From positions 124,001 through 188,000 of the forward strand of contig NZ_LT855388.1 of assembly GCF_900184735.1 (NCBI RefSeq): 64,000 bases of DNA. Direction: 5' to 3'. Positions 1 through 64,000 of the stretch are shown in pieces. How positions within the stretch are numbered: the first letter of the stretch is position 1; each line of letters opens with the position of its first letter. The notes beneath the pieces are model-generated. The model saw only the letters and a program-made list of their open reading frames with translations. It made no database searches and was not told the DNA's origin. A program made the position numbers and the translations under genes. The DNA comes from Paucisalibacillus globulus (GTDB lineage: Bacteria; Bacillota; Bacilli; Bacillales; Amphibacillaceae).

Positions 1-489
1 GCTTATAAGATATTTTTAGATTTTATTGCACAACATTCCAATAGTCTACCGGAATTTTCAATTCATTTTCTAAGTGACTTAGTAATCTTGTATAAAAGAT
101 TTCCTCTAAGTAATACCAAATGATAAAAAATATACATTCCGACAAATTACCTCCTAATCGTAGGAAAGTAGGAAAGTTTAGCCCCCTTTCACTGGTACTT
201 TTTACTCTCTACTTTCCCAAGTTTTTACAATTTAATTTATGTTAAGATAAAAAGTGTAAGATAAGTAGATAGAAAATAGTAAATTTGGCGAATTTTTAAC
301 CTTTTTTTAGCTGAGGTGGGTATAAATTAACCAAGTCTACTTTTATGGGGGGAGATAGAATGTAATAGTGAATATCCATGAAGCACTATATTAAATAAAA
401 ATCTATTTATCCATCTAGACAATACTATTATTTAAACATTTTGTATGATTCATACCAAAATTAATTATTAAAATTAGGGGGATTTATTT
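1..489. other. Intergenic leader, no gene seen
   Basis: AT-rich stretch with no supportable ORF on either strand. A 9-bp inverted repeat (GGAAAGTAG at 163-171, CTACTTTCC at 209-217) followed by a short T run could be a weak terminator of a gene lying before the window. The 3' part is the leader of the next gene, with a strong ribosome site AGGGGGA at 476-482. Confidence 0.4.
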
Positions 490-1065
490 ATGAAAAAGTT
501 ATTCATTACAGTAATTATAATAATGTTATGTTTAAGTCTCGGAACTACAGTTTCTGCAAATACTAAAGAGGGATTTAGTAATAGTAATATTAAGGTTATC
601 GAAGAAGGCTTTTCTACATTTATTTATGAATATAATGGAATTGAAATTAGTGGAGATACGAAGTTGTCTGAGGAACAAATTATAAATATGTATAATGCAG
701 CAATGAATGAAAAAGTAGGTATTATGGGAGTGGATCCAGGTAATACACAAGTTATAGTAATACCACCAATGTATAAAACTTATAAAAATACTGGGGCAAA
801 AGCGGCAGCTGAACTACTTTCTGCTTATATCATTAAAAAAGCACCTGAAAAAGCAAAAAAGTCTACATTTGGTGCATGGGTTCTTAATAAATTAACAGGA
901 TGGGCTAAGGTTGAAACTACTTACGTAGGGATGTGGACAACAAGTTCTTATAGTTCTTATGAACAAAAACGTGTATATCATAATACTTTAGTACATTATA
1001 AAAATAGTAATTATACAACTCCTAAATCCATTCAATATTGGGAAGCTACCCATTGGTGGGAATAA
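490..1065 (+). CDS. Secreted protein of unknown function
   Basis: 191 aa, not recognised. The start is supported by AGGGGGA 7 nt upstream. Residues 1-23 form a signal peptide (Lys-Lys, long Ile/Leu/Met core, likely cut after VSA), with no lipobox. The mature part is polar and Lys/Tyr-rich. A Lys-rich stretch near residues 110-130 precedes a C-terminus rich in Trp, Tyr, Ser and Thr that ends in His-Trp-Trp-Glu, which suggests a small beta-rich secreted domain. The gene lies 21 bp before a small membrane protein, and the pair ends at a strong terminator, so they are probably co-transcribed. A toxin/bacteriocin with immunity partner is possible, but nothing in the sequence proves it. Confidence 0.6.
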   Translation: MKKLFITVIIIMLCLSLGTTVSANTKEGFSNSNIKVIEEGFSTFIYEYNGIEISGDTKLSEEQIINMYNAAMNEKVGIMGVDPGNTQVIVIPPMYKTYKNTGAKAAAELLSAYIIKKAPEKAKKSTFGAWVLNKLTGWAKVETTYVGMWTTSSYSSYEQKRVYHNTLVHYKNSNYTTPKSIQYWEATHWWE

Positions 1066-1086
1066 GATAAAGGGGTAATTCCAAAT

Positions 1087-1401
1087 ATGCCTTCCGTAAG
1101 AAATCAGACAATGGAATGGTCTAATAAACGATTCGAGGAGTTTACTATATTTATAGCATTTACGCTTATTTTTAGACTTGTTCCTATATTTGAGGGTTTT
1201 ACAGATAACTTTTTACTACAGGTGATTATTAGTTTAATTATTATATCATTAATACAAATATTATTTACAAAATCGAAACTTTCCATTCGTCTTCGTAATA
1301 TATGTGAACGATTAAAAATTAAAATAGCATATTTATATATTGTATATATTCTATTTTATTTTATTGTATTGCCCATAATCTTTCCATCTATATATGCTTA
1401 A
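1087..1401 (+). CDS. Small membrane protein, three predicted TM segments
   Basis: 104 aa, not recognised. The ribosome site AAGGGGTAA lies about 10 nt before the ATG. Hydrophobic segments near residues 17-36, 41-60 and 78-99 are separated by short basic loops with several Arg and Lys, so the protein is probably integral to the membrane. It follows the secreted protein at 490-1065 after 21 bp and ends shortly before the terminator at 1479, so both likely form a two-gene unit. Size and topology resemble immunity or accessory proteins of secreted peptides, but there is no diagnostic motif. Confidence 0.5.
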   Translation: MPSVRNQTMEWSNKRFEEFTIFIAFTLIFRLVPIFEGFTDNFLLQVIISLIIISLIQILFTKSKLSIRLRNICERLKIKIAYLYIVYILFYFIVLPIIFPSIYA

Positions 1402-1478
1402 TTTTCACCTGTCAAATTTTGATAAACTTTCTGAAGGATTCCAGTATCTCTTAAGGCTGGAACTCAATTACAACTAAA

Positions 1479-1524
1479 CGAAAACCCCCGAATTACTACT
1501 TGATAATTCGGGGGTTTTCGTTTC
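1479..1524 (+). terminator. Strong intrinsic terminator
   Basis: Perfect 17-bp arms CGAAAACCCCCGAATTA (1479-1495) and TAATTCGGGGGTTTTCG (1504-1520) with an 8-nt loop and a T-rich 3' side. It closes the 490-1401 pair. Confidence 0.9.
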
Positions 1525-1618
1525 CTTACTATCTATTAAATTATTCCTTAACATTATATTCAAACTATATTAATGTGAATATACAATTTATTCAGATGTG
1601 TTGAAGGGAGGCCCTTCT

Positions 1619-1902
1619 ATGACTTGACTTATTTAGAAGAACTTGCAGCAATTAGCTACTATGATCCATTTACCCTGGAACCGGTAAGACAGAGACTGCA
1701 AAATATCTCTTCTAAAAACTTATATAAAAGAGGAAGCCTACTATCCAGTTCTATAAAACTAACAAGTGCCCATATATCAAGGGTTAACCAGTTAACTAGG
1801 TTAGCTTTCAATATCAACCTGTTACTTTACTTTTATTTGTTTTTCAAACTTATCTCCATTCTGCCCTTGAGCATTTTTATTACGAAGAAATATGGAATCT
1901 AA
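1619..1902 (+). pseudogene. Decayed ORF of unknown family, start disrupted by a 5-bp duplication
   Basis: A good ribosome site (GAAGGGAGG) precedes ATG at 1619, but that frame stops after two codons. TGACT is repeated there; removing one copy restores an ORF beginning Met-Thr-Tyr-Leu-Glu-Glu. A TTG at 1624 could still start a 92-aa product. About 60 residues look protein-like and polar, whereas the C-terminal third is a hydrophobic run read through the antisense of the convergent lipoprotein gene. It is most likely the remnant of a small gene. No family recognised. Confidence 0.3.
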
Positions 1903-2307
1903 TTTTTCATTTTCTAAGACACTTTCTATTATTACTTCTAGTGTTGCATCTGGTTTTACATTTAACGATCCATTCTTAATTAGCTCTTGTTCTTCAGTCA
2001 GTTCTCCTCCAATATAGTTTGTTAAATAAAATTCAATTTCATTTAACTCTACATCAGTTTCATGTTCAATAATTGTATCTAATTTAATTGAATCATTTGG
2101 TTTTCTTGGTTCGCTAGTTGTATTGGTATATTTTATTTTTAATCGTAGCTGAGCAAATTCCTCTCTTAAGCCTGGATTCTCTGTTAGGTAAGTATCTAGT
2201 ATTTCGTATGTACCATGTTCCCCCTTATATTCAGTAGTATTTTCTGTTTTTCCTGAGCATCCAAATAGTAACAGGAAACTGCAAATTATTAAAGTATATT
2301 TTTTCAT
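1822..2307 (-). CDS. Putative lipoprotein (DUF5067-like)
   Basis: 161 aa. Signal peptide with lipobox LLFGC, so Cys17 is the predicted lipidated residue and the protein would be anchored on the outer face of the membrane. The mature part is acidic and beta-rich (a segment on conserved Tyr-Glu-Ile-Leu, then Leu-Arg-Leu-Lys-Ile-Lys-Tyr-Thr-Asn). This resembles the immunoglobulin-like DUF5067 domain of Firmicute lipoproteins; that match is from memory, not a search. The 3' end overlaps the convergent decayed ORF at 1619-1902. No partner gene is evident. Confidence 0.7.
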   Translation of the reverse strand: MKKYTLIICSFLLLFGCSGKTENTTEYKGEHGTYEILDTYLTENPGLREEFAQLRLKIKYTNTTSEPRKPNDSIKLDTIIEHETDVELNEIEFYLTNYIGGELTEEQELIKNGSLNVKPDATLEVIIESVLENEKLDSIFLRNKNAQGQNGDKFEKQIKVK

Positions 2308-3227
2308 CCTATTCCACTTCTTCCTCTAGTCAATTTTAATAAAAATTTTTCTCTTGGTTTATACTTTTTTGAAAATTTCTTCTGGCCCTTTATATATTAA
2401 TTCATTATAAGAATATACTCAGTAACTCACATTGATAAATAATTCCCCTGAACTTCTTTGGGAATATCATTTTTCCTAAAGAATTTCGGTCAATATTATT
2501 AGACATACCTAACCCTTTCAAAGATTGTGGAATGAATTTGCATTCCAATCTTCAACATATAGAGGGATTTTTCTTATCCAAGATATTGCAATATTGGTAA
2601 TTTCCTTTTGTGCTATTTCTGTTAATGTAACCCTTTTATAATATACGGATTTTTAAATCTATCATTTTAGACAACCAATTAAAATAAGTGTATTAAATAG
2701 TATTCGACAAATAAAAGAAATATCCTTTATAATACTCGCCCATGGATTTTAATATTAGTACTTGGTGCAATCTAAAGCTAAATGAAAAAATGATTTTATA
2801 ATATTATATTTCGCCCCATTGTCGCCCCGAAAGGAATGTATTACTTAAGGATGAATAATATTGTTAAAAAATAAAAAGGACTCACCCCAATAAAAATAAG
2901 GAGTCGAGTCTTTTTTTAAATAAATGGAGCATAGCGGGCTCGAACCGCTGACCTCTACACTGCCAGGGATACATAATTATAGGAACAGAATATTTTCCTG
3001 AAGAAGTTGATTAAATAAGTTTTATTTACATCATGTTTATATTGTTTATGTTTTATTGTATATATATTAATAATTATTGTTTGAATTTATCCCCAAAATT
3101 CGCCCCAATCATCCCCAATATATAGATATGTACACCAAACTATATTCTCACCCAAAAAGGAATTACTATCTTTAAAATCACCATTGGTGATGTCTAGAAG
3201 GACTGGAAAAAAATATAATATAACAAT
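2308..3227. other. Gene-free region at the edge of the tRNA-Ala-bounded segment
   Basis: About 0.9 kb without a supportable gene. It contains the tRNA-Ala 3' fragment (2925-2966), a hairpin with GACTC (2879-2883) and GAGTC (2906-2910) arms plus T run, and two GGGGCG-rich patches (about 2812-2828 and 3090-3124, reading on the minus strand). The second encodes a short tail rich in Trp-Gly before a stop. Such tails occur at the C-terminus of some tyrosine integrases, so this may be the scar of one, but the rest of the gene is gone. Confidence 0.4.
2925..2966 (-). pseudogene. 3' fragment of tRNA-Ala(GGC), candidate attachment site
   Basis: These 42 nt are identical to the 3' part (anticodon loop to discriminator base) of the complete tRNA-Ala gene at 11629-11701. 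The match breaks after the anticodon-loop segment. The sequence ACATAATTATA follows here (about 2971) and also follows the complete tRNA (about 11711). The downstream sides of both copies also show diverged similarity (a CGCCCC motif, GTATTACT, then a GGACTC-type hairpin). A tRNA 3'-end duplication is the usual mark left when an integrative element enters a tRNA gene. Confidence 0.75.
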
Positions 3228-3717
3228 ATGGAAAGGATAATCGGTCCTTTGATAAATCGGAAGGCAATTGATCGGATAATTGAACAAATTGAATCAGCTA
3301 AAAAGCAAGGGGCAGAAGTTGTGCTGGAAGGAAAAGTTGAAGGGAACGTCATGCATCCTTATATCCTAATTGGTTCGAATATTGTGGTGACTGCTCAAAG
3401 CGAAATGTTTGGCCCGGTTGCAACCATCATTTCTGCTGAGAGTGAGGAAGAAGCAATTCGTATTAAATGATACCCCATTTGGCCTAAGTGTGGCGGTTCA
3501 CGCAGGTTCCCGAGAAAGAGGTGTTGAAGTGGCCAAACAGATAACTTCCGGTATGGATCATGTGAATGACCAAAGCGTTAACGATGAGCCATTGATTGCG
3601 TTCGGAGGTGAGAAAGCATCTGGATAAGGCTGATTCGTAGGAAAATGGTCACTTGAAGTGTTTACTACCGACCAATGGATTTCTGTGCAAACCGAAGAAA
3701 GAGAAAGCTTCTCATAC
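3228..3717 (+). pseudogene. Aldehyde dehydrogenase C-terminal remnant
   Basis: Only the last third of an NAD(P)-dependent aldehyde dehydrogenase is present. Frame 1 (3228-3470) has the family segment with GPLIN, then EMFGPVA. After a frameshift near 3464 the sequence continues in another frame with NDTPFGLS, INDQSVNDEP-like and FGG-EKASG motifs. Two in-frame stops (3625-3627 TAA and TGA six bases later) interrupt the family's usual tail FTTDQWISVQ. The N-terminal NAD domain and catalytic Cys are absent. It is clearly non-functional and resembles benzaldehyde/vanillin dehydrogenases of bacilli. Confidence 0.9.
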
Positions 3718-3922
3718 AGATTATCTGGAATAAAAATAAACATAAAGGAAAGACAGAACAGACACAAAAGGGATTATAAAATAATGGAGGTAAAGGAACT
3801 GATTCAACCGATCCCCTTCTTATTTAATCCCCACCTAAAAACAGGTTTGGAGGCGTTGATGTTCAAGTATTTTGTCCCACTGATGTCCTTGCATTCTCTT
3901 TGAAAACTTCCATCTTCTAATT

Positions 3923-3951
3923 GCATAATTGTATTCAAATTCCACATACTA
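3923..3951 (+). promoter_or_regulatory. Candidate sigma-G promoter of the ger operon
   Basis: GCATA (3923-3927), 17-nt spacer, CATACTA (3945-3951), followed by the gerA-type ATG at 3987. This fits the forespore sigma-G consensus (GNATR, 17-18 nt, CATNNTA), the form expected for ger operons in Bacillus. Confidence 0.6.
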
Positions 3952-3986
3952 CTAATAAGAAGTGGCGGTAAAAAGGGTGTGCAGGG

Positions 3987-5477
3987 ATGAGATTTAAAAG
4001 AAATAAATCCAAAAAGTCTTTGATAAATCAGGCAAATCTCTCCATAGAGAATATCAAAAGTCAATTAAATCATACCAGCGATTTAAAAGACCGTGAAATA
4101 CATAGCAATAATCAAATCTATATTATCCTTTACATCAATTCATTAGTTGATCAGGAAAAGCTTGAATCAAAAATAATTAAACCGCTTATAAAAATGGAAA
4201 ACAACAATATTTTAAATGAACTATATAGCCAGGAAATCAGCACTGCCAAAAGTGATAAAAAAGCCATCAGCGGATTATTAGACGGTTATTGTTTGTTAAT
4301 AAAAAAAGGCAGGAATAATGAAGGATTCCTGTTGAAAACGAACGCATCAACCGATAGAGATGTTTCAGAGCCTATCGTAGAAAAAACAATTCTTGGGGCA
4401 AAAGTAGGTTTTGTTGAAAGTTTAGACAAAAACATTTTTTTACTCCGTACTCTAACAAAATCACCCGATTTCACGGTTAAAAAATATACATTGGGTTCCT
4501 CAACAACAACGAATGTATCACTAGTCTATTTGGATCATGTGACAGATCCGGAAATCATCAAAAAGGTTGAACAACGTATAAAAAGTATTACGCTTGATTC
4601 CATCCGATCAGAAGGAAATATTCAGGATTGTATAGAAGATCATACAGTTACTCCATTTCCCCAGCTTTTACTTACAGAACGGCCAGATCGAGCTTCAGCA
4701 AATTTAAAGGACGGAAGGGTTGCTTTAATTATAGATGGAAGTCCTACTGTAATTATATTGCCAGCAACATTTATGACTTTCTTTCAAACACCAGATGACT
4801 ATATTACCCGTTGGTGGTTAGGTTCATTTTTTAGATTTATACGTCTAATCAGCTATATCATTGCACTTATTCTACCGGCATTATATATTGCTTTCGTTTC
4901 ATTCCATTATGAAGCAATTCCTTTGGAGCTTGTTTATTCGCTGCAGTCTTCGTTGAGCTACGTACCATTTCGGCCATTTATGGAGTTAATGATTATGCAG
5001 TTTTCCTTAGAGTTGCTTAGAGAAGCGTCCATTCGACTGCCACCTTCCGTCGCCCAGACTTTTGGGATCGTCGGAGGGCTAGTTGTAGGAACAGCAATGG
5101 TTGAGGCAGGAATTGTCTCCTATGGTGGTCTTATAGTTGTTGCATTAACATCAGTCTCATCATTTGTTCAGCCAAATCTAGAAATGAGCAGCTCGATTCG
5201 TATAATAGGATTTCCTTTAATGCTATTGGCAGCTATATTTGGCTTTTTAGGAATTGTCATTGGAGTGTTATTTGTGTTCATTCACTTGTCACGCCTTACT
5301 TCATTCGGTCTTCCATATTTTTCACCTTTTGTTCCATTAAACATGGAGGAGTTTAAAGATACTATCATTCGTGTTCCTTCTTGGATGATGTATAAAAATT
5401 CCGAAAATTCTCCTCATTATAAGCAAGAAAAACGATCAAGGAAGTGGAAACTAGATGAGAGTGAAGAGCCGTATTAG
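3987..5477 (+). CDS. GerA-family germinant receptor subunit A
   Basis: 496 aa, the usual length for GerAA/GerKA-type proteins. An N-terminal soluble region (about 1-240) includes the conserved stretch around LTERPDRASANLKDGRVALI, followed by several membrane segments between about 280 and 440 and a short basic cytoplasmic tail. The family sits in the spore inner membrane and, with subunits B and C, senses nutrients to trigger germination. It is the first gene of a compact A-B-C operon, overlapping the next gene by 23 bp. A candidate sigma-G promoter lies just upstream. The germinant cannot be predicted. Confidence 0.95.
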   Translation: MRFKRNKSKKSLINQANLSIENIKSQLNHTSDLKDREIHSNNQIYIILYINSLVDQEKLESKIIKPLIKMENNNILNELYSQEISTAKSDKKAISGLLDGYCLLIKKGRNNEGFLLKTNASTDRDVSEPIVEKTILGAKVGFVESLDKNIFLLRTLTKSPDFTVKKYTLGSSTTTNVSLVYLDHVTDPEIIKKVEQRIKSITLDSIRSEGNIQDCIEDHTVTPFPQLLLTERPDRASANLKDGRVALIIDGSPTVIILPATFMTFFQTPDDYITRWWLGSFFRFIRLISYIIALILPALYIAFVSFHYEAIPLELVYSLQSSLSYVPFRPFMELMIMQFSLELLREASIRLPPSVAQTFGIVGGLVVGTAMVEAGIVSYGGLIVVALTSVSSFVQPNLEMSSSIRIIGFPLMLLAAIFGFLGIVIGVLFVFIHLSRLTSFGLPYFSPFVPLNMEEFKDTIIRVPSWMMYKNSENSPHYKQEKRSRKWKLDESEEPY

Positions 5478-6558
5478 TTCTGTAAATTTATTTTTTCTGC
5501 TGGTGCAAACGATGATTGGTGTAGGCTTGTTATCATTACCTCATCAAACACATGAATCAGCAGGCAGTGACGGATGGATTTCCATTTTAATTTCTGGATT
5601 TTTTATTCAACTAATTGTACTGCTTATTTGGTTACTTTGCAGGAATTTCCCCAATCTTACCTTATTTGATTTTTCTAAAGTAATTTTGGGAGAAACTTCT
5701 GGAACTGTATTAAATTTTTTATATATTATTTACCTGCTCACAATGATTAGTTATATCTTCGTTATATATGCGGATACCTTGAAACGATGGATACTCCCTG
5801 AAACTCCAGTATGGATATTATTTTTGATAGAATTCATACTACTTATTTATGGAAGTATTTGTAATGTAAAAAATTTGGTATCTTTATTTTCTTTACTATT
5901 CATATTCATCCTGTTTCTATTCTTCATTACGTTTTTGGTTTATGGTGATCCATACATAGATATTCGCTATCTCTTCCCTATTGGTTCCAGTGGTGGATGG
6001 AATATTCTTAAAGGTACAAATGATTCAATGATATCCTTCATAGGGTTTGAAACATTACTTATTTATTTTGCTTTTATAAAGCAGTCTAAAACTATTTCAG
6101 CACTCAAAGGAGTTTTTTTAGCAGTATTATTTGTAACCATTTTTTTAACGTATATTGTGATTCTAAGTACCGTAATGCTTAGTCCTGAAGAAATAAAAAT
6201 TACGCCGGAACCGGTTCTATATATACTAAGTGCAATGGAAATAAGAATTTTAAGCCGATTAGATTTAATATTTCTTTCTTTCTGGGGTCTGATAATATTT
6301 ACTACTATTATCAGCTACTCCTTTTCAGCAAGTATGGGAATAAGTAAATTAATCCATATCAAACATAAATTTGCTGTGATACTATCTGGAACATTCGTCC
6401 TTATCGTTTCGATAATATTTTATTATATGGAGATTACCTTACTTGAAAAATGGCTAAAGCATTTAAGTTTAATTTTCGGCATTATTATCCCTATCCTACT
6501 GCTTTTAATAACAATTATTTTTAAAAGAGGGGCGGCATCGACCTATGAGAAAAATTGA
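5455..6558 (+). CDS. GerB-family germinant receptor permease subunit
   Basis: 367 aa with about ten hydrophobic segments. It matches the GerAB/spore-germination endospore permease family of the APC superfamily: the N-terminal segment has the conserved Gln-Thr-Met-Ile-Gly-Val-Gly pattern, followed by LLSLP. The family binds the small-molecule germinant in the inner spore membrane. The start lies inside the 3' end of subunit A and the stop overlaps subunit C by 14 bp, indicating translational coupling. No frame damage seen. Confidence 0.95.
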   Translation: MRVKSRISSVNLFFLLVQTMIGVGLLSLPHQTHESAGSDGWISILISGFFIQLIVLLIWLLCRNFPNLTLFDFSKVILGETSGTVLNFLYIIYLLTMISYIFVIYADTLKRWILPETPVWILFLIEFILLIYGSICNVKNLVSLFSLLFIFILFLFFITFLVYGDPYIDIRYLFPIGSSGGWNILKGTNDSMISFIGFETLLIYFAFIKQSKTISALKGVFLAVLFVTIFLTYIVILSTVMLSPEEIKITPEPVLYILSAMEIRILSRLDLIFLSFWGLIIFTTIISYSFSASMGISKLIHIKHKFAVILSGTFVLIVSIIFYYMEITLLEKWLKHLSLIFGIIIPILLLLITIIFKRGAASTYEKN

Positions 6559-7657
6559 GCTCTTTTTAATCTTCTTTATTCTTCCATTACTAGCTGGGTG
6601 CTGGGATGAAAGACTTCTAAAGAATTCCCGTACTGTGTATTTATCAGGTTTTGACTTGGTTGAGAATGGGGATTATCAAACAACTTCAATTATTAGAGAT
6701 ATGAATATTAGTGAGTCAAGCAGGGGGGAAATATCCATATCGAATCAACTGGTAACTGGAAAAGGAGGTTCGATAAAAGAGGCAAGCATGACAATTGATC
6801 AAAGCGTACCTGGTAATTACGATCCAGCAAAAGGAAGAACTTTAATCTTAGGAATCGACGTCGCCAAAGGCGATATCTACAATGTGCTGGATTCTCTTTA
6901 CCGGGATCCAAGGGTGGATTTAAACGCCAAAATTGCTATGACAGATAACAGTGCAAATGAGCTAATTACCCATTTATCCGAAAATGAAGTTGAAAAAGGG
7001 GAATATCTGTACGAATTGATTCACAGCAGTGAAACACATTCGGAGATCCAGGATATTACACTAAAATCGATTCGCACCTATTTGTTTGATGAAGGAAAAG
7101 ATTTCATGCTCCCTTATCTGAGCAAGGACGAGGAAGATAATGAAGTTAAAATAAAAGGGACTGCTCTTTTTAATGACAATAGCTTTACCGGACAGTTTCT
7201 TTCCCCTGATGAAAGTACTTTGCTATTATTATTTATGGAAACACAATCCCCAAAGGCGCTTTTAACAGAACAGTTAGATGAAAAAGCTGGCGGATCCGTA
7301 AGCTATAATGTAAAAAGCGTATCAAGAAAACTTAAGCTGGAAAAAGAAGAAAAGGTACATGCTAATATTATGCTGCAATTGGACGTAGAGATTGTTGATT
7401 ATCCTCCAGACCATTTAGATAAGCAGGAAACGATTATTTTTTTGGAAAATAGATTATCAAAGATTCTCACTGAAAAAGCGGATGGTCTGTTCAAAAAACT
7501 TGCAGCGAATCAAAGTGACGTACTTGGATTAGGCAGAGAGCTCATTGCCTTTCATCCATCTATATGGAAAGAAATAATGGGAGTAAATTATTATGAGCAT
7601 ATCCTTATTAATCCAGAGGTAAAGGTCAATGTTAGAAGTAGTGGAATCATTTTGTGA
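6545..7657 (+). CDS. Ger(x)C-family germinant receptor lipoprotein
   Basis: 370 aa. The lipobox LLAGC places the lipidated Cys at residue 19, followed by Trp-Asp-Glu, the usual start of mature GerC proteins. The remainder matches the GerAC/GerKC family: three alpha/beta domains, a Lys-Gly-Thr-Ala-Leu-Phe segment near residue 205 and a C-terminal region with LGLGRELIAFHPSIWKE. The lipoprotein is the third, peripheral subunit of the germinant receptor at the outer face of the inner spore membrane. Last gene of the operon; no clear terminator follows. Confidence 0.95.
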   Translation: MRKIELFLIFFILPLLAGCWDERLLKNSRTVYLSGFDLVENGDYQTTSIIRDMNISESSRGEISISNQLVTGKGGSIKEASMTIDQSVPGNYDPAKGRTLILGIDVAKGDIYNVLDSLYRDPRVDLNAKIAMTDNSANELITHLSENEVEKGEYLYELIHSSETHSEIQDITLKSIRTYLFDEGKDFMLPYLSKDEEDNEVKIKGTALFNDNSFTGQFLSPDESTLLLLFMETQSPKALLTEQLDEKAGGSVSYNVKSVSRKLKLEKEEKVHANIMLQLDVEIVDYPPDHLDKQETIIFLENRLSKILTEKADGLFKKLAANQSDVLGLGRELIAFHPSIWKEIMGVNYYEHILINPEVKVNVRSSGIIL

Positions 7658-8280
7658 TTGGGGTAGTCTCCCAAATGATAGGCTGGTTGAATTGTTTCCA
7701 TTCCATCAAAGATATGATTTGTACAAGATGTTAGTGGATATCTTGAGAAATATCTAGTTGAACATATTATACGAAAGGAAGAAGAAATGTCTTATCCTTT
7801 TTACTATTTTTTTTGATTAAGAACATCCATCTTAAGAAAAATCGTTTTTATTCTTGAAGAGAAGACATTGAATATCGGACCAATGGTTCAATCGTAATTT
7901 GGATGTTCCTTCCTAAAGGAAAATCAGGATGTGTACTTTCTTGTATGCTAAACAACTCTTTTTCCTGTACAACATTCACTGTCTTATATACGTAGAACAG
8001 ATTGATACTAGATAATTCCTTTCCGAGTTTAGCACCTGCAATATCTGGATTCACTTCTATCCCGTAGAAATCGAATCTTATTCATAAGAATAAGGCGATG
8101 TCGCTTGGAGCACCTTGTTTAGCTCCCCGATTGAGGAAGACTAAAGAGTAACAGACACCTTTTCGGATAAATTCTTAAAACGGATTCTCTAGTTCATCTT
8201 AATTAATAAACGGTAAATTTTATTTTTAAATCAACATAATATTCACCAAGAAAATTGATATGCTCTTATCCTAACAAATT
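7658..8280. other. Intergenic region with an Rrf2 remnant
   Basis: About 620 bp between the ger operon and the DUF421 gene. The only recognisable coding trace is the minus-strand Rrf2 fragment listed separately. The remainder shows no ORF, promoter or terminator that I can support. Confidence 0.4.
7848..8081 (-). pseudogene. Rrf2-family regulator, C-terminal fragment
   Basis: About 77 codons matching the C-terminal half of YwnA-like Rrf2 regulators: a Ser-Ile-Asn-Leu-Phe-Tyr-Val-Tyr-Lys-Thr-Val segment, then LFSIQES, then HPDFPLGRNIQ where the family has NPxCPVGxNIQ. The Cys usual at the CPVG position is replaced by Phe. A stop codon directly precedes the fragment and no winged-helix N-terminus is found upstream, so the gene is truncated and presumably dead. 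Confidence 0.6.
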
Positions 8281-8979
8281 TTATTTAGGGCTTATATGTA
8301 TGCCTTCACTCTTTCGCCAATCTGCGTAGAGTATACGCTTTACATTATCATATCCATTGGTAGTTAATTGGTTATCTAACCACTGTTGATCAAATCCGAG
8401 TTCATGTAAATTACCCCATAAAATTTCCCCATCTATAATTAACGATGTTGGGAGTTCTACTGAACTTTCTGGAAGATTGAGATCTTGCTTGTCTGGTTTT
8501 TGATACTTGGATTTTAATAATAAACTTAATTGCCCATTAGCTTCCAAAATACCGTATTTGACTTCGCGAACTGAAAAGACATTATTTAGTCGGAGTATAC
8601 TCAATACTTGATTTACATCCAATTTGTTCTTTGCAAGTAACTTTCTGTCCATAACACCATCTCGAATGATTATGTTAGGATTGCCTAATAGGAGAGAACG
8701 TGTCGATTTATTTTTTAAAGTCATAAACTCTATTCCCAACATAAGAAACGTCCACAATCCGACGGCATATAAAAAATGTAAAATCCCTACCTTATCTTCA
8801 TAAATGGTATTTCCTAACAAATCTCCAAGTACTAACACAAAAACTAAGTGAAACGGGGTTAACTGATAGATGGATGTTCTGCCTGTTATGATAATTATAA
8901 AAAATAAAGTGGCAAAACCAACGATGACTTTGATCGTCAGTAAACCAATATTAACTTCTTCCAAAGTTTTTTCCTCCAA
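8281..8979 (-). CDS. DUF421-family membrane protein (YetF-like)
   Basis: 232 aa. Three N-terminal membrane segments (about 13-35, 40-60, 66-86) precede a cytoplasmic domain with the family landmarks GNPNIIIRDG, then VLSILRLNNVFSVREVKYGI. This is the arrangement of the YetF/YrbG/YkjA/YdfR group in Bacillus. YetF-like proteins have been linked to sporulation and membrane maintenance, but the molecular role is unclear. It starts 13 bp after the broken CBO0543-type gene on the same strand, so both were likely one transcript. Confidence 0.9.
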   Translation of the reverse strand: MEEKTLEEVNIGLLTIKVIVGFATLFFIIIITGRTSIYQLTPFHLVFVLVLGDLLGNTIYEDKVGILHFLYAVGLWTFLMLGIEFMTLKNKSTRSLLLGNPNIIIRDGVMDRKLLAKNKLDVNQVLSILRLNNVFSVREVKYGILEANGQLSLLLKSKYQKPDKQDLNLPESSVELPTSLIIDGEILWGNLHELGFDQQWLDNQLTTNGYDNVKRILYADWRKSEGIHISPK

Positions 8980-8992
8980 TTTTAAATTTTAC

Positions 8993-9567
8993 TTAGGTGT
9001 AAGATCTTGAGGTTTTAGATAAAGAAGCTAGTTTTAGTATTAAAGCTCGAGTTCCAATTCCAACAATGATGTAATATATGAATGAATATCTGTATCCCCA
9101 CTCTAAATAATTAACAAGTTTGATCCACTCGCAAAAGGGTTCACCTATAAAGGCATATGTTAGTGCCATAACGATCTGGGCTAAAATAAAAGATTTCCAT
9201 GTTCTAAAATGTTGATATAACAACATGTATGCTACAGGTACCATTGAAAAATCAAAAGGAAAGGCCCGAGGAATAATAGGTAGGAATGCAATTGGATAAT
9301 CCCAAAAACTATATTGTGCACCAACTACATCTAATAAGGTTGTTGTCAAGATAATTATGGTACCAAATAACAAAATTTCTAAAATAATGTCTCGTTTAAC
9401 AAGTTTAGCCCATATAACCCAAGGCACAATAAAAAAACTACTAGAATCCACCATTCCCAAGTTAAAAACTCATTTTTTAGCCAACCATTTAATTCTAAAT
9501 GATAGAGCTTATCTTCTAATAAACGTATTTCCTTAAGATTTTCAAATATATTATCTATTGTTATCAT
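8993..9567 (-). pseudogene. CBO0543-family membrane protein, frameshifted
   Basis: Two frames together give a full-length CBO0543-type membrane protein of about 190 aa. The N-terminal part (from 9567) runs through the hydrophobic TWEWWILVV segment. Then a run of seven T on the minus strand (plus-strand A run 9431-9437) shifts the frame, and the C-terminal part resumes with Phe-Phe-Ile-Val-Pro-Trp-Val-Ile-Trp. Eight T would restore the frame. Family features include the YSFWDYP and PFDFSM motifs and four to five membrane segments. Either a true single-base deletion or a homopolymer sequencing error. It is grouped with the DUF421 gene, a pairing common in bacilli. Confidence 0.75.
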
Positions 9568-9846
9568 CCCTTATGTTCAGATACTTTTGATCTTAGCCCC
9601 TTTGAGCCACCTTTTTAGTATTACCGTTTTTTGGTAATTAATTCCCATTGTAAATAAGAAAAGTTTAAGGCCTGACATTGAACTTATTGAAAACTCTTTA
9701 GCAACGAAAACTATAAAGCCTAGTAGCCAATAAATACAATTCGGTAACTGACTTCCTAGTACTAGTTCTTGTCCATTTTTACATAATGTAGTATTCTGAA
9801 AATTGAGAAGAAAATAAGGTAAATTAAATGTAATGGGGAAAATAAA

Positions 9847-10659
9847 ATGAGCGATTCTAGATATATAAAACAATTAGATATACATGATACCGGAATGGTT
9901 TTTACGTTTGTAAAAAAAGGTAATGAATTTGTTCATACCAACATTGAAGGACAGTTAGTTTATAACCTAGGATATACACCAAGTGATATTATAGGTAAAA
10001 CTTTAACTGAACTCTTTCCTGGGGAATATGCCAAGATGAAATATAACTATTACTCAGATGCTTGGGCAGGGAACATTATCCACTATGAAAGTAGTATAAA
10101 TGGGATTCAATATATTGCCTATTTGAGGCCGATCATAGAGGGTGGTAAAGTAGTTGAGGTGATAGGATCGTGTATTAATGTAACAGAGCAAACAGAATTA
10201 CAAAAATCTATGTCTATAAAGAACAACTCAAAACCCATTTTTTTAACAAGTTTAACGGAAGAAAAATTATATAAAGCTCTACAAACCGCTGCTGACCTAA
10301 TCAATCATACTTCGAAACAAGCGAATAATGCTGAGAGAAGGAACCTGACGATTAAAGAGAATAATAATATCATCTTTATCCCAGTTACGGAGATTATATT
10401 TATTGAGAGAGTGGATAGAAAATCACTTATTCATACAAATAACAAACGATTTGAAACTTATGAAGCATTAACTTGTTTGCATCAACAACTAAACGAAAAT
10501 TTTATAAGGTGTCATAAGTCCTATATATTAAATACAGATTATTTAGAGATTATTGAACAAAGAGGCCAAAAATATTTTGCCCATTTTAGGGACTACGATA
10601 TGGAAGCTAGAATTTCAATCAACTTGGTTAAGTTATTAAAAATGTATAAATCGAACTAA
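9847..10659 (+). CDS. PAS-LytTR transcriptional regulator
   Basis: 270 aa. Residues about 10-125 form a PAS sensor domain (the LVYNLGYTPSDIIGKTLTELFP stretch, ending with the usual Val-Thr-Glu-Gln linker). After a helical linker, residues about 165-268 form a LytTR DNA-binding domain with the pattern IPVTEIIFIERVDRKSLIHT, a fully family-like FIRCHKSYILN, and a basic C-terminus. There is no receiver domain and no neighbouring kinase, so it is probably a one-component cytoplasmic regulator whose PAS domain binds an unknown ligand. Ribosome site TGGGGA. It lies divergent from the DUF421 pair and is followed by a terminator. Confidence 0.9.
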   Translation: MSDSRYIKQLDIHDTGMVFTFVKKGNEFVHTNIEGQLVYNLGYTPSDIIGKTLTELFPGEYAKMKYNYYSDAWAGNIIHYESSINGIQYIAYLRPIIEGGKVVEVIGSCINVTEQTELQKSMSIKNNSKPIFLTSLTEEKLYKALQTAADLINHTSKQANNAERRNLTIKENNNIIFIPVTEIIFIERVDRKSLIHTNNKRFETYEALTCLHQQLNENFIRCHKSYILNTDYLEIIEQRGQKYFAHFRDYDMEARISINLVKLLKMYKSN

Positions 10660-10687
10660 CTCGGCAATTATTTTGCTGGGTTTTTTA
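10660..10687 (+). terminator. Intrinsic terminator after PAS-LytTR gene
   Basis: Eight-pair stem CTCGGCAA / TTGCTGGG (with G-T pairs) followed by six T at 10681-10686. Confidence 0.75.
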
Positions 10688-10990
10688 ATTTTTATAAAAT
10701 TATATAATTTTTGTTTCTAATTAAAAAATTAATGTCTAAAACAGTTATTATATTGTTCGAAATATGTTAGATATTGTTTGAAGTGAATTAGACAACAAAA
10801 TAAATTACCTTTATTATAGGACCTATTATATAGATTGAATAACAATCATGGGTATTATTCTGATTCTTATTAACTAAGTTCGAAAGTTGCGAGATGAATT
10901 AACAGGAAATTAAGCCTAAAGCAGCCATATATTTTCATCGAGGAAAACATAGCATTTGGATCACTATTTTGAAAGGGGGAGACTACTGTT
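10688..10990. other. Intergenic region upstream of the Spo0E-like gene
   Basis: About 300 bp, very AT-rich. It carries the leader and presumably the promoter of the Spo0E-like gene, but no box is convincing by eye. Confidence 0.3.
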
Positions 10991-11182
10991 ATGGGAAATG
11001 GAGAAATATTTCAACAAAATACTATCCTTCATTCTGAAATAGAAGATAAAAGGAAACGTCTCATTTTACTTGGAAAAGAATTGGGACTAACGCACCAAGA
11101 AACGGTTCTAAACAGCCAGTTACTAGATGAATTAATCAATGAATATATTAAAAGTAAGTCGAAAGAAAGAAAAGATAGGTAA
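10991..11182 (+). CDS. Spo0E-family aspartyl-phosphate phosphatase
   Basis: 63 aa, the typical size. The ribosome site GAAAGGGGGAG supports the start. It is a predicted helical hairpin with the family signature SQLLDELI (residues about 44-51) in the second helix. Spo0E-type proteins dephosphorylate Spo0A~P and so delay sporulation. Here the gene lies alone between the PAS-LytTR regulator and tRNA-Ala. Its stop is followed in the same frame by another open stretch of 66 codons (separate entry). Confidence 0.85.
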   Translation: MGNGEIFQQNTILHSEIEDKRKRLILLGKELGLTHQETVLNSQLLDELINEYIKSKSKERKDR

Positions 11183-11383
11183 TCTCGTTTTTTCGATAAA
11201 ATACGAATCCAACAATATATAAAAGTTAAAGGAGACCAAACTTTTGAAGAAGATGACGAGTGGGCTTGTACTAGAAAATTGATTCAAATTAATAAAGCAC
11301 ATAAACGTTTGGGCAAGCTCCCAGCTAAAGATTTCGGAAAAATAGGAAATGACAATGAAGGATCGTTTGGAATTGATAAATAA
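11183..11383 (+). other. Open stretch in frame with and directly after the Spo0E stop
   Basis: 66 sense codons continue in the same frame immediately after the Spo0E TAA, ending at TAA 11381-11383. The second half reads as a plausible soluble protein: an acidic TFEEDDEWACT segment, then a basic LIQINKAHKRLGKLPAKDF helix. There is no ATG and no ribosome site at its head. Options: remnant of another gene, a stop-codon readthrough extension, or chance. I do not recognise a family. Confidence 0.25.
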
Positions 11384-11579
11384 TTTTCTAATGGAGTGAA
11401 AAAAACTAATATTCCAATACGGTTATTTGATATAAAGTGAGCAGTTTATTTTATAAAGGCATTATTTAGCTCTGTCTATTCCTATGACGTTTAAGTTTGT
11501 CCAAGTTAATTGAAGAGACAAAGGTTTCGCCCCAAAAAGTCTGTATTACTAAAAAGTGAATAAAACTTTTATAAAAATA

Positions 11580-11620
11580 AATAGGACTCAAGTCCCGATA
11601 ATAAGGGTTTGAGTCCTATC
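11580..11620 (-). terminator. Terminator of tRNA-Ala (bidirectional)
   Basis: Perfect 11-bp arms ATAGGACTCAA (11581-11591) and TTGAGTCCTAT (11609-11619), with T-rich sequence on the minus-strand 3' side. It lies 9 nt downstream of the tRNA 3' end. Confidence 0.8.
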
Positions 11621-11628
11621 TGTATCAA

Positions 11629-11701
11629 TGGAGCATAGCGGGCTCGAACCGCTGACCTCTACACTGCCAGTGTAGCGCTCTCCCAGCTGAGCTAATGCCC
11701 C
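11629..11701 (-). tRNA. tRNA-Ala(GGC)
   Basis: 73 nt, a complete cloverleaf by hand folding. The acceptor stem is 7 bp with the alanine identity pair G3-U70, the D stem is GCTC/GAGC, and the anticodon stem is CTACA/TGTAG with loop CTGGCAG. The anticodon is GGC, the T arm contains TTCGAGCC, and the discriminator is A73. CCA is not encoded. It reads GCC/GCU alanine codons. Its 3' 42 nt are duplicated at 2925-2966, making it the probable integration target for the segment to its left. Confidence 0.95.
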
Positions 11702-11866
11702 GTATGAATAACATAATTATAATCTCTTTGAGAGAACTTTTCAATCCTATAAGACTATTAGTAAGATAGAAGATGAAACACAATGGAAAAACAATACGTC
11801 TATTTCTATGTGGACAAGTATAAGATTTTAGTAAGGGCATAAATATAGTCATGATGAGGTGCTAAC

Positions 11867-12397
11867 ATGGATTTTCATAAAGTAATAGAAGAGCAGAATA
11901 GTAGTAATTACACTTATCTAAATGAGAGAGTTGCTGTACGAAGTGTTATTTATAAAGAAGACAGGGTTTTGTTAGTTCACTCAAGTAAGGGTTATTATAA
12001 GTTTCCGGGTGGCGGTGTTGAACTAAAGGAAAGCCATGAAGCAGCACTGATCAGAGAGATAAGAGAAGAAACCGGTTATGTTAACGGCCAGGTGAAACTA
12101 AAGATGGGGACCGTTATCGAGAGAAGGATAGATGAATACGATAGTAATGCCTTGTTTCAAATGACTTCCCATTACTATCTTTGTGAATTGATAGATGAGT
12201 ATAAAGTTAATCAGGAATTAGATGATTATGAGCATGAAGAGCAATTTACACCTGTTTGGATGGAACCAGAGAAAGCAGTTAGACAAAACCAAATAAAGAT
12301 CGATGAGCTAAACCAAAACAGCTTTCTACTGCGAGAGAATTATGTTCTCGAGAAGCTAAATCAATTCATGAAACAGAATCAAGTTAATCTACCATAA
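11867..12397 (+). CDS. Nudix hydrolase
   Basis: 176 aa. The Nudix box is complete, beginning at Gly-Gly-Val-Glu (residue about 48) and reading GxxxxxE, then REIREETGY (residues about 61-69), with the metal-binding Glu residues present. The preceding KFPGGG is typical. The family hydrolyses nucleoside diphosphates linked to another moiety; the substrate here is not predictable. RBS GAGGTG. It is followed 30 bp later by the GH3 gene on the same strand and may share its transcript. Residues 130-176 form a family-variable helical tail. Confidence 0.9.
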   Translation: MDFHKVIEEQNSSNYTYLNERVAVRSVIYKEDRVLLVHSSKGYYKFPGGGVELKESHEAALIREIREETGYVNGQVKLKMGTVIERRIDEYDSNALFQMTSHYYLCELIDEYKVNQELDDYEHEEQFTPVWMEPEKAVRQNQIKIDELNQNSFLLRENYVLEKLNQFMKQNQVNLP

Positions 12398-12427
12398 TTT
12401 ATTTTGAATAGGAGAAGGGACGATTAC

Positions 12428-14122
12428 ATGAAAAAGTATGTTAAGTTTATCAGTCTATTTATTATCCTTCTCATCACAATAGTTGCAATTTGGTTTGGAA
12501 AGGATTTCCTAGCTACTCAAAGCACTTTTTTTGCAAAAGATGCGCAGCAATTGGAGCGATTTCCGATTGATAAAATTGGTATGGTAAAACCGGATCCGTC
12601 CATTCTTTATGTGAAAAAAGTTATCCAGCATGCAAAGGAAGGTAAGGCTCCTGATATTCCATTTATTGCTGGGAACTCTCTAGTTAGTGAAGTGAAGTCT
12701 ACCTTTGGAGAACCTGAAAGTTCCATTACAGCAGGTGACGGGATATATATCGATTATCAAGGTGGTACCGTTAGTTTTGGCTATAGTGATGACACTATCT
12801 TTGATGTTCGCTCCTATCGGGAAGAAGTAAAAAGCATACGCTATGAGGATATCATTCAGGCTGCTGGAGAAGCTGATGAACAAAGGTATTACAAAGATAA
12901 TCAAGTAGACCAAATTATATTGGTATACCATGTAAATGAAGTCTACCAGCTGAAATGGATATTGCCTAGACCTTCGGATAGTGATCCCAATCCAGTGGTG
13001 CATCATATTTCGGTATATACCGACCCTGGATTTCCAAATGAAGAGGAACTGAGTCTAGTAGAATCCTTGACCCTAGATGAAAAAATAGGCCAAATGATTA
13101 TGGCTGGGATAGAAGGAACAACACCGACTCCAGAAGCTATTGATTTAATTGAGGAATATAAGATCGGTGGGTTTATTTTCTTCCGTGATAATTTAACAAG
13201 TTATAGCCAATCCTTAGATTTTATTAATGGAATGAAGCAAATGAATAAGGGGAATAAAATTCCGTTATTTTTATCGGTGGATCAAGAGGGAGGACGTGTT
13301 CGGAGATTACCAGGGCTTGAAGAACTCCCTACGAACAAGGAAATTGGATTACTAGATAATCCAGAGCTGTCCTACCAAGTTGGTACTATTTTAGCAAAAG
13401 AACTACAAGCTTTCGGTATGAATATGAATTATTCACCAGTCATGGATGTGAATAGTAATCCGAAGAATCCTGTTATTGGTGATAGGGCTTTTGGGAATAA
13501 AACAGAATTAGTAAGCAGGCTAGGAACTCAGACGATGAAAGGTATGGAGGATGAAAATATTATACCCGTCATCAAACATTTCCCTGGACACGGGGATACA
13601 TCAGTTGATTCTCATTTGGAGTTACCACGTATTGATAAAAGCCTAGCTGAGTTGTATGATATGGAATTAATTCCGTTCATTGATGCCATTCGAGAAGGGG
13701 CAGATGTTGTGATGGTGGCGCATATCCTATTCCAACAATTAGATGATCAGTATCCATCGTCCATGTCCAAACCCATTATTACAGATTTGCTTAGAGATGA
13801 GTTGGGCTTTGAAGGAGTTATTATAACAGATGACATGATGATGGATGCAATTGAGAGTCATTATGAGATTGGGGAAGCGGCTGTCCAATCTGTGAAGGCA
13901 GGGAGTGACATCATCTTAATTAGTGAGCATTATGAGGATATTATTCAATCATTTGAAGCAATAAAGGCAGCAGTTCAACAAGGTGAAATAAGTGAAGCGC
14001 GGATTAATAAAAGTGTCGAGAGAATCGTTGAATTAAAGGAAAAGTACGGTGTTAATGACAAACCAGTAGACTATTATGATATTCAACAAATTAACAATGA
14101 AATAAAAGGTCTATTTCAATAG
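12428..14122 (+). CDS. GH3 beta-N-acetylhexosaminidase with N-terminal DUF4309-like domain
   Basis: 564 aa from the ATG at 12428, chosen because GGAGAAGGG lies 8 nt upstream; an upstream TTG is not needed. A signal anchor (about 5-25) is followed by a DUF4309/YjgB-like domain (about 60-205) and a glycoside hydrolase family 3 catalytic domain (about 215-555). The catalytic domain contains DEKIGQM, SVDQEGGRV, KHFPGHGDTSVDSH (the His/Asp dyad loop) and the nucleophile motif ITDDMMMDAI. NagZ-type enzymes release N-acetylglucosamine from muropeptides, here outside the membrane, in wall recycling. The extra N-terminal domain is unlike classical NagZ. A terminator follows. Confidence 0.9.
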   Translation: MKKYVKFISLFIILLITIVAIWFGKDFLATQSTFFAKDAQQLERFPIDKIGMVKPDPSILYVKKVIQHAKEGKAPDIPFIAGNSLVSEVKSTFGEPESSITAGDGIYIDYQGGTVSFGYSDDTIFDVRSYREEVKSIRYEDIIQAAGEADEQRYYKDNQVDQIILVYHVNEVYQLKWILPRPSDSDPNPVVHHISVYTDPGFPNEEELSLVESLTLDEKIGQMIMAGIEGTTPTPEAIDLIEEYKIGGFIFFRDNLTSYSQSLDFINGMKQMNKGNKIPLFLSVDQEGGRVRRLPGLEELPTNKEIGLLDNPELSYQVGTILAKELQAFGMNMNYSPVMDVNSNPKNPVIGDRAFGNKTELVSRLGTQTMKGMEDENIIPVIKHFPGHGDTSVDSHLELPRIDKSLAELYDMELIPFIDAIREGADVVMVAHILFQQLDDQYPSSMSKPIITDLLRDELGFEGVIITDDMMMDAIESHYEIGEAAVQSVKAGSDIILISEHYEDIIQSFEAIKAAVQQGEISEARINKSVERIVELKEKYGVNDKPVDYYDIQQINNEIKGLFQ

Positions 14123-14153
14123 GACTGTTCACCTTGAACAGTCCTGTTTTTTT
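14121..14153 (+). terminator. Intrinsic terminator after GH3 gene
   Basis: Perfect 11-bp arms AGGACTGTTCA (14121-14131) and TGAACAGTCCT (14135-14145), 3-nt loop, then GTTTTTTT. Confidence 0.95.
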
Positions 14154-14390
14154 ATTTAAAGTAAAAATATTAAATTTTTATAATTTAGTTTTTATTTAAG
14201 TCTAAAGTCCAAATATGGGCTTTTGGGGCTATTAGGTAATAACTCCTGTTTTTTGAAAATTCATAGGAGTATAGTAACGAATACTTCCAACTTTACAAAA
14301 ACTTTATAGAATATGACAGTTTACTGTGCTATTAATGATATGTAAGATGCAATTTTGGTCTACGATTCTATAAAAAAGTGGAGGGTTAAA

Positions 14391-17300
14391 ATGAAAAAAG
14401 CATCGATTAGAAAGTTGTTTAATCTAGTTCTTATTTTTGCACTAGTATTCTCGAATACACCGTATGTATTCGCGGGAACTGCAACTAGTAGTGAAGAAAC
14501 ACTTGCCGACAATCTATTTATCTCTGAATACGTAGAGGGTAGCTCATTTAACAAGGCAATTGAGATCTATAACGGTACTGGAGAAGCGGTTAATCTAGCA
14601 AACTATACACTGGAATTGTATAGCAATGGTGCTTCCTCCCCAAGTCAATCCTTAACATTATCAGGCGTGTTAGATCATGGTGATGTATTGGTATTGGCAC
14701 ATGCTAGCGCTAGTGAGGCGATTTTAAATGTAGCCGATGTAACAAATAGTGCTGTAATAAATTTTAACGGCGATGATGCTTTAGCATTAAAGAGTAATGG
14801 TAGTTTACTAGACGTTATTGGAACAATTGGAGATAGAACTAATTTTGGTACAGATAAAACACTAGTAAGAAACTCATCTGTAACATCTCCAAGCGATGTT
14901 TTTGTTGAAACAGATTGGAGTAATCAAGGAAAAGATAATTTTACATATTTAGGATATCACGAGATGGACGGGGTTAATCCAGGAGAACCAGGTGATCCAG
15001 GAGATCCTGGCGAACCAGGAGAACCGGGTGAAGTGTCCGCAATTAGTGATGTTCGTAATCTACCTGATGGTACTAGAGTAACAATTGAGGGTATCGTAAC
15101 TGCTGATAGTGATGCAATAAGTAATGCAGGGCAGCTAACTACTTATATTCAAGACGAGTCAGCGGGTATTAATTTATTTGCTTATCAGAAAGGCGAACAT
15201 CCAAGCTTATCTAAAGGGGATAAGGTTCAAGTAATTGGTGAACTAGATTCCTATAATGGATTAAAGGAAATTGTCCCTACCTCTATTGAAGTATTGGCAC
15301 AAGATCAACCTTTACCAGAAGCACAAACTATTACTTTAGAAGATTTAAATAATCCTGCTATAGCAGAAACTCTTGAAGGACAATTGGTCCAAGTCAATGC
15401 GTTTATTAATAATATTCCTGGAAGTCCTGCTGGTGGAGGATACAATGTTTCACTAGTAGATGCTGACTTTAATGGAACGATTTTACGTGTGATGGAGAAT
15501 GCATTAGATATTTCACAAGTAGAATCGGATAAATGGTATGACATTACAGCGATTGTTAGTCAGTATAATGACTATCAATTAATCCCTACTGAGCAAGCGG
15601 ATATCCAACTTGCTGCAGAACAACCAGATCCTCCGTCTGCAGAGGGACTCTATGAAACGACGGTTGCTAGTATTACAGATGGGGATACAATTCGTATTGA
15701 GACACCAGTATTTGGTGAAGTAAGAGTACGTTTCTTAAATATGGATACTGCGGAGACATATAATGCACATAACAATGACCCAGCCCGTGCGGAAATTAAT
15801 CAGAATCAAAAATATTATGGTGAACTAGCAAAATCTTATATCAATGAATTAATTCAGCCTGGTGACGAAATTTACTTGAAAATTGGTGAAGAACCAACTG
15901 ATGATTATGGCCGTATTCTAGCTGAAGTTATTCGTAAAGAAGATAACTTAAATATCAATCTAGAAATGGTTGCACAAGGTTATGCATCTACTTACTTCCT
16001 TGCACCAATTGATGAAGAGGCATATCCACAGTATCAAGATGCGGTAAGAGAAGCAAAAGATGCAGGTTTGGGAATCTGGAATCCTGAAAATCCTTTACTT
16101 GAGCTACCATTTGTATTCCGAGCGTTTGATGATAAAAAAGGTTTATTACGTTACGTTGGTAATTCCGACACAATGGAATATGTAGTACCAGAGGATTGGG
16201 AGACAGTTCCAGTTGATAAACGTATATTCTTTACTAGTCCTGAAGAAGCAGAATCGTATGGATTCGTACCATTCGGAAGCGAAGATCCAAATATCTTAGA
16301 AGTACAATTCTTAAGCATGAACGATTTACACGGAAAAATTGACCAAGAATACATGATTGATCCTGATGGTGATGGAACTAGTGACATGTATGGTCGTATG
16401 GATTATACTGCTACAGCGATTAAAGAAAGGGAAGCAGAAAATCCAAATACATTAATCGTACACGCTGGTGATATGATTGGTGGAAGTTCTCCGGTTTCCG
16501 GACTTCTACAAGATGAGCCAACAGTTGAAATTATGGAAGAAATAGGATTTGATGTTGGTACAGTTGGAAACCATGAATTTGATGAAGGACTGGATGAATT
16601 ACTTCGTATGGTAAACGGTGGAGATCATCCAGAAGGTAAGGGAACAGAAGGTTATGATGGTATGAACTTCCCTGTACTTTGTGCGAACTGTGTTCATGAA
16701 GATACTGGGGAAACATTCTTAGATCCATACTACATCACAGAAGTTGATGGTGTTGAGATTGGTTTTGTGGGAGTAAACACGGTAGAAACGGTGAATATGG
16801 TCATGCCTGCCTCTTTAGAAGGAGTAGCATTTACAGATGAAGCAGAAGCAGTGAATGATGCGGTTGCTGAATTAAAAGCACAAGGCGTTAAATCAATTGT
16901 TGTGCTAGCACATATGCCAGCATACCAATCTGGCGAAAGTGCAACAGGTGCTGCTGCTGACCTAGCTAATGCGATTGATGATGAAGTTGATATTATTTTT
17001 GCAGCACATAATCATGTTGTGAATAATGCGGTAGTAGATAATAAGTTAATTGTTCAAGCAAATGAATATGGAAAAGCATTTGCAGATGTAGATGTACAAA
17101 TCGATCGCACTACTGGTGACATTATAACGAAAGAAGCGGAAGTTGTATTTGTAAAACAAAGCGACTATACTCCAGATCCAGTAGTAGCGGAAACATTAGC
17201 ATTTTATGCTGAAGCCATTGCACCTATCATTAATGAAGAAGTTGGTTATAACGCTCAAGACTTAACTGGCAGCTATGCAAATGAAAGTGACCATGGTCTT

Positions 17301-18089
17301 GGAAACCTAATTGCAGATGGTATGAAATGGAATATGGATAGTGATTTTGCAATGCAAAATGGCGGGGGAATTCGCGATGTGTTGCTTGCTGGCCCAATTA
17401 CTTGGGGCGAACTATACAATATCCTACCATTTGGGAATACATTGATGAAGGTTGAAATTACTGGAGCAGATCTTTACCCAATTTTAAATGAGCAGCTATC
17501 TGGCTACGGTGGAGATTATAGTATTGCTGGATTCCATTATACATTCAATCCAGAACTACAACAGGTTGTAGATATTACACTTCCAGATGGATCACCAATT
17601 GATATGGATGCTGTTTATACTCTTACGGTGAACAACTACATGGGTACTTCTGATGGTCCAATTAAAGACCTAGGAAAAAATCCTGTAATGGGTCCTGTGG
17701 ATGTGGATGCAATGGTGGAATTCGTTAAGAGCCTAAATAGCTCCGAGGATAACCCAATTGTATATGGACCAGAAGGAAGAATTGCAACAACAGATGAAGT
17801 TCCAGGAGAAGAACCAGAGGAGCCAGAGTATGTAGAGGTTCCAGTTAAGAAGAATAACGGAACAGCTACAGTTCATACAAAAGATCTGGAAGCACTTGAA
17901 CAGGGTGCCCATGTCATCATCAACATTTACAATAGAAGTAAACCTAGAAAACTATTATTAAATAAAAAACAAGTTGAAATATTGAAAGAAAAAAATGTAA
18001 CACTAAAGGTAACGAACGGAACAACATCTAAAACATTTGTTATGGTTGAAGTGAGAGATAGAATTTTACAAGTTAGTTTAGTGGATTAG
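14391..18089 (+). CDS. Large secreted YhcR-like nuclease / 5'-nucleotidase
   Basis: 1232 aa from the ATG preceded by TGGAGGG. Order of parts: signal peptide (cut near residue 27, VFA); lamin-tail-like domain (about 36-165); Gly-Pro-Glu/Asp collagen-like linker (about 196-212); OB-fold region (about 213-410); staphylococcal-nuclease domain (about 418-575, with TDGDTIRI and DDYGR); calcineurin-type phosphoesterase (about 636-900, with NDLHG, HAGDMIGG and GNHEFDEG); 5'-nucleotidase C-terminal domain (about 948-1110, with QNGGGIR); Lys-rich tail. This is the layout of Bacillus subtilis YhcR, a calcium-dependent extracellular nuclease. No LPxTG-type sortase signal or C-terminal TM is visible, so release or non-covalent wall binding is likely. 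Role: scavenging nucleic acids. Confidence 0.9.
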   Translation: MKKASIRKLFNLVLIFALVFSNTPYVFAGTATSSEETLADNLFISEYVEGSSFNKAIEIYNGTGEAVNLANYTLELYSNGASSPSQSLTLSGVLDHGDVLVLAHASASEAILNVADVTNSAVINFNGDDALALKSNGSLLDVIGTIGDRTNFGTDKTLVRNSSVTSPSDVFVETDWSNQGKDNFTYLGYHEMDGVNPGEPGDPGDPGEPGEPGEVSAISDVRNLPDGTRVTIEGIVTADSDAISNAGQLTTYIQDESAGINLFAYQKGEHPSLSKGDKVQVIGELDSYNGLKEIVPTSIEVLAQDQPLPEAQTITLEDLNNPAIAETLEGQLVQVNAFINNIPGSPAGGGYNVSLVDADFNGTILRVMENALDISQVESDKWYDITAIVSQYNDYQLIPTEQADIQLAAEQPDPPSAEGLYETTVASITDGDTIRIETPVFGEVRVRFLNMDTAETYNAHNNDPARAEINQNQKYYGELAKSYINELIQPGDEIYLKIGEEPTDDYGRILAEVIRKEDNLNINLEMVAQGYASTYFLAPIDEEAYPQYQDAVREAKDAGLGIWNPENPLLELPFVFRAFDDKKGLLRYVGNSDTMEYVVPEDWETVPVDKRIFFTSPEEAESYGFVPFGSEDPNILEVQFLSMNDLHGKIDQEYMIDPDGDGTSDMYGRMDYTATAIKEREAENPNTLIVHAGDMIGGSSPVSGLLQDEPTVEIMEEIGFDVGTVGNHEFDEGLDELLRMVNGGDHPEGKGTEGYDGMNFPVLCANCVHEDTGETFLDPYYITEVDGVEIGFVGVNTVETVNMVMPASLEGVAFTDEAEAVNDAVAELKAQGVKSIVVLAHMPAYQSGESATGAAADLANAIDDEVDIIFAAHNHVVNNAVVDNKLIVQANEYGKAFADVDVQIDRTTGDIITKEAEVVFVKQSDYTPDPVVAETLAFYAEAIAPIINEEVGYNAQDLTGSYANESDHGLGNLIADGMKWNMDSDFAMQNGGGIRDVLLAGPITWGELYNILPFGNTLMKVEITGADLYPILNEQLSGYGGDYSIAGFHYTFNPELQQVVDITLPDGSPIDMDAVYTLTVNNYMGTSDGPIKDLGKNPVMGPVDVDAMVEFVKSLNSSEDNPIVYGPEGRIATTDEVPGEEPEEPEYVEVPVKKNNGTATVHTKDLEALEQGAHVIINIYNRSKPRKLLLNKKQVEILKEKNVTLKVTNGTTSKTFVMVEVRDRILQVSLVD

Positions 18090-18095
18090 GATAGT

Positions 18096-18130
18096 GGAGT
18101 ATCTCCTTTTAGTGGGGATACTCCTTTTAA
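18096..18130 (+). terminator. Intrinsic terminator after the nuclease gene
   Basis: 11-bp stem GGAGTATCTCC / GGGGATACTCC (one G-T pair), loop TTTTAGT, tail TTTT. Confidence 0.85.
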
Positions 18131-18229
18131 TATTGCATCAGGCATTCGTGATATTTACTTCCATTACAACAATCAATCGCATAGTTTTCTATATTCTAAG
18201 GATATATCTTTTGGCGAGGTAAGATTCTT

Positions 18230-18264
18230 AAAAATAAGAAAGGAAAGCCATCACAGCTTTCCTT
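18230..18264 (-). terminator. Intrinsic terminator of the sigma/anti-sigma operon
   Basis: Arms AAGGAAAGC (18240-18248) and GCTTTCCTT (18256-18264), T-rich on the minus-strand 3' side. Confidence 0.8.
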
Positions 18265-18273
18265 ACTCATGCA

Positions 18274-20340
18274 TTATGGGGTCCATGCATTATGCAGGAT
18301 ACCAACAAGCTTCCAATCCCCATCATATTCTTCAAAAATAAGTGTTAACTGCATCCAACTTAACTCTTCACCTTCAACTGTTTCATAGTAGGAGTATTGT
18401 ACCATATGAGCATCTGGAAATTTGCCCCTAACATTTTCTGTAAAGAATTCTGGTCCCATTAAATCTTGTTGATTTACATAGATGGCATCTGGATTTTTGT
18501 TGGCGTAAACATAGCTGTCGAAGTATTCAGCTGTGGTCATCTCAATTGGTAATCCACTTGCTGCATGATCACCCCAACGATAAACGGTTTGGTCTTGTAG
18601 TAATGTTGGTATTTCATTTTCACCAAATATTATAGGATCATGCTGTTCATACATCGGTGTAGAGGTTAACTGTAAGAATGGTGCAAATAAGACCCCTTTT
18701 TCAGGGTGAACATGTTTGGCTAGTTCATCCAAATCTCTATCTGCCAATGTATCCAGTACTTCATTTGCAGGTCCTAAAACACCTGGGTATTTATAGTGAA
18801 GTTCAATGGCTAGTATATTAGTCTCATCTTTTGGATAGTTAACTGTACCATCATAAATCACTCGTAAATCATAATGCTCTAACATATAGGACATGATGAC
18901 TTTATCATTATTATCATTCATGTAAGTTGACTTTGGACCACCCAATATAGTTTCAATATCGGACAGCGTAACGTTGTCACCTGGATTTAGTTCATAACGA
19001 TAAGACATATACATATCTGAATCATCAGGTTTGATAAAAATATGATCGCCATATACATCAGCAGTACCACCGTCTACTTCAAATGACTCAAATCGTTCTC
19101 CATACTTATTTTCAAATACGGATGGATCAGCTGGTAATTGTACAGTTAGTATATTTGGTAGTCTTCCAATTGCAACATATGATAAGAAGTTCTCATCAAG
19201 CATATCCTCTAAATATGGCACCTCAGATGCCATCCAAGACTCTAAATCATACCCCTCTACTAATGTCGCACCATGTTGAATGAGTAAATCGTCAATTGGC
19301 ATGAAATTATATTTTCCGGCCATCCATAGAACTGTGATGTCACTAGAGGAGGTTACGGTTGTATTTGGATTCGCTCCAGATTCTAGTAAAAGCTTTACCA
19401 TTTCGGTTTGATGACCATAAACAGCTTTAACCAAAGCATTATAATCGCGGTTGTTACGGTGCTCTATCTCTGCTCCATTTTCTAATAATACCCCAGCAAC
19501 TTCAGTACTTGTCGTAAGTGTTAGTGGGGTATCGTTATACTCATCCATTACATTAGGATTTGCCCCAAGTTCTAGTAATTCCGCAACTATCTTTTCTCTG
19601 TTTTCTTTCGCTGCTAGAAGTAGGGCTCTATCTGGGTTTGCACCATCACGAATATAAGCATATATATTTTCCCAGTCACGTTCGCTTGGAGCTTTAGCCA
19701 ATTCACTATTCATTAGATCTTGAACATTTTCCGTTTCTTCCTGTTCTTCTGGTTTCTCTTCATCCTCTTCTTCTACAACTAAATACTTATCTTTAAAGAA
19801 GGTTGATCGAAATTCATGCCATTTAGAGGAATCAAATTCATACCACTGTTCATTGATAAGAATTAGATCAGTCTTTGCAAACTCCAGTACTTCAATGAGC
19901 TCACCATCTTCATTATATAGCTCAATTTTATCTCGATAGGAGCTACTCTTTTCCGATTCAGTTAACTCTACTTTACCGACAGTTTCGTTAAATAAATCGA
20001 TGACTTCTTGATCTTCGGAAGTAAAGGAACGTAGATCACCTGATACTCCATTAATCTTTGCAATATCACCCTTTACAATATCGGTAAAGGAAATACTGGT
20101 TGATTGTGGGTTATTTCCAAGATTTCCATATATCAGTATGGCAAATAAGAATGCAGCAGCTAAGGCGGCAAACGTAGTAGCGATGCCTTTCATACTTCGC
20201 TTCTTCTTTGGTGTGGTTCTATTAGTTCTCGTATTCATAATGGTTCGTTTAATCTGTAATTCTTTATTTTTATTTATATTAGGCTTTGGCATCATGCGTA
20301 GTGAATCATCTAATTGCTCTAGGTGACTTTGTCTCTTCAT
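18274..20340 (-). CDS. Membrane anti-sigma-like protein with extracytoplasmic ankyrin repeats
   Basis: 688 aa. A basic cytoplasmic N-terminus (1-50) is followed by one membrane segment (52-72) and a long external part: a beta-rich region (80-180) typical of anti-sigma partners, an acidic hinge (188-210), four ankyrin-like repeats (about 222-362, with LELGANPNV, LLENGAEI and LLESGANPNT), a DUF4309-like stretch (about 440-540) and a C-terminal domain ending in Ala-Trp-Thr-Pro. It overlaps the ECF sigma gene by 35 bp, so it should bind and restrain that factor through its cytoplasmic tail. The tail is short and lacks a clear zinc HxxxCxxC motif, so the anti-sigma role rests on context. Ankyrin repeats outside the membrane are unusual here. 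Confidence 0.8.
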   Translation of the reverse strand: MKRQSHLEQLDDSLRMMPKPNINKNKELQIKRTIMNTRTNRTTPKKKRSMKGIATTFAALAAAFLFAILIYGNLGNNPQSTSISFTDIVKGDIAKINGVSGDLRSFTSEDQEVIDLFNETVGKVELTESEKSSSYRDKIELYNEDGELIEVLEFAKTDLILINEQWYEFDSSKWHEFRSTFFKDKYLVVEEEDEEKPEEQEETENVQDLMNSELAKAPSERDWENIYAYIRDGANPDRALLLAAKENREKIVAELLELGANPNVMDEYNDTPLTLTTSTEVAGVLLENGAEIEHRNNRDYNALVKAVYGHQTEMVKLLLESGANPNTTVTSSSDITVLWMAGKYNFMPIDDLLIQHGATLVEGYDLESWMASEVPYLEDMLDENFLSYVAIGRLPNILTVQLPADPSVFENKYGERFESFEVDGGTADVYGDHIFIKPDDSDMYMSYRYELNPGDNVTLSDIETILGGPKSTYMNDNNDKVIMSYMLEHYDLRVIYDGTVNYPKDETNILAIELHYKYPGVLGPANEVLDTLADRDLDELAKHVHPEKGVLFAPFLQLTSTPMYEQHDPIIFGENEIPTLLQDQTVYRWGDHAASGLPIEMTTAEYFDSYVYANKNPDAIYVNQQDLMGPEFFTENVRGKFPDAHMVQYSYYETVEGEELSWMQLTLIFEEYDGDWKLVGILHNAWTP

Positions 20341-20848
20341 GAGAGAAACACCTCCTTAATTCTTCATGTAAAGCTATTTTTGCACGATGATGTGTCGACT
20401 TAACTTTACTTTCACTCCATTTCAGAATACTTGCCGTTTCTTGAACAGAAAGCTCCTTTATTCCCCTCAGTATGATGACATCTTGATAATTTGGTTTGAG
20501 TAGTTGAATACATTGATAGATAGAATTAGTACTTTCATTTAGGTCCAGGATCGTTTCAGGGGATGTATCCGTCTTAGGCTCATTTGTTGTGTCTAATGGA
20601 ACAGTATCTGCCCATTTCTTTGTTTTCTTCTTTCTAGATTCATCAATGGCTAAGTTGCGCGCAATACTAAATAGCCAAGTTTTTGGTGTTGAATTTTCTT
20701 TAAAACCGTTAAAACCTTTTAATGCTTTAATGAAGACTTCCTGCAGTAAGTCTTCGGCTTCGGCAGGACCAACTCTATATATCAAAAAGTGATAAACATC
20801 ATTACCATACAGGTCGAACCAATCTGCTATAATTTCATTATGCGACAC
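20306..20848 (-). CDS. ECF-type RNA polymerase sigma factor
   Basis: 180 aa from GTG at 20848, chosen because AGGAGG lies 8 nt upstream; an upstream GTG at 20857 sits inside that ribosome site. Region 2 (about 15-85) has DLLQEVFIKALKGF and the conserved TWLFSIARNLAIDESR. Region 4 (about 115-165) has the helix-turn-helix with LSVQETASILKWSESKVKS. It directs core polymerase to a stress regulon, with envelope stress the usual cue for this group. It is co-transcribed with, and overlaps, the membrane protein downstream. A possible self-regulated promoter lies upstream. Confidence 0.92.
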   Translation of the reverse strand: MSHNEIIADWFDLYGNDVYHFLIYRVGPAEAEDLLQEVFIKALKGFNGFKENSTPKTWLFSIARNLAIDESRKKKTKKWADTVPLDTTNEPKTDTSPETILDLNESTNSIYQCIQLLKPNYQDVIILRGIKELSVQETASILKWSESKVKSTHHRAKIALHEELRRCFSHEETKSPRAIR

Positions 20849-20878
20849 AATACTCACCTCCTGGTTTTCATTAAATTA

Positions 20879-20904
20879 GACGAAGATTTTGTAAATAAAT
20901 TGCA
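20879..20904 (-). promoter_or_regulatory. Candidate autoregulated ECF promoter
   Basis: On the minus strand TGCAAT (20904-20899), 16-nt spacer, CGTC (20882-20879), about 30 nt before the start codon. It resembles the TGAAAC/TGCAAC-N16-CGTC form used by SigX/SigW-like factors, with imperfect last bases in the -35 box. Confidence 0.4.
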
Positions 20905-21062
20905 TTTTATTCAGATATTTTAAAATTAGGCGTTGTTAAGGTTAGTTTTATTATTTTAAAATGGTACTGTGCGGTCTAGAAAGGTCTACGCTATTTCAAT
21001 TTACAAATCAATACTATATAGTAGAAAGAGAACTTGTACATAAGAACAAGGGGGGATCTTCC

Positions 21063-21347
21063 TTGCAAAATAAGAAACATAATTTAAATAAAATAGCTAA
21101 CCGTGAAGCCTTAATTGGTGTAGGGCTAGTCATTTTTAATTTCATATGGTGGTATGGTTTTGCCTATGGACTAGGTAGTAAAGACCCAGACGAATATCGA
21201 ATAATATTTGGGTTGCCTGACTGGTTCTTTTATAGTTGTGTTGTAGGCTTTATTGTCATGGTGGTTTTAGTCATTATTGTGGTTAAAGCATTCTTTGTTG
21301 AAATTCCCTTCGATTATGAAGATGAAGAAGGGGAGGCTGAAAGATGA
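21063..21347 (+). CDS. yhdT: YhdT-family small membrane protein (DUF997)
   Basis: 94 aa from a TTG at 21063 preceded by GGGGGGAT. The longer frame starting at 20961 has no ribosome site. Two membrane segments (about 18-38 and 55-80) are separated by the conserved GLGSKDPDEY-x-GLPDWFFYS loop, and the tail is acidic. The gene overlaps panF by 4 bp (ATGA), as yhdT-panF pairs do in many bacteria. It is presumably a small accessory subunit of the pantothenate symporter, though its exact role is not known. Confidence 0.85.
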   Translation: MQNKKHNLNKIANREALIGVGLVIFNFIWWYGFAYGLGSKDPDEYRIIFGLPDWFFYSCVVGFIVMVVLVIIVVKAFFVEIPFDYEDEEGEAER

Positions 21348-22831
21348 ATTGGGCAGCAATTATTCCGCTATTTATTTTCTTAATTATAATCTTTTTAGTT
21401 GGATTATACGCTAGCAAATTTGTGCAATCCTCTAAATCATTTTTGGATGAATATTTTCTAGGTGATCGAAGTCTAGGTGGATTTGTGCTAGCCATGACAA
21501 TGACTGCTACATATGGAAGTGCAAGTAGTTTTATTGGTGGGCCAGGAACAGCATATACACAAGGACTAGGGTGGGTACTTCTTGCCATGTCACAGGTTGC
21601 TACTGGTTATTTTGTCCTAATGGTGTTAGGGAAGAAGTTTGCTATTGTTACACGAAGATACAAAGCAATTACAATGGTGGATTTCTTAAAAGAACGTTAC
21701 AAATCGCCAGTTGTTGTCATCCTTTCTGCAATAAGTATAATCGTGTTTTTATTTTCCGCAATGGCAGCACAGTGGATTGGTGGGGCAAGACTTATTGAAT
21801 CTCTAACCGGGATGTCCTATACAACTGCATTATTTATTTTTGCTGCATCGGTATTGGTCTATGTAACTATTGGTGGGTTCCGCGCGGTTGCATTAACCGA
21901 TGCGATACAAGGGTCGATTATGTTTATTGGAACACTAATATTACTGATTGCTACAATAATTGCTGGTGGAGGTATATCGAATATAATTGCCGATTTACAT
22001 GCAGAAAATCCTAACCTTATCTCACCCTTTGGGGCGGAGGGTACGCTGACCCCTGCCTATGTTTCCTCATTCTGGATACTAGTTGGAGTGGGTGTTGTTG
22101 CTTTACCGCAAATTGCCGTGCGTGCCATGTCCTATAAGAATGCCAAGTCGATGCACAGAGCATTAATCATAGGAACTATTGTAGTTGGGTTTATCATGTT
22201 AAATATGCACTTAATTGGCGTGTTTGCTAGACCAATCTTACCGGGTATTGAAATTGGTGATAAAGTTATGCCATTAATTGCGCTAGAAACAATGCCTGCT
22301 TGGTTAGCTGGTATTGTACTAGCAGCACCTATGGCAGCCATTATGTCTACGGTGGATTCATTACTCATCTTAGTGAGTTCGACAATTATTAAGGATGTTT
22401 ATATAAATTATATGAAACCCGATGCATCTCATACGACTGTAAAAAGGATGAGTATTGGGGTTACAGGAATTTTAGGTGTTATTATCTTTATCATGGCACT
22501 TGATCCTCCAGACTTAATTATCTGGCTAAATTTGTTTGCTTTTGGGGGATTGGAAGCTGCGTTTATTTGGCCGGTGATTCTTGGGCTATATTGGAGAAAT
22601 GGGAACAAATATGGTGCCATTGCATCAATTATAGTAGGGGTTGGATTGTACACACTGTCTGACTTATTACCGAAACTATTATCGATTGACTCTACAGCAA
22701 TGGATAGTTTCTTTAAACCATTTGGTATGCATGCCGTGGTTGTACCTGTTATTGCTTCATTTATTGCATATGTCCTAGTGAGTCTATTGACAAGAAAAAC
22801 AATACCGAATGAATTAAAACCGAATTTTTAA
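21344..22831 (+). CDS. panF: Sodium/pantothenate symporter
   Basis: 495 aa with about 13 membrane segments. It belongs to the sodium:solute symporter family, with the family stretch DEYFLGDRSLGGFVLAMT near residues 33-50 and YGSASSFIGGPG following. The overlap with the YhdT-type gene identifies it as PanF, which takes up pantothenate (vitamin B5) with Na+ for coenzyme A synthesis. It reads directly to a hairpin terminator. No regulatory element is visible upstream of the two-gene unit. Confidence 0.92.
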   Translation: MNWAAIIPLFIFLIIIFLVGLYASKFVQSSKSFLDEYFLGDRSLGGFVLAMTMTATYGSASSFIGGPGTAYTQGLGWVLLAMSQVATGYFVLMVLGKKFAIVTRRYKAITMVDFLKERYKSPVVVILSAISIIVFLFSAMAAQWIGGARLIESLTGMSYTTALFIFAASVLVYVTIGGFRAVALTDAIQGSIMFIGTLILLIATIIAGGGISNIIADLHAENPNLISPFGAEGTLTPAYVSSFWILVGVGVVALPQIAVRAMSYKNAKSMHRALIIGTIVVGFIMLNMHLIGVFARPILPGIEIGDKVMPLIALETMPAWLAGIVLAAPMAAIMSTVDSLLILVSSTIIKDVYINYMKPDASHTTVKRMSIGVTGILGVIIFIMALDPPDLIIWLNLFAFGGLEAAFIWPVILGLYWRNGNKYGAIASIIVGVGLYTLSDLLPKLLSIDSTAMDSFFKPFGMHAVVVPVIASFIAYVLVSLLTRKTIPNELKPNF

Positions 22832-22862
22832 CGAAATGCGCTCATGTATGGGCGCTTTTCGT
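22832..22862 (+). terminator. Intrinsic terminator after panF
   Basis: Stem GCGCTC / GGGCGC extended by CGAAA / TTTTCG, T-rich right arm. Confidence 0.7.
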
Positions 22863-22893
22863 GTATAGATAGGTTAAGGGGAGGAACATCAAT

Positions 22894-23286
22894 ATGACTA
22901 GGGTAATTCTTTTTGACGGAGTATGTAATTTCTGTAACTCAAGTGTCCAATTCATTATTAAAAGAGATCCTCAAGGTATATATCAGTTTACATCCCTTCA
23001 GAGTGATGTTGGGCAAAAGCTGTTAAAGGACCATGAAGTACCGGTTGAGTTAGATAGTTTCATTTATATAGAGGATGAAAAGATATACTTTAAATCAACC
23101 GCAGCTCTAAAAGTGTGTAGAAACCTTAAAGGATTATGGAAGCTTTTATATATCTTTATTATCGTACCTCGACCACTACGGGATGCTGTGTATGGAGTTA
23201 TAGCTCGCAACCGGTACAAGTGGTTTGGTAAAAGGGATGCTTGTATGATTCCCTCCCCAGAGCAACGCAAAAGATTTTTAGATTAA
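22894..23286 (+). CDS. DCC-family thiol-disulfide oxidoreductase-like protein (DUF393)
   Basis: 130 aa. The N-terminal FDGVCNFC (residues 7-14) is the defining D-x-x-C-x-x-C motif of the DCC family, on a thioredoxin-like fold. A later KWFGKRDACM segment is also typical of YuxK-like proteins. A cytoplasmic redox role is predicted from the family; partners are unknown. RBS AGGGGAGG. It stands between terminated panF and the DUF4097 gene. Confidence 0.88.
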   Translation: MTRVILFDGVCNFCNSSVQFIIKRDPQGIYQFTSLQSDVGQKLLKDHEVPVELDSFIYIEDEKIYFKSTAALKVCRNLKGLWKLLYIFIIVPRPLRDAVYGVIARNRYKWFGKRDACMIPSPEQRKRFLD

Positions 23287-23374
23287 TTTCAGACTTTAGA
23301 CGGAGTTCATCTCATACACGAGTATGTTGTTAGAAGAGGTAGAACTTAATACACTGGAATAAAGAGGAAAGTGG

Positions 23375-24469
23375 ATGGGAGAGGTATGGATGGGTTTACT
23401 GAAGAACTTATTTGGAGTCTCGAGAAAACCAGTAAAACATGAAAAGTCTTTTGATATACAAAAAGTGAATGACTTGATCATATCGGTTGATGCAGCTGAT
23501 GTAGAAGTGATTGTGCATGATCTTCCTAAAGTAGAAATAAAATTTGTATCGTATGAAGGTGGTCCTGGATTAGAGATAACTAAAACAGATAATGCCTTAA
23601 CTATAATCTCTAAAAAGGAACATAAAGGTCCAACTTTTATGTTTGGGGATATACCAACATGCTCTCTGAAAATTTATGTACCTAATGATGTAGCGAATTT
23701 TTGGGATATTACAACCACTTCTGGTTTAATTGATGCATCTAATCTAATTGCTGCTTCTTTTCGAATGAATGCGGCTTCCGGAAAGATTACTATGTCAAAA
23801 TTAACTGCTGAAAAAATTAATGTAACCACTACATCTGGAAAAATACAACTTAAAGAATTAAAGGCAGATAAATTAAAGTTCTATGCCAATTCTGGAATTG
23901 TTAATATTCATTCTGCCAATGCAGATATTACAGGTCAAGTTGGTTCTGGAAGTGTATTGTTATCGGCAATTAAAGGGGAAGAATTAGAAGTAAAGGCCGG
24001 GTCAGGCAAAGTGGTATTAAAAGAAGTATATATGAAAAATGCTACTGTGAAAGCAAATTCGGGTAAAATTGATGCTGAGAATTTCTGGGCGGAAACAACC
24101 ATTGCCAATGTTGGCTCTGGAAAAATAAATATAAGAGATTTCCGCGGGTCCATTAAAGGGAATGCAAACTCAGGTAGTATTAATATTTCAGTTTCTGATA
24201 ATTCAGGGGTAGACTTGAAAACAGGAAGTGGAAACATACATGTGGAGTTTCATGAGTTTGAATTAAACACCCTCTTTGATATTAAAACAGGTTCAGGTGA
24301 TATTATAACCAATTTACCAATGCGTGTGGAAGAACGGAAAAAACATCATGTGATTGGAAAAGCTGGCAATGGTGATCATTTAATCCGTCTTCGAACAGGA
24401 TCAGGAAGAGTCGTTATGTATACAGCGAAATCCTCATTGTTAAATAAAGGTATTAAAATAATAAGTTAG
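23375..24469 (+). CDS. DUF4097-family beta-helix protein (YvlB-like)
   Basis: 364 aa. The start at 23375 follows AGAGGAAAG; an internal ATG at 23390 is an alternative. After a short N-terminal part the protein is a long run of about 20-residue beta repeats with the pattern (A/S)-(N/G)-SG-x-I-x-(hydrophobic), such as NAASGKITM, TTSGKIQL and VGSGKINI. These build a right-handed beta-helix of the DUF4097 (head-GIN) class. Proteins of this class are linked to envelope and stress regulation, such as the YvlB group. No signal peptide seen, so the likely location is cytoplasmic. Followed by a terminator. Confidence 0.85.
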   Translation: MGEVWMGLLKNLFGVSRKPVKHEKSFDIQKVNDLIISVDAADVEVIVHDLPKVEIKFVSYEGGPGLEITKTDNALTIISKKEHKGPTFMFGDIPTCSLKIYVPNDVANFWDITTTSGLIDASNLIAASFRMNAASGKITMSKLTAEKINVTTTSGKIQLKELKADKLKFYANSGIVNIHSANADITGQVGSGSVLLSAIKGEELEVKAGSGKVVLKEVYMKNATVKANSGKIDAENFWAETTIANVGSGKINIRDFRGSIKGNANSGSINISVSDNSGVDLKTGSGNIHVEFHEFELNTLFDIKTGSGDIITNLPMRVEERKKHHVIGKAGNGDHLIRLRTGSGRVVMYTAKSSLLNKGIKIIS

Positions 24470-24476
24470 CTCTGTA

Positions 24477-24514
24477 AACAGAAGGGGATAGAGGAATTCT
24501 CTTCTGTTTTTATT
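24477..24514 (+). terminator. Intrinsic terminator after DUF4097 gene
   Basis: Arms AACAGAAG (24477-24484) and CTTCTGTT (24501-24508), then TTTATTT. Confidence 0.8.
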
Positions 24515-24562
24515 TGCGTGTAACATGTTGTAGGAAAAGTAATTAAGTAAGAACAAGTGGCA

Positions 24563-24895
24563 GGGTTCTCATGACGTATTATAGAAGAAAAGCGAGAAAA
24601 AACACGGTGATAAGAGCCCTCATCACGTTTTATGTAAGAGAAACGAGAAAAAACACGGTGATAAGAGCCCTCATCACGTTTTATGTAAGAAAAACGAGAA
24701 AAAACACGATGATGAGAGCCCTCATCACGTTTTATGTAAGAAAAACGAGAAAAAAGGCGATGATAGGAGCCCTCATCACGTTTTATGCAAGAAATGCGAG
24801 AAAAAACACGGTGATAAGAGCCCTCATCACGTTTTATGTAAGAAAAACGAGAAAAAACACGATGACAAAGTCCATCACCGTGTGCTCCAAATAAA
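24563..24895. repeat. 51-bp tandem repeat array of terminator-like hairpins
   Basis: The GAGCCCT core recurs at 24614, 24665, 24716, 24767 and 24818, exactly 51 bp apart. A diverged half copy starts near 24563 and another lies near 24869. Each unit holds a GTGAT-aa-GAG / CTC-ATCAC hairpin followed by GTTTTATG and an A-rich GAGAAAAAACAC segment. Because 51 is a multiple of three, an ORF (24571-24894) stays open, giving a 17-residue repeat, but it has no ribosome site and is unlikely to be translated. It sits between two convergent genes. Confidence 0.9.
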
Positions 24896-24912
24896 TTATT
24901 GAAAATAACAGG

Positions 24913-24931
24913 ATGAGAAGCTATCTCATCA
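24913..24931 (-). terminator. Possible terminator of the acetoacetyl-CoA synthetase gene
   Basis: Arms GATGAGA and TCTCATC around a 5-nt loop, with a moderately T-rich minus-strand 3' side (GTTATTTTC). Confidence 0.5.
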
Positions 24932-24951
24932 TCCCAAGAATAAAACTAATT

Positions 24952-26931
24952 TCAAAGCTTCTCTTTATAAAACTCCTCAAAATAAACTAGTGATTCCGGA
25001 TTACTCAATGAACCTTTATTTGCTACGTTTTCTAATGGCTGTCCCATTAGTATCTTTTTAACTGGAATCTCCAACTTCTTCCCATTTAATGTCTTTGGAA
25101 GATCTTGAACTTGAATAACTTCTGTTGGTACATGTCTTGGTGAACATTGTGTTCTAATTTGTTGTTTTATGGCTAAAACAATGTCATCTGTTAATGCTTC
25201 ATTTTCCTTTATCATTACAAAAAGTGGCACAAAGGAATCACCATTCTCAAGTGGAATATCCACTATTAAACTATCAGCAATTTCTTTTACTTGGTCAACC
25301 GCTCGATAGATTTCACTCGTACCAATGCGAATCCCACCACGGTTAATTGTCGCATCTGAACGTCCATAGATTACACAAGTTCCGCGGTCTGTGATTTTGA
25401 TGTAGTCTCCATGCCGCCATATTCCAGGATACATATCAAAGTAACTATCTCTCATTCTGCTACCATCTTCATCATTCCAGAAAAAGATTGGCATAGCTGG
25501 AAAAGGCTTGGTGATAACCAGTTCTCCCACTTCATTAATATGGGCATGGCCTTCCTCATCAAAGCTCTCTATCTTGACCCCTAGGCCACGGCATTGTAAT
25601 TCTCCTGCATATACAGGCAAGGTTGGAACACCTAAGATAAAGGCTGTACAAACATCAGTTCCCCCACTAATGGATGCTATAGAAAGATCCTCTTTTACAT
25701 GGTCATAACACCATCTAAAGCCCTCCGGAGGGAGTGGTGAACCTGTTGAACTAATAGTTTGCAAATGGCTTAAGTCGAATTCCTTCCCTGGTGAAAAGTC
25801 ATCCTTCATACATGCCGTAATATAACTTGCAGATGTTCCGAAAACGGTCATGTTGGTATCTTGGGCAAATTTCCAAAGCATCCTTTTATCTGGGAATGCA
25901 GGGTTGCCATCATAAAGTATGATACTGCTACCTGTGAGTAAGCCACCAACTAAGTAATTCCACATCATCCAACCTGTTGTAGTGAACCAGAAGAAACGGT
26001 CATCCTCATGTAAGTCTGTATGAAAAGTTAGTGCTTTCAAATGTTCAACTAACATACCACCTTGGCTATGAACAATTGGCTTTGGTTTACCTGTAGTACC
26101 AGAAGAGAACAAAATCCATAATGGGTCACTAAACTCAACATGTTCGAATGTTATTTCCTCACTCGTGTATGTTATAGCCTCATTCCACAGTTGAACTGAT
26201 TTAAGTCCATCAAATTGTTCTTCCGTATTTAAGTAAGGTATGGCTATAGTAGCTTCTAAAGATGTAAGCTCAGACTGGATTTCCCTTATAACTTCCGTTC
26301 GATTGAAATCTTTGCCGCCATATCGATATCCATCAATGGTAATCATCACTTTTGGCTCAATCTGTTTAAACCGGTCAATGACACTCTGCTTTCCAAAATC
26401 AGGGGATGCACTAGACCAAATAGCACCTATGCTAGCTGTTGCAAACAATGCAACAATGGATTCATAGATATTAGGGATGTATGCAACAACACGATCGCCT
26501 TTAGAAACCCCTAGACTTCTTAAAGTTTTTTGTAATGCTGCAGTATCTTGATAAAGTTTTTTCCATGTTACTTCCCCGGTTTCCGTTCTAATTTCTGATG
26601 TATGAATAATAGCAGTTTTGTCCTTATTAAAGTTGCGAAAAATATGCTCTATATAATTAATCTTTGCTCCATCAAACCATTTAGCCCCAGGTATTGTATG
26701 GGATGAGAGTACACTATGGTAGGGGGTAGCTGATTGAATATCAAAATACTCCCAAATACTTTCCCAAAATAGTTCAATATCATTTACGGACCATTCCCAT
26801 AAAGATGAATAGTCTTTAAAGGAAAGTCCCTTTTTCTCTTCAAGCCAGTTCATGTATGTTAAGATATTTGAATGATTAATTCGGTCTTGATTCGGCTTCC
26901 AAAGTAGGGTGCCTTCTTCGATTGGTTTCAT
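24952..26931 (-). CDS. Acetoacetate--CoA ligase
   Basis: 659 aa from the ATG preceded by GGGGAGG; an ATG 15 nt upstream lies inside that site. Full-length acetoacetyl-CoA synthetase of the adenylate-forming family: N-terminal region with SLWEWSV and HTIPGAKWFDGA-like segments, ATP-binding loop LFSSGTTGKPKPIVHS (about residue 270), YGRSDATINRGGIRIG near 515, and the C-terminal catalytic Lys in TLNGKKLEIPVKK. It activates acetoacetate to acetoacetyl-CoA in the cytoplasm, feeding ketone-body or PHB-type carbon into metabolism. Single gene, no thiolase beside it. Confidence 0.92.
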   Translation of the reverse strand: MKPIEEGTLLWKPNQDRINHSNILTYMNWLEEKKGLSFKDYSSLWEWSVNDIELFWESIWEYFDIQSATPYHSVLSSHTIPGAKWFDGAKINYIEHIFRNFNKDKTAIIHTSEIRTETGEVTWKKLYQDTAALQKTLRSLGVSKGDRVVAYIPNIYESIVALFATASIGAIWSSASPDFGKQSVIDRFKQIEPKVMITIDGYRYGGKDFNRTEVIREIQSELTSLEATIAIPYLNTEEQFDGLKSVQLWNEAITYTSEEITFEHVEFSDPLWILFSSGTTGKPKPIVHSQGGMLVEHLKALTFHTDLHEDDRFFWFTTTGWMMWNYLVGGLLTGSSIILYDGNPAFPDKRMLWKFAQDTNMTVFGTSASYITACMKDDFSPGKEFDLSHLQTISSTGSPLPPEGFRWCYDHVKEDLSIASISGGTDVCTAFILGVPTLPVYAGELQCRGLGVKIESFDEEGHAHINEVGELVITKPFPAMPIFFWNDEDGSRMRDSYFDMYPGIWRHGDYIKITDRGTCVIYGRSDATINRGGIRIGTSEIYRAVDQVKEIADSLIVDIPLENGDSFVPLFVMIKENEALTDDIVLAIKQQIRTQCSPRHVPTEVIQVQDLPKTLNGKKLEIPVKKILMGQPLENVANKGSLSNPESLVYFEEFYKEKL

Positions 26932-27060
26932 GTAACTCCTCCCCATAAGTTCATCATCATTAATTGTATTATATGAAAACGGTTTCTATGTGTAAAGAAT
27001 GGACAAGGATGAAGAAACAAAGAAAAACCCATTACTACTAATAATGGGCATAGTTGTATG

Positions 27061-27585
27061 TTACTTTTCCGCCAATTTATCGGCGAAAGCTTTGACATAA
27101 GGTGGTAAATCAGGTGGTCGACGGCTAGAAATAATATGTCCGTCAACAACAACAGGTTCATCATACCATGAAGCACCAGCATTCGTCATGTCATCTTTGA
27201 TACCAGGTGTGCTGGTAACCTTTTTATCCTTAAGAATATTCGCTGAAATAAGTACCCAACCAGCATGACAAATTTGTCCAATTGGCTTCTTGGCCACATC
27301 CATATCTTTTATCATTTGTAGCACTTCAGGATAACGTCTTAATTTATCAGGGGCCCAACCACCGGGAACAAGAATAGCGTCATACTCATCAGTTTTTATT
27401 TCGGAAAATGCAAAATCAGATTTTGCAGGTACACCGTATTTACCATGATAAGTTTTGTTTGCTTCATTTCCTACGAGGTGTACAGTCGCCCCTTCTTCTT
27501 GTAAACGTAAGATCGGATACCAAAGCTCTAGGTCCTCAAATTCATGCTCTACAAGAGCTATAATCTTCATATCTTTTAAACGCAT
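27061..27585 (-). CDS. DJ-1/PfpI-family protein
   Basis: 174 aa from the ATG with TGGAGGTG 6 nt upstream. Class I glutamine-amidotransferase-like fold. The nucleophile elbow ICHAGW carries the conserved Cys (residue about 105) and adjacent His, and a Glu in the N-terminal LVEHEFEDLE matches the family acid. YraA/YfkM-type members are general stress proteins reported to act on glycated proteins or as chaperones. The substrate is not predictable here. Monocistronic. Confidence 0.9.
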   Translation of the reverse strand: MRLKDMKIIALVEHEFEDLELWYPILRLQEEGATVHLVGNEANKTYHGKYGVPAKSDFAFSEIKTDEYDAILVPGGWAPDKLRRYPEVLQMIKDMDVAKKPIGQICHAGWVLISANILKDKKVTSTPGIKDDMTNAGASWYDEPVVVDGHIISSRRPPDLPPYVKAFADKLAEK

Positions 27586-27650
27586 AATGAACACCTCCAT
27601 CTATAATTGTACCAGAAAAAGTTCGGGAACAGGTTCATGATGATGTCAAA

Positions 27651-27677
27651 TAAAAAACCACAGATGATTTTCTGTGG
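27651..27677 (-). terminator. Intrinsic terminator of the zinc-ribbon gene
   Basis: Arms CCACAGA (27658-27664) and TCTGTGG (27671-27677), with a run of six T on the minus-strand side. Confidence 0.85.
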
Positions 27678-27678
27678 C

Positions 27679-27924
27679 CTATATAGGACGTTCTCCAAAT
27701 TTAATGAATGTATTTTCATCCTCAACAAGTCCACAAGAACCGCATTGGATTCGATATTTAGGACCATTATATAAGGTATGAAATGGCTCTACCTGACTAT
27801 TTTCATATTCATTCATGATATCGCCAGTTTGTGGATCTAATTTCACCGGTTTTGCTACTTGCTCTATAATGTTAAAACGCGAACGATTTGTTTTGCAATT
27901 TGGGCAACGATATTTTTGTGCCAT
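27679..27924 (-). CDS. Small zinc-ribbon protein
   Basis: 81 aa. Two Cys pairs, CPNC (residues 8-11) and CGSC (about 61-64), form a predicted zinc ribbon. The middle ([15 protein letters not shown]) is polar. It belongs to a set of uncharacterised Bacillaceae proteins of about 80 aa, and nothing in the sequence indicates more than a metal-bound nucleic-acid or protein-binding role. RBS GGAGGTGTG. It is followed closely by its terminator. Confidence 0.75.
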
Positions 27925-27988
27925 TCTTACACACCTCCAATGTTAGTATGAAACCATTGAAGGGTTTTATACTAGGAGGAATCCCACG

Positions 27989-28429
27989 CTAAAAAAGTCG
28001 CTTAAGTTTACTGAAGAGACCATCTTTTTTAGCATCATTATTGGATTGTTGCTGTTTGGGTTCTTCTTCATAAAATATATTTTCTTTATCGATTGCGTGG
28101 TCATAAGTGAGTACAGCACCGATGTCCGTTTCAACTTCTTTATTAGTAATTACGGTGTAAGGAATATGATGTTTGTTCGCCAAATCCTTCTCTGCTGTAA
28201 GAAATCTGGATGCTATATTTCCATTGAATAATAATTTCGCGTCCTTATTTTGCTTCATATGTTCTTCTAAAACTTGTAAGCCTTTATCTGTCATAACTTG
28301 GCCAATGGTTAAGGCTATGACAATACGTTCCCGAAGTGTTCCGAGAAAGTAATCTCGTTCCTTTTGTTTCGGTAATCGGGTTCCATATATTCCTTCTGTA
28401 AGATAATCTTCTACACTCTTCTTGCTCAT
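27989..28429 (-). CDS. yueI: YueI-family protein (DUF1694)
   Basis: 146 aa from ATG 28429, chosen for the CGAGG site 9-10 nt upstream; the ATG at 28453 has no good site. Landmarks of YueI: VEDYLTEGIYG, then FLGTLRERIVIALTIGQVM in the first 50 residues and a Rossmann-like alpha/beta body, ending in a Lys-rich tail GLFSKLKRLF. Conserved in Bacillales, function unknown, cytoplasmic. It is divergent from the lysoplasmalogenase-like gene with about 120 bp between their starts. Confidence 0.85.
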   Translation of the reverse strand: MSKKSVEDYLTEGIYGTRLPKQKERDYFLGTLRERIVIALTIGQVMTDKGLQVLEEHMKQNKDAKLLFNGNIASRFLTAEKDLANKHHIPYTVITNKEVETDIGAVLTYDHAIDKENIFYEEEPKQQQSNNDAKKDGLFSKLKRLF

Positions 28430-28549
28430 GATTGGATACCTCGCTTTATCCATTTATTATCTCTATTGTATAGCAGAAAAGCTTTCCCATGCAAAAAAAG
28501 GATTTTATCAAACTATTATAGAAGTATTTATGAGAAAGGTGGAGGGAGT

Positions 28550-29188
28550 ATGAATGGAACATTACTTACGATAATCATTATATCCGTGATTGGTTATCTC
28601 ATCTTTGCGATACACTTTAATTATAAAGTTTATAAGTATATTTGGAAACCAGGTACGATGGTGTTAATTATTCTGTTGGCAATAACAGAATCAGGTTTAT
28701 CATCTGCTTTTAGCTATTTAGTATTATTTGCTCTGTTGTTTTCCTTATTTGGGGATGTTTTCTTATTGAGAGAAGAATGGTTTGTTCATGGTTTAGCTAG
28801 TTTCCTTATTGCGCATATTCTTTATAGTATTGGAATTGTTGTTGCGTTTGATCTAAGATTTACTTTTACCACAAGTTCTCTCCTGATCATACTTATGATG
28901 ATAGCGATACTGTTTTTTCTTATTCTTCAACCAAATGTAAGAAAGAATGGTGGATGGGTTCTACTATTAGCGATAGCGGGTTATATTACTGTTATCACTA
29001 CAATGGTAGGTCTTTCTATCATGACGGGTGTTTCAATACTTATTACGGCCTCCATACTATTTTTCATCTCAGATGCTGTTTTAGCTTTCAATAAATTCGT
29101 AAAGAAGTTTCAGTTGGCAGATTATATAGTGATGAGTACTTATTTTATTGCACAATTACTTTTTGCCATAAGTTTAGGTGGCCATTAG
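28550..29188 (+). CDS. YhhN-family membrane protein (lysoplasmalogenase-like)
   Basis: 212 aa from ATG 28550, preceded by GGTGGAGGGAG. About seven or eight membrane segments; family landmarks are the FSLFGDVFLL stretch and FFISDAVLAFNKF, both with the conserved Asp residues expected at the active site of TMEM86/YhhN proteins. Vertebrate members cleave the vinyl-ether bond of lysoplasmalogens. The bacterial substrate is unproven. Monocistronic, convergent with the YfhD-like gene. Confidence 0.85.
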   Translation: MNGTLLTIIIISVIGYLIFAIHFNYKVYKYIWKPGTMVLIILLAITESGLSSAFSYLVLFALLFSLFGDVFLLREEWFVHGLASFLIAHILYSIGIVVAFDLRFTFTTSSLLIILMMIAILFFLILQPNVRKNGGWVLLLAIAGYITVITTMVGLSIMTGVSILITASILFFISDAVLAFNKFVKKFQLADYIVMSTYFIAQLLFAISLGGH

Positions 29189-29200
29189 GCCACCTAAACA

Positions 29201-29374
29201 TTATTGATTCCTAACACGTCTCTCAGCAGCTTTAGCTCTTTCTTGAGCCACAATATCATCATGGTCTGCGAGTTCTTTAGAATACTCTACATCAATTCCA
29301 TCGGAGAGTTGATTCTTAGGAGTCTGAGCAAGAAAATTTTTCCCTGTTGCTCTATTATGGTCACCACGTCCCAT
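29201..29374 (-). CDS. YfhD-family small protein
   Basis: 57 aa from the ATG with AGAGGTGAAAG upstream. It matches the YfhD family of short hydrophilic Bacillaceae proteins: Met-Gly-Arg-Gly start, a Lys/Gln-rich middle with FLAQTPKNQ, then DVEYSKELADHDD and an Ala/Arg-rich helix. Members are found mostly in spore formers. No function is established. Read toward the convergent gene with only 12 bp between stops. Confidence 0.8.
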   Translation of the reverse strand: MGRGDHNRATGKNFLAQTPKNQLSDGIDVEYSKELADHDDIVAQERAKAAERRVRNQ

Positions 29375-29425
29375 AACTTTCACCTCTTTCTGGAGTATTC
29401 AATCTATAGTATGAGCTAGAAGCTA

Positions 29426-29476
29426 AAAATAAAAACGAGTAATCAAAAGGAAATTCTTCCTTAAGATTACTCGTTT
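29426..29476 (-). terminator. Intrinsic terminator of the LTA synthase gene
   Basis: Long hairpin with outer arms AAACGAGTAATC (29433-29444) and GATTACTCGTTT (29465-29476), inner pair AAGGAA / TTCCTT, and a T-rich minus-strand tail. Confidence 0.9.
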
Positions 29477-29491
29477 AATTCTTATTTCTTC

Positions 29492-31483
29492 TTATTTGAT
29501 TGGATATGGTTGTTTATCATCTAAAGGTAATTCAGGATCTTCTTTTGCCTTAAATGGAACGCCAGATTCATTTCCGTAACGGTAATTAGACGGATCAACT
29601 GGTGTCCAATCTTCATTTGGAGTGTAGAATCTTAATAAATCTCCATTTAGCAGTTTATCAGATAATTCCAACTCATGAAGAACTTCATTTTTCATTTTTG
29701 TCATTTCTTCAGTTGGTTTAATCTTTTCGCCAGTCTCGTTATCATAAAAAGTACCGGAAACTAACGTGTATTCAGGAGTAACATAGTCGCCTCTGCGGAA
29801 TGGAACGAATTCTTTATGATCTTTAGAGAATAAATCAGTTCCAAATTGAATGTAATCTTGTCCATCGATGCCAAGTAAGTGCAACAATGTTGGCATAACA
29901 TCCATCTGTCCAGCATATTCGTGAACAGTTCCCATGCCCTCTACTCCAGGAATTTTTATTAATAATGGTACACGTTGTAATTGAGCATTCATAAATGGTG
30001 TAATTTCTTCCCCAATTAATTCACCCATTGCACGATTATGGTTGTTTGAAATACCATAGTGGTCACCGTATAACAGAATTACTGAATCCTCATACAAACC
30101 AGATTCTTTTAAATCATTAATGAATTGTTCTAATGCTTCATCCAAATAACGTGCAGTTTGGAAGTACGTATCAACCGATTTGTCTCCAGTTTCAGCTGGG
30201 GCAATAGTTGCTAATTCTTCCGGAATAACATATGGATGGTGATGAGTTAATGTCTGTAAATGAGCATAGAATGGTTCTTCTAGAGATTCAAGCATTGGTA
30301 TGGATTCTTCGAAGAACGGTTTATCTAAAAGTCCATAGTTAATGACATTATCTTCACTCATATCATAATAGCTGGCATCAAAGTACGTATCGATACCAAA
30401 TTGCTTGTAAATTTCATCACGGTTCCAGAATGATTTATAATCACCATGGAATACAGCAGAAGTATATCCTTGCTGTTGATTCATAATAGCCGGTAATGAT
30501 TGGTACGTATTGGTACCTCTAGTTGTAAAAGCAGATCCTGTTGGTAAACCATAGATAGAATTATCCATAATTAATTCTGCATCCGCAGTTTTACCTTGTT
30601 CCGTTTGGTGGAAGAAGTTATCAAAATACGTGAAATTTTGTTCAGGATCATTAACTAATGAGTTCATGAATGGTGTTACTTCTTCTCCATGTAATTCATA
30701 GTTAATTAGGAAGGTTTGGAAAGATTCCAAATGTATTTTAATAATATTCTTACCCTTTGCAACTCCAAACAGTTCTGGATTTGGTTCTGCATATTTATTT
30801 TTTGTATAGTTTTCAATTTCAGTAATATCATCACTATCCGCTAAAACACGTTGTGATGATGATTTAATATTTTGTATTGCATCATAAATAGTGAAGTTAT
30901 AAATTCCTAAATATTTCACAATATAATTACGATCAAATGTCCTTTTTAGTAGCTCTGGTCGGTCAGCTTCTGCTAGACCTAAGTTAAATGAGAATGCAAT
31001 TAGACCGATAATGAGAACTAAAATAGGCTTTTTACGGCTAATTCTTTCAGTTGACCAACCTTTTTTTAACCATATAAATAAAGCAATAAGGATGACAACA
31101 TCAAGCGCATAAAAAATGTCTGTCCAATTCATAAGACTAGCTATACTTCCTCCAAGACTTCCGAAGTTGTCAGTCTGGGATAATGTAGGAAGCGTAATAT
31201 AGTCATTGTTAAATCGATAGAACACGACATTAGCATATAGTAGAAAACTCATTAAAGCATCGATTACTATAATCCATAATCCCACTCGTCTACCTTTAGC
31301 AAATAAAGCAATGCCAAGGAATATCAATGCGGAGCTAAGTGGATTAAAGAAAAGTAAGAATTCCTGCGTTCCATTTTTTATATCTAAATTAAATTCAGTT
31401 GAGTAAATTAAATACGATTTTAACCAGAGTAAAATAACAGCTACAAAAAAGAAGGACATTTTTGATGTTAAGATTTTTTTCAT
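29492..31483 (-). CDS. Lipoteichoic acid synthase-family sulfatase
   Basis: 663 aa; of two adjacent ATGs the second (31483) gives the better spacing to GGGGTG. Five N-terminal membrane segments (to about residue 190) are followed by an extracellular sulfatase-fold domain. The nucleophile Thr lies in the EQGKTADAEL motif, with metal-site segments FHGDYKSFWNRDEIY and LLYGDHYGIS. LtaS-type enzymes polymerise glycerol phosphate from phosphatidylglycerol onto a glycolipid anchor. Bacillus carries several paralogues, so this could be the housekeeping enzyme, a primase or a stress form. Monocistronic. Confidence 0.92.
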   Translation of the reverse strand: MKKILTSKMSFFFVAVILLWLKSYLIYSTEFNLDIKNGTQEFLLFFNPLSSALIFLGIALFAKGRRVGLWIIVIDALMSFLLYANVVFYRFNNDYITLPTLSQTDNFGSLGGSIASLMNWTDIFYALDVVILIALFIWLKKGWSTERISRKKPILVLIIGLIAFSFNLGLAEADRPELLKRTFDRNYIVKYLGIYNFTIYDAIQNIKSSSQRVLADSDDITEIENYTKNKYAEPNPELFGVAKGKNIIKIHLESFQTFLINYELHGEEVTPFMNSLVNDPEQNFTYFDNFFHQTEQGKTADAELIMDNSIYGLPTGSAFTTRGTNTYQSLPAIMNQQQGYTSAVFHGDYKSFWNRDEIYKQFGIDTYFDASYYDMSEDNVINYGLLDKPFFEESIPMLESLEEPFYAHLQTLTHHHPYVIPEELATIAPAETGDKSVDTYFQTARYLDEALEQFINDLKESGLYEDSVILLYGDHYGISNNHNRAMGELIGEEITPFMNAQLQRVPLLIKIPGVEGMGTVHEYAGQMDVMPTLLHLLGIDGQDYIQFGTDLFSKDHKEFVPFRRGDYVTPEYTLVSGTFYDNETGEKIKPTEEMTKMKNEVLHELELSDKLLNGDLLRFYTPNEDWTPVDPSNYRYGNESGVPFKAKEDPELPLDDKQPYPIK

Positions 31484-31723
31484 CATATTCACCCCATCTT
31501 TTTACTCTTTCAATTGATAACCTTCTAGAGGAAAGTCGTCAAGTTATGATTTTAACGCAAAACAATCTATGAATCAAGTTAATTACCATTTTTTTCTATT
31601 GGGAAAGTTTGGGCGTATTGCTTAAATTACCTAATTTACACATTTCCTATGTCTATGTAATTAACTAGTAAGCTATGATAGAATATTACTTGCTTGTCCT
31701 AGATAGAAAGGAATTCTAAATTT

Positions 31724-32587
31724 ATGAAACAACAACAAAGAATACTCATGAAAGAATATTTACTAGTTATTTTTGGAGCAACACTAGTAGCATTATCTTA
31801 TAATGTATTTTTACTACCTTCAAAACTTGCAGCTGGTGGTATTTCAGGTGTAAGTACCGTATTATATGAATTATTTGGTTTTAGTCCAGCCGCAACGCAA
31901 TTTGTCATTAATATCCCTATATTTATTATCGGCTGGTTAGTATTAGGGAAAGATTTTGGTGGAAAAACGTTAGTCGGAACATTTTGGGTTCCGATGATGA
32001 TTGGCCTAACTGCTAATATACCTATTACGGTTTCCAATCCTTTTTTAGGGGGGCTTTATGGCGGAATAGTATTAGGAGTAGGACTTGGTATTGTATATAT
32101 TGGTAAAGGTTCTACGGGAGGAACAGCCTCCATTGCACAAATTCTAAAGAAGTTTACTGGAAAATCAAGTGGCTACACCCAACTAGTAGTGGATGGTGTA
32201 GTAGTTATTTCATCTATTTTCGTATTTAGTTTTGAATTAACTCTATTTGCACTGATGGCTATTTACATTTCTAGTAAGACAATTGACTTCGTGCAGTTAC
32301 GTACTTCAGCTTCAAAGCTTATCGTTATTATTACAGAAGATGAACAGAAAGTAACAGAACTAATTCGAAGTGGAATTGACCGCGGTCTAACAAAGATTAG
32401 ATCAGTAGGAGGATATTCCAATCAGGACAAGACATTAATTCTTTGTGTTGCAGAACAACAAGAAGCGGTTAAATTAAAAGGAATGCTTCAACAGGAAATA
32501 CCTGAGTCTTTTGTAATTTTCTTAAATGCCTCAGAAATTTTAGGAAGAGGCTTTACGTTGGATAAGTATTATGGGCAGAAGCTTTAA
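31724..32587 (+). CDS. YitT-family membrane protein
   Basis: 287 aa. Five membrane segments in the first 200 residues, with the conserved KLAAGGISGVSTVLY and GKGSTGGTASIAQIL stretches, are followed by the cytoplasmic DUF2179 domain (about 205-285, with IRSVGGYSNQDKTLILCV). The YitT/YqfU/YpjC group is widespread in Firmicutes and often in several copies; transport is suspected but the substrate is unknown. The ribosome site AGAAAGGAAT supports the start. Followed by a bidirectional terminator. Confidence 0.9.
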   Translation: MKQQQRILMKEYLLVIFGATLVALSYNVFLLPSKLAAGGISGVSTVLYELFGFSPAATQFVINIPIFIIGWLVLGKDFGGKTLVGTFWVPMMIGLTANIPITVSNPFLGGLYGGIVLGVGLGIVYIGKGSTGGTASIAQILKKFTGKSSGYTQLVVDGVVVISSIFVFSFELTLFALMAIYISSKTIDFVQLRTSASKLIVIITEDEQKVTELIRSGIDRGLTKIRSVGGYSNQDKTLILCVAEQQEAVKLKGMLQQEIPESFVIFLNASEILGRGFTLDKYYGQKL

Positions 32588-32597
32588 ATTTATTAAT

Positions 32598-32645
32598 AAA
32601 GGATATTTCATTAGGAGAAACTCCTTTTGAAATATCCTTTATTTT
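32598..32645 (+). terminator. Bidirectional terminator between YitT and AIM24 genes
   Basis: Perfect 12-bp arms AAAGGATATTTC (32598-32609) and GAAATATCCTTT (32629-32640), inner GGAG / CTCC, T-rich on both sides. Confidence 0.9.
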
Positions 32646-32646
32646 G

Positions 32647-33444
32647 TTATTTCCTATCTCCACTTAATAGATCAAATAGTCCCCCTGCAAGGCTACCTTC
32701 CCCTTTTGATCCACCACGCTGTGGGGCAGCTGCGAATATTCTACTAGCAAGTCTTGAAAATGGAAGTGACTGGATCCATACTGTTCCCGGTCCTCTTAGT
32801 GTTGCAAAGAACAGTCCCTCGCCACCAAAAAGGGCAGTCTTCACACCACCGACAAACTCAATGTTGTAATCAACAGTACCTGTCATCGCAACTAAGCATC
32901 CAGTATCAACACGCAATGTTTCTCCAGCTTGTAGTTCTCTTTTGTGGATAGTACCACCAGCATGAACAAATGCCATTCCGTCGCCTTCTAGCTTCTGCAT
33001 AATAAAACCTTCTCCGCCGAAGAAGCCAGTACCGATTTTTCGCTGAAATTCAATTCCCACGGAGACCCCTTTTGCAGCAGCAAGGAAAGCATCCTTCTGA
33101 CAAATCAGCTTTCCGTTTATTTGACTGAGGTCCATTGGTATTATTTTACCAGGATATGGAGAAGCGAAAGAAACATGTTTTTTCCCGGTCCCAACGTTAG
33201 TAAAGGTGGTCATAAATAGACTCTCACCAGTCAGCACACGCTTTCCTGCACCAAGTAATTTACCCATAAGTCCACTCTGATTACTCTTTGAACCATCCCC
33301 GAAGATTGTTTCCATCTGTACCTGGTCATCCATCATCATTAAACTACCTGCCTCAGCTATAACCGTTTCTTGCGGATCTAACTCCACTTCTACAAATTGC
33401 ATATCATCACCATACAGCTTGTAATCAATTTCATGATTAGTCAT
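32647..33444 (-). CDS. TIGR00266 / AIM24-family protein
   Basis: 265 aa from the third of three consecutive ATG codons (33444), the best spaced from GGGAGGG. Trp-RNA-binding-attenuator-like beta fold of the AIM24 family: Glu-Ala-Gly-Ser-Leu-Met near residue 32, [20 protein letters not shown], then repeated Gly-rich strands with FGGEG twice. It ends in a Gly/Ser-rich flexible tail. Bacterial members are soluble or membrane-associated and uncharacterised. Monocistronic between two terminators. Confidence 0.88.
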
Positions 33445-33538
33445 CATCATTACCCTCCCATAATATGTAAGTATCTATTATACGTAATATAGGTATGTTT
33501 AGATTCATCATTTTAAGTCAATAAGTAAATATTTATTA

Positions 33539-33565
33539 CAAAAAGGGTGCTCGATCTGAGCACCC
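33539..33565 (-). terminator. Intrinsic terminator of the coat protein gene
   Basis: Perfect 8-bp arms GGGTGCTC (33545-33552) and GAGCACCC (33558-33565), followed on the minus strand by TTTTTG. Confidence 0.9.
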
Positions 33566-33582
33566 AAGGTAGTCAATTTAGA

Positions 33583-34200
33583 TTAATGAGGTAGTGTTCC
33601 TTGAACTGGTGCAAAACTATTGATGTAGTTTTGCATATCTTCTTGTTTTAATTGAGGTACTTGGTAATATTGATGTTTGTTTTGGTACAGGAATACTTCA
33701 TATGCCATTTCGATGATGTTAGGGATACTATCAGCAAATACCCTTCTTAGGACGGGGTTAGTTGACTCCAATGCTGCCATTGTAAACGCTGATGCACTAG
33801 ATTTTAGGCATCCCATCATAAAGCCGGTAACACATTGATCATTAATTTCATTCACAGATTGTGCGGGCTTTTTAGGTTGTGATGGTGTCATTCCATATAG
33901 TACATCATTTCCACTCGCCATATTATAGGTTTGTGTTTTAACAGATGGCTCATTCCCTGTTTTAAGTGTCTCAACAAGGGTGTTATACAGTTGAGTCAAA
34001 AATATCTTGTGTTGATTCATCATCGTTTTTAATTGTGGATCTTGAACATATTGCTCATAAATCATATATTGTTCCATTCCACCAACTAAACCGCCAATTG
34101 CTTCATGTGCATCAAATAACTCGTGACCACCATGACTTATATTAGCTGGCATTTGAGAAGTACCTGTTAAATTCTGTTGCTGTTGATTATTCATGTCCAA
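33583..34200 (-). CDS. CotF-family spore coat protein
   Basis: 205 aa. AAGGAGGT lies 8-9 nt before a TTG at 34200; the ATG two codons later is 14 nt away, so TTG is preferred. A Gln/Asn-rich start is followed by a helical ferritin-like CotF domain (about 25-185) with HELFDAHEAIGGLVGGMEQY and CVTGFMMGCLKSSASAFT, matching YraG/YraF-type coat proteins. It should be made in the mother cell and deposited in the coat. No sigma-K or sigma-E box was convincing by eye. Monocistronic. Confidence 0.85.
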   Translation of the reverse strand: MDMNNQQQQNLTGTSQMPANISHGGHELFDAHEAIGGLVGGMEQYMIYEQYVQDPQLKTMMNQHKIFLTQLYNTLVETLKTGNEPSVKTQTYNMASGNDVLYGMTPSQPKKPAQSVNEINDQCVTGFMMGCLKSSASAFTMAALESTNPVLRRVFADSIPNIIEMAYEVFLYQNKHQYYQVPQLKQEDMQNYINSFAPVQGTLPH

Positions 34201-34430
34201 GTTAAATTACCTCCTTAAGAAGAATCAAGTATATTTTTGACTATTACTGACTGAAATATCCTAGCCATTTATTAGGAAAGATGTGTTTGATTGGCATAAA
34301 TGAGATGTTATATAAGGAGGATAATAATAACTGATACATTAACATGCTTTTAAGTATGTTCCGAATTATAGTAAATGAATTTTTTCCTAATAAATGCTAC
34401 GATTAAATTGAAAATAGGGAGGGGAAGCGA

Positions 34431-35378
34431 ATGCAAGGAAGATTACCGATTCAAATTACGGACCGAATACATTTAATTGATGGATTCGATATGGGGATTC
34501 CTTCAAGAACTGGTACATATGTTATTGATGAAGAAGAACTTACCATTGTGGAAACCGGACCTAGTCCCTCAATCAAACATATAAGAAAAGGCCTTCAAGA
34601 TTTAGGGCATACATTAAATGAGGTCAAATATATCATACTTACACATATTCATTTAGATCATGCTGGTGGAGCAGGTGTACTTATTAAGCTTTGTCCCCAT
34701 GCAAAGGTTATTGTTCATCCACGAGGAAAAAGACATTTAATTGATCCTGTGAAATTAACTGGTGGAGCAAGAGCAATCTATGGGGAAAGCTTTTCAGAGT
34801 TCTTTGATCCTGTGGAACCAATTCCAGAGGATAAAATCATGGTAAAAGATGAAGGGGATACCCTCCAAATTGGGCCAGAGTGTACATTGCAATTCTTGGA
34901 TACACCTGGTCATGCTCGGCACCATCTTGGGATATATGATCCAGTCAGTAATGGAATGTTTACTGGAGATACGGCAGGAGTTCGTTATGACCAATTAGAT
35001 CCGCTAGGAATTGATTTGTTCTTACCCTCGACCTCACCAAACCATTTTGACCCAACAGCTATGCATGAATCTATCGATCGAATGTTGGATATGAATTTAG
35101 ATTTTATCTACTTTGGGCATTTTGGTTCAACATTAAAAACAACAAAAGCCTTACATCAAGTATCAGAGTGGTTGGATATTTTTGTAGATGAAGGAGAGCG
35201 GGTTATAGCAGAGGGGAAAGGGTATGATGTTCTCGCTGTGAGAATGTTTAATCGTGTGAAAGAGCACCTTAAACAACTGCAAGTCCCTGATGATCATCCT
35301 GTTTATATATTAATTAATTTAGATATGCAAATAAGTGCACTTGGAATAATTGACTATTTTCAAAAGCTTAAGCAATAA
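34431..35378 (+). CDS. MBL-fold metallo-hydrolase
   Basis: 315 aa. The metallo-beta-lactamase signature is complete: THIHLDHAGG (residues about 69-78, binuclear metal site), a later His in TPGHARHHLG, Asp in FTGDTAG, and His in FGHFGS. The N-terminal two thirds carry the fold, and the last 80 residues are a helical extension. It is close to the uncharacterised hydrolases of Bacillus (YflN/YobT type). The substrate is unknown. RBS GGGAGGGGAAG; a terminator follows. Confidence 0.88.
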   Translation: MQGRLPIQITDRIHLIDGFDMGIPSRTGTYVIDEEELTIVETGPSPSIKHIRKGLQDLGHTLNEVKYIILTHIHLDHAGGAGVLIKLCPHAKVIVHPRGKRHLIDPVKLTGGARAIYGESFSEFFDPVEPIPEDKIMVKDEGDTLQIGPECTLQFLDTPGHARHHLGIYDPVSNGMFTGDTAGVRYDQLDPLGIDLFLPSTSPNHFDPTAMHESIDRMLDMNLDFIYFGHFGSTLKTTKALHQVSEWLDIFVDEGERVIAEGKGYDVLAVRMFNRVKEHLKQLQVPDDHPVYILINLDMQISALGIIDYFQKLKQ

Positions 35379-35383
35379 TGATT

Positions 35384-35420
35384 AAGGGTAGCAGTGAGCA
35401 CATTCATTGCTACCCTTTAA
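35384..35420 (+). terminator. Intrinsic terminator after MBL gene
   Basis: Arms AAGGGTAGCA (35384-35393) and TGCTACCCTT (35408-35417), then TAATATAG. The T run is short. Confidence 0.7.
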
Positions 35421-35469
35421 TATAGTTGATGTTAATTTATTAGAAACTGTGCTGCTAGTATTCTTTTTG

Positions 35470-35661
35470 GGGAGCACCATACCCGCTACGGAAATACACT
35501 CCGCTTTTACTGTCAGCACAGGGGCGACATCTGCTCGGAAGAACCGTCGCAGTGTCTACCTTGCCGCGGGCGGCCGGTGAGCCTCCTCGTGCTTACGCAC
35601 TGCGGGGTCTCACCGATGCCTATCCTCCCGCAGGAGTCTCCGTGTATTTCCTTCGCTAGTA
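35470..35661 (+). repeat. GC-rich modular palindromic repeat, copy A
   Basis: Starts with the shared ACCCGCTACGGAAATACAC block and ends with GGAGTCTCCGTGTATTTCC then GCTAG, so the ends can pair into a long stem. The inner module has GGTGAGCCTCCTCGTGC and GGGGTCTCACCGATGCC. Unlike the other copies it holds an extra segment of about 55 bp (about 35508-35562) inside the left arm. No inverted partner lies beside it. It fills most of the 35.4-35.8 kb gap; no gene is seen there. Confidence 0.85.
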
Positions 35662-35806
35662 TAGAGTGAAAGAATAATTTAAACACCACTTATCTCAAAA
35701 ACATAGTATTATTCCTCCATACTTATCAATCTTACAGGGTAATTACCACACAGTTTCTTTTAAATCAACATACGTAAAACTACAACTCCTTAGCTAACAA
35801 CTAAAT

Positions 35807-36865
35807 TTAATTAATAAACTGATTGCTAGCTAAGATACCTCTTGTTTCTAAAGCTTCTAGGATTTTGTTATAAGCATCTTCTGTATTACCTGCTTGAATG
35901 ATTATTTTCTCACCTATAAAGTCTTTTGTAGAATGTTCATATCTTGGGTCATAATAATGCTCCAACAACAAGCTTGTTGCTTCAACGTAGTTTTCTTGGT
36001 TGAGGAATTCTCCAATTTGTTTTGCTACTGGTGTATGGATTCGTTTTTTGATGATATGGAATGCCTCAAGGAACCGTTCAGGGGATCCCCAAGGTTGGTA
36101 ATCATCTAAAATATTCCGCACTCTCTCTTCGATCGGTAGTTGAATAATGAGTTGTAATCCTTTTTCTTTCTTCTCGTAAAGGAAATCAGGTATAAGTATT
36201 TTGCCAATACGCTTACTTTCCCCTTCGACAAATACAAATGGAGTACTTTCATAATCCATCATTTTTTCAACTAAAAGTGAATCAAATCGCTTCTGATTAC
36301 TTGGATTTAGTCCAATATGTCCAAAAATGGACCCCCGATGATTAGCCATTTGTTCTAAGTCGATTACAGGGTATCCATTACACGCTAACTTTTTCAAAAT
36401 AGCGGTTTTTCCAGTACCGGTGAAGCCGTTAAGGACAATGAACTCTGGTTGGAAGGTTTCTTTTTCTAAGTATTCTAGAACAAAGTTGCGATATGAACGG
36501 ATCCCGCCAGCTAAACGGGTAGATTCGATGTCCATTAATCCAAGGACGGTCGCTGCTGTTTTACTTCTCATTCCTCCACGCCAGCAAAAGACTGTTATAG
36601 AGGTATCTATCTTCCTAAATTCTTGAATATAGGCGGGAAGCTTTTGGGAGAAAATCTGTAAACCTCGTTCTTTCGCTTCTGCCGGACCGACTTTTTTATA
36701 GATGGTTCCAACTTCCGCTCGCTCTATATCGGTGAATATCGGAATGTTGATACTACCAGGTATTGTGCCTTGTTCAAATTCTTTTGGTGAGCGAACATCT
36801 ACTAATGTGTGGCTTTGTTTTGTTCTTTTTTCCAATAATTCAAGTAAGGAAATATCCTGAACCAT
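35807..36865 (-). CDS. mnmH: tRNA 2-selenouridine synthase
   Basis: 352 aa. N-terminal rhodanese domain (about 1-130) with the catalytic Cys in FCWRGGMRSK, followed by a P-loop domain with GFTGTGKT (about 146-153). This is the YbbB/SelU/MnmH layout. The enzyme replaces sulfur by selenium at the wobble uridine of tRNAs for Lys, Glu and Gln, using selenophosphate. It lies 19 bp downstream of selD on the same strand, and together they make a complete selenouridine route. Full length, no damage. Confidence 0.95.
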   Translation of the reverse strand: MVQDISLLELLEKRTKQSHTLVDVRSPKEFEQGTIPGSINIPIFTDIERAEVGTIYKKVGPAEAKERGLQIFSQKLPAYIQEFRKIDTSITVFCWRGGMRSKTAATVLGLMDIESTRLAGGIRSYRNFVLEYLEKETFQPEFIVLNGFTGTGKTAILKKLACNGYPVIDLEQMANHRGSIFGHIGLNPSNQKRFDSLLVEKMMDYESTPFVFVEGESKRIGKILIPDFLYEKKEKGLQLIIQLPIEERVRNILDDYQPWGSPERFLEAFHIIKKRIHTPVAKQIGEFLNQENYVEATSLLLEHYYDPRYEHSTKDFIGEKIIIQAGNTEDAYNKILEALETRGILASNQFIN

Positions 36866-36884
36866 TCTAACACCTTCTTAATTA

Positions 36885-37928
36885 TTAACGAACTATAATT
36901 TTACCTTTGTTTTCTTCCGTAATGTCTCCAATGATGCTTGCCTCAACGCCTTTAGCAATTAAATCTTCAAGTAAAGAATCAGCTTTAGTTCCCTCTACAG
37001 ATATTAATAAACCTCCAGATGTTACGGCATCACATAGGATATGTCTATCAATAGAATCCATATCTTCTGGATAGATGACAACATCTTCTACATGCTTGTA
37101 GTTGTTCTTAGTTCCACCAGGCATGGAGCCTGATTCTGCTAATTCACGGACACGGGGAAGGACGGGAACTTGATCAGAATAGATGGTCATACCTACATTA
37201 CTTCCAATTGCCATTTCTGAACCATGTCCTAATAACCCGAAACCGGTGACATCAGTGGAAGCATGTACATCATAGTTTTCCATGACTTCAGCAGCCGTTT
37301 TATTTAACGTAGTCATGACGGATGTGACATGTTTCACTTCTTCATCGGTTAATAAATTGTTTTTAATGGATGTTGTTAAGATACCAACACCAATAGGCTT
37401 AGTTAGAATAAGTTTGTCACCAGGCTTTGCCCCGGTGTTTGTTCTTACTTTATTAGGATGGACAACTCCTGTTACTGCTAATCCGAATTTAGGTTCTTGA
37501 TCATTAATAGAGTGTCCGCCAACAAGTGTAATATTTGCCTCTTTCAGTTTATCTCCAGCTCCACGCAAGATTTCAGATAAGATGCTTTTGTCTAATGTAG
37601 ATATTGGAAATGCCACAATATTAAGTGCTGTTAGAGGTCTACCTCCCATTGCGTAAACGTCACTAATAGCATTTGCTGCAGCAACTTGACCAAAGTCATA
37701 GGGGTCATCCACAATTGGGGTAAAGAAGTCCAACGTTTGTACAATAGCAATATCATCTGTCAGTTTATAGACACCAGCATCATCACTCGTATCTAGACCA
37801 ACTAAAAGATTAGGATCTGCTACAGGAGTAGGTAGATTCCGTAACACCTGTGTTAAATCAGCCGGACCAATCTTACAACCACAACCACCTTTAGAAGATA
37901 AAGAAGTAAGCTTCACATTTTCCATCAT
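36885..37928 (-). CDS. selD: Selenide, water dikinase
   Basis: 347 aa from the first of two adjacent ATGs (the second, at 37925, is equally possible). The N-terminal Gly-Gly-Cys-Gly-Cys-Lys motif has Cys where some orthologues have selenocysteine. The ATP-binding region contains GGHSINDQEPKFGLAVTG, then STDVTGFGLLGH. It makes selenophosphate from selenide and ATP. The next gene is mnmH and no selA/selB is seen in the window, so selenium appears to serve tRNA modification. AAAGGTG ribosome site. Confidence 0.95.
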   Translation of the reverse strand: MMENVKLTSLSSKGGCGCKIGPADLTQVLRNLPTPVADPNLLVGLDTSDDAGVYKLTDDIAIVQTLDFFTPIVDDPYDFGQVAAANAISDVYAMGGRPLTALNIVAFPISTLDKSILSEILRGAGDKLKEANITLVGGHSINDQEPKFGLAVTGVVHPNKVRTNTGAKPGDKLILTKPIGVGILTTSIKNNLLTDEEVKHVTSVMTTLNKTAAEVMENYDVHASTDVTGFGLLGHGSEMAIGSNVGMTIYSDQVPVLPRVRELAESGSMPGGTKNNYKHVEDVVIYPEDMDSIDRHILCDAVTSGGLLISVEGTKADSLLEDLIAKGVEASIIGDITEENKGKIIVR

Positions 37929-37948
37929 ATCGCACCTTTCTTGTTCAA

Positions 37949-37979
37949 GAGGGAGGTGCCTGGCACTCCCCGCTTTTTG
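37949..37979. repeat. Short GGTGCCTGGCAC palindromic motif
   Basis: GGGAGGTGCC directly followed by TGGCACTCCC (37951-37970), with a T run on the plus strand. It lies between exoA and selD. It resembles short palindromic motifs often scattered in bacilli. Not a convincing terminator for the minus-strand genes. Confidence 0.35.
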
Positions 37980-38001
37980 TCTGTTATTGTCGAAAAAAAT
38001 A

Positions 38002-38757
38002 TTACATGTCGATTTCTAAAGCTATAGGGCAGTGATCACTGCCTAGAACAGTTGTATGTGCATTAGAATCGACTAGTTTTTCTGTCCATCTTTCTGAAAC
38101 AATGAAATAGTCGATTCTCCATCCAATATTTCGTTCTCTGACAGTTTTCATGTAAGACCACCACGTATAGATTCCATCTTTTTCAGGATAGAAGTAGCGC
38201 AGGGTATCAACAAAGCCTGCATCTAGAAAACGAGTCATTTTTCCACGTTCTTCGTCAGTGAATCCTGAGTTTCCGTAATTCGATTTATAATTACGGATAT
38301 CAATTTCATTATGGGCCACATTCAAGTCACCACATAACACAACAGGCTTCATTCTGTCATGTGCTATAACGTGTTCGAATAAAGCATCCTCCCATTCTAA
38401 CCTTACGTCGAGTCTAGCTAAATCACGCTGTGAGTTAGGGGTATAGACATTAATCAGAAAGAATTCTTCAAATTCCATAGTGATAATGCGCCCTTCTGAT
38501 TGGGAATCTTCGTCACCTAACCCATACTTAACCGATAGTGGCTGTTGTTTGGTAAAAACAGCGGTACCGGAATAGCCTTTTCTCTCGGCATAGTTCCAAT
38601 ATTGATAATATCCATCTAGTTCAAGATTTATTTGTCCTTCTTGAAGTTTTGTCTCTTGGACACAAAAAATATCAGCATTAACTTCTTTGAAATAATCTAA
38701 AAAACCTTTTCGGACGCAAGCTCGTAGTCCGTTAACATTCCATGATACTAATTTCAT
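38002..38757 (-). CDS. exoA: Exodeoxyribonuclease III
   Basis: 251 aa, full length for the Xth/ExoA family. Signature segments in order: WNVNGLRACVRKGF, FCVQETKLQ (metal-binding Glu), GYSGTAVF, GDLNVAHNEIDI (catalytic Asp/Asn) and GSDHCPIALEID (C-terminal Asp-His). It cleaves DNA at abasic sites and trims 3' ends in base-excision repair. It lies 73 bp upstream of selD on the same strand without a clear terminator between them, so the three genes may be co-transcribed. Confidence 0.95.
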   Translation of the reverse strand: MKLVSWNVNGLRACVRKGFLDYFKEVNADIFCVQETKLQEGQINLELDGYYQYWNYAERKGYSGTAVFTKQQPLSVKYGLGDEDSQSEGRIITMEFEEFFLINVYTPNSQRDLARLDVRLEWEDALFEHVIAHDRMKPVVLCGDLNVAHNEIDIRNYKSNYGNSGFTDEERGKMTRFLDAGFVDTLRYFYPEKDGIYTWWSYMKTVRERNIGWRIDYFIVSERWTEKLVDSNAHTTVLGSDHCPIALEIDM

Positions 38758-38877
38758 ATTTTCCCCTCTTTATTCACTTATCAGTATCTTCAACTGTGTT
38801 ATTTTCTATATTCATCATAACACCAACGAAAGAATAGGTCATTGGAGGTGACTTTAAAGAATTTTAATAAATCCTGT

Positions 38878-38907
38878 TGACATTTAAAGTGTATTAAGCA
38901 TATAATA
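38878..38907 (+). promoter_or_regulatory. Consensus sigma-A promoter of the YtrA-type operon
   Basis: TTGACA (38878-38883), 18-nt spacer, TATAAT (38902-38907): both boxes perfect. It overlaps the first operator-like palindrome, so repressor binding there would block polymerase. Confidence 0.85.
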
Positions 38908-38978
38908 CACAACAGATAGTGTATTAAGGGTTTAATACATGTTTTTTTGGAAATGATGTATTAAGGTGTTAATACAGT
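38890..38978 (+). promoter_or_regulatory. Three operator-like palindromes for the GntR-type regulator
   Basis: Three 22-nt sites share the arms (G/A)TGTATTAA and TTAATACA(C/T/G): 38890-38911, 38920-38941 and 38957-38978. The first overlaps the -10 box; the others lie between promoter and gene. YtrA-type regulators bind such inverted repeats and repress their own operon until cell-wall stress relieves it. Confidence 0.75.
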
Positions 38979-39022
38979 GAACGAACAGAAGGGTGTCATC
39001 AAGAAAATTAGGAGTTGTAGCT

Positions 39023-39412
39023 ATGAATATTAAATTAAACAGTCGGGATCCTGTATATATTCAAGTGATTCGGTACTTCAAAGAACAAATTGCTACAGGG
39101 ATTTTAGAACCTGGCCAAGAAATAGCCTCACGGCGTGAACTAGCAAATAAATTAAAGATAAATCCGAACACTGCACAGAGAGCATACAAGGAAATGGAGG
39201 AACAAGGTTTGATTTTTACAGAGGGGAATCTACCAAGTAGGATTACGAAAGACGAAGTAATTATAAAACATGTTCGTGAAGAATTAATTTTAGAAGCTGT
39301 AAATACATTTATTGCTTCTATCCAATCGATAAATGTGTCACTCGAAGAAGCTGTTGAATTGATCAAGAAGAATTATCATAAAAACCCGAATGAACAGGAG
39401 GGTAACCAATGA
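39023..39412 (+). CDS. GntR-family regulator, YtrA type
   Basis: 129 aa from ATG 39023, preceded by TAGGAG; upstream in-frame codons lack a site. GntR winged helix (about 8-75) with DPVYIQVIRYFKEQIATG and NPNTAQRAYKEMEEQGL, and a short C-terminal dimerisation helix region typical of the YtrA subfamily. Such proteins repress ABC operons induced by wall-active peptides or antibiotics. It overlaps the next gene by 4 bp (ATGA) and heads a five-cistron transport unit. Confidence 0.92.
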   Translation: MNIKLNSRDPVYIQVIRYFKEQIATGILEPGQEIASRRELANKLKINPNTAQRAYKEMEEQGLIFTEGNLPSRITKDEVIIKHVREELILEAVNTFIASIQSINVSLEEAVELIKKNYHKNPNEQEGNQ

Positions 39413-40098
39413 TTGAAGTGAAAGACATTACCAAGAAGTTTGGTAGAAAAAAGGTTTTAAATGGTGTCTCGTTTACCGCAAATAAAGGTGAGATTACTTG
39501 TCTGATTGGGATAAATGGTGTTGGGAAAACAACGATCTTAAATGCCATTATGAATCTGACACCTATTAATAGCGGAGAGGTTTTAATTGATGGAGAAAAG
39601 ATTCATAAAGAAAGCTATGAGAAAATTACGTTTATCCCGGATGCAATAACCATGTTGCCCCAAATGAGAATTGCCGATGCTATGCAGTTTATGGCTGACT
39701 TTTACCAATCATGGAATCAAGTTCGAGCTGATGAATTGCTGTCGTTCTTTAAATTAGATCCGAATGACCGCATCTCTTCACTTTCAAAAGGAAACACAGC
39801 AAAGGTGAACATGCTACTAGGTTTAGCACTGGATGTAGACTATCTACTAATGGATGAACCATTCTCTGGAATTGATATTTTTAGTAGAGAACAAATAGCT
39901 GATGTATTTACTAGTCATCTAGTCGAAGATCGTGGTGTTGTCATTACCACACATGAAATTAGTGATATCGAACACTTAATTGATAAAGCTGTCATCTTAA
40001 ATGATGGCGTGGTATTAAGAGAATTTAATGCAGAAGATGTAAGGGAAAATGAAGGCAAGTCCATCATCGATGTGATGAGAGAGGTGTACCAAGCATGA
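39409..40098 (+). CDS. ABC transporter ATP-binding protein (YtrB-like)
   Basis: 229 aa. Walker A GINGVGKTT (about 37-45), signature SSLSKGNTAKVNML, where the usual LSGG is LSKG as in YtrB-type ATPases, Walker B YLLMDEPFSGID, and the switch His in VVITTHE. It energises the adjacent membrane protein. It overlaps the regulator and the permease by 4 bp each, a sign of coupled translation. Substrate unknown; wall-antibiotic response by analogy with B. subtilis ytr. Confidence 0.92.
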   Translation: MIEVKDITKKFGRKKVLNGVSFTANKGEITCLIGINGVGKTTILNAIMNLTPINSGEVLIDGEKIHKESYEKITFIPDAITMLPQMRIADAMQFMADFYQSWNQVRADELLSFFKLDPNDRISSLSKGNTAKVNMLLGLALDVDYLLMDEPFSGIDIFSREQIADVFTSHLVEDRGVVITTHEISDIEHLIDKAVILNDGVVLREFNAEDVRENEGKSIIDVMREVYQA

Positions 40099-40925
40099 AG
40101 AACTTTTTAAAGCTAACAAATTTTGAACTAAATCGCTTTTCAAAGATATACATTACTTTAATTGGGTTAACTTTGGTGATGCAAACGATTGGAATGATTC
40201 TTCTATCCAGTAGTTATATGAGTGATGTTGAGGAGCAACTGGCGATGGGAAACTCAATGGAGTGGATAACAATTAATTTAGGAACCTTCTCCTTTAGTTC
40301 TTTAACAAGGACCTTTTGGTTTGGTGGTCCAATAATAATCGCTATTGTGACTCTATTAATTTATGTGTTCTTCATCTGGTACCGTGATTGGTTTGGAAAA
40401 AACACATTTATTTATCGACTATTGATGATACCTACTGCAAGAATCAATTTATTTTTTGCAAAAGCTTCCACCATATTTTTAATGGTACTAGGTTTGATCT
40501 CATTGCAATTAGTATTTATCTTATTGGAGAATGAGTTATTAAAAATCTTGGTTTCAGATGCGTTTAGAGAAGACCAAAGCTTAAAACAAATTATATTTAA
40601 TTTCGATTATATGGGTGTTCTTTACCCAAACTCAATTATCCAGTTTTTCATTAATTATGGAATTGGATTCATGGCTGTTTTTGTTACATTTACAGGGATT
40701 CTATTTGAGCGATGCTATCGTCTAAAAGGAATTTTATTTGGCATATTGTTTGCAGGGGTTTCTCTACTCATCTTTATATCCCCAATTTTATTACAAGTAA
40801 CAATCTTAAACGAGTTCTTTTATCCAATTGAGATTTTTATTCTAATGGCGATTACGGGTCTAGTCGTCATATCTGGTTCGATTTGGATGAGTCATTACTT
40901 ACTGAACAAGAAGATAAGGGTGTGA
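40095..40925 (+). CDS. ABC transporter permease (YtrC/YtrD-like)
   Basis: 276 aa with about six membrane segments (near 18-38, 70-95, 125-150, 190-210, 218-238, 247-267) and a polar loop at 40-65. There is no recognisable catalytic motif. Position directly after the YtrB-like ATPase suggests it is that ATPase's membrane partner. B. subtilis has two such permeases (YtrC and YtrD); here there is one. Confidence 0.8.
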   Translation: MKNFLKLTNFELNRFSKIYITLIGLTLVMQTIGMILLSSSYMSDVEEQLAMGNSMEWITINLGTFSFSSLTRTFWFGGPIIIAIVTLLIYVFFIWYRDWFGKNTFIYRLLMIPTARINLFFAKASTIFLMVLGLISLQLVFILLENELLKILVSDAFREDQSLKQIIFNFDYMGVLYPNSIIQFFINYGIGFMAVFVTFTGILFERCYRLKGILFGILFAGVSLLIFISPILLQVTILNEFFYPIEIFILMAITGLVVISGSIWMSHYLLNKKIRV

Positions 40926-40929
40926 TGAG

Positions 40930-42189
40930 ATGGTATTAAAGCGATTCTGGAAACTAATAGCTTTGGCAATCACGATTGTAGCCATATTAGTAACTTACTT
41001 TATTCATACTGCAATAGTTGTCGCAAGTCAATTTCCTGACTTAGAGATTAAGACAATTAGTGGTGATAAAAGTGTATTAGAACATATTGCCATTACTGGC
41101 GACTATTATCAGGAGGAAGGTAATTCTAGTCCTTTAATAGTAACTCTTGAAGGTTCTACTTATTACGAAGAATTATCCTATTTTGAAAAACTGGAACCAT
41201 ACTTTCCACCTAATGAAGCAACAAAGCTTAAGGATAACTATCGAAACTTTATGAGAGGTAAGATGTATAATCCGTCTTCTTTTTTTGATAATGAAGAACA
41301 CCTAGCATATGTAGGAGCAGAAATATCGGATTGGGGTACAAACTATCTACCAGAATATTATTTAGAAGTAGATGTGCTAAATAAAGAAACAAATAAATCA
41401 CATTCATTTCAAACCGATCTCCCCGGTGTAGAAGAAGTAAATCATGTAGATGTATTAAAAGCTCAAGTAGTCAAAGAAAATCTATATGTCATTGTTAAAT
41501 TAAACTATCTTTTAGCTGACCAATATGTTGATGAAATAAAGGTGTATACGATGGATATTTCCTCTGGTCAAATTGTAGGGGATCAAACTTTATTTGACCC
41601 AAGCGAACAAAGCAATAAAGATAGATGGTCACACTTATCATTTTTAAATCATCACAGTGAGATAGGATCTGGAGATAATTTGTTGTTAGTAAAGGATATA
41701 GGTCGAGATTTAGAAGTTAATCAAACTGATGGATTCACAGATGAAATTAAATCTGAGCTCTTAGAAAGAGCATTCTATATCTACAATATAAGTACAAATC
41801 AGTTACAAGAGCTTCAAATACCAGAAGAACATTATGAAAAACTACTATTAAATGAATTTAATTTGAGTGGCTTTGTATTTGACACACATGTTTATATTTC
41901 CTATGTAGACGAAGGTAACCTAGTTGTATTGAGTTACAGTCTGGAAAATTACAAGTTGGAATCGCAGCAAACATACAGCCTAAAAGAGCTTGATATGGAA
42001 GACTCCAATATTAAAATCATCGACAACAAAATTTACGCAGTAGAAAATGACATGAAAAATACTGCCAAAATCTTTGTGGGAGATGTAACGACAGGAGAAG
42101 TATTATACAAAGGTGAGATTGTATCAAAACAGAACAGTGATGACAGAAATGACTATTCACTAAATTTCTATTCTGTTAAAAAGAACTAA
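40930..42189 (+). CDS. Membrane-anchored extracytoplasmic protein of the Ytr-type operon
   Basis: 419 aa. One N-terminal membrane segment (about 8-30), then a large extracytoplasmic region rich in acidic and aromatic residues with no known catalytic motif. The many strand-turn patterns (for example YIYNISTNQLQEL and VYISYVDEGNLVVLSYSLEN) suggest a beta-propeller-like fold, but I cannot name the family. It is encoded inside the ABC operon between the permease and the second ATPase, so it may sense or deliver the substrate. Start 4 bp after the previous stop. Confidence 0.7.
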   Translation: MVLKRFWKLIALAITIVAILVTYFIHTAIVVASQFPDLEIKTISGDKSVLEHIAITGDYYQEEGNSSPLIVTLEGSTYYEELSYFEKLEPYFPPNEATKLKDNYRNFMRGKMYNPSSFFDNEEHLAYVGAEISDWGTNYLPEYYLEVDVLNKETNKSHSFQTDLPGVEEVNHVDVLKAQVVKENLYVIVKLNYLLADQYVDEIKVYTMDISSGQIVGDQTLFDPSEQSNKDRWSHLSFLNHHSEIGSGDNLLLVKDIGRDLEVNQTDGFTDEIKSELLERAFYIYNISTNQLQELQIPEEHYEKLLLNEFNLSGFVFDTHVYISYVDEGNLVVLSYSLENYKLESQQTYSLKELDMEDSNIKIIDNKIYAVENDMKNTAKIFVGDVTTGEVLYKGEIVSKQNSDDRNDYSLNFYSVKKN

Positions 42190-42206
42190 TTACGGGAGGA
42201 AGAAAA

Positions 42207-42899
42207 TTGATACAAATTAAAAACTTGAGTCATCACTTTGAATTGGGAAAAAAAGGTAGAAAGACAATCTTACCTGTCCTAAAAGATATTAACATGGAAG
42301 TTAGAAGAGGTGAAATAGTCTCTGTCGTTGGAAAAAGTGGTTCTGGTAAATCTACATTATTAAATTTAATAAGTGGCTTCATTCGTCCAACAGAAGGAGA
42401 AATATGGATGGAAGGCCAGATAGTTTCTGACCTTTCAGAAGCAAAGTTTGCGGATTTTCGTCTTAAGCATATTGGATTTATATTTCAAAGCTTTCAATTA
42501 ATCCCCAGTATGACAGCCTATCAAAATATTGAACTACCTTTAATCCTAAAGGGTGAAGAGGAGAAAAAGCGAAAAGAGATAGTTGTTAGAATGATGGAGA
42601 ATGTTGGGCTTCGAGATTTTCAAGATCATTACCCAAGTGAACTATCTGGTGGCCAACAACAACGTGTTAGTATTGCAAGAGCTCTAGTGCTAGAGCCGAC
42701 CTTAATCTTAGCAGATGAACCGACTGGTAGTTTAGATAGTGAAACAGAGTCAGAGATTTTAGAGATTATACAGAAGCTTAATCAAGAGCTTGGCATCACC
42801 TTCCTAATCATCACTCACGATGAAGAAGTTGCCCAAATTGGCGATCGTACCATTTCTATCAGAGATGGCCGCATCATGGAAGGAGCTAATGCAGTATGA
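42207..42899 (+). CDS. ABC transporter ATP-binding protein (YtrE/MacB-like)
   Basis: 230 aa from a TTG start with GGGAGGAAG upstream. MacB/LolD-class ATPase: Walker [10 protein letters not shown] (about 42-50), Q-loop [20 protein letters not shown], signature [15 protein letters not shown], Walker [12 protein letters not shown] and switch His in LIITHDEE. It pairs with the FtsX-type permease that follows, overlapping it by 4 bp. Such mechanotransmission pairs act on envelope lipids or antimicrobial peptides. Confidence 0.92.
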
Positions 42900-44227
42900 G
42901 ATTGAAGGACAGATATCGATTTATAAGGCAAAATATCAAGAAGAATAGAGCTAGAACTTTTATGACCATATTGGCAACAGCTATGGGATGTGCATTCTTA
43001 ATCGTCCTTGCATCAGTTGGGTATGGCTTACAACAAAGCGTGGTAAAAGAGACACTTGAAGACCAAGTTGTAACAGAGGTCCAAGTCTATGGAAAGGAAT
43101 CCGCGGAAGGCTATGATTCTATAACAGTAGCTGATATAGATAAGCTAGAGAAGTTAGACCATGTAAAAGCTGTTACTAGGAGAACCCAATTAAGACAAAT
43201 GCCAATCTATACTCTTGATGAGTATAAGTCGGAGGCAATGGCAGTTTCTGCTCATTATCCGTCTGAAATCGCATCAGGTTTAGAACTTTCGGATGGTAGA
43301 TTACCAGAGAAAGCAAATGAAGTGGTTGTAGGATATCATTTCTCTGATACGTTAGTAATAGATTCAGAAGATGTTGTCTACGATGAAGAGACTGGTTACC
43401 CGGAGGAAGAGTTTCGCTATAAAGGGGAATTAATCGGCCAAACTATTCTAATGACAGTAAAACAAGATGAAGAGGGTAACGTCACAGAGGAGATTCCGCT
43501 AACGGTTGTTGGTATTATTGAAAAGCCTGGTAGGGAATGGATGCAAGACCGAGATGTCTATATATCACAAGAAGTGTTTAAACAAATAGAAACATTTACT
43601 GGTACAGCTGGTGGAGGGATTGTTTATGATTCTGAGGAAATAGAAACAGGTCATCTCCAGGTATTTGATCAAGTAAATGTTTATGCAGATAATCTTGAAG
43701 AAGTTCAAGGTATTGTGGATACTTTAAATGAAGAAAAATATGCAACGTATTCTGTAGTTAGTGAAATGAAACAAATTAATACACTATTTACCATTGCGAA
43801 GGCTGGATTAATATTAGTTGGTACTATCGCTTTAATCATCGCGTCGATTGGAATTTATAATACGATGACTATGGCAGTAACGGAAAGAGCACCAGATATT
43901 GGTATTATGAAAGCGATTGGTGCGAATCCGAAAACGATTAAGCAAATCTTTCTACTAGAAAGTACTTATATCGGTATTATCGGTGCAATAATAGGAACCA
44001 TTGTTGCGTATGCTACTAGTGTTGTTGTAAATATTGGATTACCGATGATATTGGAAATAGCTTTTGAAGAAGAAATGCCAGAAGGATTACAATTTTCAAG
44101 TATTCCGTTAAGTCTTGTATTAATTGCTGTTGCCATTTGTTTGATTGTTACAATACTATCAGGAATGCGCCCAGCAAAACGAGCGACACAGATTGATGTA
44201 CTAAAAGCAATGCGTAGAGAAATATAA
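42896..44227 (+). CDS. ABC transporter permease (YtrF/MacB/FtsX-like)
   Basis: 443 aa. One N-terminal membrane segment (about 20-42), a periplasmic-type domain (about 45-290), then three membrane segments (about 298-325, 355-378 and 398-425). The FtsX signature GTIALIIASIGIYNTMTMAV and ERAPDIGIMKAIGANPKTI are present. It ends with RPAKRATQIDVLKAMR, characteristic of MacB-type permeases. Last gene of the operon, closed by the terminator at 44232. Confidence 0.92.
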   Translation: MRLKDRYRFIRQNIKKNRARTFMTILATAMGCAFLIVLASVGYGLQQSVVKETLEDQVVTEVQVYGKESAEGYDSITVADIDKLEKLDHVKAVTRRTQLRQMPIYTLDEYKSEAMAVSAHYPSEIASGLELSDGRLPEKANEVVVGYHFSDTLVIDSEDVVYDEETGYPEEEFRYKGELIGQTILMTVKQDEEGNVTEEIPLTVVGIIEKPGREWMQDRDVYISQEVFKQIETFTGTAGGGIVYDSEEIETGHLQVFDQVNVYADNLEEVQGIVDTLNEEKYATYSVVSEMKQINTLFTIAKAGLILVGTIALIIASIGIYNTMTMAVTERAPDIGIMKAIGANPKTIKQIFLLESTYIGIIGAIIGTIVAYATSVVVNIGLPMILEIAFEEEMPEGLQFSSIPLSLVLIAVAICLIVTILSGMRPAKRATQIDVLKAMRREI

Positions 44228-44231
44228 AATC

Positions 44232-44266
44232 ATGTGGTTGGATAGTCATTATCCAACCACATTTTT
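44232..44266 (+). terminator. Terminator of the Ytr-type operon
   Basis: Perfect 13-bp arms ATGTGGTTGGATA (44232-44244) and TATCCAACCACAT (44250-44262), then TTTTAT. It overlaps the 3' end of the convergent thioredoxin-like gene and may serve both. Confidence 0.92.
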
Positions 44267-44584
44267 ATAGATTTTCCTAATTTTATCCTCGAATAGATCC
44301 ATATGTACAATACGAGCTTCTCTTAAATATTCTTTTCCATTAACAAATAAAAGTAATACAGGAACAGTGAAAATAGAGAAGTGTCCTGCAATTTCCTCCA
44401 CTTCAGCTGCACTAATATGTGCCATTTTAATTTCAGTAAATGGAACCATTGTTTCCTGAACCTGTGGCATAAGACCATGGCAGACACTACAGTCTGGTCG
44501 GGAAATATATATAAAAGCTAATGTATTCGATTGAATGAATTCGTCTATTTCTTCTATGGATTCTAAATTGGTAAATTGTCTCAT
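44249..44584 (-). CDS. Thioredoxin-like protein (YtpP-type)
   Basis: 111 aa from ATG 44584, with GTAGGAGG 7 nt upstream. Thioredoxin fold with the redox pair Cys-Ser-Val-Cys in RPDCSVCHGL (about residue 33-36) and the cis-Pro in IFTVPVLLLF. It matches small YtpP-type cytoplasmic thioredoxin-like proteins of Bacillus, which assist low-molecular-weight-thiol or general redox control. Its stop lies inside the shared terminator. Confidence 0.88.
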   Translation of the reverse strand: MRQFTNLESIEEIDEFIQSNTLAFIYISRPDCSVCHGLMPQVQETMVPFTEIKMAHISAAEVEEIAGHFSIFTVPVLLLFVNGKEYLREARIVHMDLFEDKIRKIYKNVVG

Positions 44585-45062
44585 AATCTGCCTCCTACCG
44601 TTACTATATCCGATTGGAAATGATGTATGCAATTCTATAGTCCTCCGGTAAAAGGTTGGGTGGCTACTAGTCTATTTCTAGTAAAATTGAGTAAATAACC
44701 CTTAAATAAGGAGAATATGTATGGTTTCACCAAGGTAACTGCCAACACTGTTAAGGAAAAATGGAATAGTAATATAGTACTCTACTCATGGCTAGCTAAT
44801 AGAATTTAGCCCTGCCTATGAATCTAAGGGGTTAGGACATAACTAATAAGTATTTGTCCTAACCCCCTCCATAATAGCGATTTGGTAGACTCTAAAAACA
44901 AGTTTAATATCCCTGTTGATTCTAAAGACCACCAAGACTAAATTTATATATTACGGTATCATAACAATTTTAAATATCCGTTACATGTTCTTTAATTTAA
45001 CATTCCTGTAATTTATTTCTACTAGAATATACTATGTGAGTTTGCTGTAATGGAGGGAAATA
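44585..45062. other. Intergenic region with an orphan perfect hairpin
   Basis: About 480 bp without a supportable gene between divergent genes. It contains 12-bp arms GGGGTTAGGACA (44828-44839) and TGTCCTAACCCC (44855-44866) with a 15-nt loop. No T run follows on either strand, so this is not a standard terminator. GGAGGG at about 45053-45058 is the ribosome site of the next gene. Confidence 0.6.
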
Positions 45063-46151
45063 ATGAGACATCGAGAATGGATTATGGCGGGGATAATACT
45101 ACTAATATACATATCTATTGCAACACCTATACATGCAGAAGTTTTGGAATCTCCGCAAGTAGAGAGTGATGCAGCTATTCTAATAGAACCGAAGACTGGT
45201 ACTGTACTTTACGAGAAAAATGCAACAATAAAAAGCTACCCAGCAAGCTTAACTAAAATTGCAACTGCAATATATGCATTAGAGAATGGTGAGCTAAATG
45301 ATGTGGTTACAGTTAGTGAAAATGCTTATCGAACATTAGGATCTTCTGTATATTTGGAAGCGGGAGAAGAAATCTCTCTACAACAGTTGTTAGAAGGTTT
45401 ATTAATAAATTCAGGAAACGATGCTGGAATAGCGATTGCAGAGCACTTAAGCGGTAGTCTGGAACAATATACAGAGGATATCAATAATTACTTAGAAAAG
45501 TATATAGGTGTGAAAAACACTCACTTTGAGAATCCGCATGGGTTATATGACCCCAATCATTACACGACGGCGGAAGACTTAGCCAAAATAGTCCAATACT
45601 CCATGAAGAATAAGGAGTTCCGTGAAATATTTGGGATGATGGAGAAAGAGTGGGACGGTCTTAAGTGGGATACAACCCTTTATACACATCATAAACTACT
45701 TAGAGAGATGCCGTATCCTGGTGTTACTGGTGGAAAAACTGGATATATTGAAGAAGCAGGATATACTCTAGCGACGACTGCAAAGCGTGAAAATCTGGAG
45801 TTGGTTGTCATAACATTAAACGCAGATCAGCAGATGGGATCATACCAAGATACTAAAGCATTATTAGATTATGGTTTCGAAAACTTTGTACGAAAAGGGC
45901 AACAAGTATTTGCTAGTGGTCTAGAAGTAAACAATAGAAAACTAGTAAGTGCAAATGGATTGGAAATTCAAAAGAAAAAGACAGTAAAGTTAAAAGCAAA
46001 AGTGGATGTTATACCGCCAAGGCATGTGGAAAGAGTATCGGGTAGTTTGAATACTATCCCCATTAAACATCATGATATTCTGATTATGATAACGGTATTA
46101 ATTCTATTTTGGGTTATGTTTCATAACTGGAAATCTCAAAAACTGTTATGA
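45063..46151 (+). CDS. D-alanyl-D-alanine carboxypeptidase (S11)
   Basis: 362 aa. Signal peptide cut near HAE (residue 27). Penicillin-binding active-site motifs: SLTK (SxxK, about 63-66), SGN (about 121-123) and KTGY (about 225-228). After a short C-terminal region with a Lys-rich strand, a membrane segment (about 333-352) anchors the protein at its C-terminus instead of the usual amphipathic helix. It trims the terminal D-Ala from pentapeptides. RBS GGAGGG. It overlaps the convergent membrane protein gene by 16 bp. Confidence 0.9.
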   Translation: MRHREWIMAGIILLIYISIATPIHAEVLESPQVESDAAILIEPKTGTVLYEKNATIKSYPASLTKIATAIYALENGELNDVVTVSENAYRTLGSSVYLEAGEEISLQQLLEGLLINSGNDAGIAIAEHLSGSLEQYTEDINNYLEKYIGVKNTHFENPHGLYDPNHYTTAEDLAKIVQYSMKNKEFREIFGMMEKEWDGLKWDTTLYTHHKLLREMPYPGVTGGKTGYIEEAGYTLATTAKRENLELVVITLNADQQMGSYQDTKALLDYGFENFVRKGQQVFASGLEVNNRKLVSANGLEIQKKKTVKLKAKVDVIPPRHVERVSGSLNTIPIKHHDILIMITVLILFWVMFHNWKSQKLL

Positions 46152-46699
46152 TTATGTTCGTTCTCTATCCCAATGATTGAAATATCTTTTATTAGGAAAA
46201 ATATTACGGTAATGACTATGATATATAAGTAGGGATGATTACTAACCAAGATCGGTAAATTTAACTTTTTGGATATGATGGAAGTCTCGATTAAGTAAGA
46301 TACAAGTAACAGAATCATGAAGGTGAAGAAGAACATTAATTTAATCATCGCATCTGGATTGGACATAGGAATCATTTCTCCAAGCATAGCTCCCATCATC
46401 CCTCCCATGATTCCAGAAACACTTCCTTCAATGACAGTGAAGAGACTAAATGGCAGGCCAGCTAAAAAACCTATTGAGAAGCCGATTAGCATAGAAATAA
46501 CGGTGGATGTAAATAAATCACCGTTTAAATGTAATCCTAGTAGCGTACCGAATAGGAGTCCAGTCATCATACCTAAAGTCATGGATAAGATCATGCCATG
46601 CATGGATTGTACATGCTTTCGATATATTATACTGACGAGAATTACACTAATAACTTGTATCATACATATAGTAAGAAGTAGAAATAAAATGGGTGACAT
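46136..46699 (-). CDS. Integral membrane protein, Gly/Met-rich
   Basis: 187 aa with about five hydrophobic segments and many Gly-x-x-x-Gly patterns (LGMMTGLLFGTLLGLHLNG, then GGMMGAMLGEMI). This indicates tightly packed helices. The ribosome site AAGGAGAG supports the start. I cannot assign a family. The C-terminus ends in the polar Glu-Asn-Glu-His-Asn-His-Asn-Ser-Phe. The 3' end overlaps that of the DD-carboxypeptidase. Confidence 0.65.
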   Translation of the reverse strand: MSPILFLLLTICMIQVISVILVSIIYRKHVQSMHGMILSMTLGMMTGLLFGTLLGLHLNGDLFTSTVISMLIGFSIGFLAGLPFSLFTVIEGSVSGIMGGMMGAMLGEMIPMSNPDAMIKLMFFFTFMILLLVSYLIETSIISKKLNLPILVSNHPYLYIIVITVIFFLIKDISIIGIENEHNHNSF

Positions 46700-46849
46700 A
46701 TAGGGCTCTCCTTCTTCGATTAGTTGTCCATTGTTATTGTATTAATGAACCATGTCAAATATGATATACCCTATGGTGGTATTTTTTTATTTTCATTATT
46801 TTTTGTGTTGGTACTATTAAAAACAAGCCAAACTATGCTATTTTAGTTT

Positions 46850-46869
46850 TATGGAATATTTATTCCATA
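46850..46869. promoter_or_regulatory. Palindrome upstream of ddl
   Basis: TATGGAATA, 2-nt centre, TATTCCATA: perfect 9-bp arms, 73 nt before the ddl start. It could be an operator or part of the promoter region. No regulator is identified. Confidence 0.35.
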
Positions 46870-46941
46870 ACTTATGCAATTGCCAAAAAGAGTTTGTTGA
46901 ACGGTAAGTTTTCTAAGATTGTGATGGAAAGGACGTCTAAC

Positions 46942-48042
46942 GTGAAAAAGACAAAAGTAGGAATAATATTTGGTGGGAAATCTGCAGAACATGAGGTTTC
47001 ACTGCAATCTGCTAAGAACATTGTAGATGCAATTAATAAAGAAAAATATGACGTTGTCTTAATCGGGATTGATAAAGAGGGAAAATGGCACTTAAATGAC
47101 CAATCCTCATACTTATTAGATGCAAATAATCCTAAATTGATAGCTTTGAATAAATCGAATGATAATGTGGCTATTGTACCCGGGACTTCTGAGAATCAAC
47201 TAATTCATGCTGAAGATGCAGTAAGCCTTGAACAGCTTGATGTAGTGTTTCCAATTGTGCATGGAACACTTGGTGAAGATGGAAGTTTGCAAGGAATGTT
47301 AAGGATGGCAAACTTACCGTTCGTAGGCCCTAGTGTATTAGGTTCATCCGTATGTATGGATAAAGATATAGCGAAAAGATTATTAAGTGCAGCGGGAATT
47401 CGAGTTGCAAAAGGAATTACGGTTAAACGACCGAACAAAGATAACCTAAACTTTGAAGAAGTAAGTGGAATGCTCGGAACACCAATGTTCATTAAACCAG
47501 CGAACCAAGGGTCTTCAGTAGGGGTAAGTAAAGTCAAAAATGAAGAAGAATTCAAGGCTGCAATAGAGTCGGCATTCCAATATGATCACAAAGTAGTCAT
47601 TGAAGAAAATATTGTTGGTCGTGAAGTAGAGTGTGCAGTGCTAGGGAATGATAAGCCGATAGCATCAATCCCTGGTGAGATTCTGCCTAACACTGATTTC
47701 TATTCGTATGAGTCAAAATATATCGATGAAAAGGGTGCGGACCTAGCTATTCCAGCAGACCTTACAGAAGAACAAGTAAAGAAGGTTCAAGAGGCTGCTA
47801 TTGAAGCGTTTAAAACATTGGAATGTGAAGGTCTAGCTCGAGTTGACTTTTTCTTAACAGAGAATAATGAGTTATATATAAATGAAGTCAATACACTACC
47901 AGGATTCACAAAAATAAGTATGTATCCAAAGCTATGGGAAATTAGCGGGATTCCTTATTCAGAATTAATTAGTCGTCTAATTGACTTAGCAATTGAAAGA
48001 CATGAAAATGATGCGAAATTAAAAAGTACAGTTTGGGAATAA
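46942..48042 (+). CDS. ddl: D-alanine--D-alanine ligase
   Basis: 366 aa from GTG 46942, chosen for AAAGGA 8 nt upstream. ATP-grasp ligase: N-terminal GIIFGGKSAEHEVSLQSA, then HGTLGEDGSLQGML, central PANQGSSVGVSKV, and C-terminal RVDFFLTENNELYINEVNTLPGFT with the Mg-binding Glu/Asn. It joins two D-alanines for the peptidoglycan stem. The active-site residue usually Tyr or Phe lies in the FYSYESKYID loop and is Tyr, typical of D-Ala-D-Ala rather than D-Ala-D-Lac ligases. Monocistronic, after the palindrome at 46850. Confidence 0.93.
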   Translation: MKKTKVGIIFGGKSAEHEVSLQSAKNIVDAINKEKYDVVLIGIDKEGKWHLNDQSSYLLDANNPKLIALNKSNDNVAIVPGTSENQLIHAEDAVSLEQLDVVFPIVHGTLGEDGSLQGMLRMANLPFVGPSVLGSSVCMDKDIAKRLLSAAGIRVAKGITVKRPNKDNLNFEEVSGMLGTPMFIKPANQGSSVGVSKVKNEEEFKAAIESAFQYDHKVVIEENIVGREVECAVLGNDKPIASIPGEILPNTDFYSYESKYIDEKGADLAIPADLTEEQVKKVQEAAIEAFKTLECEGLARVDFFLTENNELYINEVNTLPGFTKISMYPKLWEISGIPYSELISRLIDLAIERHENDAKLKSTVWE

Positions 48043-48134
48043 CATTATATCAAAGCAAGAACAGACATATGTCACAAAATACAAGTTTTAATTTTTGCAT
48101 GGTAGAAAAAGTTTAGAAAATTTCACAAAAGATG

Positions 48135-48163
48135 TTTACAAACAATCAAATTGTGGATATAAT
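48135..48163 (+). promoter_or_regulatory. Sigma-A promoter of the yrzI-type locus
   Basis: TTTACA (48135-48140), 17-nt spacer, TATAAT (48158-48163). Predicted start about 48170, some 34 nt before the first small ORF. Confidence 0.8.
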
Positions 48164-48203
48164 TACCATGTTAGTTAAAAAATTCTTAAGGAGGTCGAAT
48201 GAA

Positions 48204-48317
48204 ATGAACTTTATTATTAATGGTTTAACACTAACAACTTTAAAAATGAATAATCACACATTCGACCATACTGATATGGATCGCTTAAGATTTTTTAATC
48301 ACTACGGGGAAGTATAA
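48204..48317 (+). CDS. 37-aa peptide, first ORF of the yrzI-type locus
   Basis: 37 codons from ATG 48204 with AAGGAGGT 8 nt upstream; it begins Met-Asn-Phe-Ile-Ile-Asn-Gly and ends Phe-Asn-His-Tyr-Gly-Glu-Val. It is His/Asn-rich with no TM segment. The strong promoter and ribosome site argue that it is translated. In B. subtilis the yrzI transcript also carries tiny ORFs ahead of yrzI, and this one holds the same position, though I cannot show homology. Three hairpins follow it. Confidence 0.6.
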   Translation: MNFIINGLTLTTLKMNNHTFDHTDMDRLRFFNHYGEV

Positions 48318-48337
48318 ACACTTTCCTGAAGTTTAAG

Positions 48338-48378
48338 AAAAACTAACCCTTTCGCTAAACAAGCGAGTACCAGTTTTT
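48338..48378 (+). terminator. Hairpin 1 after the 37-aa ORF
   Basis: Outer arms AAAACT / AGTTTT and inner arms TCGCT / AGCGA, ending in a T run. First of three successive terminator-like hairpins before yrzI. Confidence 0.6.
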
Positions 48379-48400
48379 CAATTAAAATTAAGCATACCTA

Positions 48401-48435
48401 TACCGTAGGGAGAATGGTGTCCCTGCGGTATTTTT
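48401..48435 (+). terminator. Hairpin 2 (terminator, arms 1 and 2 of a possible attenuator)
   Basis: TACCGTAGGGA (48401-48411) pairs with TCCCTGCGGTA (48420-48430), 11 bp with one G-T, followed by five T. The right arm is also perfectly complementary to the left arm of the next hairpin. Confidence 0.85.
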
Positions 48436-48445
48436 GTGCCTTTTT

Positions 48446-48477
48446 TACCGCAGGGGAATCTCTCTGCGGTTTTTTTA
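48446..48477 (+). terminator. Hairpin 3 (terminator, arms 3 and 4 of a possible attenuator)
   Basis: ACCGCAG (48447-48453) pairs with CTGCGGT (48464-48470), followed by a T run. Alternatively TACCGCAGGG (48446-48455) pairs perfectly with CCCTGCGGTA (48421-48430), which would undo both terminators. Only 30 bp separate it from yrzI. Confidence 0.8.
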
Positions 48478-48507
48478 TGTTATGTGGTATTAAAGGAGGT
48501 GATTGGA

Positions 48508-48645
48508 ATGACGTTAAACATTTTATTTTTCACGATAACAATTAGAAAACGTGAGACTACTATGGAGGAAGCACTTCATAATGAACACGTTCAAAGAATC
48601 TATGAAGAAAACAAGAGAAAAGTTGCTTATTTTACAAGTCTATAA
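48508..48645 (+). CDS. yrzI: YrzI-family small protein
   Basis: 45 aa from ATG 48508 with AAAGGAGGTGA upstream. It matches YrzI from Bacillus: a start of MTLNILFFTITI then Lys-Arg, and a C-terminal amphipathic helix with EEALHNEHVQRIYEENKRK. The N-terminal dozen residues are hydrophobic. In B. subtilis the yrzI mRNA is a target of the ribosome-associated endonuclease Rae1 and YrzI is reported to be toxic when over-made. It is followed by another tiny ORF. Confidence 0.85.
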   Translation: MTLNILFFTITIRKRETTMEEALHNEHVQRIYEENKRKVAYFTSL

Positions 48646-48686
48646 GATTTTGTGGTTCTTAATAAATTGGAAAGGTGGGAATATTG

Positions 48687-48746
48687 ATGATTTATTTGAT
48701 TCAAGGACGTAAAGCAGCTTTATGGGTGGAGAAAGACACAACCTAA
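48687..48746 (+). CDS. 19-aa peptide after yrzI
   Basis: ATG 48687 with GGAAAGGTGGG upstream; 19 codons beginning Met-Ile-Tyr-Leu-Ile-Gln-Gly and ending Asp-Thr-Thr. It is too short for homology, but position and ribosome site suggest translation. It resembles the tiny ORFs flanking yrzI in B. subtilis in size only. Confidence 0.45.
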   Translation: MIYLIQGRKAALWVEKDTT

Positions 48747-48800
48747 CCAGTTTCCACTGTTAATAACCGGTGAAATAGGCAGCATTATAAAGGTGGATTT

Positions 48801-48839
48801 CGTACAGTATGCTTTGTTGCTATTTACAGAAACTGTACG
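48801..48839 (+). terminator. Hairpin at the end of the yrzI-type locus
   Basis: Perfect 8-bp arms CGTACAGT (48801-48808) and ACTGTACG (48832-48839) with a 23-nt loop, then GTATGACTTTT. Possible terminator or stable 3' end. Confidence 0.5.
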
Positions 48840-48854
48840 GTATGACTTTTAGTT

Positions 48855-48991
48855 GGGAGCAACATACCCGCTACGGAAATACACTCCGCTTTCCGCGGGC
48901 GGCTGGTGAGCCTCCTCGTGCTATCGCACTGTGGGGTCTCACCGATGCCTATCCTCCCGCAGGAGTCTCCGTGTATTTCCTACGCTAGTAT
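48855..48991 (+). repeat. GC-rich modular palindromic repeat, copy B
   Basis: Shares with copy A the ACCCGCTACGGAAATACAC left end, the GGTGAGCCTCCTCGTGC / GGGGTCTCACCGATGCC inner module and the GGAGTCTCCGTGTATTTCC right end, without the 55-bp extra segment. It faces copy C, 70 bp away, as an inverted pair. The 48.75-49.36 kb gap holds this pair and no gene. Confidence 0.9.
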
Positions 48992-49063
48992 TGAGTGAGT
49001 AAAAAAATAAGCAATAAAAACCAACACAATAATTATTTGCTAATCTAAAGTTAGAAAACTCAA

Positions 49064-49214
49064 ACTAGCGCAGGCAGAATACGGAGACTCCTGCGGGAAA
49101 AGCACGTGTCCGAAGACCCCTAGAGAGGCGAACTTTCCTCGAGGAGGCTGAGGCCGTGCCCGCGGAAAGCGGAGTATTCTGCCGGAGCGGTAGCATCGAG
49201 CTTCACCAAATCTA
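49064..49214 (-). repeat. GC-rich modular palindromic repeat, copy C
   Basis: Reverse orientation. Ends: CTAGCG..GGCAGAATACGGAGACTCC and GCGGAAAGCGGAGTATTCTG then GCCGGAGCGGTAGC. The inner module is the other version, with CGTGTCCGAAGACCCC and CCTCGAGGAGGCTGAGGC, shared with copy D. Confidence 0.9.
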
Positions 49215-49311
49215 AATAATGTTACCGCGCAGTTTCTAATCTACTGTTTGTCAGATAAAACTAACCGAAAAACAACAATCAATTTGAAAGCCAATGTAAA
49301 TGACAATAAAA

Positions 49312-49360
49312 GGGCCAATCAGTATAACCCCGTTCTAACTAGGACGGGGTTATACTGATT
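49312..49360 (-). terminator. Intrinsic terminator of the nitroreductase gene
   Basis: Perfect 17-bp arms AATCAGTATAACCCCGT (49317-49333) and ACGGGGTTATACTGATT (49344-49360). Confidence 0.85.
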
Positions 49361-49361
49361 G

Positions 49362-49925
49362 TTAGCCAACTTGGAAAGTACTAAATTTGTCCCTCACTGC
49401 AATTCGATCTTTCTTCTCGGGTAGTTCATCAAAATATCCCATATGCAAGAAGCCAATAATTCTCTCATCTTCCTTCACATGAAGAATTTCTTCCACTTTT
49501 GGATCATAAATATGTGGGTTTGTTTTCCAAACTACGCCAAGCTCTTGCTCCCAAGCTAGAAGTTGAAAGTTTTGAATCATACAAGCAGTTGCTCCAAAGT
49601 TTTCATCCTGTTTCTTCTGATTGTCACCTTTCTCCATGATGACAACAAGAATGGCACTGGGTTCATTTAAATAGTTTTCACGGTTTTCTTGTCTATCTTC
49701 TGGGTAAGTACTTGCAATCTTCTTAGCAAAGTCCTGCTTTTGGTTTTCACCAACAAATATAAATCTCCAGGGTTGTCTCATTCCGTGAGTCGGAGCCCAG
49801 ATAGCATCTTCTAATAGCTCAGTAATGGTTTCTTCACTAACAATTTTATTGTTATAACCTTTTTTAATGGAACGGCGTTCTCTGATTATTTCAGCTAAAT
49901 CTGCTTTCTTCTTTAGTACTTGCAT
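49362..49925 (-). CDS. Nitroreductase-family protein
   Basis: 187 aa from ATG 49925 with AGAGGTG upstream; the longer frame has no site. FMN-dependent nitroreductase fold: N-terminal RRSIKKGYNN (FMN phosphate contact), APTHGMRQPWRFIFVG, ATACMIQNFQLLAWEQELGVVW and LHMGYFDELPEKKDR. It is close to YdjA/YfhC-type members. The reaction is NAD(P)H-dependent reduction of nitro or quinone compounds; the natural substrate is unknown. It is divergent from the DUF2269 gene. Confidence 0.9.
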   Translation of the reverse strand: MQVLKKKADLAEIIRERRSIKKGYNNKIVSEETITELLEDAIWAPTHGMRQPWRFIFVGENQKQDFAKKIASTYPEDRQENRENYLNEPSAILVVIMEKGDNQKKQDENFGATACMIQNFQLLAWEQELGVVWKTNPHIYDPKVEEILHVKEDERIIGFLHMGYFDELPEKKDRIAVRDKFSTFQVG

Positions 49926-50142
49926 GTCTAACACCTCTTTGTGCTGTTGTAATGTAGTACGTTCGTTTTTGCGACTGATAATCATTTTCAATCAACATAG
50001 TATACGATTTAGCATAGAAAAGCAAATCCATCTGGAAATATTTATTAATAGTGAAAGGATTTTCTTATGTGATGGATATCACGTACAGTTTACAAAAAAA
50101 GGTGTATGATAGAATCAGAAGAATGATATTGGAGGTTCTACT

Positions 50143-50595
50143 ATGTCATTTTATGAGGTTCTAGTCTTTATTCATATTTTTTCAGCTATATTAGGAATGG
50201 GTCCAGGATTTATGATGATCCTTATTGTCCAAAAATCATCTAATTTAACGGAACTAAGACATTCTTATGTTATTCGAAATCGACTTCATATTTTTACAAT
50301 GGTTGGAGGCACCTTGTTATTAATCTCAGGACTTTTAATGGGAGCAATTAACACAAGCCTATTTCAACAAGGATGGTATGTAACTAGTTTAGTGCTGTTC
50401 CTAGTTGCTCTTGCGTTTGGGCCATTATTACTTTCACCGAGATCAAAGCCAATTAAAAAGTTATTAAAAGAAGCACAAGGAGAAGAAATCCCGTCAGAAT
50501 ATGAAGTAATGGCTAAGAAGTTATTTCTTGTGGAAAGAATGGAGAATGTTATCTTTTTAGTTATTATTGCATTAATGATTTTAAAGCCATTTTGA
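50143..50595 (+). CDS. DUF2269-like membrane protein
   Basis: 150 aa with four membrane segments (about 6-28, 50-72, 78-98 and 127-148). An N-terminal HIFSAILGMGPGF stretch contains a His that could be a ligand, as in the DUF2269 family. Function unknown. RBS TTGGAGG. It is followed by a hairpin. Confidence 0.75.
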   Translation: MSFYEVLVFIHIFSAILGMGPGFMMILIVQKSSNLTELRHSYVIRNRLHIFTMVGGTLLLISGLLMGAINTSLFQQGWYVTSLVLFLVALAFGPLLLSPRSKPIKKLLKEAQGEEIPSEYEVMAKKLFLVERMENVIFLVIIALMILKPF

Positions 50596-50628
50596 GAAGA
50601 GCGTACCAAACTTGGTGCGCTCTTCATG
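50596..50628 (+). terminator. Hairpin after the DUF2269-like gene
   Basis: Arms GAAGAGCG (50596-50603) and CGCTCTTC (50618-50625) with inner ACCAA / TTGGT. The T run is poor. Confidence 0.65.
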
Positions 50629-50718
50629 TATTTAAAACAGTTTAAGAATCCAGCAAATACTCCTCTAATCAATATATGGTAAAATAGGACAAACAACTAA
50701 TTTGTAGGAGGAAAAGGG

Positions 50719-51183
50719 ATGAAAGAGTGGACGAAGGATATAGAAATTAATGCACCCATTGATCAGGTGTGGAAGCTATTTGATGGTAACCTTGAAGACA
50801 TGCAAAAAATTATGCCTAATGTAATAGAAAATAACCTTGTAAAAGAAACAGAGGACAAAGTTGGGACGATTTATCGTCAGAAATATCGTGAAGGAAAAAG
50901 AGTTCAAGAATATGATGTAGAAACTCTAGAATATCAGAATGAAGAAGACTATAAGAGAGTAAAAGTTGGATTCAATTTAGCTAATGTATTTGAAATTACA
51001 GCAGCATATCATTTGAAAAAGATTGATGACAATACAACCTATTTCCGTTATACAACAACAAATAATCCTTTGAAGTGGTTTGTTAAAATACTAGTTAAAT
51101 TAGCAGGTAGTGACAAAGTGGTGGTGCAATTTGTGGAACGTGTGAAAGAGGTATCGGAAAGAGAAGCAGCAGTGAAAGAGTAA
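50719..51183 (+). CDS. SRPBCC-family protein
   Basis: 154 aa. START/Bet v1-like fold: Trp-Thr-Lys-Asp-Ile-Glu-Ile-Asn-Ala-Pro start, IDQVWKLF helix, a beta sheet with YDVETLEY, and a long C-terminal helix. Such proteins bind hydrophobic ligands or polyketides in the cytoplasm. The ligand is not predictable. It starts after TAGGAGG and lies 18 bp before the histidine-phosphatase gene, likely one transcript. Confidence 0.85.
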   Translation: MKEWTKDIEINAPIDQVWKLFDGNLEDMQKIMPNVIENNLVKETEDKVGTIYRQKYREGKRVQEYDVETLEYQNEEDYKRVKVGFNLANVFEITAAYHLKKIDDNTTYFRYTTTNNPLKWFVKILVKLAGSDKVVVQFVERVKEVSEREAAVKE

Positions 51184-51201
51184 TTATTTGGAGGTCTATA
51201 A

Positions 51202-51738
51202 ATGGGCAAAAGTATATACCTTGTCAGGCATTGTAAAGCGGAAGGTCAATCTAAGGAAGCCAAGCTTACAGAAGAGGGTATGAATCAGGCACAAGTATTA
51301 GTAGATTTCTTCTCAGAGTTTACAATAGACCGGATCATTACTAGTCCATTCACAAGAGCTATCGAATCAACTTTACCGCTTTCTAAAGCAAGAAATATCC
51401 CCATAGAAACGGATAACCGTTTGTCAGAGCGAATCTTGAGCACGGAAAATCTAGTAGATTGGCAGGAGAAGCTAGCGAAGAGTTTTGATGATTTAGATAT
51501 TTTTTATCACGGTGGAGAATCTAGTAGGACAGCAATGAACCGTGGGATGGAAGTCGTGGATGAACTCATTAATGAAAAAGAAGAGAATATTCTTATTACG
51601 ACTCACGGAAATCTAATGTCCTTATTAATAAAAGAATTTCAACCTGGTTTTGGTTTTAACGATTGGAAAAAGTTAAGTAATCCAGATGTATATCTTTTAG
51701 AACCGGAGACGTCATCTGTTAAAAGACTATGGAAATAA
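51202..51738 (+). CDS. Histidine phosphatase-family protein
   Basis: 178 aa. The phosphoglycerate-mutase-like signature LVRHCKAEGQS (catalytic His about residue 10) is followed by TSPFTRAIESTLPLS and the second His in ILITTHGNLMSLL. It acts on small phosphorylated metabolites or phosphoproteins, and the substrate is unknown. RBS TTGGAGG. It is the second gene of the pair and is terminated by a hairpin shared with the convergent VanY-like gene. Confidence 0.9.
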   Translation: MGKSIYLVRHCKAEGQSKEAKLTEEGMNQAQVLVDFFSEFTIDRIITSPFTRAIESTLPLSKARNIPIETDNRLSERILSTENLVDWQEKLAKSFDDLDIFYHGGESSRTAMNRGMEVVDELINEKEENILITTHGNLMSLLIKEFQPGFGFNDWKKLSNPDVYLLEPETSSVKRLWK

Positions 51739-51743
51739 ATTTA

Positions 51744-51790
51744 AGGATATCTCGTACAAAAGGGCGTGTTCCTTAACGAGATATCCTATA
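51744..51790. terminator. Shared terminator of convergent genes
   Basis: Perfect 12-bp arms AGGATATCTCGT (51744-51755) and ACGAGATATCCT (51776-51787), 20-nt loop. Confidence 0.75.
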
Positions 51791-51792
51791 TT

Positions 51793-52860
51793 CTAAATTT
51801 CTAATAGTTCTTCTAAATATTCTTCTAATGTGATGCCACGTTCCATGATTTCTTTTGCAGCCTTAACTCCTACATAACGCAGGTGCCATGGCTCATATTG
51901 ATAACCGGTAATTGCTTCCTTTCCTTTTGGATAACGGATAATAAAGCCATACTCCGCAGCATGTTCCTCCAGCCAGATTCCTTCTTCCGTTTCACCAAAT
52001 TCTACGACTAATGCATAATTTACATGTGGACTGGTTACATCCATAGTTAATCCAGATTGGTGTTCACTCTCCCCAGGTCTTGCACTAAAGGTATTTGCTT
52101 CCTCTTCTCCATGATTACTAACATAAGATGCAAATAGAACATCTTGTCTTTCATATGAACGATAACCAGATTGCGCAAATAAGTCGAGACTTTCTAAATC
52201 TGCATCTGCAAACATTTTTTCTAAAGCTTCGGCTGCAATTTTACGCATTTGCCTCTTAGGTAATTCTTCGACAAATGGAAAGCGCACTTCAGGGTATACT
52301 AGATCACTTGGGACATAATCTTTTGGTAATGCATGTTGTTTATTTACTAATGAAAGTACTTCATACGGATTAGCAATGACAACTGTATCCTCATCTAGAT
52401 TTTCTTCCTCTATTAATGGCAATCCCTCACCAGGTGTAATAGTTTTTTCTTTCTCTAGAAGTTCTTCCAATGCAGTTCTTGTTGGTTCATCATAAATTCC
52501 GGTTATGAAAAGCTTCTCTGTTTGGATTTGAAAGTCGGTAATTGCCCACACCGTTTCAGAGTCATAAACATTAGAAGGACTAATCTCGTAACCTAGTTTT
52601 ATTAATGCCTTTTGTAATAGTAGTATTTCTTCACCTTGGTCGCCCTTTTGTAGCTCTTGGGATGGTAGAACTAACTCCTCTTCTTCCACTACAGAATCTT
52701 CCTCAGGTTCTTCATCATCTTGCTCTTTTGCTGACTCATTATCAGTAATTGTATTAGGTGGATTATTATCTACACTAACGTCGGTATTTTGACTACAAGC
52801 AGCTAATAACACGATAAAGCTGCTAATTAACAATATAGTAAGAACATTTCTATTCAACAT
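51793..52860 (-). CDS. VanY-type D,D-carboxypeptidase lipoprotein with peptidoglycan-binding domain
   Basis: 355 aa from ATG 52860, with GGGAGAG upstream. Signal peptide with lipobox LLAAC; acidic linker (about 30-75); peptidoglycan-binding domain (about 78-140, with LQKGDQGEEILLLQKALIKLG); then M15 peptidase (about 190-350). Zinc and catalytic residues are visible in SARPGESEHQSGLTMDV (His and Asp) and EPWHLRYVG. It cleaves the terminal D-Ala outside the membrane. It lies near the beta-lactamase-fold hydrolase gene but is divergent from it. Another envelope enzyme in this region. Confidence 0.9.
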   Translation of the reverse strand: MLNRNVLTILLISSFIVLLAACSQNTDVSVDNNPPNTITDNESAKEQDDEEPEEDSVVEEEELVLPSQELQKGDQGEEILLLQKALIKLGYEISPSNVYDSETVWAITDFQIQTEKLFITGIYDEPTRTALEELLEKEKTITPGEGLPLIEEENLDEDTVVIANPYEVLSLVNKQHALPKDYVPSDLVYPEVRFPFVEELPKRQMRKIAAEALEKMFADADLESLDLFAQSGYRSYERQDVLFASYVSNHGEEEANTFSARPGESEHQSGLTMDVTSPHVNYALVVEFGETEEGIWLEEHAAEYGFIIRYPKGKEAITGYQYEPWHLRYVGVKAAKEIMERGITLEEYLEELLEI

Positions 52861-53039
52861 AGAGGTTTCTCTCCCTTTTGGAACCATAAATATCATAACT
52901 ATTATACTACTTCGTGCTCGTTATAAGGTTAAAATTTGTAAAAAGACTATTTTGGCAAAGGTGGATATTATTGGGAAAATAATTTAAAATGTAGGAGCAG
53001 GGATTATTAATTGTGCTTTTTCTGAAGGGGAGAAGCAGA

Positions 53040-54056
53040 ATGAACAATTTATTAGATAGTAAAGTAGAAGAAATCGTTAAAGAAGTAGGATTCTCAGGGG
53101 TAATACAGGTGTACCGTAATGGTGGATTATTGCATGAATCTGCTCATGGTTATTCTAATCGTTCAGATCAATTAAAAAACACATTGAATACACGATTTGG
53201 AATTGCATCAGGTTGTAAGATATTCACTGCGGTTGGTATTGGTAAATTAGTAGACGAGGGGAAAATATCCTTCCAAACTAGATTGAAAGATTGCTTGGAT
53301 ATAGACTTTCCTTATTTCTCGAGGAGTGTCACGATCCATCATTTACTGACACATACTTCTGGTATACCGGATTACTTTGATGAGTCTGTTATGGAAGATT
53401 TTGCTGAGCTTTGGTTAGAACGGCCAATGTACTTAATGCAAAATCTGAAAGACTTTTTGCCAATGTTTCAAAATCGGGAAATGCTTTACCAACCAGGTGA
53501 ACGGTTCCACTACAATAATGCAGCTTTTATTGTATTAGGACTAATCATTGAACAAGTATCTGGAATGAGCTTTACTGATTTTATAGAAACAAATGTTTTC
53601 TCAAAAGCTGAAATGAACGATTCAGGCTACTTCTCTTTAGATCAATTACCTCGTGATACTGCAATTGGTTATATTGATGATGAAGAGAATGGAACTTGGA
53701 AAAGCAATATCTACTCCATTCCGATAAAAGGTGGAGCTGATGGTGGTGCGTTTATTACAGCGAGCGATATGATGAAGTTCTGGGATGCATTATTTGGTAA
53801 TAAACTTTTATCCAAAGAAACAACGGACAAGCTTCTAACACCATATGCTGAAAGTGATGAAGACGAGTACTATGGCTATGGAATTTGGATTGATATGCAG
53901 AACGGAAAAATAACCAAACAACATGTAATGGGATATGATCCTGGTGTTAGTTTTCACGCTGCTGTATATCCAGATGGTCATCGGGTGGTAATTACTTCAA
54001 ATAAGAGTAGTGGTGCCTATGCTATCATGCTAGCTATAGAAGAAGTCATCTCTTAA
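53040..54056 (+). CDS. Serine hydrolase of the beta-lactamase / class C PBP family
   Basis: 338 aa from ATG 53040 (GAAGGGGAG upstream). Motifs: S-x-x-K in GIASGCKIFTAVG (about 59-62), HLLTHTSGIPDYF, Y-N-N in YNNAAFIVLG (about 158-160), and a C-terminal HVMGYDPGVSF replacing the KTG box. There is no signal peptide, so this is probably a cytoplasmic esterase or peptidase-like hydrolase rather than a wall enzyme or resistance beta-lactamase. Monocistronic. Confidence 0.85.
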   Translation: MNNLLDSKVEEIVKEVGFSGVIQVYRNGGLLHESAHGYSNRSDQLKNTLNTRFGIASGCKIFTAVGIGKLVDEGKISFQTRLKDCLDIDFPYFSRSVTIHHLLTHTSGIPDYFDESVMEDFAELWLERPMYLMQNLKDFLPMFQNREMLYQPGERFHYNNAAFIVLGLIIEQVSGMSFTDFIETNVFSKAEMNDSGYFSLDQLPRDTAIGYIDDEENGTWKSNIYSIPIKGGADGGAFITASDMMKFWDALFGNKLLSKETTDKLLTPYAESDEDEYYGYGIWIDMQNGKITKQHVMGYDPGVSFHAAVYPDGHRVVITSNKSSGAYAIMLAIEEVIS

Positions 54057-54122
54057 AAATTTGCACATATCCCACCTCTTTTACATATCTTTAAAGAAGA
54101 TATACGTAGAGGAGTGGGGGAA

Positions 54123-55319
54123 ATGGCTGAGTTAGTCGCATTACGTCAAGCATCTGATAAGAATTCTACGGGATTAATTACGTTTATCTTATTTTGGTGT
54201 GCTTTAATTGTGGTTTCAAGTGCTTATGTAACGACACCACTCTTTACTGTCTTTGAAAGTACCTTTCAAGTATCGAAAACGATGTCTGCTTGGACTAGCA
54301 GCTCGTTTTCTTTTTTTTATGCAGTAGGGTTCTTATTATTTGGGCCACTTGCAGATCGAATTGGAAGGAAACCAGTAATTTTATTTGGGTTAGTTTCCTT
54401 AGCAGTCGTCACTCCGCTCATTGGTTTATCCAATAGTTTTGGAGGGCTTGTAGCACTTCGAGGTCTGCAGGGTTTTATTGCATCAACCTTTGCTCCATCT
54501 GCTTTGGCATATGCTTTCGATGTGATTCCATCTAAAAGAATTGTTACTACGATTGGATTTATCAGTTTTGGTTATGTAACATCTGGCATAATAGGTCAAG
54601 TGCTTGCTGATGTTTTATATCAGTGGGGAAGTTGGGAAGTGGTCTTTTACGTATTTGGAGCTCTTTATTTCATTACATTTTTAGCCGTGTTAATCCTTTT
54701 GCCAACACCTAACAAGCCAAATCATAAAGAAGGAATTAAGTTTTATATTTACCACAGTAAGTTAATCTTCAAACAGAGGAATTTCGTATTAATCTATGCC
54801 ATTACAATCATGCTTTTGTTGACTTTCATGGGCATGTACACGTTGCTAGGGAGTTTCCTAGGCGGAGAGCCATTTCATATGAATGAAAAAGAAATATTAG
54901 GTATAAGGGCAATTGGTATTATAGGTATGTTGATATCCCCGTTTGTTGGCAAGGTTGTCAAAAGAATAGGGGTACTCACAACTCTAAGGACTGGTCTTGT
55001 ATTTTCGGCTATTGGTCTATTACTCATTGGGACCGGAGATAATGTAGTATTTCTAACCTTGATGAGTATCATATTTGTATTTGGGATATCTTTAATATTC
55101 CCAGCAATTATGGTGCTAATAGGTGAACTAGGTGGAGAGAGAAGAGCACTTGCGAATGCGTATTACGCCTTTATTTTGTTTTTGGGTGCGATGCTCGGAC
55201 CAATTGTAGCTATTTACTTACTAGGTATAGGAAGTTATTTAAGCACATTTTTGATTCTTTCATTCATGTTGGTAATTGGATTTATCCTATCACTATTTAT
55301 AAAAATAAAGCTATCCTAA
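54123..55319 (+). CDS. MFS transporter
   Basis: 398 aa from ATG 54123; the GTG at 54114 lies within the GAGGAG ribosome region. Twelve membrane segments. The MFS loop between segments 2 and 3 is GPLADRIGRKPVILFG, and the matching motif in the second half is weaker. The nearest general class is multidrug or metabolite efflux (YgaY/YybF-like). The substrate is not predictable. It ends in a terminator shared with pepT. Confidence 0.88.
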   Translation: MAELVALRQASDKNSTGLITFILFWCALIVVSSAYVTTPLFTVFESTFQVSKTMSAWTSSSFSFFYAVGFLLFGPLADRIGRKPVILFGLVSLAVVTPLIGLSNSFGGLVALRGLQGFIASTFAPSALAYAFDVIPSKRIVTTIGFISFGYVTSGIIGQVLADVLYQWGSWEVVFYVFGALYFITFLAVLILLPTPNKPNHKEGIKFYIYHSKLIFKQRNFVLIYAITIMLLLTFMGMYTLLGSFLGGEPFHMNEKEILGIRAIGIIGMLISPFVGKVVKRIGVLTTLRTGLVFSAIGLLLIGTGDNVVFLTLMSIIFVFGISLIFPAIMVLIGELGGERRALANAYYAFILFLGAMLGPIVAIYLLGIGSYLSTFLILSFMLVIGFILSLFIKIKLS

Positions 55320-55342
55320 GATTCCAAGGATAGCTTTATTTC
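55307..55342. terminator. Shared terminator of MFS and pepT genes
   Basis: Arms AAGCTATCCT and AGGATAGCTT around AAGATTCCA, T-rich on both sides. It overlaps the end of the MFS gene. Confidence 0.85.
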
Positions 55343-55344
55343 AT

Positions 55345-56574
55345 TTATTTTGCCTCAAACAACTTACAAATTTCAACGATAACTTCGGTTGATTTCAACA
55401 TATTATCTACAGAGATATATTCAAACTTTCCGTGGAAGTTCTCTCCACCTGTGAAAATATTAGGTGTTGGTAATCCCATATAAGATAATTGAGAACCATC
55501 AGTTCCACCACGAACTGGTTCAATAATAGGCTCAATGCCTAGGTTTTGCATTGCTTCTTTCGCAACCTCTACAATTTCCATAACAGGTTCAATTTTTTCT
55601 CGCATATTATAGTATTGATCATTCATCTCAAGTTCCACACTTGCTTCTCCGTACTTTGCTTGCATTTCTTCAACAAAACCTGATAATGTCGCTTTTTTAC
55701 TTTCAAACTTTTCTCGATCATGATCACGAATAATGTAATATACCCGAGTGTTTTCAACGTCACCATTAATGGAAATTAGGTGATAGAATCCTTCATATCC
55801 TTCTGTTTGTTCTGGGGACTCTTGTTCTGGGAATTTACTTACAAATTCTGCAGCCATTTTACCTGCATTCACCATTTTATTTTTGGCAGTTCCAGGGTGT
55901 ACACTATTTCCTTTAAAGGAAACTTTAGCTGCTGCCGCATTAAAGCTTTCATATTGTAATTCCCCAAGAGGGCCACCATCAACCGTATAAGCGAAATCAG
56001 CATTAAAGCGTTCCACATCAAATTTATGTGGTCCACGACCTATCTCCTCATCAGGTGTGAAAGCAACACGAATTCTACCATGTTTAATTTCTGGATGCTT
56101 AATTAAATAGTCCATTGCTGTCATGATTTCAGCAATACCTGCTTTGTTATCGGCGCCAAGTAGTGTTGTACCGTCTGTCGTGATTAATGTGTGCCCCTTA
56201 TAGCTAGGGAGTTCTGGAAATTCTTTTGAAGATAATACTACATTTAGTTCCTCATTTAACACGATGTCATTTCCATCAAAGTCTTCCACGATTTGTGGCT
56301 TAACATTTTTTCCAGTAAAATCAGTAGCAGTATCAACGTGAGCTAGAAACCCAATCGTTGGTACTTCTTTATCCGTGTTTGAAGGTAAGGTTGCAAAGAC
56401 ATATCCGTTCTCATCAATGGTAACTTCTTGCATACCGATTTCATTCAACTCATTAACTAGTAGATTCGCTAATTCAAGTTGACCTGGTGTAGATGGGGTA
56501 GTGTTATTGTCTTCATTTGATTGTGTATCTACTTTTACATATGTAGTAAAACGTTGGATTATTTCTTCCTTCAA
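55345..56574 (-). CDS. pepT: Peptidase T (tripeptide aminopeptidase)
   Basis: 409 aa, full length. TTG start with AAGGAGCG 7 nt upstream. M20B metallopeptidase: metal ligands in [22 protein letters not shown] and [13 protein letters not shown], with the dimerisation domain in the middle and a C-terminal metal His in FHGKFE. It cleaves the N-terminal residue of tripeptides in the cytoplasm. Monocistronic. Confidence 0.95.
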
Positions 56575-56731
56575 TGGTATTCGCTCCTTATTGGAATATT
56601 GTTTTAATATGGAAATATTATACCGTATTCCGAAATATTTAGGAAACTTAAAAATTAGAATAGAAGAGGAAAATAATAGATTAATGGCGAATTAATTATA
56701 AACAGTAGTCCACACAAGGAGGAATTTTTTC

Positions 56732-57580
56732 ATGTCATATCTAATCAGTATAGAGGAACTGGTGGAAAAGTTATCAAACAATCCTGAAATAGTAATCGTT
56801 GATGCTAGATATCAATTAAATAATCCAGAAGCTGGTAGGGAAGCATACGATCAATCGCACCTCCCTGGGGCAGTATATTTTGATTTAGAACAAGATTTGT
56901 CTGGTACACCAGGTGAGCATGGTGGAAACCATCCATTACCAAATGTAGAAGTATTTGCAGAGAAACTAGGGAAAGCGGGGATTGATCAAGATACACCAGT
57001 AATTGTTTATGATAAAGGAAATGATATGTTTGCACCTAGATTCTGGTGGAATTTGTATTTTATGGGCCATAACCAGGTGTATATCCTGGAAGGTGGATTT
57101 GATGCTTGGATGGAAGAAGGCCTTTCAGTAACGAAAGAAGTGCCACACAAGAAAACCAGAGCATTCAAACCAAAACCGCGTTTAGATGAAATAGTAGATA
57201 TAGAAAGAATTAAAGAAAATATACAAAGTAAGACAGCAATTTTAGTCGACTCCAGAAGCTATGATCGATATCTTGGTCAAACGGAGCCATTATATAAAAA
57301 GGCAGGGCATATCCCGGGAGCAAAAAACTACTTTTGGTCGGATGTACTAGATCAGAATGGGAATTGGAAGCGAAAAGAAGAATTAGATAAACATTTTTCT
57401 AAACTAGATAAAACAAAGGAAATTATTGTTTCTTGTGGTTCTGGTGTTTCTGCAACACCAAATATCATTGCTCTAAAAATGGCTGGATTTCAAAATGTTA
57501 AGCTATATCCAGGTAGTTATAGTGATTGGATTTCTTACGAAGAAAATGAAGTAGAGACAAAGGATGAAACAAATGACTAA
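56732..57580 (+). CDS. Tandem-rhodanese sulfurtransferase
   Basis: 282 aa. Two rhodanese domains: an inactive N-terminal one (about 1-130, with DARYQLNNPEAGREAYDQSH and PGAVYFDLEQDLSG) and a C-terminal catalytic one with the active-site Cys in SCGSGVSATPN (about residue 234). The CGSGVSA loop is typical of 3-mercaptopyruvate sulfurtransferases. It transfers sulfane sulfur to cyanide or thiols. It overlaps the start of the tag gene, suggesting one transcript. Confidence 0.92.
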   Translation: MSYLISIEELVEKLSNNPEIVIVDARYQLNNPEAGREAYDQSHLPGAVYFDLEQDLSGTPGEHGGNHPLPNVEVFAEKLGKAGIDQDTPVIVYDKGNDMFAPRFWWNLYFMGHNQVYILEGGFDAWMEEGLSVTKEVPHKKTRAFKPKPRLDEIVDIERIKENIQSKTAILVDSRSYDRYLGQTEPLYKKAGHIPGAKNYFWSDVLDQNGNWKRKEELDKHFSKLDKTKEIIVSCGSGVSATPNIIALKMAGFQNVKLYPGSYSDWISYEENEVETKDETND

Positions 57581-58136
57581 AAAAAGATGTGAATGGGTAC
57601 CTGAAGATGATTTATTATACAGGGATTACCATGATAATGAATGGGGTAGGCCAGTTCACGATGATCAACAATTATTCGAAATGTTAATCTTAGAAGGTGC
57701 CCAGGCTGGACTTAGCTGGATTACCATACTCAGAAGGCGAGAAAATTACCGAGAGGCATTTGATCAATTTGACCCAATTATTATCTCAAACTATGATGAA
57801 GATGATATACAATCTCTTAAAAATAATGAAGGAATTATTCGTAATGAGAGAAAGATTCGCTCTGTCGTTGCAAATGCAAAAGCTTTTCTAAAGATAAAAG
57901 AAGAATTCGGAAGCTTTGATACATATATATGGAGTTTTGTTGGTGGAAAGCCAATTATCAATCACTGGAAGAGTAGTGGGGAAGTACCAGCTCAAACCGA
58001 GCGATCACAAGCAATGAGTAAGGATTTAAAAAAACGCGGCTTTAACTTTGTTGGACCAACCATTTGCTATGCTTACATGCAAGCAACTGGAATGGTAAAT
58101 GACCATACAGAAGAATGCTACCTTTCCGTAAAATAG
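57573..58136 (+). CDS. tag: DNA-3-methyladenine glycosylase I
   Basis: 187 aa from ATG 57573 (AAAGGATG upstream; an ATG at 57564 is possible). Tag family: CEWVPEDDLLYRDYHDNEWG at the N-terminus, LEGAQAGLSWITILRRRENYR, and a C-terminal GPTICYAYMQATGMVNDH. The zinc ligands (N-terminal Cys and His, C-terminal His and Cys) are all present. It removes 3-methyladenine from alkylated DNA. It overlaps the sulfurtransferase gene; the functional link is unclear. Confidence 0.95.
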   Translation: MTKKRCEWVPEDDLLYRDYHDNEWGRPVHDDQQLFEMLILEGAQAGLSWITILRRRENYREAFDQFDPIIISNYDEDDIQSLKNNEGIIRNERKIRSVVANAKAFLKIKEEFGSFDTYIWSFVGGKPIINHWKSSGEVPAQTERSQAMSKDLKKRGFNFVGPTICYAYMQATGMVNDHTEECYLSVK

Positions 58137-58196
58137 CATTACATGAGTTGCCGATTAATTCGTATTAGATAGAAACTCGCGGCTAATAATTTATTT

Positions 58197-58337
58197 TGGG
58201 TGCATCATACCCGCTACGGAAATACACTCCGCTTTCCACGGGCCCGGCCTCAGCCTCCTCGAGGAAAGACCACCTCTGCGGGGTCTTCGGACACGTGCTA
58301 TTCCCGTAGGAGTCTCCGTGTATTTCCTTCGCTAGAA
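58197..58337 (+). repeat. GC-rich modular palindromic repeat, copy D
   Basis: ACCCGCTACGGAAATACAC left end and GGAGTCTCCGTGTATTTCC right end as in A and B, but the inner module is the CCTCAGCCTCCTCGAGG / GGGGTCTTCGGACACGTGC version of copy C. It faces copy E about 75 bp away. No gene between 58137 and 58672. Confidence 0.9.
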
Positions 58338-58410
58338 TGTTTGTCAATTTATTATTCCAAATAATTATTGGATAATAAACTAATAGCAGACACGATTGAA
58401 TGGAAGAAAT

Positions 58411-58556
58411 CACTAGCGTAGGCAGAATACGGAGACTCCTGCGGGAGGATAGGCATAGGTGAGACCCCTAAAGAAGAAAGCACGAGGAGGCTCACCAGCC
58501 GCCCGCGGAAAGCGGAGTATTCTGCCGGAGCGGTAGCATCCAGCTTCACCAAATCT
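58411..58556 (-). repeat. GC-rich modular palindromic repeat, copy E
   Basis: Reverse orientation, same ends as copy C (GGCAGAATACGGAGACTCC, GCCGGAGCGGTAGC), but with the inner module of A and B (GAGGCTCACCAGCCGCC). It forms an inverted pair with copy D. Confidence 0.9.
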
Positions 58557-58582
58557 ATTTTCTATTAAAATCTGCTGAACAG

Positions 58583-58638
58583 CTAAAAAATCCGAACTAT
58601 TAGTATTCAGATTGGTGAATTCTAATTAGTTCGGATTT
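58583..58638 (-). terminator. Terminator of the chemoreceptor gene
   Basis: Arms AAATCCGAACTA (58588-58599) and TAGTTCGGATTT (58627-58638), six-T run on the minus strand. Confidence 0.85.
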
Positions 58639-58672
58639 ATTTTGGCCACTTTTTCTCGTAGCTAATATTCAA

Positions 58673-60454
58673 CTATACTAACTTAAACACCTTTAGCTCT
58701 TCATTCAGATGTTCAGCTAATTTTTCTAATTCCTCAGCGCTATTAGATACTTCTTCCATAGAGCTGAATGTTTGTTGTGCAGATGCTGCTGCTTGTTCTA
58801 CACCTGCAGCGGATTCTTCCGATACAGCAGCAATTTCCTCAATTAAATTATTCATATCATTACTATTCCCAGCAATTTCTCTTAAGTTTGATGATATTGC
58901 TGAAATCTTTGTTGTCATGGAAGTCACTGACTCATGGATACTAGCAAAGTTCTTACCAGTTTCTTGAACCTGTGCAGTACCTTCTTTTACTTCTGTGTAT
59001 CCGTCATTTAGTGATGCTACAACACTACCGGTTTCTTTCTGGATACTTGTAACGATTGTTGTAATTTCTCCGACAGAAGTTGCTACTTGCTCAGAAAGCT
59101 TTCTAACTTCTTCAGCAACTACTGCAAAGCCTTTACCATGCTCTCCAGCTCTAGCTGCTTCAATAGCTGCATTTAAAGAAAGGAGATTTGTTTGATCAGC
59201 GATGTCCTTTATAACAGAAACTAGCTTAGAAATCTCTGTGGATTGTTTATCTAAGCCACGAACTTTTTCAACAGCACTTGATACAATCTGATCAATTTGA
59301 TTCATTTGTACAACAGATGATTTCATTAATTCCTGTCCTTCATTGGTTAAAGCTAATACCTGTTCGGAAGTATTGGCAACCTCAAGTCCGTTCTCTTCTG
59401 ATAGACGTACTTTCTGAACAAAATCACTCATACTTTCTGCCAGGCTAGATGCGCTATTAGCCTGATTCTCAGATCCTGATGATAATTCTTCCATGGTAGA
59501 AGCGATTTGCTCACTTCCTTCACTAACTTCATCAGCTGATTGGGAAAGTTCTCCACTTCTAGTGGATACAGTGTTTGCAGCTGTAGCCACTTTGAACAGT
59601 ATATCTTGTATATTGTTTTTCATAAGATTTACCGCATTAGCAAGCTGGCCGATTTCATCTTTTCCATTGTAATCCACAGGCTTAGCTACTAGGTTCCCAT
59701 TAGCAATCTCATTTGTTGTGTGAACAACCTTTTGTAAGTTTTTAGTGATTCCCCTACTTACTAGTAGTAATAGAACGATACCTAGAACAATAGCAAGGGT
59801 ATTTGCAATAGATAAAGAGGTAATGCCTGTTTGTAAACTATCCTTAGATCTTGTAACAACATCCATTTGATCTGCTTTTACAATCTCCATTAATTGATTG
59901 ACAAGGCCAACTGTTTCTTCACGGAGCTCCTGTGTTTGAGCTCTAGTTAATGCAGCAAGATAATCTTGGTTAATGTCTACAGCTTCACTAATCTCACCAT
60001 AGAATAATTCGTTCATTTCACTATCATTCGCTACAATTTGGCTAAATATTGCTTTCTGTTCTTCCGTTTCTAAAGATGGCTCTATTTTAGCTTTTAATTC
60101 ATCGAATTGTATCTGATATTCTTCATAGGCGTCAACAAAACGAGTTTTCTTAGATAATAGATAATCAGAGATTTGAACATCCTTAACTTGAATCAATGAA
60201 GCCAGATTAGACATGTCATTAACACGAGCACTATACTGGTCAATAGCTTCTACATCCTGCTGCCCTTTATTTAATTGGTAATAAACAAATGCTCCTGAAA
60301 GTAGAAAAAGCGCAGCTGAAACTAAAAACACATAAAGATATTTACGACTAAGTTTTACATTTTGCCAGTTAAAGAGATTTTTCTTAGCTTTAGGGCTCTT
60401 TTGTTTTTTCTCTTTGTTACCCTTAATAACTTTTACCTTTTTATTCTTCTTCAT
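58673..60454 (-). CDS. Methyl-accepting chemotaxis protein
   Basis: 593 aa. A Lys-rich N-terminal leader (1-30) is followed by a membrane segment (about 36-56), an extracytoplasmic helical bundle of the four-helix CHASE3/5TM type (about 60-200), a second membrane segment (about 207-230) and a HAMP domain (about 232-285). The long cytoplasmic signalling coil has the hairpin tip around [17 protein letters not shown], and [11 protein letters not shown] precedes it. It senses an unknown ligand and controls CheA. The ribosome site is GGGGGATAAG. Monocistronic with its own terminator. Confidence 0.93.
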
Positions 60455-60637
60455 TTCTTATCCCCCGATTGTATAGATAACATTTGTCTCTATTATATCG
60501 GTTATTTTGTCGAATTTTAAAGTATTATTTGAAAATAATCGACAACTTATTTAGGTACTTGCATTTTTAACTAATTATCTAGCACATTAGCAAACTATAT
60601 GTTTCTTTAAAGTGAGAGGTGAGTGAAGGGGAATAAT

Positions 60638-60747
60638 ATGACCAAATCTGCATTCTTACAAGAAGAAAAAAGCAAGGATGAATTAAAGGAAGACTCAATG
60701 ATTTAGAAATACAACTTTATCGTATGCAGAATAATATTTGTGCATGA
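60638..60747 (+). pseudogene. Tiny coiled-coil ORF with a one-base deletion
   Basis: ATG 60638 has GAAGGGGAA upstream and reads 22 codons ending at TAG. One extra A near 60690 would join it to a continuing frame (RLNDLEIQLYRMQNN, ending TGA 60747), giving a 36-residue helical, Glu/Lys-rich peptide. It looks like a genuine small gene interrupted by a single-base loss, or a sequencing error. Confidence 0.4.
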
Positions 60748-60783
60748 GCAAGATTCTAAGTAACTGTCCTAACAAGGAAGCCA

Positions 60784-60813
60784 AAATAAAAAGCAACCCA
60801 AATAGGATTGCTT
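60784..60813 (-). terminator. Terminator of the amidase gene
   Basis: Arms AGCAACCC (60792-60799) and GGATTGCT (60805-60812), one mismatch; T-rich minus-strand tail. Confidence 0.75.
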
Positions 60814-60818
60814 CTCGT

Positions 60819-62258
60819 CTATAAATCTAGTTGTGGTGCTCTGCGATGGTTTGTTGCCTGTTCATAAGCATAAGCTAATTCAATAAGATTAGGTTCAGAA
60901 AAGGCAAGACCAGTAAATGTGACCCCTACTGGTTTGCCTTCTTCTGTATATCCAGCAGGTACAGTAATAGATGGATAACCAGCTTTTGCAGCGATTCCAG
61001 CACCATAATTGTTAATAAATAATAGTGCATCAAGGTTATTTTCATTTATAGCTTTGTCAATTCCCTCTGTTTGTGAGAGTCTTATATCCTCTAATCTAGC
61101 CTCAATATATTCGGACTCTGTTAATCTTCCACTCTTAGACTCCGATTCTAAGAATATTTTCTGCCCGTACTTTAGCGCAGTATCCGCATGATTCTGATTA
61201 TATTGAATGAGCTCTAATAGGGAGTGGGCAGAAAGGTTAGAATCCACATTCTTCAAGTAGGCATTCAATCCATTTTTGAATTCATGAACCATCACGGTTA
61301 ATCCTTTGAATTTTGTTGGTAAATCAATATCTTCTACTATCGTTGCACCAAGCTTTTTCATCACTTCCAGAGCCGATTCTATTAACTGAAGTTCTTCTTC
61401 CGATACGCCCTCTAAATAGGTGCGAGACACTCCGATTTTTTTGCCCTTTAAGCCATCCGTATTCAAATATTCCATATAATTGGCCAGTCTATTAGGGTTA
61501 ATGGTAGTTGCCGGATCATTAATGTCCTCAGCAGTGAGTGCACCAAGTAAGATAGCTGCGTCAGCTACCGTTCTTGTCATCGGTCCAGCTGTATCTTGTG
61601 AACTTGAAATAGGAATCACACCAGTACGACTAATTAACCCTACAGTAGGTTTTATTCCGACAAGGGAGTTACTACTAGCAGGACTCAAAATTGATCCACT
61701 TGTTTCCGTTCCTATACCTAAAGGAGCAAAACTTGCTGCAATTGCTGCGCCAGTTCCTGCACTTGAACCACCGACATCAAATTTTCCAGGGCCATAAGGA
61801 TTCAGTACTTGACCTCCTAGTGAACTGAAACCATTCGGCATGTCCATTGCGATGAAGTTTGCCCATTCGGTTAAATTAGTCTTACCAAGAATGACAGCAC
61901 CAGCTTCTCGCAATTTCTTAACTAGGAATGCGTCCTCCTTAGCGTAATGGTTAGCTAAAGCCACAGAACCCGCAGTGGTATGCATTTTGTCGCCTGTATT
62001 AATATTATCCTTGATTAAGACAGGGATACCATGAAGTAGTCCTCTAGCACCTTTTTCAGTTCGTTCATTATCCAATGACTCGGCAAGGAATAGAGCATCT
62101 GGATTAATTTCTAGGATGGCATTTAGCTTTGGACCGTTTTGGTTATAGGCTGCAATTTGCTCAAGGAATGTGAGGACTAACTCTTTAGCAGTTAATTTAC
62201 CTGACTCCATAGCTTCTTGTAATTCGACTACACTGGCTTCTAGATATACATTTGTCAT
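60819..62258 (-). CDS. Amidase-signature-family hydrolase
   Basis: 479 aa. Amidase signature enzyme with the Ser-cisSer-Lys triad: Lys in GIPVLIKDNINT (about residue 81), cis-Ser in DVGGSSAGTGAA and the nucleophile Ser in GTETSGSILSPAS. Members hydrolyse diverse amides or act in Glu-tRNA amidotransfer; lacking a gatC/gatB neighbour and with a free C-terminal extension, this is a stand-alone amidase. Substrate unknown. RBS AAGGAGAG. Confidence 0.9.
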   Translation of the reverse strand: MTNVYLEASVVELQEAMESGKLTAKELVLTFLEQIAAYNQNGPKLNAILEINPDALFLAESLDNERTEKGARGLLHGIPVLIKDNINTGDKMHTTAGSVALANHYAKEDAFLVKKLREAGAVILGKTNLTEWANFIAMDMPNGFSSLGGQVLNPYGPGKFDVGGSSAGTGAAIAASFAPLGIGTETSGSILSPASSNSLVGIKPTVGLISRTGVIPISSSQDTAGPMTRTVADAAILLGALTAEDINDPATTINPNRLANYMEYLNTDGLKGKKIGVSRTYLEGVSEEELQLIESALEVMKKLGATIVEDIDLPTKFKGLTVMVHEFKNGLNAYLKNVDSNLSAHSLLELIQYNQNHADTALKYGQKIFLESESKSGRLTESEYIEARLEDIRLSQTEGIDKAINENNLDALLFINNYGAGIAAKAGYPSITVPAGYTEEGKPVGVTFTGLAFSEPNLIELAYAYEQATNHRRAPQLDL

Positions 62259-62301
62259 TACATTCTCTCCTTATGTAAGCAGATAAGCGGTCCCGATTCG
62301 G

Positions 62302-63201
62302 TTATGCCCTCTCAAATAAATGAAAATTCATACCATATGGATCAGCGATCATCAGACTTTTTTCGTGATATTCCTTCGTTACAATACAACCATGATTAAG
62401 TAATTTTTCCTTAATGCTATGGATATCTTTTACAGCTAATTCAAAAAAGACTTTCTTATCTTCACTTTGTTCAACATAAAAATTCTGTCCGCCAAATGTT
62501 AATTTTGACTCCAACGCATTCGACCAATCTTCTTTCATGCCAAGTACTTCGGTATAGAATTTCACTGCTTCATGCTGATGATTGACTTGGATGGCTATAT
62601 TATTGGTCAAATCAAAATCGGACTCTTTATTAATTTTCCGTTTAGGATGATAGCCTTTTTGACCAGATGGAAGGAGGTCAAATAGAGGCCAAACTGAACA
62701 GTAATCATCTCCAGGACCAAAAGGTGCATCTGCTATATGAAAAATTAGGCCATCTTCATTCTTTTGAAAAGTGGAAACCCCTGGATGTTGGTATCCATTT
62801 TTCTCAAATCCTAGATCTTCTTTGAAGGTTGTTCCTTGTGTAGAAACCATTGGAAATTGCCATCTGCGTTCTGCTGAAAAAGCATCTTGTATTTCCGGTG
62901 AATCCGGTGTAGCTACCACAAACGCAGCCTTATCCACAATATGATGATATATACCATTAAAGCCATCTGCCCACATAGTGCAGTAAGAACAAGATTTACC
63001 CATATTTTGAATTACAATTAATTCATCCTTGTTAGCGAATAATTCTAGTAAACTTACTTCTCTACCTGAAGGGTCTTTAAAAATATAATTCTCAACCTCA
63101 GCACGAGGAACTGATTTTCTCAGTTCCACTAGTTTACTTTTCTTTTCTTGAATCTCCTTTTCAAGAGCTTCTATTTCAACTAATAATTCTTTCGTTTCCA
63201 C
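62302..63201 (-). CDS. Fusion of DUF899 thioredoxin-like and VOC domains
   Basis: 299 aa. A coiled N-terminus (1-30) leads to a DUF899 thioredoxin-like domain (about 35-190) with the cysteine motif KSCSYCTMWADGFNG and WPLFDLLPSG. A glyoxalase/VOC domain follows (about 195-298) with FYTEVLGMKEDW and the C-terminal DPYGMNFHLFE. The two domains are usually separate proteins. The predicted location is cytoplasmic, with a redox or metal-dependent small-molecule function. It is followed by a VOC gene upstream on the same strand, 11 bp away. Confidence 0.88.
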   Translation of the reverse strand: METKELLVEIEALEKEIQEKKSKLVELRKSVPRAEVENYIFKDPSGREVSLLELFANKDELIVIQNMGKSCSYCTMWADGFNGIYHHIVDKAAFVVATPDSPEIQDAFSAERRWQFPMVSTQGTTFKEDLGFEKNGYQHPGVSTFQKNEDGLIFHIADAPFGPGDDYCSVWPLFDLLPSGQKGYHPKRKINKESDFDLTNNIAIQVNHQHEAVKFYTEVLGMKEDWSNALESKLTFGGQNFYVEQSEDKKVFFELAVKDIHSIKEKLLNHGCIVTKEYHEKSLMIADPYGMNFHLFERA

Positions 63202-63212
63202 TTCAACATCTC

Positions 63213-63569
63213 CTAATTTACAAATTCAACAATCTCTAATTGATTCCCAGAGTTATCTTCAATTACAAAGAAATATCCTGGAGGGCAAGGCATTGGTTCT
63301 TCAGAAATTATTTTTACACCTTTGTCATGAAGTTTCTTGAAATCTTCTTGTATATTACTTGACTGAATGGCTAGTAATACGTTGGAAGAGGTTGGTGCAT
63401 TTTCTATTTCCGCCTTTTCTAGAATTAAAGGGAGACCGTTATGTTCTAAGCTAATAATGTTTTCCCCATACTTTTTAGATACTTTAAAATCAAGCTTTTC
63501 AGTATAAAACTGAACATCTTTTTCCATATCGCGTACTTTAATCGTCAACACACATACTTGGTTAAGCAT
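63213..63569 (-). CDS. VOC-family (glyoxalase-like) protein
   Basis: 118 aa. Single vicinal-oxygen-chelate module: KVRDMEKDVQFYTEKLDFKV at the N-terminus and PGYFFVIEDNSGNQLEIVEF at the C-terminus, where the last Glu is the usual metal ligand. Possible enzyme or resistance protein of the bleomycin/fosfomycin/glyoxalase group; the substrate is unknown. RBS GGGGGATATG. First gene of a pair with the DUF899-VOC fusion, which also ends in a VOC domain. Confidence 0.88.
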   Translation of the reverse strand: MLNQVCVLTIKVRDMEKDVQFYTEKLDFKVSKKYGENIISLEHNGLPLILEKAEIENAPTSSNVLLAIQSSNIQEDFKKLHDKGVKIISEEPMPCPPGYFFVIEDNSGNQLEIVEFVN

Positions 63570-63720
63570 ACATATCCCCCATCACATAAATAGTCTTGTT
63601 GTAATTATTCGACAAGACTAATGAAATTCCTTTATTAAGCAACATCTTATACTGAAATTTTTTCTTGAAAACGGGTTATGTTAAAATGGAAATTGATTTT
63701 ACATAGAAGGAAGTGTTGGT

Positions 63721-64000
63721 ATGGAATATGTAACATTAAATAATGGTCTGGAAATGCCAAAATTAGGCTTTGGTGTTTGGTTGGTTCCGGATGATGAAGC
63801 GGAAACGGCTGTAAAGAATGCAATCGAAGTGGGTTATCGTTCTATAGATACGGCGATGGTATATAAAAATGAAGAAGGTGTAGGTAGAGCAATTGCTACA
63901 TCCGATGTACCACGAGAAGAATTGTTTATAACAACAAAACTATGGAATTCTGATCAAGGTTATGAAGAAACGTTAAAGGCTTTTGATGAAAGTTTGGAGA
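63721..64000 (+). CDS. Aldo/keto reductase, N-terminal part (cut by the window end)
   Basis: 93 codons open to the edge. ATG 63721 has AGAAGGAAG upstream. Aldo/keto reductase signatures: MPKLGFGVW, then [21 protein letters not shown] with the catalytic Asp and Tyr, and [25 protein letters not shown]. It is an NADPH-dependent carbonyl reductase of the YvgN/YtbE type. It is divergent from the VOC pair. Confidence 0.9.

Follow-up and report, generated by a model that had tools for sequence, protein, structure and literature searches.

The closest described counterpart of the leader analysed here is the bmrB leader of bmrCD in Bacillus subtilis, which likewise has a leader open reading frame (ORF), a terminator, a less stable antiterminator and a predicted anti-antiterminator (PMC4191407). 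Readthrough in bmrB occurs with ribosome-targeting antibiotics and needs translation of the leader, the antiterminator is energetically less favourable than the terminator, and in 2014 bmrCD was called the first documented leader-peptide-controlled transcription attenuator encoded in the B. subtilis genome (PMC4191407). The Escherichia coli trp attenuator follows the same 1:2, 2:3 and 3:4 pairing logic, in which strand 2 becomes free when a ribosome occupies strand 1, and in the translation attenuators of ermC and cat-86 a stalled ribosome frees an alternative helix, as we propose here (PMC4191407). The uORF of E. coli topAI, in a different host and with a different target, responds to several classes of ribosome-targeting antibiotics (PMC12121999). 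Here and below, statements about published work refer to the portions of each source that we covered.

The window, by which we mean the whole 64,000-nucleotide stretch of Paucisalibacillus globulus DNA that was analysed, carries a candidate leader of this kind in front of yrzI (Table 1). We read it as a ribosome-mediated transcription attenuator of the trp and bmrB type, whose sensor would be ribosome occupancy of the leader start, and we put the probability of this reading at about 0.73. We regard it as a real, widely conserved cis-acting switch, and we hold the structure described below with high confidence. Compared by description, the bmrB terminator lies inside its leader ORF and the target is a drug pump, whereas the yrzI leader has two linked terminators after the ORF, a small-peptide operon as its target, and its own Shine-Dalgarno (SD) sequence as the putative anti-antiterminator. 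The part played by strand 1 in trp would fall here to the SD and start region in place of control codons, so no particular amino acid would be read, and a second terminator is coupled to the first. In ermC the ribosome-binding site of the downstream gene is freed (PMC4191407), whereas in the yrzI leader a terminator would be disarmed.

Table 1. Features of the yrzI leader and operon, with positions counted from the first nucleotide of the window
Feature	Position	Strand	Remarks
Leader promoter TTTACA-17-TATAAT	48135-48163	+	11 of 12 consensus matches
SD AAGGAGG of the leader ORF	48188-48194	+	position kept among relatives
Strand S, GGTCGAATG	48193-48201	+	overlaps leader SD and start; partner 48259-48267
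Leader ORF, 37 codons	48204-48317	+	open through strand M; peptide without conservation
Promoter-like site within leader ORF, upstream of M	48225-48254		10 of 12 matches
Strand M, 3' part of leader ORF	48255-48289	+	predicted partners S (off) or 5' half of T1 (on)
AU-rich hairpin	48337-48379	+	within the loop of the M:1 helix
Strand 1 (T1 upstream flank, 5' arm and loop)	48388-48419	+	complementary to M
Terminator T1 (arms 1 and 2)	48400-48431	+	terminator scan; T-run
Terminator T2 (arms 3 and 4)	48447-48470	+	terminator scan; T-run
Arm 2:arm 3 alternative helix, 10 bp	48421-48455	+	-20.0 kcal/mol
yrzI (PF09501), 45 aa	48508-48645	+	family profile match
19-codon ORF, MIYLIQGRKAALWVEKDTT	48687-48746	+	

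The order of promoter, SD, short leader ORF, T1, T2 and yrzI is fixed in the window and its relatives. The first-pass annotation, made from the letters of the window, had placed the promoter, the 37-codon ORF, yrzI and the 19-codon ORF, and all four hold. It had also counted three terminator-like hairpins. Two of them are T1 and T2, the only plus-strand terminator-like sites listed by the terminator scan of positions 47000-50000; the third is the AU-rich hairpin, which was not called as a terminator in that scan and which we saw by eye, among the loci inspected, only in the close relatives L001-L005. The folding check suggested for the leader gave -99.6 kcal/mol for positions 48170-48507 against a shuffle mean of -68.5 (z -6.8), and 0 of 100 shuffles folded as well. 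No Rfam family reached its gathering score in window positions 46000-51000 or in six relatives, and the weak matches to RsaF, ncS54, tsr24, MIR7510 and ylbH were set aside as scoring under that threshold. The similarity to Staphylococcus aureus RsaF, below gathering score, covers T2 and the start of yrzI, at 48441-48549 in the window and at 1911-2042 in L072.

We examined how widely this arrangement occurs. PF09501 turned up by profile search in 5 of the 11 genomes from the window's genus; the figures were 9 of 159 for the family and 51 of 398 for genomes sampled from the class. A scan of named genomes gave at least 76 PF09501 loci in at least seven named genera; loci occur in Paucisalibacillus, Ornithinibacillus, Mesobacillus, Neobacillus, Cytobacillus, Robertmurraya, Peribacillus and others. 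A leader motif search matched 76 of 85 loci, or 73 distinct leaders once the duplicates L010, L011 and L014 (identical to L003, L002 and L005) were removed; beyond the 76, four loci carry leader variants and five are second yrzI copies. No leader was found at 5 of the 82 distinct loci (L015, L018, L081, L082 and L083), and a leader is present at another locus of the same strain in each case (L076, L071, L027, L040 and L038, respectively). Among 28 further loci from the class (L086-L113), seven gave no combination of promoter and SD, of which L093 and L104 still match the S-M motif, and three have weak helices only (L087, L106 and L111). The set of 95 leaders used below consists of the 73 found by motif and 22 others, with L087 left out. 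One of the Neobacillus/Mesobacillus loci, L012, carries behind a single leader several small ORFs in tandem that resemble yrzI and S1025.

Because the arrangement is conserved in all 73 distinct motif-found leaders, it is far from what chance would give. In 71 of the 73, the 75 nt preceding the leader SD contain a -35/-10 pair in which each hexamer has at least 5 of 6 matches. At the same threshold for both hexamers, none of the 73 has a promoter in the interval from strand M to 40 nt beyond T2, in agreement with the first-pass annotation, which had seen no second promoter before yrzI. The pattern GGAGGTCGAN{48,78}TTCGACC matched in 11 of the 159 family genomes, nine of these being the nine with yrzI. 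Leader copies in genomes without yrzI (G071 and G123) look like chance matches and were discarded, as a backward control matches 9 genomes.

The leader ORF is open through strand M in 73 of 73 leaders; for the two alternative frames the count is 16 of 146. In 68 of the 73 the spacing between start and M preserves one frame, and L001, L003, L023, L084 and L085 are open in another frame. No conserved codons or stalling-peptide motif were found in these leaders: the peptide is freely variable in its N-terminal half, and the 3' nucleotides that are conserved give, depending on the frame, HSTRxEWIA and its variants, HSTDRNGLLN or FD..MD. The window ORF is itself a frame-shifted case that overruns M and stops at 48317, 50 nt past the TTCGACC core. 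Since the ORF stays open through M while peptide and frame vary, translation through M seems to be selected and a particular peptide does not.

Strand M has two predicted partners, and the first of these lies at the ribosome's own site. In the window, GGUCGAAUG shares nucleotides with the leader SD and is fully complementary to CAUUCGACC at 48259-48267 within the leader ORF; this 9-bp helix was equalled by 0 of 100 shuffles. The partners change together between loci, as in GGCUGAA:UUCAGCC (L088), GGUUGAAUC:GAUUCAGCC (L090), GGUCGAU:AUCGACC (L067 and L073), GGUCGAAUA:UAUUCGACC (L072 and L098), GGAUGAA:UUCAUCU (L099) and GGGAAGG:CCUUCCC (L086). Over the 95 leaders, 87.5% of cells pair, compared with 21-51% in slid versions, percentages that lean towards pairing because the motif fixes most of the helix in the 73 and each of the 22 was aligned at its best helix. 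Better evidence for S:M than these percentages comes from the compensatory types in the latter group. Judged locus by locus against shuffles, 51 of 73 reach p 0.05 (median 0.03, worst 0.23). An anti-antiterminator overlapping the ribosome's site is present, as the predicted S:M helix, across the 95 leaders and with compensatory types.

The second partner of M is strand 1, made up of the upstream flank, 5' arm and loop of T1. For the window the predicted duplex joins CAC.CAUUC..CC.UAC.G.UAUGG...GCUUA to UAAGC....CUAUAC.GUAGG..GAAUGGUG (dots mark unpaired positions) at -21.6 kcal/mol (z -4.0). Over the 73 leaders, M and strand 1 of the same locus pair at a mean of -21.5 kcal/mol versus -20.2 when partners are permuted, with 0 of 5000 permutations as good; the 5' part of M against the T1 loop alone likewise gave 0 of 5000. 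The effect (z -6.2) is nearly that of the T1 stem itself (z -6.6), and controls with reversed M, a reversed loop, leader sequence 14 or 28 nt upstream, or the T2 loop gave z -0.8 to +0.7. When the set was reduced to 46, 24 and 17 representatives (85, 75 and 70% identity), 0, 2 and 0 of 5000 permutations matched the whole helix and 0, 3 and 0 the loop part. In these smaller sets the reversed control departs somewhat from zero (z -1.5 to -2.2), which means that part of the M:1 signal comes from base composition.

At several loci M, the T1 loop and S change together: M is ACAUAUUC and the loop GAAUAUGU in L072, CACAAUC goes with GAUUGUG in L073, AACUAUUC with GAAUAGUU in L098, and ACCUUCC with GGAAGGU in L086. 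Among 23 further loci, M:1 has z -1.0 or lower in 21, the exceptions being L087 and L099; in the Bacillus-like loci L090 and L091 it is not strong (z -1.3 and -2.0). The part of M after the TTCGACC core keeps the same register with the T1 flank in nearly all loci, and taken alone it gave no own-versus-cross signal (1160 of 5000). Our first idea, in which this part of M would pair with the T1 flank and a ribosome at the leader stop would be the signal, was dropped on that result, and masking the leader end barely alters the probability of T1 (mean 0.98 unmasked, 0.97 masked). An antiterminator exclusive with the terminator is present as the predicted M:1 helix, less stable than the terminators at equilibrium.

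T1 and T2 both occur in all 73 distinct leaders, no terminator being weaker than -11.7 kcal/mol or having fewer than 5 T in 8, and two terminators are found at 22 of the 23 further loci. The complementarity of arms 2 and 3, on which the first-pass annotation had built a leader attenuator with mutually exclusive structures, is retained in all 73 as well, always at -14.2 kcal/mol or better. It covaries weakly, 13 of 2000 permutations reaching the own-pair value, and it cannot alone be the switch, since transcription completes T1 before it reaches arm 3. The attenuator reading is upheld, as the consensus scan shows no promoter of yrzI's own and relatives retain 2:3, but the switch needs strand M further upstream: the first-pass annotation had caught the final third of a real attenuator and missed strands S and M. 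We regard 2:3 as a follow-on step that would also disarm T2. Separately, a stretch before T1 (about 48393-48403) is complementary to one after T2 (about 48480-48491), a pairing that would form in readthrough RNA only. It is strongest in Neobacillus (ACATATCCA:TGGATATGT) and weak in the window; own pairs are better than permuted ones (0 of 2000, z -7.2), with a reversed control at z -2.3.

Taken together, S, M, strand 1 and arm 2 would form mutually exclusive pairings. With no ribosome on the leader, S:M would form and occupy M, T1 and T2 would fold, and transcription would end. A ribosome running freely to the leader stop would cover M, with the same outcome. A ribosome held at the start or the first codons, for example by an elongation inhibitor, would cover S, leaving M to pair with strand 1 and preventing T1; arm 2, left free, would then pair with arm 3 and disarm T2, and RNA polymerase would read into yrzI. 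This scheme presumes that the ORF is translated and that pairing takes place as the RNA emerges. The direction of the response and the inducer we infer from the design, from bmrB and from indirect B. subtilis data.

We modelled a ribosome on the SD and first codons by masking the start region in folding. With the T1 loop made and arm 2 still to come, at least 8 M:1 pairs are expected in 72 of 73 leaders when masked (L068 being the exception) versus 47 of 73 unmasked; in the window, 23.8 pairs are expected with the start masked versus 4.6 without. Unmasked, at least 5 S:M pairs are expected in 59 of 73. For the fully transcribed leader, the energies favour the off state over the on state in 71 of 73, by a mean of 8.0 kcal/mol (-75.8 versus -68.3 in the window). 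With T1 complete, its median probability is 0.99 even with the start masked (1.000 in the window), and a marked drop under masking is seen in some loci only, many of them Neobacillus. Because the off state and the terminators are more stable at equilibrium, the switch must act kinetically, during transcription, with M:1 forming first.

Part of this evidence would also suit other accounts. The tandem terminators might merely end a transcript from the ddl region or a stand-alone small RNA, with yrzI expressed by background readthrough and the arms matching through duplication of T1 and T2. The two terminators share the core CCGCAGG/CCTGCGG, from which likeness the complementarity of arms 2 and 3 follows, and the weak covariation of that helix, the stability of T1 in every modelled state at most loci and the small RNA recorded between yrzI and yrhG in B. 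subtilis (PMC3574147) all agree with this account. We nonetheless consider it improbable, as it leaves unexplained the compensatory change in S:M, the co-variation of the T1 loop with the leader, an ORF open in every one of the 73, and a conserved leader promoter where none is found before yrzI. Just as improbable, in our judgement, is a pseudoknot between M and the loop of an intact T1 that acts on mRNA stability or yrzI translation and not on termination. A strongly co-varying part of M:1 does lie in the T1 loop, mostly unpaired in T1, and published effects on yrzI mRNA involve stability (PMC10100781), but the full M:1 helix extends into the 5' arm of T1 and can form while arm 2 has yet to be made.

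The leader could also work through its peptide or through a bound ligand. Many leaders end in HSTxxEWIA or close variants, as might a drug- or metabolite-sensing arrest peptide (C-terminal HSTRxEWIA-stop) that stalls the ribosome at its end. We dropped this idea as very improbable, because the same nucleotides are read in different frames, as HSTDRNGLLN in the Neobacillus niacini group, FD..MD in L001, L003 and L023, and FDLYGAD in L084 and L085, and a ribosome at the leader end would cover M and so favour termination. Least probable of all is that a small molecule or protein binds the leader, in the manner of a riboswitch or a protein-dependent attenuator. Highly conserved nucleotides and strong folding are what a ligand-binding RNA would have, but pairing largely accounts for the conserved stretches, the ORF is conserved as an open frame, and the Rfam search of the window region and six relatives returned no family at gathering score. 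Ribosome-mediated attenuation is the reading under which the elements, their conservation, the S:M and M/T1 changes and the open frame, all taken from sequence, fall into place. It may extend further: we see an even chance that the leader is a general ribosome-occupancy sensor, ancient in Bacillaceae and relatives, in which the yrzI/Rae1-target operon is switched on whenever early elongation slows, whatever peptide is coded, and in which 2:3 lets one ribosome disarm both terminators.

The window genome codes for a YacP (Rae1) family protein. Judging from its position, the 19-codon ORF is probably the counterpart of the B. subtilis S1025 ORF. Its peptide keeps WVEKDTT or close forms in relatives, and this stretch may be a Rae1 site. 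Small ORFs of 12-26 aa with EKD lie at most 900 nt after T2 at 33 of 73 loci, the misses being largely Neobacillus. Further downstream in the window, an inverted repeat seen by eye, CGTACAGT/ACTGTACG, lies at 48801-48808 and 48832-48839, and just past the operon stand two inverted copies of a GC-rich dispersed repeat (48870-48990 and 49064-49188). For the first copy the genome holds at least 61 matches, with 40 of 168 candidates scored; 40 of these matches reach an identity of 93% or higher, and several form inverted pairs about 200 bp apart.

L090, whose genome we judge to be close to B. subtilis, has yrzI on one side of the leader and a gene for a formate/nitrite transporter on the other; YrhG being a transporter of this type, this fits the yrzI-yrhG arrangement. 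The gene yheI is bmrC. In a table of B. subtilis luciferase reporters, yrzI is listed for protein synthesis inhibition, citing Hutter et al. 2004a, with yheI beside it (PMC7604286), and a ribosome-occupancy attenuator fits this listing. The mRNAs of yrzI and bmrCD rise on depletion of RNase P/Z (PMC10100781), and a whiA mutant shows a joint increase of bmrBCD and yrzI (PMC10714963). Candidate Rae1 targets are S1024, S1025, S1026, yrzI, bmrC, bmrD and bglC (PMC10632193), of which S1025, in the yrzI operon, was the first characterized substrate (PMC11780869) and S1026 is listed upstream of yrzI (PMC3498285). The small RNA between yrzI and yrhG is a 234-nt Hfq-associated RNA (PMC3574147), and yrzI of B. 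licheniformis has a 301-nt 5' UTR (PMC3871023).

The portions of the yrzI and Rae1 literature that we covered do not state how the yrzI operon is induced, and in the covered passages on yrzI, Rae1/S1025, S1026, bmrCD and ribosome-mediated attenuation we found no description of a yrzI attenuator, though an earlier mention is possible. The leader gives a concrete, testable mechanism for induction of this operon. If the mechanism is true, the bmrCD attenuator would have a widespread relative in the yrzI leader, which occurs in at least seven named genera and which would sense a ribosome on the landing site and not on particular codons.
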